A stretch of 15,401 nt of DNA from Actinomycetota bacterium (lineage in GTDB: Bacteria; Actinomycetota; Coriobacteriia; Coriobacteriales; RUG844), in NCBI GenBank assembly GCA_013335845.1, contig JAAXUU010000006.1, positions 1 to 15,401 on the forward strand. The letters are read 5' to 3'. The notes under the pieces are model-generated. The model did not search any database, was not told the origin of the DNA, and worked only from the letters and a program-made list of their open reading frames with translations. The translations under genes and the position numbers were made by a program. Numbering within the stretch: position 1 is the first letter of the stretch; each line of letters starts with the position of its first letter. Positions 1 to 15,401 of the stretch are shown one piece after another.

Positions 1-87
1 TAATCTGCTGGGGTTTGACTCTCTATGCATGCATCTGCGCAGCTATATATATTTATCAAATGAGCAGCGTCTTCTTCTAGCGCTTGA

Positions 88-138
88 ATCGAGTACTGCA
101 TCCAGCACTCACATCCAGCATTCGAATCCAACACTCAA
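88..138. repeat. Imperfect 13-bp tandem repeat, three clear copies
   Basis: Three consecutive 13-bp units lie at 100-112 (ATCCAGCACTCAC), 113-125 (ATCCAGCATTCGA) and 126-138 (ATCCAACACTCAA), in exact register. A fourth, more degenerate unit may precede them from 88. They sit just past the stop codon of the phosphorylase gene. The rest of 1-166 holds short palindromes (ATGCATGCAT at 25-34, CTGCGCAG at 35-42) and an AT stretch, but no gene I can support. No role is known; it could be a slippage-prone spacer or the edge of an element beyond the window. Confidence 0.6.
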
Positions 139-166
139 ACTACGAGTGAGCCATGCATGCAAATCA

Positions 167-1501
167 TCAATCAAGCGACCGAATATGTGTGCCATTTCTG
201 TCTACCACGCCATAGATCAGCGGGTGTTTGGATACAGGCTCCGACACAACATTCATAGCATCTTCAACAACCCGACGTGCAAGCAGATAGTCGCTTTCAT
301 GCGAGTAATAGAAAATCGCCAACACTTGGCCTTTGATTATCGAATCGCCGGTTTTTGCCAAAATCCTGATCCCAACTGCCGGATCGATTCTGGAATCCTT
401 GGTCTCTCTCCCCGCACCCAAAATCATAGCTGCGCGGCCTAATTGTTGGGAATCCACGATGGACAGATAACCATCTCGTGGGCTTTGTAATACATCTTGA
501 TTTGCGGCCTTTGGGAGCAATGTGAAATCACGAACAATGGCAGGGTCACCGCCCTGGGCATTTATCATCTGCTCGAATTTCCTTAAAGCTTCCCCGCTGT
601 TTATCAGTCCTACTAACCTTGCGCGGGCATCATCCAAGGTTTCACTTTTACCCGATACAAGCAGCATATGCGTACCAAGCACAAGACTCAATTCAAGGAG
701 AGGACCGCCAATCGTGCCACGCAGAACCCCTATGGCTTCTTCCACCTCAATCGCGTTTCCGATAGCCGAACCCAATGGATCGTTCATATCGGACACGATC
801 GCCACGGTTTCCCGCCCGGCAAGTAGACCGATTGAAACCATCACTTCGGCTAGACGGAAGGCAGACTCCGGTGTCTTCATGAAAGCGCCCGAACCGGCTT
901 TCACGTCCAGAACGATCGCGTCAGTTCCGGAGGCGATCTTCTTACTCATGACACTGCTGGCTATTAAAGGGATTGAATCGATGGTTCCCGTCACATCACG
1001 GAGCGCATACAACTTCTTATCTGCCGGCACGAGGTTCTCGCTTTGACTTGTCACCGCAAGTCCGATCTCCCGGACTTGTCTGATAAACCGCTCTCGGTCG
1101 AGTTCCGTCAACAGACCCGGTATGCTTTCCAATTTGTCGATCGTGCCGCCTGTGTGCCCCAACCCGCGCCCTGACATTTTAGCAACCGGCACGCCCGCAG
1201 CAGCTACAAGTGGCGCCAGTATGAGTGTTGTGATATCGGCGACGCCGCCCGTACTGTGTTTGTCGACTTTGATGCCGGGAATATCCGACAGATCGACCAT
1301 CTCGCCGGATTCGGCCATGGCCATGGTCAGTTCTGTCGTCTCATGTATCGACATACCCTGAAAATAAACAGCCATCAGAAAGGCAGACATTTGATAGTCG
1401 GGGATGCTTCCCTCAACATAGCCGGTGATCAGGCCTCTTATATCCTCCGGGCTTAGGGCCCATCCATTACGCTTCTGCAAAATCACATCTATCGCGCGCA
1501 T
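167..1501 (-). CDS. deoA: Pyrimidine-nucleoside / thymidine phosphorylase
   Basis: Cytoplasmic salvage enzyme that splits thymidine, deoxyuridine or uridine with phosphate into base and (deoxy)ribose-1-phosphate. The 444-residue length is normal for the family. The phosphate-binding KHSTGG lies at 81-86 and the family signature SGRGLGHTGGTIDKLE at 110-125. A downstream ALRDVTGT...IASSVMSKK stretch carries the Arg, Ser and Lys that hold the pyrimidine ring in family structures. The reading frame could start at 1555, but the ATG at 1501 is preferred: AAGGGG lies just upstream and the likely promoter (1527-1555) covers the upstream ATG. It follows the TetR gene on the same strand after 117 bp. 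Sequence alone does not separate thymidine-specific (DeoA) from broad-specificity (Pdp) enzymes, so the symbol is provisional. The family call itself is secure. Confidence 0.94.
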   Translation of the reverse strand: MRAIDVILQKRNGWALSPEDIRGLITGYVEGSIPDYQMSAFLMAVYFQGMSIHETTELTMAMAESGEMVDLSDIPGIKVDKHSTGGVADITTLILAPLVAAAGVPVAKMSGRGLGHTGGTIDKLESIPGLLTELDRERFIRQVREIGLAVTSQSENLVPADKKLYALRDVTGTIDSIPLIASSVMSKKIASGTDAIVLDVKAGSGAFMKTPESAFRLAEVMVSIGLLAGRETVAIVSDMNDPLGSAIGNAIEVEEAIGVLRGTIGGPLLELSLVLGTHMLLVSGKSETLDDARARLVGLINSGEALRKFEQMINAQGGDPAIVRDFTLLPKAANQDVLQSPRDGYLSIVDSQQLGRAAMILGAGRETKDSRIDPAVGIRILAKTGDSIIKGQVLAIFYYSHESDYLLARRVVEDAMNVVSEPVSKHPLIYGVVDRNGTHIRSLD

Positions 1502-1526
1502 GGCTACCCCTTCCCATTTTGGATTC

Positions 1527-1555
1527 ATTCTAGAAGCTGCAGCTAAATAGCGCAA
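1527..1555 (-). promoter_or_regulatory. Probable sigma70-type promoter of the phosphorylase gene
   Basis: On the minus strand, TTGCGC (1550-1555) and TAGAAT (1527-1532) are separated by 17 bp. Transcription would start near 1520, leaving a short leader with the AAGGGG ribosome site before the ATG at 1501. It suggests the phosphorylase can be transcribed independently of the upstream TetR gene. Identified by eye only. Confidence 0.5.
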
Positions 1556-1618
1556 TTTCCGTAATGATTTCGTCGCATGAGCAACGAAGCCACGATGAAC
1601 TCGATTAACAGAATGGGT

Positions 1619-2257
1619 CTACTCGGAAATTCCGTAGGGGGTTTGCCACTCACACGGGTCGGGTGCCGAAATGCCTCTGATGCCGGCGATGAGTATTTCT
1701 ATGCCACTCGAAAACGAATCCGTGGTGTACGCTTTCCTAGCCGTCTTAAGCCATTGTTCCGCACTGTCGTCACCAGGGAGTTCTTGGGCGGCAACCATAC
1801 CGATCTCATTGATGAGAAAACCAGTCAAAAAGGCATCTATCAATGCCCACGTTCTTTCAAGAATATGTTCAGGCATGTTTTGGGACGCATGGAGTGTGAT
1901 TATCCTTTGCGTATGCTCGCGCATAGACGGACTCCATGCAAAAGAAGAATTTATCGCCGATGCTACATTGGGATATTCGAGATACACATCACGTATTGAT
2001 GCAGTAGTTCTGCGAAGGGTGTCGTCCCAAAATTCGCCTGGAATAGGGGATGTATCCACATAACGCATGAATTTGGTGCATGCGGCATCGATTATCTCTT
2101 CGCGTGATCCGAAATAAGAATAGAGAGCCATTCCGCTCACACCGAGTCTTGCACCCAGATTCCGCATAGAAAAAGATTGCACCCCTTGCTCATCGATGAG
2201 AGAAAAGGCGGTGTCAATAATAGCTTCTCGGCTCAGCCGTGTTTTGGTTTCTGCCAT
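1619..2257 (-). CDS. TetR/AcrR-family transcriptional regulator
   Basis: Ligand-responsive DNA-binding repressor of 212 residues, the usual TetR size. The N-terminal 10-55 is a typical TetR helix-turn-helix: LSREAIIDTAFSLIDEQG, then RNLGARLGVSGMALYSYF as recognition region. The rest should be the all-helical ligand and dimer domain, which gives no clue to the ligand. The start is supported by GGAAGAG a few bases upstream of the ATG. It lies between the flavoprotein/cytochrome operon (upstream, same strand) and the phosphorylase. The flavoprotein promoter carries two perfect odd-length palindromes of the kind TetR dimers bind, so the likeliest job is repressing that operon; this is inference. 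No matching palindrome was seen in front of the TetR gene itself, so autoregulation is not evident. Confidence 0.92.
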   Translation of the reverse strand: MAETKTRLSREAIIDTAFSLIDEQGVQSFSMRNLGARLGVSGMALYSYFGSREEIIDAACTKFMRYVDTSPIPGEFWDDTLRRTTASIRDVYLEYPNVASAINSSFAWSPSMREHTQRIITLHASQNMPEHILERTWALIDAFLTGFLINEIGMVAAQELPGDDSAEQWLKTARKAYTTDSFSSGIEILIAGIRGISAPDPCEWQTPYGISE

Positions 2258-2423
2258 TACTCTTCCAGGGTACGGGTTGACGTCTTTGCGGATATGGGTG
2301 AAGCACCTATTTCGAAAAATCGCATGGATTTCGGCTCTGATAAGATTCTAGTATATATTCGATTCGATTATCAGTTCTATACCTATCTTATCTTCGGTGC
2401 ATCGGGAATCGGTCGTGTATCCA

Positions 2424-2461
2424 GCAATGCCGGTCTCGAAAGTTTTCGAGACCGGCATTGC
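2424..2461. terminator. Perfect 18-bp inverted repeat between cytochrome and TetR genes
   Basis: The arm at 2424-2441 is the exact reverse complement of 2444-2461, with only GT between them, giving a very stable hairpin in RNA of either strand. It lies 45 bp past the cytochrome stop and about 170 bp before the TetR gene, where a terminator is expected. However, no run of U follows the stem on either strand, so it is not a classical rho-independent terminator. It could be a mRNA 3'-end stabiliser or a protein-binding palindrome. Confidence 0.5.
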
Positions 2462-2506
2462 ATCATTGAATCACCAATAGACAATCATCGATCTTGTTGT
2501 GCCAAG

Positions 2507-2860
2507 CTATTTGCCGCTAGGCGCATAGTCATGGCAGTTATCGCATTGGTTATCGATCTCAGTGTGAGCACCATCGTGGCAATTCACGCAAGAGTTGTAC
2601 CCACCGTGGATAGAATCATGTGGATTCCAGTCGCCGAAATCAGCCGTTACCGTAGCAAGACCCTCATAGCTTTCGCCATGGCAGGAGAGGCAAGTCGCGT
2701 CATCTATAAAGGTGATTTCAGCTAGGTTGACTTCTGATTTATCCGTACTCGCAGACTCGATTTTCGGCTGACCGCACGCCGTGACAGCAAGTGCCAGCGC
2801 AAACACCACAACAACACACACAATCGAAAGCATTGAACGTACGAAACGTGATTTTTCCAT
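2507..2860 (-). CDS. Triheme c-type cytochrome, lipoprotein
   Basis: Small multiheme electron carrier of 117 residues. A hydrophobic signal segment (10-28) ends in the lipobox VTAC with Cys29 as the lipid-anchored residue, so the protein should sit on the outer face of the cytoplasmic membrane. Three CXXCH heme sites follow at 57-61 (CLSCH), 91-95 (CVNCH) and 106-110 (CDNCH), with extra His at 81, 85 and 99 available as second axial ligands. It is shorter than the four-heme domain of Shewanella flavocytochrome c3, which it may replace as a separate subunit. Its ATG lies 2 bp after the stop of the flavoprotein gene, so the two are almost certainly co-transcribed and translationally coupled. 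Likely role (inference): passing electrons from a membrane quinol dehydrogenase to that flavoprotein. Confidence 0.9.
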   Translation of the reverse strand: MEKSRFVRSMLSIVCVVVVFALALAVTACGQPKIESASTDKSEVNLAEITFIDDATCLSCHGESYEGLATVTADFGDWNPHDSIHGGYNSCVNCHDGAHTEIDNQCDNCHDYAPSGK

Positions 2861-2862
2861 TG

Positions 2863-4578
2863 CTATGCTCCCTTCACGGCGTTCTCGGCGGAAACATAAG
2901 CGAACGTGATCGCCCTACCAATGGATGTACCGGGAATATGACGAGGGTAGTTTCCGCTGAAGAAGTTACCGGATGCATTTCCGACCGCGTACAACCCTTT
3001 AATGGGTGCGTCGTTGATATCCATGACATTGCAATTACCATCAATCGTCAGACCACCGACAGTGGCGAGGATGCAACTATTCGTAGTGAGCGCGTAATAG
3101 GTACTACCGGTAAACGGAGCAGCCATACCCATGAATCGATTGAAATCCTCGTCTTTGCCATTGGCTTGATACGTATTGAATTTGCTGATGGTGGCCTCAA
3201 GTCCGTCGGGGTCGATGCCGCATTTCTCGGCAAGTTCACGCGGAGAAGATGCCTCGAACGCCCAGCCTTTTTCTTCGAACTCCGCAATCGCCTCTTTCAT
3301 CCCGGCGAAATCTACATCGGTGAAACCAAACATGGTATCGTCGAAAATCTGCCAACAATTCGCACCATAACCAGGTTGGGCATTTTGCGCATTCGACACC
3401 GCCTGGAACGGTAGATCCTCATTGCAATAACGCTCGCCCTTGGCGTTAACGTTGATAGCAAACCAAATCGCATACCACGTACGAGCATCGAAGAACGAAT
3501 CCGGATTGCCCCAGCGGAAATTCATCACAGGTTGCGGAACCGGATCCATTTGAGCTCCGATTTGGAGACCCATCATGTGCCCATCTCCTGTTGTACCCCA
3601 ACCGGGATTCCACCAACTGGAACTCGCATAATCTTCGGGGCGGCAGTACGCTTCCATCATCTCAGGGTTGGCATCATATCCCCCGGTCGCGAGTATCACT
3701 CCTTTGGCAGCGGAAACACGGAAGTAGCCATCATCGTCTTTAGCGATGCACCCGGTGCACCGGCCTTGATCGTCAGTCTCAAGTTGCACGGCCGGTGTTG
3801 AAAACCTCATATCGACATTAGTCATGCCTTTTGCTATTTCTGCAAGCTCTTGGCATACGTATATGCCCGATAATCCCGAACGAATCGCAGCATCGGGGGG
3901 CAATGAAGGGCTCGTGTAGAAACCAAGTTCGGAATCGAATACCGGGAAGCCATTCGTATTAGGCATCTGTTCGACACGATCGATCAAAAAACCATTTGCA
4001 CCTTTACCCAGCATCGTTTGCATGAAGTCGGTTGCTTCCCCAGAACGATGCACATAGGTACGGGCAGGCTCGGGGCGAGTACGCCAAAACGCGGAACGAT
4101 ACAGCTCATCAAGCAAAGCCGCTCTGTCGATTACTATACCCTTGTCTTTCTGTACTTGCGCATCGACTGCGCCGAAACACTCAAAGCAACCTCGCCCTTT
4201 TGTCATTTTCTCAAGCGTAATTACCTTCGCGCCTTCGTCAGCAGCCTTGAGCGTGGCGATAAGCCCTCCGATTCCGGCACCCACTACCAAAATATCGCAC
4301 TCTTCCGTCCGAATGACTTCGCTTTCCTCAATGGCGCGGCCTTCGAAAGCGACCGGCCCTCGTGGACCGGGACAATCTACTTTCTTAACGTACAAACTTG
4401 CCGGATCTTGCTCGAAAACTGACGAGTATACAGATTCCCCTGCAACCTGTTCCTCGGCCCGAGCGACAGATGGACCCCCGACGATACCTAATGCATTTGC
4501 GCCTACGGCGAGTCCTGCAGCACCAAGAGCAGTCCCTTTGAAAAAATCGCGCCTTGAGAGATTCCTGTTCTCTTCCAT
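2863..4578 (-). CDS. Tat-exported FAD-dependent reductase (fumarate/urocanate reductase-like)
   Basis: Flavoprotein of 571 residues of the fumarate reductase/succinate dehydrogenase flavoprotein family, probably a terminal reductase for an unsaturated organic acceptor. A Tat signal (SRRDFFK at 8-14, hydrophobic stretch, ARA at 39-41) gives an exported mature protein from about residue 42. The FAD Rossmann motif is GAGIGG at 100-105 with ribose-binding Glu123. The C-terminal FAD segment GLYAVGNASGN begins near 528 and is followed by YPRHIPGTS, whose Arg546 is a candidate catalytic proton donor. Odd: where relatives have a GGNS/T-type segment after the first Glu, this protein has GRGCFECFG (128-136) with two cysteines. 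The start has a strong AAGGAGGAGGAG ribosome site. It is first gene of an operon with the triheme cytochrome and carries two operator-like palindromes in its promoter. Substrate unknown. Confidence 0.92.
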   Translation of the reverse strand: MEENRNLSRRDFFKGTALGAAGLAVGANALGIVGGPSVARAEEQVAGESVYSSVFEQDPASLYVKKVDCPGPRGPVAFEGRAIEESEVIRTEECDILVVGAGIGGLIATLKAADEGAKVITLEKMTKGRGCFECFGAVDAQVQKDKGIVIDRAALLDELYRSAFWRTRPEPARTYVHRSGEATDFMQTMLGKGANGFLIDRVEQMPNTNGFPVFDSELGFYTSPSLPPDAAIRSGLSGIYVCQELAEIAKGMTNVDMRFSTPAVQLETDDQGRCTGCIAKDDDGYFRVSAAKGVILATGGYDANPEMMEAYCRPEDYASSSWWNPGWGTTGDGHMMGLQIGAQMDPVPQPVMNFRWGNPDSFFDARTWYAIWFAINVNAKGERYCNEDLPFQAVSNAQNAQPGYGANCWQIFDDTMFGFTDVDFAGMKEAIAEFEEKGWAFEASSPRELAEKCGIDPDGLEATISKFNTYQANGKDEDFNRFMGMAAPFTGSTYYALTTNSCILATVGGLTIDGNCNVMDINDAPIKGLYAVGNASGNFFSGNYPRHIPGTSIGRAITFAYVSAENAVKGA

Positions 4579-4626
4579 TCTCCTCCTCCTTAACCTTTTC
4601 CCGCCCCATTCAGACAGCAGTATATA

Positions 4627-4651
4627 TATTACTTTACACTGTAAAGTAATA
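4627..4651. promoter_or_regulatory. Operator-like palindrome, proximal copy
   Basis: A perfect 12-1-12 inverted repeat centred on C4639, with core TTTACA-C-TGTAAA at 4633-4645. Odd-length perfect palindromes of this form are typical targets of TetR dimers. It overlaps the putative -10 and start region of the flavoprotein operon. The TetR protein encoded at 1619-2257 is the obvious candidate binder, which is inferred from position only. Confidence 0.7.
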
Positions 4652-4678
4652 GTACTACCAATAGGTTTACACTGTAAA
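4649..4678 (-). promoter_or_regulatory. Probable promoter of the flavoprotein-cytochrome operon
   Basis: On the minus strand, TTTACA (4673-4678) and TACTAT (4649-4654) are spaced by 18 bp, a reasonable sigma70-type match. Both hexamers are part of, or touch, the two palindromes at 4627-4651 and 4666-4678, so a protein bound to these would block RNA polymerase directly. An alternative -10 lies in the TATATATA run at 4621-4629. Confidence 0.45.
4666..4678. promoter_or_regulatory. Operator-like palindrome, distal copy
   Basis: A second exact copy of the 13-bp core TTTACACTGTAAA, centred on C4672. The centre-to-centre distance to the other copy is 33 bp, about three helical turns, so both would face roughly the same side of the DNA. 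It overlaps the putative -35. Exact duplication argues strongly for a real operator. Confidence 0.7.
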
Positions 4679-5028
4679 GATGTTAAATGACATTTGCTTG
4701 GTCAAGGCCGGATTCAGCAGCGGTTTATTCGTTATTCGAAACCAAGGTACGTGAGGCTTTGTATGTGGCACCACCACCGATTGTCCCCTAATCAACACCG
4801 CCAGTACCGCTTCCCCTGATTGAACATAGGAAGAGTATGGCGTATAAATAAAATTGCAGGATGCAAGTGAATGTTCAGGGGTCCAAACAATCGAAGAAGC
4901 ACGTATATATAAATATGTGCGCTATACCGCTAGGATAGGAAGATTTTAGGACAAGCAACCGGGATTGTTACGACCTGCTTGTCGAAAAGGTTTTTCAGCA
5001 GAAGCCCTCTTAGAAAAGAGATAGTTCC
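4679..5028. other. 350-bp intergenic stretch with one AT-rich hairpin
   Basis: No convincing gene. At 4899-4920 an imperfect inverted repeat (GCAC ... GTGC around an AT core, eight pairs including one G-T) could form a hairpin or a regulatory site upstream of the zinc-ribbon gene. Otherwise I see neither tandem repeats nor a clear RNA structure. The region must hold the promoter of the small gene at 5029, which I could not place. Confidence 0.4.
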
Positions 5029-5208
5029 ATGTGCTACCCTTGCTCACATTGTAATGAATGCGGAAGATATTCGATAAAGATGACTCTGGCTTGTGCGGAA
5101 TGCGGCGCCCCTATTGTCCCGGGTACCAGTAAATGCACCATTTGCGAGGCTCCCTTGGTCAATAAAATGAAGACCGATAAACTGACGACACGCGAAAGTA
5201 CAAGCTAA
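5029..5208 (+). CDS. Small cysteine-rich zinc-ribbon protein
   Basis: A 59-residue ORF beginning MCYPCSHCNECGRY. Cys at 2, 5, 8 and 11 form a C-x2-C-x2-C-x2-C cluster, followed by CAEC (22-25) and CTIC (36-39), which together look like a zinc-ribbon pair. The C-terminal 15 residues are polar and charged. The very regular cysteine spacing makes chance unlikely, and I recall similar microproteins beginning MCYPCSHCN in Eggerthellaceae (memory, not a search). The ribosome site is weak (AGAAAAGAG about 8 bp upstream). It stands alone on the + strand between two minus-strand genes. Function unknown; zinc ribbons this short often bind protein or nucleic acid. A minus-strand ORF overlaps it (see rejected list). 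Confidence 0.7.
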   Translation: MCYPCSHCNECGRYSIKMTLACAECGAPIVPGTSKCTICEAPLVNKMKTDKLTTRESTS

Positions 5209-5310
5209 CATACTGCCCTGTGCTCGACTGACGGACTTTTCGGTTCCCATGGCAAGTACCTCCCTTGTGATTCCGATAGCGCATTCGAAAATACCTCACC
5301 CGAATCCTAC

Positions 5311-5895
5311 TCAATCCCATAATTTTTTATCACTATGGGTACAATCGACGATCTTATCGATGCGCTTTTGACGCGTGATCTGACTTTTACTCTGCTCCAC
5401 CCATGCTACTGCCTGTAGTTGTTCGCTATTGGACCAAGTCTCGAAATTGATCTCGGCTTTGGAATCACTCGACAACGCCTCTTCCAAATCTAAGGGAACA
5501 ACAGGCCTTTCCTTCGCCGTGTACGCGGATTGCCATTGGCCGCTTTCTTTGCCTTCGCGAACAGCTTCTAAACCCGCTTCTGACATCTGCCCTTCAGCAA
5601 TCAAGCCCTCGGCACGCTGTCGATTTATTTTTGACCACACACTCTTCGGTCTACGAGGCGAAAAGCGAAGGATGAAGCTGTCCTCATCCACACTTCGCAT
5701 TTTGCTGTCTATCCAGCCATAGCGTATGGCTTCCGTCACCGCCTCGGACAAGGAGATACCCCTCCTCGGTGATTTTGCTTTCGCTATTTCAAGCCACACC
5801 TCAGACTCCCGGCGATGATTCTCATGTAGCCAGTCATGCCACTCCTGCTGAGTTTGAAAGACAAGCAATGGTTGAAAAGATTCGATCGGTTTCAC
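5311..5895 (-). CDS. YdeI/OmpD-associated family protein
   Basis: Cytoplasmic protein of 194 residues, the usual length for the YdeI family. Recognisable features are the N-terminal FQTQQEWHDWLHENH, the VWLEIAKAKSPRRGISLSEA segment, AIRYGWIDS near residue 56, and FSPRRPKSVWSKINR around 80-94, which is the family's most conserved stretch. The C-terminal half is charged and variable. Members have been linked to bacteriocin or peptide tolerance in some bacteria, but no biochemical activity is established and none is claimed here. Translation starts at GTG (5895) with AAGGGG eight bases upstream. It is monocistronic, with a long gap to the flavoprotein gene upstream, and shows no link to the respiratory genes. 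Confidence 0.88.
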   Translation of the reverse strand: MKPIESFQPLLVFQTQQEWHDWLHENHRRESEVWLEIAKAKSPRRGISLSEAVTEAIRYGWIDSKMRSVDEDSFILRFSPRRPKSVWSKINRQRAEGLIAEGQMSEAGLEAVREGKESGQWQSAYTAKERPVVPLDLEEALSSDSKAEINFETWSNSEQLQAVAWVEQSKSQITRQKRIDKIVDCTHSDKKLWD

Positions 5896-6210
5896 GGTCG
5901 GCCCCTTACCAACGGCACTGGATATAGTGCATTCCGAAAAGTACCGCCTATATCATAAACGCCTTTGCGGAGAATCGATAATGAAAACACTTAATTTAAT
6001 ATCACACAGTAGCGACACACCATGAATCTGTTCCTAAATTGCTGGCATTGGAATCGATGGTTTGGTTCCCTATAGCACGGAAACGAAATGAACCAGCCCC
6101 AAGAAGCCATAGTCGGTTATTTTCCGGACTTTCTCAGGGCTGGGAATTCAGTATTCGATTATGACCTGAAACTATTCATACCGGTTCACGCTGCTTTACG
6201 GCAGTCGTCT
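5896..6210. other. 315-bp intergenic region between flavoprotein and YdeI genes
   Basis: No gene seen on either strand. It must contain the 3' end of the flavoprotein mRNA and the promoter of the YdeI-family gene, for which I found no convincing -35/-10 pair. The only structure is the long imperfect hairpin at 6093-6143, listed separately. Confidence 0.4.
6093..6143 (-). terminator. Long imperfect hairpin downstream of the flavoprotein gene
   Basis: CCAGCCC (6093-6099) pairs with GGGCTGG (6137-6143), and an inner AGTC-GG / CC-G-GACT stem with one bulged base nests between them. It lies about 70 bp past the flavoprotein stop codon. No strong U run follows, so terminator function is only a suggestion. 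Confidence 0.3.
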
Positions 6211-7866
6211 TTACTTCGCAGCAAGCGCTTTTCCGACGATATAACCGAATGTGTAACAACGGCCAAGCGATTGTCCCGGTACGACCATGGGATAGTCGGG
6301 CGAGCCGAAGTAACCGCCGGCGCAGTTACCGATCGCATAGAGTCCTTCGATAGGAACTCCATTGGCATCGAGTACCGCTGAATCACCGTTTACCTCAAGA
6401 CCGCTGAAGGTGCCGGTCAGTCTCTGCCAGCGCTTCATCGCATAGAACGGAGGGGTCATAAGAGAGGTGGTCATGAACTTCTTCGGCTTACCGAAGTCGA
6501 GGTCGAGCCCCTTCGCGCAAAGCTCATTGTACCTCTCAACCGTCTTCACGAAGGTATCTGCAGGAACGCCGATCTTCTCGGCAAGTTCTTCGAGAGTGTC
6601 AGCTTTGTACGTCGAGATAAGATCCTCGAAGACTCCGACGCGCTCGACTTCCTCTTCCGGCATCCAGACTTTCAACGCCTCAGGGTCGACGAGACGACCG
6701 GGCCACGCTGCTGCCTGAGTCATATAGTTGCTATCGAAGAGCTGGGCGTAATAGCCGGTATTCTCCTTCTGCTTCAGATAGTTGTTCTGCTCAGCCATCT
6801 CGCAGGTTTCGTTGCAATAACGCTCGCCTTTCATATTCACATTAAGGAAAGGCATGTCGCACATGGATGCGGGACCACCGTCGAAGTCGTGAAGGCATTT
6901 GGTGTGCCCGATATTTTCCATGATACCGCCGGCCCAGACACCCATCTTGATACCGTCGCCGGTCTTGCCCATCTGTTTGCGGACGAAGTTCTTCGCATCT
7001 GGGATGTAGTAATCGCACATCTCCTGGTCATTTTGGAAGTCGCCTGTAGCGAGAACGATACCCTTCTTAGCGACGAACTTGATGTAGCCGGCCTCTCCTT
7101 TGCCGATAACCGCTATGACCTTCTCGCCCTCTTTGACCAACTGCACACCGGGGGTGTTGAAGAAGAACTCAACTCCTGCTTCTGCAGCGACCTTGGCAAG
7201 AACTTCCATACCATCGCCAGCCGAATATGGCTTGGGGCCGAACTGGGAGGTTACAAAGGTGATGGGCACACCGTCTATGTTCGAGATGGCAGCTGCCATA
7301 GCATTCTTTATATCTGCAACTTGAGCACCGCCCGCGAGAGAACGCTCGATAACCCATTTGACCGCCTCGCCGGAATTCTCAGCCCAGGCTCGGACAAGAT
7401 CAACCTTGCTGCGATACGTGCAAGCTTTGAGCACCTGACCCATGACTGCCGCAGCGGCGCCCTCGCCACTTTCTTCGAGATTGATGCCGGTACCGGTGTT
7501 TCCCTGAGCTATAGGCTTCGACTCCTTCTGGAGCACAGCAACACTCGCGCCACCCTCAAAGGCGGAAAGTGCACAAGGAACTCCGGCTGCACCCGCGCCG
7601 ACGATAACAATGTCATACTCTTTCGTTTCGACGATTTCAGAGTCGGCGATCGGCGCCGGCTCCACGAAGAAGCTGGGGATCATCTGCGCGGCATGGCCCA
7701 TAACAACTGCGGGATCGAGTGCGCTTACAACCTCAACCTCCGACTCGGCCGGCTTACCACATGCAGTGAGAAGGCTGGCACTCGCCACGCCCGCTGCCGC
7801 GACTCCGCCGAATTTGAATAAATCGCGACGAGAGATCCCAGAAGCACCTTTTGCGTTTTCTTTCAT
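6211..7866 (-). CDS. Tat-exported lipoprotein FAD-dependent reductase (fumarate reductase-like)
   Basis: Flavoprotein of 551 residues, same broad family as the other two in the window but clearly distinct in sequence. It has a Tat motif (SRRDLFK at 12-18) and a lipobox LTAC ending at Cys36, so it should be Tat-exported and lipid-anchored. The Rossmann motif is GAGAAG at 90-95. Odd: the acidic residue expected at the end of the second strand is Gln (VLQKES), where the other two have Glu. The C-terminal segment GLYAIGNCAGGYFGSPDYP is followed by PGQSLGRC, without the Arg seen after YP in the 2863-4578 protein. The frame opens at 7953, but the tandem ATGs at 7869/7866 directly follow GGAAGGGG; 7866 gives better spacing and the Tat signal at the N-terminus. 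No cytochrome gene is adjacent. The divergent LuxR protein is the likely regulator. Substrate unknown. Confidence 0.9.
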   Translation of the reverse strand: MKENAKGASGISRRDLFKFGGVAAAGVASASLLTACGKPAESEVEVVSALDPAVVMGHAAQMIPSFFVEPAPIADSEIVETKEYDIVIVGAGAAGVPCALSAFEGGASVAVLQKESKPIAQGNTGTGINLEESGEGAAAAVMGQVLKACTYRSKVDLVRAWAENSGEAVKWVIERSLAGGAQVADIKNAMAAAISNIDGVPITFVTSQFGPKPYSAGDGMEVLAKVAAEAGVEFFFNTPGVQLVKEGEKVIAVIGKGEAGYIKFVAKKGIVLATGDFQNDQEMCDYYIPDAKNFVRKQMGKTGDGIKMGVWAGGIMENIGHTKCLHDFDGGPASMCDMPFLNVNMKGERYCNETCEMAEQNNYLKQKENTGYYAQLFDSNYMTQAAAWPGRLVDPEALKVWMPEEEVERVGVFEDLISTYKADTLEELAEKIGVPADTFVKTVERYNELCAKGLDLDFGKPKKFMTTSLMTPPFYAMKRWQRLTGTFSGLEVNGDSAVLDANGVPIEGLYAIGNCAGGYFGSPDYPMVVPGQSLGRCYTFGYIVGKALAAK

Positions 7867-8032
7867 CATTTCCCCTTCCGTATATCTATCTTTTCGTTGA
7901 ATGATTGACCAACGCTGCGAATGATGCACGAAACTCTTCTCGTTTTTAATCATCCGCTTAACGGAATGGGGTGACTATCTTGATAATCCCCTCTCGTAAT
8001 ACCCTTGTTTAGCTGCGGAAATGCCTCCGCAC

Positions 8033-8060
8033 TTGAATTAGGTCCACTTTTCGTTAGAAT
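8033..8060 (+). promoter_or_regulatory. Probable promoter of the LuxR-type regulator gene
   Basis: TTGAAT (8033-8038) and TAGAAT (8055-8060) are 16 bp apart. The same -10 hexamer occurs in the proposed phosphorylase promoter. Immediately upstream, TGCGGA/TCCGCA (8014-8019 and 8026-8031) form a 6-bp inverted repeat that could be a regulator site in this divergent region, though it is short enough to be chance. Confidence 0.45.
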
Positions 8061-8090
8061 GGCACAATCAGAAAAGGGGGCATTGCATAG

Positions 8091-9557
8091 ATGGTTATCG
8101 AAAAACAAAAAATACCAGACGAAGCTTTATTCGCTACCGATATCCCGGACGAAGGGGTGAGTCGGCGAGGCCTGGGTCTCCCTATCGCATCAATTTTATT
8201 TCTCGGATTGGGCCTCTATCGCGCCTGGATCGAAATCGTCTACGTCGGATCATTCAGCGAATTCGCGATTCAACAGCAAGGTATCCGAGACACCTTCGAT
8301 CTTTCCGCCGTTGCGATCTGGGCGATTTTCGCGATCTTCGCGAAAAAGATCGGGCCGTTGTATAACAAGCGTTGGCCGTACATCTCGTCTGCACTGCTAC
8401 TCACACTCTCGACTATCGCCACCTTCATGGCGGGATTCAATGCAGATATCGCTACAATGACAACTCTGCCCGCCGCGATTTCGGCAGGTGTCGGTATCGC
8501 ACTACTGGTCTTGCTCTGGTCGGAATATTTCGGGTCATTGAACCCGATTCGGGTTGCGGTATATTATTCCGCTTCGATACTGGTCGGAGCACTTGTTATC
8601 TATATCTTCAAGGGTTTCATGTCCTCCTATCTCGCGACCTTCACGGCCACCCTGCCTATTCTCTCTGCATTGTGTGTCTACGTGAGCTTCAAAACCATCC
8701 GTGCTGAAAACCTCCCGTCAACCACCTGGGCTCGATTCTCATTTCCCTGGAAGCCCGTCCTATTGATGGCCATCTACAGCTTTGCGTACGGCCTTAGGGA
8801 GAACACACTGTATTCAACGAGCGGACCCCACTCATCTGTGGGTGTCATCTTCGCTGCCTTGATCGTTCTTGCCGGAGTCATATACCAAGGGAAGAAATTC
8901 AACTTCGGAGTTATGTATCGTATAGGAATGCCTTGTATGATCGGTGCCTTTCTTTTGATCCCCTCTTTTGGGTTTCCCGGAGATTTCCTATCCAATTTCT
9001 GCGTTTCGGCGAGCTATACCGCGTTTTCGATACTGGTGATGATCATATTCAGCAATCTATCGTATCGTCTTGGCGTAAGTGCGCTATGGCTCTTTGGCAT
9101 CGAGCGAGCCGTCCGTCAAGTCTCCATGTTCGGAGGCAGGGAAACCAGCAACGCGATCAACGATCTGATCGTCGGGCAGTATCTAAACGAAATCACAGTC
9201 AATGTGATCATCATCTTGCTCGTAGTAGTCGTCACCTTGATGCTGATTTCCGAGAAGGGCCACTCCTCCATGTGGGGCATGAGCTTCATCCCCTCAGACG
9301 ACGCGGAAGCCGATGAGGAGTATACCAAACGTCATGCAATAGGCAGCATCTGTAGGAGTATCGCCGAGAAGTTCGGGCTCACCGCTCGCGAGGAGGAGGT
9401 CCTCTTGCTTCTCGCGCAAAAGAGCACGATCAGCGAGATCGAGCGCGAACTTTTCATTGCGGAGGGGACGGCCAAAGCTCATGTCAGGCATATCTACTAC
9501 AAGCTGGATATACACTCCCGCGATGAATTATTCGAACTGGTCGAATCCTACGGGTAA
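8091..9557 (+). CDS. LuxR-type regulator with N-terminal 12-helix membrane domain
   Basis: Membrane-bound transcription factor of 488 residues. Residues about 25-385 consist of successive hydrophobic segments, consistent with roughly 12 transmembrane helices of transporter-like fold. The C-terminal 428-488 is a LuxR/GerE helix-turn-helix: LTAREEEVLLLLAQ, then FIAEGTAKAHVRHIYYKL. A soluble linker with acidic residues joins them. This architecture is expanded in Eggerthella and relatives, where such genes often sit next to Tat flavoprotein or molybdenum reductase genes (established pattern). Start ATG at 8091 follows AAAAGGGGG about ten bases upstream. It is divergent from the flavoprotein gene at 6211-7866, so it most likely senses that enzyme's substrate at the membrane and activates its transcription; this is inference. 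It converges on the next flavoprotein gene across two hairpins. Confidence 0.93.
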   Translation: MVIEKQKIPDEALFATDIPDEGVSRRGLGLPIASILFLGLGLYRAWIEIVYVGSFSEFAIQQQGIRDTFDLSAVAIWAIFAIFAKKIGPLYNKRWPYISSALLLTLSTIATFMAGFNADIATMTTLPAAISAGVGIALLVLLWSEYFGSLNPIRVAVYYSASILVGALVIYIFKGFMSSYLATFTATLPILSALCVYVSFKTIRAENLPSTTWARFSFPWKPVLLMAIYSFAYGLRENTLYSTSGPHSSVGVIFAALIVLAGVIYQGKKFNFGVMYRIGMPCMIGAFLLIPSFGFPGDFLSNFCVSASYTAFSILVMIIFSNLSYRLGVSALWLFGIERAVRQVSMFGGRETSNAINDLIVGQYLNEITVNVIIILLVVVVTLMLISEKGHSSMWGMSFIPSDDAEADEEYTKRHAIGSICRSIAEKFGLTAREEEVLLLLAQKSTISEIERELFIAEGTAKAHVRHIYYKLDIHSRDELFELVESYG

Positions 9558-9583
9558 GCTCGCGAGTTGATCGAGCAATAAGA

Positions 9584-9617
9584 GATGGTTGGTCAGGCAT
9601 CCGCTCCACCAACCATC
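9584..9617. terminator. Hairpin 1 between convergent genes
   Basis: GATGGTTGGT (9584-9593) pairs perfectly with ACCAACCATC (9608-9617) around a 14-nt loop, 27 bp after the LuxR stop. It probably ends LuxR transcription, or protects its 3' end. No long U run follows. Its 3' arm can also pair with the 5' arm of the next hairpin. Confidence 0.55.
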
Positions 9618-9629
9618 CCACTAGAAAGC

Positions 9630-9664
9630 AGTAAGGGATGGTCCCGTTAGAACCATCCCTTACT
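9630..9664. terminator. Hairpin 2 between convergent genes, bidirectional
   Basis: A perfect 13-bp stem (9630-9642 with 9652-9664) and 9-nt loop, midway between the convergent LuxR and flavoprotein genes, so it can serve both strands. The flanks carry only short T or A runs, so its termination mechanism is unproven. Position and stability make it a good bidirectional terminator candidate. Confidence 0.6.
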
Positions 9665-9715
9665 CACAATGAATTACTGCCTAGTGCAAGCGTCCGTGTG
9701 ATTATGCAATCACGA

Positions 9716-11047
9716 TTATGCGACCACTTCGTTCGCCATTTTACGTCCTGCGATTCGTCCGAATGCGAGTGAGAAGCTCACGTAGGTACCGCAACCCGGA
9801 TAGTTGCTGGGAACGCCGAAGATGTTGGTTCCGGTATCGCAGCCGGAAGCATAGAGATGCGGAATCGGATTGCCGTCGATATCGAGCACCTGAGCATCGG
9901 TGTTGATACGGACTCCACCATGGAATTCCGCCATGTTCATAGCGGGAACCTCCATGAAGCCTTCGTCGTCCATGTTCAACCAAGAGTTGAAGACTTTGTT
10001 GTACTTTGGGTCGAACGAATATACCTGAGCAACAGGGATGGGATAGTAATTAGGCATGTTGTAGAGATCTGCGCCGATGCCCATGGCGGCGAGGATGCCG
10101 TCTCCTTCGCAGTCATAGCACATGTACGTTTTGTAGGCCAAAGCTTCCTGGCAGAATCTCATCTTCATCTCATCGGATGCGGGGAATCCACCGGTTCCGA
10201 GCATAACACCCTTTGTGGCTTTGATATTGATATCGCCGGCCTCGGTTTTCGCGATGACGCCGATAACAGCGCCACTGTCGTCTTGGATGAATCTGCTCAA
10301 GGCTGTCTTGAATTGGACCGTAACGGTACCTTCTCCGACCTTCGAGTTGATGTTCTCGTACATCGGCTCGAACAGTTCAGGACCGGAATTTGCTGCTCCG
10401 GATTTAGCCCAGTGTGAGCGAGGAATAGCCTCTTCCAACGTGAGACCGAACTTCTCGTATTCGCATCCCGTAGCATTCAAGCAGCCTGAGGTCACACCGT
10501 TACCGCCTCCTGATTGCTTTGCGCCGGCAGCACCGGAGTTCTCGACGGCCTTGGCAACCTCGAACAGATCACGACCACAATACTCGGTGCACATTGCCTC
10601 AAGCCAATCGACGTTCGGGCCGGCTTCGAGCGAAAAGGTCTTGATGATGTCATCGGGACACAATTCGTACTTTTCGTTTACGCAGGTCTTCACCCAATTG
10701 TATAAACCCTCGGCTGTGTCCGTTATGCCAAGCTCACTTTGTACCCTGGTGGGTGCACCCATGATAGCCCCACCACAACGAGCCATGGATCCACCCGGAA
10801 GGGCGGCTTTCTCGATAATGAGGACCTTGGCGCCATTATCGGCAGCTTCGATGGCACATGATGCACCTGCGGCGCCGTAGCCGCATACCAATACTTCTGT
10901 TTCCAAATCCCACGTGATATCACTTTGAGCGGTTGTTGCTTTTGCCGCAGAACCGCATCCGGTAAGAGCGCCGGCCCCAGCTGCAACGCCCGCAACGGCT
11001 AGAGTCTTAAGAAATGACCGACGTGACGGTGCTTCGAAGTTCTTCAT
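9716..11047 (-). CDS. Tat-exported lipoprotein FAD-dependent reductase, short form
   Basis: Flavoprotein of 443 residues, about 110-130 shorter than the other two in the window. It has a Tat motif (SRRSFLK at 8-14) and a lipobox LTGC ending at Cys31, so it should be a surface-exposed, membrane-anchored protein. The Rossmann motif is GYGAAG at 56-61 with Glu79, followed by LPGGSMARCGGAIMG, close to the fumarate reductase consensus. Near the C-terminus, FHGGVRI and HLYASGCDTG form the second FAD-contact region. The YPGCGT segment lacks the Arg that follows YP in the 2863-4578 protein. The frame opens at 11149, but ATG 11047 is chosen because AAGAAGG lies about 8 bp upstream and the Tat signal then starts the protein. 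It follows the hexaheme cytochrome gene after 77 bp, so the two should be one operon. Substrate unknown. Confidence 0.92.
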   Translation of the reverse strand: MKNFEAPSRRSFLKTLAVAGVAAGAGALTGCGSAAKATTAQSDITWDLETEVLVCGYGAAGASCAIEAADNGAKVLIIEKAALPGGSMARCGGAIMGAPTRVQSELGITDTAEGLYNWVKTCVNEKYELCPDDIIKTFSLEAGPNVDWLEAMCTEYCGRDLFEVAKAVENSGAAGAKQSGGGNGVTSGCLNATGCEYEKFGLTLEEAIPRSHWAKSGAANSGPELFEPMYENINSKVGEGTVTVQFKTALSRFIQDDSGAVIGVIAKTEAGDINIKATKGVMLGTGGFPASDEMKMRFCQEALAYKTYMCYDCEGDGILAAMGIGADLYNMPNYYPIPVAQVYSFDPKYNKVFNSWLNMDDEGFMEVPAMNMAEFHGGVRINTDAQVLDIDGNPIPHLYASGCDTGTNIFGVPSNYPGCGTYVSFSLAFGRIAGRKMANEVVA

Positions 11048-11124
11048 AATGAGCCTTCTTTCTGTAAGATTATCTGTTTGATCCCGAACTGATAATGGGT
11101 AAAACCAATAGTCATTGCTTGCCG

Positions 11125-11742
11125 TTATACCGCATGGCAGGTTCCACACTCGTACACATCAGTGTGGTGACAAGTTGAGCACATCCGATCCGCTGACTTC
11201 TGCAGATTGGTGGTCGAATGCATTTTGTGACAATCGACACAGGTGACAGTCGCGTGATCATCACTTACCGGCAGATCATGTGGATTTGCCACATTCCCGT
11301 TAGCATCAGTGAGCACAATACTGTCAGCCGTTGCTATCTTGAGCTCCTCGACGTCGTGACACGATTGGCATATCGCTGCCGTATCGACCGTAGTTGCCGA
11401 GAGACTGGACGCCCCTTCACTCGAGGTGTTTGCGTGCACGGTTCCCAACGTCGTTGTATCGGTGTGGCATGTCACGCAATCGAGTGTTGCGTGTTTCGAT
11501 GTCAGGCACTCTGCATTCGTAAACGATGACGACTCCTTATCGTGACACATAGAACAGTCAGACTCAGGTGACCACTCAATCGATGCCGCAGTTTCTACAG
11601 TTGTTTCTTCCTGCGACTCTTTGCCTGTCTGAGCGACGTCTCCTGCGTTTGCAGGTGCACATGCTACTATCGAGAACAACATGATCAAGAGTACTAGGCT
11701 GGCAGCAAACTTTCTGCTCAATAAGGATTCTCGGTGTTTCAT
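11125..11742 (-). CDS. Hexaheme c-type cytochrome, lipoprotein
   Basis: Electron-transfer protein of 205 residues. A signal segment (about 12-27) ends in VAC with lipid-anchor Cys28, then a Thr/Glu-rich linker to about 56. Six CXXCH heme sites follow: 63-67, 89-93, 125-129, 168-172, 188-192 and 199-203, with further His at 84, 103, 155, 163, 175 and 193 as possible distal ligands. The last two heme sites are crowded at the C-terminus and the protein ends one residue after CHA. The start has an excellent GAGGGGAGG ribosome site. It is first gene of an operon with the short flavoprotein and is divergent from the LysR gene. It is probably the dedicated electron donor of that flavoprotein on the outer membrane face, analogous to the cytochrome domain of flavocytochrome c3 but with six hemes. 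Confidence 0.92.
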   Translation of the reverse strand: MKHRESLLSRKFAASLVLLIMLFSIVACAPANAGDVAQTGKESQEETTVETAASIEWSPESDCSMCHDKESSSFTNAECLTSKHATLDCVTCHTDTTTLGTVHANTSSEGASSLSATTVDTAAICQSCHDVEELKIATADSIVLTDANGNVANPHDLPVSDDHATVTCVDCHKMHSTTNLQKSADRMCSTCHHTDVYECGTCHAV

Positions 11743-11888
11743 TTTTAAACCTCCCCTCTCATTCCCGTTCCCTCCCCTAAATCAAATGGTACGCTCGATA
11801 TAGGAGATTAGTTCCAACGATAAACACGGGGCACCCTGAGAAAAAGTGCGCTATACTATGCAAAATCTGCACAGCGCATTGAATTGCC

Positions 11889-11910
11889 TGCACGCTGATT
11901 ATCAGGTGCA
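11889..11910. promoter_or_regulatory. Possible LysR operator in the divergent intergenic region
   Basis: TGCAC-G-CTGAT-T-ATCAG-GTGCA reads as an inverted repeat with ten pairs and one unpaired G, lying about 60 bp before the LysR start and 150 bp before the hexaheme cytochrome start. LysR proteins usually bind interrupted palindromes in such divergent spacers. Several further TGCA-containing motifs surround it (11855-11925). Binding is inferred only from position and symmetry. Confidence 0.45.
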
Positions 11911-11972
11911 AAGGCGTAAAATTGCATCTTGAGATCTAACGGGGAATATGTGCAAAAAGCATCGGGGGATGT

Positions 11973-12893
11973 ATGGAAATCGAGATCTTGCGGGAATTCA
12001 TCGTGTTCTCAAAACACTTGAATATCACCAAAGCGGCTTGTGAATTGCACCTCTCGCCATCCACGTTAAGCAGGCATCTTTCGGCTCTCGAAAAGGAGTT
12101 TGGGATACCGCTTATCGCGCATAAATCAACCAATGTGGCGTTAACAAAGGGTGGCTCGATCGCCTTGGAACACGCTTGCGCGATCTCATCCGAATATCAA
12201 GTGCTATGCGCTCACATGAATTCGTTGAAACATGTCGAGTTCAATGATATCCGGATAGATTACGCTTTAGATGATAGACAGGTCATCGACCGGATCTCCC
12301 TTGTAAAGAAGAGCATAAAACAGTGCCTGCCCAATGTTACCGTGAAGCCATGCCATATCCGTGGTAAAGAGATGTTCGATGCCCTGCTGGATAGGTCCGT
12401 CGATGTCGTCGTGCTCTATGACCTCGATGCGGTAGATGTCTCAATGTGTTCGATTATCCCTCTGATGACCGATTCGATGGTCATCGCGCTCCCACTTGGG
12501 AACCCATTCAGTGGACGGCCCGATGTGACGCTCGATAAAGTCGCTGACAGGAAAATCCCTTGGCCCACAGCGTCGACTGATAATTACCTTCAATGCGTTC
12601 TGAAACTTTTCAAGGACTCAAACCAACAGCCATCGATACGGTTCGTAGATTCCGACAACATGGATGAGTTCTTCATGCATGACCTTGCCGAGGATGAAAT
12701 GTGGGTTTTCTCACGTAAACAGCTTGAGAACTATGCTACGAATATTCCCGCCTCGTACCGTCAAAGTTGCGAGATATTCGAATTCGCCGACGTCGATACC
12801 ACATTCACTCGGTACGCCGTTTATCTGAATGATAACGAGAACCTATCGGTTCCGATGTTCGTCGAGGCGCTCACACGCTCGGAGCTTTGCTAA
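11973..12893 (+). CDS. LysR-family transcriptional regulator
   Basis: DNA-binding regulator of 306 residues, the standard LysR length. The N-terminal 1-60 is the winged helix-turn-helix: LREFIVFSKHLNITKAACEL, then LSPSTLSRHLSALEKEFG. The following 85-300 should be the periplasmic-binding-protein-like effector domain, which diverges enough that no ligand can be named. The ATG at 11973 has GGGGGAT just upstream. It is divergent from the hexaheme cytochrome/flavoprotein operon across 230 bp, the classical LysR arrangement, so it most likely activates that operon in response to its substrate and represses itself. Its 3' end faces the DUF4352-like gene, with a shared hairpin at 13112-13146 in between. 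Confidence 0.93.
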   Translation: MEIEILREFIVFSKHLNITKAACELHLSPSTLSRHLSALEKEFGIPLIAHKSTNVALTKGGSIALEHACAISSEYQVLCAHMNSLKHVEFNDIRIDYALDDRQVIDRISLVKKSIKQCLPNVTVKPCHIRGKEMFDALLDRSVDVVVLYDLDAVDVSMCSIIPLMTDSMVIALPLGNPFSGRPDVTLDKVADRKIPWPTASTDNYLQCVLKLFKDSNQQPSIRFVDSDNMDEFFMHDLAEDEMWVFSRKQLENYATNIPASYRQSCEIFEFADVDTTFTRYAVYLNDNENLSVPMFVEALTRSELC

Positions 12894-13111
12894 CACTGGG
12901 TTTGTGTGACGCGGTATGACTTACGGTAACAAGTCTGACCCCGAACAGAGCCGTAGCTAACAGACAAAAAGCCCAAAAACGTTTAGACATATTAGTTGCT
13001 GCCGCGATACAACCAAGGAGCGAGACAAGGGCTAGCGAAGCCGTGCCTCTGACCTACGCATTACGAGCAGAATGTGCATCTATCATCAACAAAACGCCGA
13101 TGGGGACCGAT

Positions 13112-13146
13112 ACGAAAAGGGGGTACTCAATGTAACCCCTTTTCGT
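13112..13146. terminator. Bidirectional terminator hairpin between LysR and DUF4352-like genes
   Basis: ACGAAAAGGGG (13112-13122) pairs perfectly with CCCCTTTTCGT (13136-13146) around a 13-nt loop. The AAAA/TTTT at the outer stem gives a partial U run on both strands. It lies between two convergent genes. The remainder of 12894-13111 shows nothing recognisable. Confidence 0.65.
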
Positions 13147-13167
13147 CATTCGCTCATCAATAAAACG

Positions 13168-13758
13168 TTATTGTACGAGAGATATTTCACCAGTCTCCGT
13201 GCCAAAGTATCCCGTCTGAACCTGGAGAGTTAAATCAATTGCGCTCGTCGGAATCGCAAAGAGAACTTCGCCATCCTTGCTAAGCTTAGGATTGATAGCC
13301 TCAAGGAACAGACTCTTCTCTGAATCGATATACATAATACTGTCACTGTCAGTCTCGTATACAGTGCCATCAGACTCTAACAACTTGAAGAATGAGCTAT
13401 CAATTGTGACCGCTTCTTTACCATTATTTTGGATATTGATAGAAATTAGCTCCCAATGACCCGTCTTGGTCTCCCCATAGAAATCAAGCTCATCAATTGT
13501 GCCAGCCGAAGTAACTGTGAACACAAGATCACCAACTGTAAGTGGCTGACCAATCCCAACGGTTGTTGCCGCAGCAGCTTCAGTTGTGGCAGCAGTTGAG
13601 GCAGCTTCAGTTGGGGCGGCTTGCGCATTACTGCTTGCCGATGTAGATGCGTTGTCTCCCCCGCCAGAGCCAATGGCAATTGCGAATACAACAACAACCA
13701 CGATTGCCCAAAACCAAACCTTCGTGTATATCGGCTTCTTCGCCTTATCCCCTGTCAT
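13168..13758 (-). CDS. Membrane-anchored protein with DUF4352-like extracellular domain
   Basis: A 196-residue protein with a short basic cytoplasmic start, one transmembrane helix (about 14-31), a low-complexity Ala/Thr/Ser linker (about 35-75), and a C-terminal beta-rich domain (about 76-196). The latter resembles the DUF4352 immunoglobulin-like fold: GQPLTVGDLVFTV, ...GHWELISINIQNNGKEAVTI, ...FFKLLESDGTVYETDSD. Such proteins are exported or anchored and of unknown function. The frame opens at 13884, but ATG 13758 is chosen for its AAAGGAGAG ribosome site and because the upstream residues overlap the promoter. It is monocistronic with an AT-rich upstream region. It has no evident link to the respiratory genes. 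Confidence 0.82.
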   Translation of the reverse strand: MTGDKAKKPIYTKVWFWAIVVVVVFAIAIGSGGGDNASTSASSNAQAAPTEAASTAATTEAAAATTVGIGQPLTVGDLVFTVTSAGTIDELDFYGETKTGHWELISINIQNNGKEAVTIDSSFFKLLESDGTVYETDSDSIMYIDSEKSLFLEAINPKLSKDGEVLFAIPTSAIDLTLQVQTGYFGTETGEISLVQ

Positions 13759-13808
13759 TATCTCTCCTTTGAAATACTTATCGACTGAAAATGATTGCTT
13801 TAGTTGAA

Positions 13809-13838
13809 AGTATAATCTATTTATAGATTTAGTTGCAA
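13809..13838 (-). promoter_or_regulatory. Promoter of the DUF4352-like gene, with internal palindrome
   Basis: On the minus strand, TTGCAA (13833-13838) and TATACT (13809-13814) are 18 bp apart. Within the spacer, AATCTAT-TT-ATAGATT (13814-13829) is a perfect 7-2-7 inverted repeat that could be an operator, though in AT-rich DNA chance is possible. Confidence 0.5.
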
Positions 13839-13903
13839 TTTTATTACAATTATTTAATTTGTATTCGAAGTTTTGCAGCTTCACTTCTGTCTGACTGCCT
13901 TAA

Positions 13904-14460
13904 TCTTCGAAATTATATAGCCTTGGACAAATCGTGGTGGTCAACAATGGGCCCAACACCTCTGACAATATCGCCGCAAACACCCCTGCGGGAAACGGTT
14001 ACGCATTCTACAAACGCATACGCAAGGCGACACGCAAACTGCAGGACTGGGTTTTGAATCAAGCTGGCCGCACGGATGACAGTGAGAGTTTCAAGATTAA
14101 AAGCCGGTAATCCGACAAGCTCGTCTACGTCGAGGGGCCTGACGGAGAAAAGCAAGGTCGAGGTGCCGGTAAAACAAGTAGCCTTTTAGACTGCGATTAC
14201 GAGAAACATGCTCGTGAGAACGCCCCTGGGTGCTTGAAAAATCTTCGAAGCCCATCACATCCGTTGCACCTTGGGTGTACGCCAAATCATTTGACGCTGT
14301 CACCTATGCGAAATTGACCACGACAGACGCTTGCACGAGCGAGATAATAATGTGCACAAACCAACCTTTCCGCATGGGATATCGGCGTACCAAAGGATTT
14401 TATCTCTGCATCATAGCGAGAAGTCCCCCGTGCCGCAAAAAATCGAAGGCTTGCTTCACA
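13904..14460 (+). pseudogene. Decayed IS1634-type transposase fragment
   Basis: Remnant of a DDE transposase whose pieces align in order across three frames. The first frame (13904-14107) reads LGQIVVVNNGPNTSDNIAAN, then YAFYKRIRKATRKLQDWVL, like the conserved VVVADRGLNTSDNI...YVFSQSVRKATKKLKDWVL of this family. It stops at TAA (14108), resumes as DKLVYVEGPDGEK, shifts frame to KVEVPVKQVAF, hits TAG at 14187 where relatives have Trp, shifts again to DYEKHARENAPG, and once more to VLEKSSKPITS (14230 on). The 5' half, with the start and the first catalytic Asp, is missing. Both disruption and truncation make it inactive. The right boundary is uncertain: similarity fades after about 14330, and I found no terminal inverted repeats. 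Family assignment is from memory of conserved motifs. Confidence 0.6.
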
Positions 14461-14685
14461 TCAAACTAGTCTAACCCAGCAATCTTGGACAAACTACCAG
14501 TTAGATTGCAGGGTGCGTCAAGGACCCGGGCGCTGCCTTTCAATTTCACACACATCAAATGTTTAATTAATATCGCCATTTGGCTTAAAAACTTACTTTC
14601 TAATTCATACACTTGCGGCAGCGTAGAACTATAAACGCGTAAATGCTTCCTTTGTACCAGTCTATATACTATTTGGAGCATAGTG

Positions 14686-14850
14686 ATGGATAGATTGAAA
14701 CAGTTAGGAACTAAACTCTCGCTACTTTTCTGTAGCTGCAATTCCAACACCCTTGGTGTCATGATGGCACCGATCAATGCGACCCGAACGCCAACAAAGG
14801 CTGCATCGGGAATCTCCATACCTATCGATTACTTGTATGACTGCGAATAG
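14686..14850 (+). CDS. Doubtful small ORF ahead of a terminator
   Basis: A 54-residue frame beginning MDRLKQLGTKLSLLFCSC and ending IPIDYLYDCE. In its favour are TTTGGAG about 7 bp before the ATG and a clear rho-independent terminator 8 bp after the stop on the same strand. Against it are the lack of any recognisable domain and its place in a decayed, AT-rich stretch beside a transposase remnant. It may instead be the tail of a broken gene whose terminator has survived. I do not recognise it. Confidence 0.3.
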   Translation: MDRLKQLGTKLSLLFCSCNSNTLGVMMAPINATRTPTKAASGISIPIDYLYDCE

Positions 14851-14857
14851 TGCCGGC

Positions 14858-14882
14858 AAAGCGTCTAGGAGACGCTTTTTAT
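14858..14882 (+). terminator. Rho-independent terminator
   Basis: AAAGCGTCT (14858-14866) pairs with AGACGCTTT (14870-14878) around loop AGG, followed by further T and an AT run. This is the only textbook rho-independent terminator in the window and it points along the + strand. It would end transcription from the small ORF region and insulate the molybdenum enzyme gene that follows. Confidence 0.75.
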
Positions 14883-14906
14883 ATATAGGGGCATGGAAAA
14901 TATAAT
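14878..14906 (+). promoter_or_regulatory. Probable promoter of the molybdopterin oxidoreductase gene
   Basis: TATAAT (14901-14906) is a perfect -10, and TTTATA (14878-14883) sits 17 bp upstream as a moderate -35. The -35 would overlap the T run of the preceding terminator. Transcription would start near 14913, giving a leader of about 15 nt that includes the ribosome site. A weak -35 with a perfect -10 suits an activator-dependent promoter, but that is speculation. Confidence 0.5.
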
Positions 14907-14927
14907 GGCTTTGGGAAGGAGTGAGAT

Positions 14928-15401
14928 ATGGTTAAACGTATCGAAATGGAGGTCGAACAAGGTGGTGTCAACGAAGTACGTCCGGACTTTTTCCGCGAAC
15001 CGCCGGTCAAATACACCGGAGGCGATTTGCCTTGGCAGTGGGAAGAAAATGGCATGGTCGTCACCCGTTCTGCATCATGGGCAGCTCCAGGCTGTCACGA
15101 TGGCTGTGGCGTCCTTGTCTTTACCGACAAGGAGTCCGGTAGGTTCGTAAAGGTTGAGGGCGATGAGGAAAACCCCTACTACCAAGGGCGCCTCTGTGCT
15201 CGTTGTATCGCCCTTAAAGAGGCTGTCTATCATCCGGACCGTGCTCTTTACCCTATGAAACGCGATCCGAAGAACCGCGGTAAAGCAGACATGTGGGAGC
15301 GCATCAGTTGGGATGAAGCCTACGCGATGATCAAGGAGAAATTCGATACCATCAAGGCGGAGCACGGCGCGAAAGCGGTGGTTTTCTCCTTGGGAACAGG
15401 A
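14928..15401 (+). CDS. Molybdopterin oxidoreductase, catechol dehydroxylase-like (partial, 3' end outside window)
   Basis: First 158 residues of a DMSO-reductase-family enzyme (bis-molybdopterin guanine dinucleotide plus [4Fe-4S]). The Fe-S region reads CHDGCGVLVFTD (from Cys56) and GRLCARC (Cys90, Cys93), followed by VYHPDRALYPMKR and ERISWDEAY, the standard family sequence after the cluster. Odd: the usual C-x2-C-x3-C is reduced to C56-x3-C60, with Ala53 where the first Cys normally sits, and Cys93 takes the place of the Gly that usually follows LCxK. No Tat signal precedes the domain, so it should be cytoplasmic unless carried by a partner. The ATG has a strong GGAAGGAG six bases upstream. 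By resemblance and host context it may be a catechol dehydroxylase or transhydroxylase-type reductase, but the substrate cannot be told from this part. Confidence 0.88.
   Translation, partial: MVKRIEMEVEQGGVNEVRPDFFREPPVKYTGGDLPWQWEENGMVVTRSASWAAPGCHDGCGVLVFTDKESGRFVKVEGDEENPYYQGRLCARCIALKEAVYHPDRALYPMKRDPKNRGKADMWERISWDEAYAMIKEKFDTIKAEHGAKAVVFSLGTG

Follow-up and report, generated by a model that had tools for sequence, protein, structure and literature searches.

In the tetracycline resistance system (Tn10 / class D; structure 1QPI), the tet promoter carries two tetO sites, and in Streptomyces the TetR-family proteins ActR and SimR control antibiotic export. In local TetR circuits the enzyme is usually induced by its own type of substrate. 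Among flavoproteins of FAD_binding_2-type fold, the closest described systems are flavocytochrome c3 fumarate reductase (1qo8), which carries a c-type haem, and urocanate reductase (6t85/6t86). Another is the cgr operon of the gut actinobacterium Eggerthella lenta, of which Cgr1 is a cytochrome. The cgr report (PMC5953540) describes a two-gene operon (Cgr1/Cgr2) for a Tat-exported FAD reductase and names a LuxR-type regulator, Cac3, next to it.

The locus analysed here, from a bacterium of the same group as E. lenta, has features in common with these systems. By description it can be set beside cgr as a two-gene operon for a Tat-exported FAD reductase, yet its regulator is of the TetR type, and its flavoprotein shares the FAD_binding_2-type fold with the fumarate and urocanate enzymes. 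The regulator has the same fold as tetracycline TetR (TM 0.70 to 1QPI) and, like it, is accompanied by two operators at the promoter, each an odd-centred palindrome with G at +2, and by an arginine (Arg32) that aligns with Arg28. It differs in being only about 22% identical, in operator bases that depart from tetO from +3 outward, in having a reductase rather than an efflux pump as its target, and, among same-strand loci, in having no core site in front of the TetR gene. ActR is the top structural match to the TetR model (21-25% identity), and SimR is its top solved sequence match.

We consider it highly probable (roughly 87%), from sequence comparison, that the TetR encoded at 1619-2257 uses the two sites upstream of the flavoprotein gene as its operators, and that bound TetR represses the flavoprotein-cytochrome operon. 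The features concerned are listed by coordinates in the window, which is the whole analysed stretch of 15,401 nucleotides.

1619-2257, minus strand: TetR repressor with TetR_N and TetR_C_1 domains, 212 aa, predicted to bind both operators
2424-2461, no strand: perfect hairpin (18-bp stem, 2-nt loop) that separates the cytochrome gene from the TetR gene
2507-2860, minus strand: small c-type cytochrome (Cytochrom_c3_2), 117 aa, three CXXCH motifs found by eye, predicted electron donor
2863-4578, minus strand: FAD_binding_2 flavoprotein reductase (profile match), 571 aa, with a Tat signal
4627-4651, no strand: proximal operator, core 4633-4645 within a 25-bp palindrome, expected over the transcription start as judged from the -10
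4649-4654 (read 4654-4649), minus strand: predicted -10 element TACTAT, located between the two operators with an 18-bp spacer to the -35
4666-4678, minus strand: distal operator TTTACAGTGTAAA, whose first hexamer (4678-4673) doubles as a -35 element

The motif TTTACACTGTAAA occurs in two exact copies in the window (4633-4645 and 4666-4678), 33 bp apart from start to start. An inverted-repeat search placed the proximal copy within a perfect 25-bp palindrome (4627-4651) with an unpaired centre, its 12-nt arms (4627-4638 and 4640-4651) being 100% complementary across a 1-nt spacer. Both observations had been made in an earlier note on this DNA, and both hold as described. Allowing up to two mismatches returned these two sites and no others in the window, each with zero mismatches, although 9 of 200 shuffled windows also contained at least two such sites. 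Across the organism's own draft genome (429 contigs totalling 1,979,912 bases; completeness 85.75%), exact copies are confined to this promoter. The 15-mer CTTTACANTGTAAAG with up to two mismatches matched four sites there, namely the pair and two more, fewer than the six sites matched by the reversed pattern. The earlier note had proposed the motif as a handle on a wider regulon; the exact and two-mismatch scans of the draft genome gave no further good site, so that this appears to be a single-target switch, with the proviso that a site could be overlooked in a genome of this completeness and fragmentation.

The organism's own family comprises three genomes, the other two of which lack the TetR at E <= 1e-15, and the comparison was therefore widened to the class. 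At E <= 1e-10, 66 of the 396 genomes searched have TetR relatives; we took the own genome and 40 relatives (the 25 left out have a best E of 3e-20 or weaker) and added five other genomes, which gave 52 TetRs in 51 loci, window included. Thirty-six of the 52 TetRs adjoin a flavoprotein relative, 17 on the same strand with TetR downstream and 19 divergently, and every same-strand relative has a separate cytochrome match. All operators were scored by the core TAC[AG]n[CT]GTA, which leaves the outer three bases free. The operator pair is present in 15 of the 17 same-strand flavoprotein-cytochrome-TetR loci, window included: 13 were found by script, one by hand (at a shortened flavoprotein), and one has its gene start and pair on a separate contig. 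The remaining two (L165 and L170) have no site in the 97-109 bp that can be read upstream before the contig ends; in 12 of the 13 scripted loci a stretch of this length would take in the proximal site, and the two may thus be true misses. L178 has a flavoprotein shortened near its N-terminus (about 9500-9720) and retains the operator pair (9657, 9704).

The 26 scripted operators have TTAC at positions 5 to 2 in 52 of 52 halves; the search pattern dictates positions 4 to 2 but leaves position 5 free. Position 7 is C in 46 of the 52. We scored the upstream regions of 30 of the 50 flavoprotein places, with five more as paralogue controls. The core occurs 45 times in 24 of the 30 regions, whereas 200 shuffles averaged 0.285 (maximum 2) and a 14.1-kb coding control had none. 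Two of the six regions without a core site are cut by contig ends, one belongs to a shortened gene, and three belong to homologues of 46-50% identity with no TetR match in the stretch examined. A pair search blind to genes in the 396 genomes returned 13 places (zero in the reversed control), 12 of them at the gene of this flavoprotein. The thirteenth, a TTTAC-type pair (genome G254; L258, 4472-4528), is found where a UbiA prenyltransferase gene begins, in a stretch without a flavoprotein of this kind. The pair is carried by Paraeggerthella hongkongensis DSM 16106, at its flavoprotein, and by the one-contig genome G072 (3,632,260 bp). In genome G158 a 72% identical flavoprotein has the pair CTTTACACCGTAAAG and CTTTACACAGTAAAG, 33 bp apart, one of the two sites being one mismatch from the core; no TetR lies beside it, and the closest TetR, on the same contig at a distance of about 780 kb, has a CTT-type helix. 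The earlier assignment of the sites to the downstream TetR at the flavoprotein promoter gains support from this comparison, which that note had suggested, as the pair is kept upstream of most orthologues and is rare in the genome. Titles and abstract openings in the literature, a scope that leaves most subscription papers outside, contained no description of this operator or of this TetR-flavoprotein pair.

The geometry of the promoter is likewise conserved. A TTTACA -35-like hexamer lies inside the distal operator (4678-4673, minus strand), and although a promoter scan by itself is at background level (3 found, 3.2 expected), the distal TTTACA is followed by TAnnnT in all 13 same-strand loci scored, after 17 bp in 12 of them and 18 bp in the window (spacers of 16-19 allowed, the best one kept). 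L175, the sole divergent locus in this comparison, lacks a TAnnnT -10. The distance between operators falls into two classes in the 13 scripted loci, 32-33 bp in eight and 44-47 bp in five; both classes retain the promoter, and only the second operator shifts. Of the earlier claim that the operators overlap both promoter elements, the -35 part stands, whereas the -10 falls between the two sites. A proximal operator that covers the expected start or follows it closely fits the geometry of a repressor that would block RNA polymerase. We propose that a TetR dimer would sit on each of the two operators, one of which holds the -35 hexamer while the other covers the expected transcription start; occupation of either would block RNA polymerase and keep the flavoprotein-cytochrome operon off, and a small molecule, by analogy with other TetR_C_1 repressors, would release TetR and allow the reductase to be made. 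Such a switch is of an ordinary, classical kind.

The same TetR might instead activate from the same sites, or act both ways, as activators exist among TetR-family members. We regard this as very unlikely, given that all 13 same-strand loci scored have a -35-like hexamer inside the distal operator and a -10 at a set distance from it, which occlusion explains better. Comparison of sequences establishes that the sites exist and are conserved, that they go with this TetR family, and how the promoter is arranged; that TetR binds, that it represses rather than activates, and that a ligand releases it are steps that we infer from these. Induction by a ligand, and the earlier note's idea that the ligand is or resembles the electron acceptor, are suggestions drawn from membership of the TetR family.

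The TetR protein scores 44.1 for TetR_N (gathering score 24) and 26.4 for TetR_C_1 (gathering score 21) in Pfam, which places it in the TetR_C_1 subfamily, and 58.8 bits against the NCBIfam model of the tetracycline resistance repressor TetR, far from the cut-off of 265. Its structural model (pLDDT 89) matches 1QPI and places the helices of the helix-turn-helix at residues 31-38 and 42-45. W77, H115, H123, Q126 and W169 of the ligand domain are invariant in 18 homologues, and Arg32 is invariant in both TetR alignments made. Its counterpart Arg28 in tetracycline TetR contacts the G at +2 of tetO, and Trp43, which aligns with residue 47, is among the base-touching residues (PMC7102968). The sites here also have G at +2, a base that the search core requires. 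None of the 17 same-strand loci has a core site upstream of TetR itself, so the usual autoregulation is not seen there and TetR probably has its own promoter, for which there is a weak candidate at 2374-2345. An inverted repeat, GATAAGAT...ATCTTATC (2339-2346 and 2385-2392), precedes the TetR gene and is a possible site of another regulator. The 250-bp gap between the cytochrome and TetR genes contains the hairpin at 2424-2461, which may mark the end of the operon transcript; a terminator scan made no call at it.

For 42 of the 52 TetRs a core site could be assigned, by preference one near the flavoprotein and otherwise one upstream of TetR; the other ten have none nearby. In these 42 TetR/operator sets the outer operator bases sort by the recognition helix of the TetR. 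Position 7 is G when residue 47 is Arg and only then, a rule that holds in all 42 sets (nine with both, 33 with neither); position 5 is A or T where residue 42 is Ala or Gly, and G where it is Pro or Thr, in 40 of 42 (the exceptions being L152 and L172). The two residues were chosen by eye from the same table that was later used for scoring, so this covariation is a description and not an independent test. On a tree built from the ligand domain only, residue 47 switched three times and the base followed every time (sign test p 0.25), three switches being too few for significance; for residue 42, about 3 of 4 independent switches agree. L175 has a divergent TetR from another clade and nevertheless a Gly35/Ala42 helix, with one full CTTTACACCGTAAAG operator and one mixed. 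Gly35 was also considered as the cause of the CTT spelling and is a weaker candidate than residue 42: the sets with Gly35 have T (14), A (5) or G (1) at position 5, and those without it have G (15) or A (7). In the five two-TetR genomes with assignable operators (G158, G209, G224, G252 and G254) the triplets differ in 5 of 5, the G158 assignment being itself made in trans. Distant TetRs (27-31% identity) with TGGTACAnTGTACCA pairs were found in L214, L215 and L216; those of L214 and L216 have FAD_binding_2 genes beside them, and L214 also has a sodium:alanine symporter gene nearby.

The palindromes could also be symmetric promoter DNA, or the sites of a factor encoded outside the window, with a coincidental link to TetR. 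TTTACA does resemble a -35 hexamer, and similar pairs occur in Vibrionaceae stretches without this TetR, but operator conservation is far above that in shuffles, the spelling covaries with the TetR helix, and five paralogues (49-53% identity) in switch-bearing genomes have no pair at their promoters, one of them having a lone core match at -342; coincidence is thus a remote prospect. Pairs of the form TTTACAnTGTAAA are frequent in Vibrionaceae: at least 118 stretches in a public genome set have them, mostly from that family, and among these only L127 (from P. hongkongensis DSM 16106) has the flavoprotein, while L045 and L077 have a weak TetR relative. The Vibrionaceae pairs are probably the sites of another regulator, and the spelling alone is therefore not diagnostic outside the group.

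Equally improbable, and rejected here, is that the sites serve the LysR-type (11973-12893) or LuxR-type (8091-9557) regulator also encoded in the window: the palindrome is as long as a LysR box and TTTACANTGTAAA fits the T-N11-A rule for such boxes, but LysR has no match in the 36 related stretches at E 1e-8 and is no conserved neighbour, and LuxR-type matches are inconsistent (7 of 36), whereas the operators are kept in the related stretches and track the TetR helix.

The sequence observation thus holds, and assignment of the operators to TetR is well supported by these comparisons. Of most interest is that relatives carry different operator spellings, each matched to the repressor. The outer triplets are CTT, GTA/GTG, CTG, CCG/ACG, GCG, CTA and TGG, with CTG and GCG at one locus each. 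A tentative proposal, to which we give slightly less than even odds, is that one TetR family of this actinobacterial group has spread into about seven spellings around a fixed TACAnTGTA core, read mainly by residues 42 and 47, and that cross-talk is avoided in this way between parallel circuits, for reductases or other targets, in one cell. The matched TetR/operator sets would form a panel of possibly orthogonal switches, useful in bacteria of this kind, for which there are few genetic tools. The locus itself offers a concrete switch on a reductase common to many Eggerthella-like bacteria, and should that reductase be induced by substrates of its own type, a promoter reporter would be a direct route to the compound.

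The flavoprotein has flavocytochrome c3 and urocanate reductase as its nearest solved relatives by both sequence and fold, and its Tat signal is barely over the Pfam cut-off. Sequence and fold searches for a substrate led to the broad FAD_binding_2 group only. The flavocytochrome c model TIGR01813 scored 175.4 against a cut-off of 285.45, and a pairwise alignment with 1qo8 gives no match for the TTRD arginine or for the two histidines of GIHHTMGG, which we take to be active-site residues of the fumarate enzyme. A YPRHIPGTS stretch is nearly invariant in 21 homologues. The structural model is fair (mean pLDDT 73.8), with low-confidence stretches within 301-363, 500-506 and 543-545. The protein is most likely a reductase of an organic acceptor that receives electrons from the cytochrome, which would make it a respiratory terminal enzyme.

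Homologues of the flavoprotein number 386, and the matches listed include proteins from Gordonibacter, Rubneribacter, Adlercreutzia, Denitrobacterium and Slackia. Among the 120 listed, all 51 that are longer than 600 aa have one CXXCH and the 69 shorter ones have none. Four long homologues (P0030, P0056, P0062 and P0099) have the haem in a C-terminal tail like the end of the separate cytochrome, resembling a gene fusion or split. Reading frames are 665-929 aa in nine divergent loci (at least 60% identity) and 562-634 aa in unbroken same-strand loci, so the fused form accompanies the divergent arrangement.

Beyond the operon, a 59-aa open reading frame (5029-5208, plus strand) is divergent from the flavoprotein gene; several CxxC pairs, found by eye, give it the look of a tiny zinc-ribbon protein. 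The region 6211-12893 encodes further flavoproteins (6211-7953 and 9716-11149), a second cytochrome (11125-11742), the LuxR-type protein, which has a long N-terminal region, and, at its end, the LysR protein. The window holds three flavoprotein units side by side, with three kinds of regulator.
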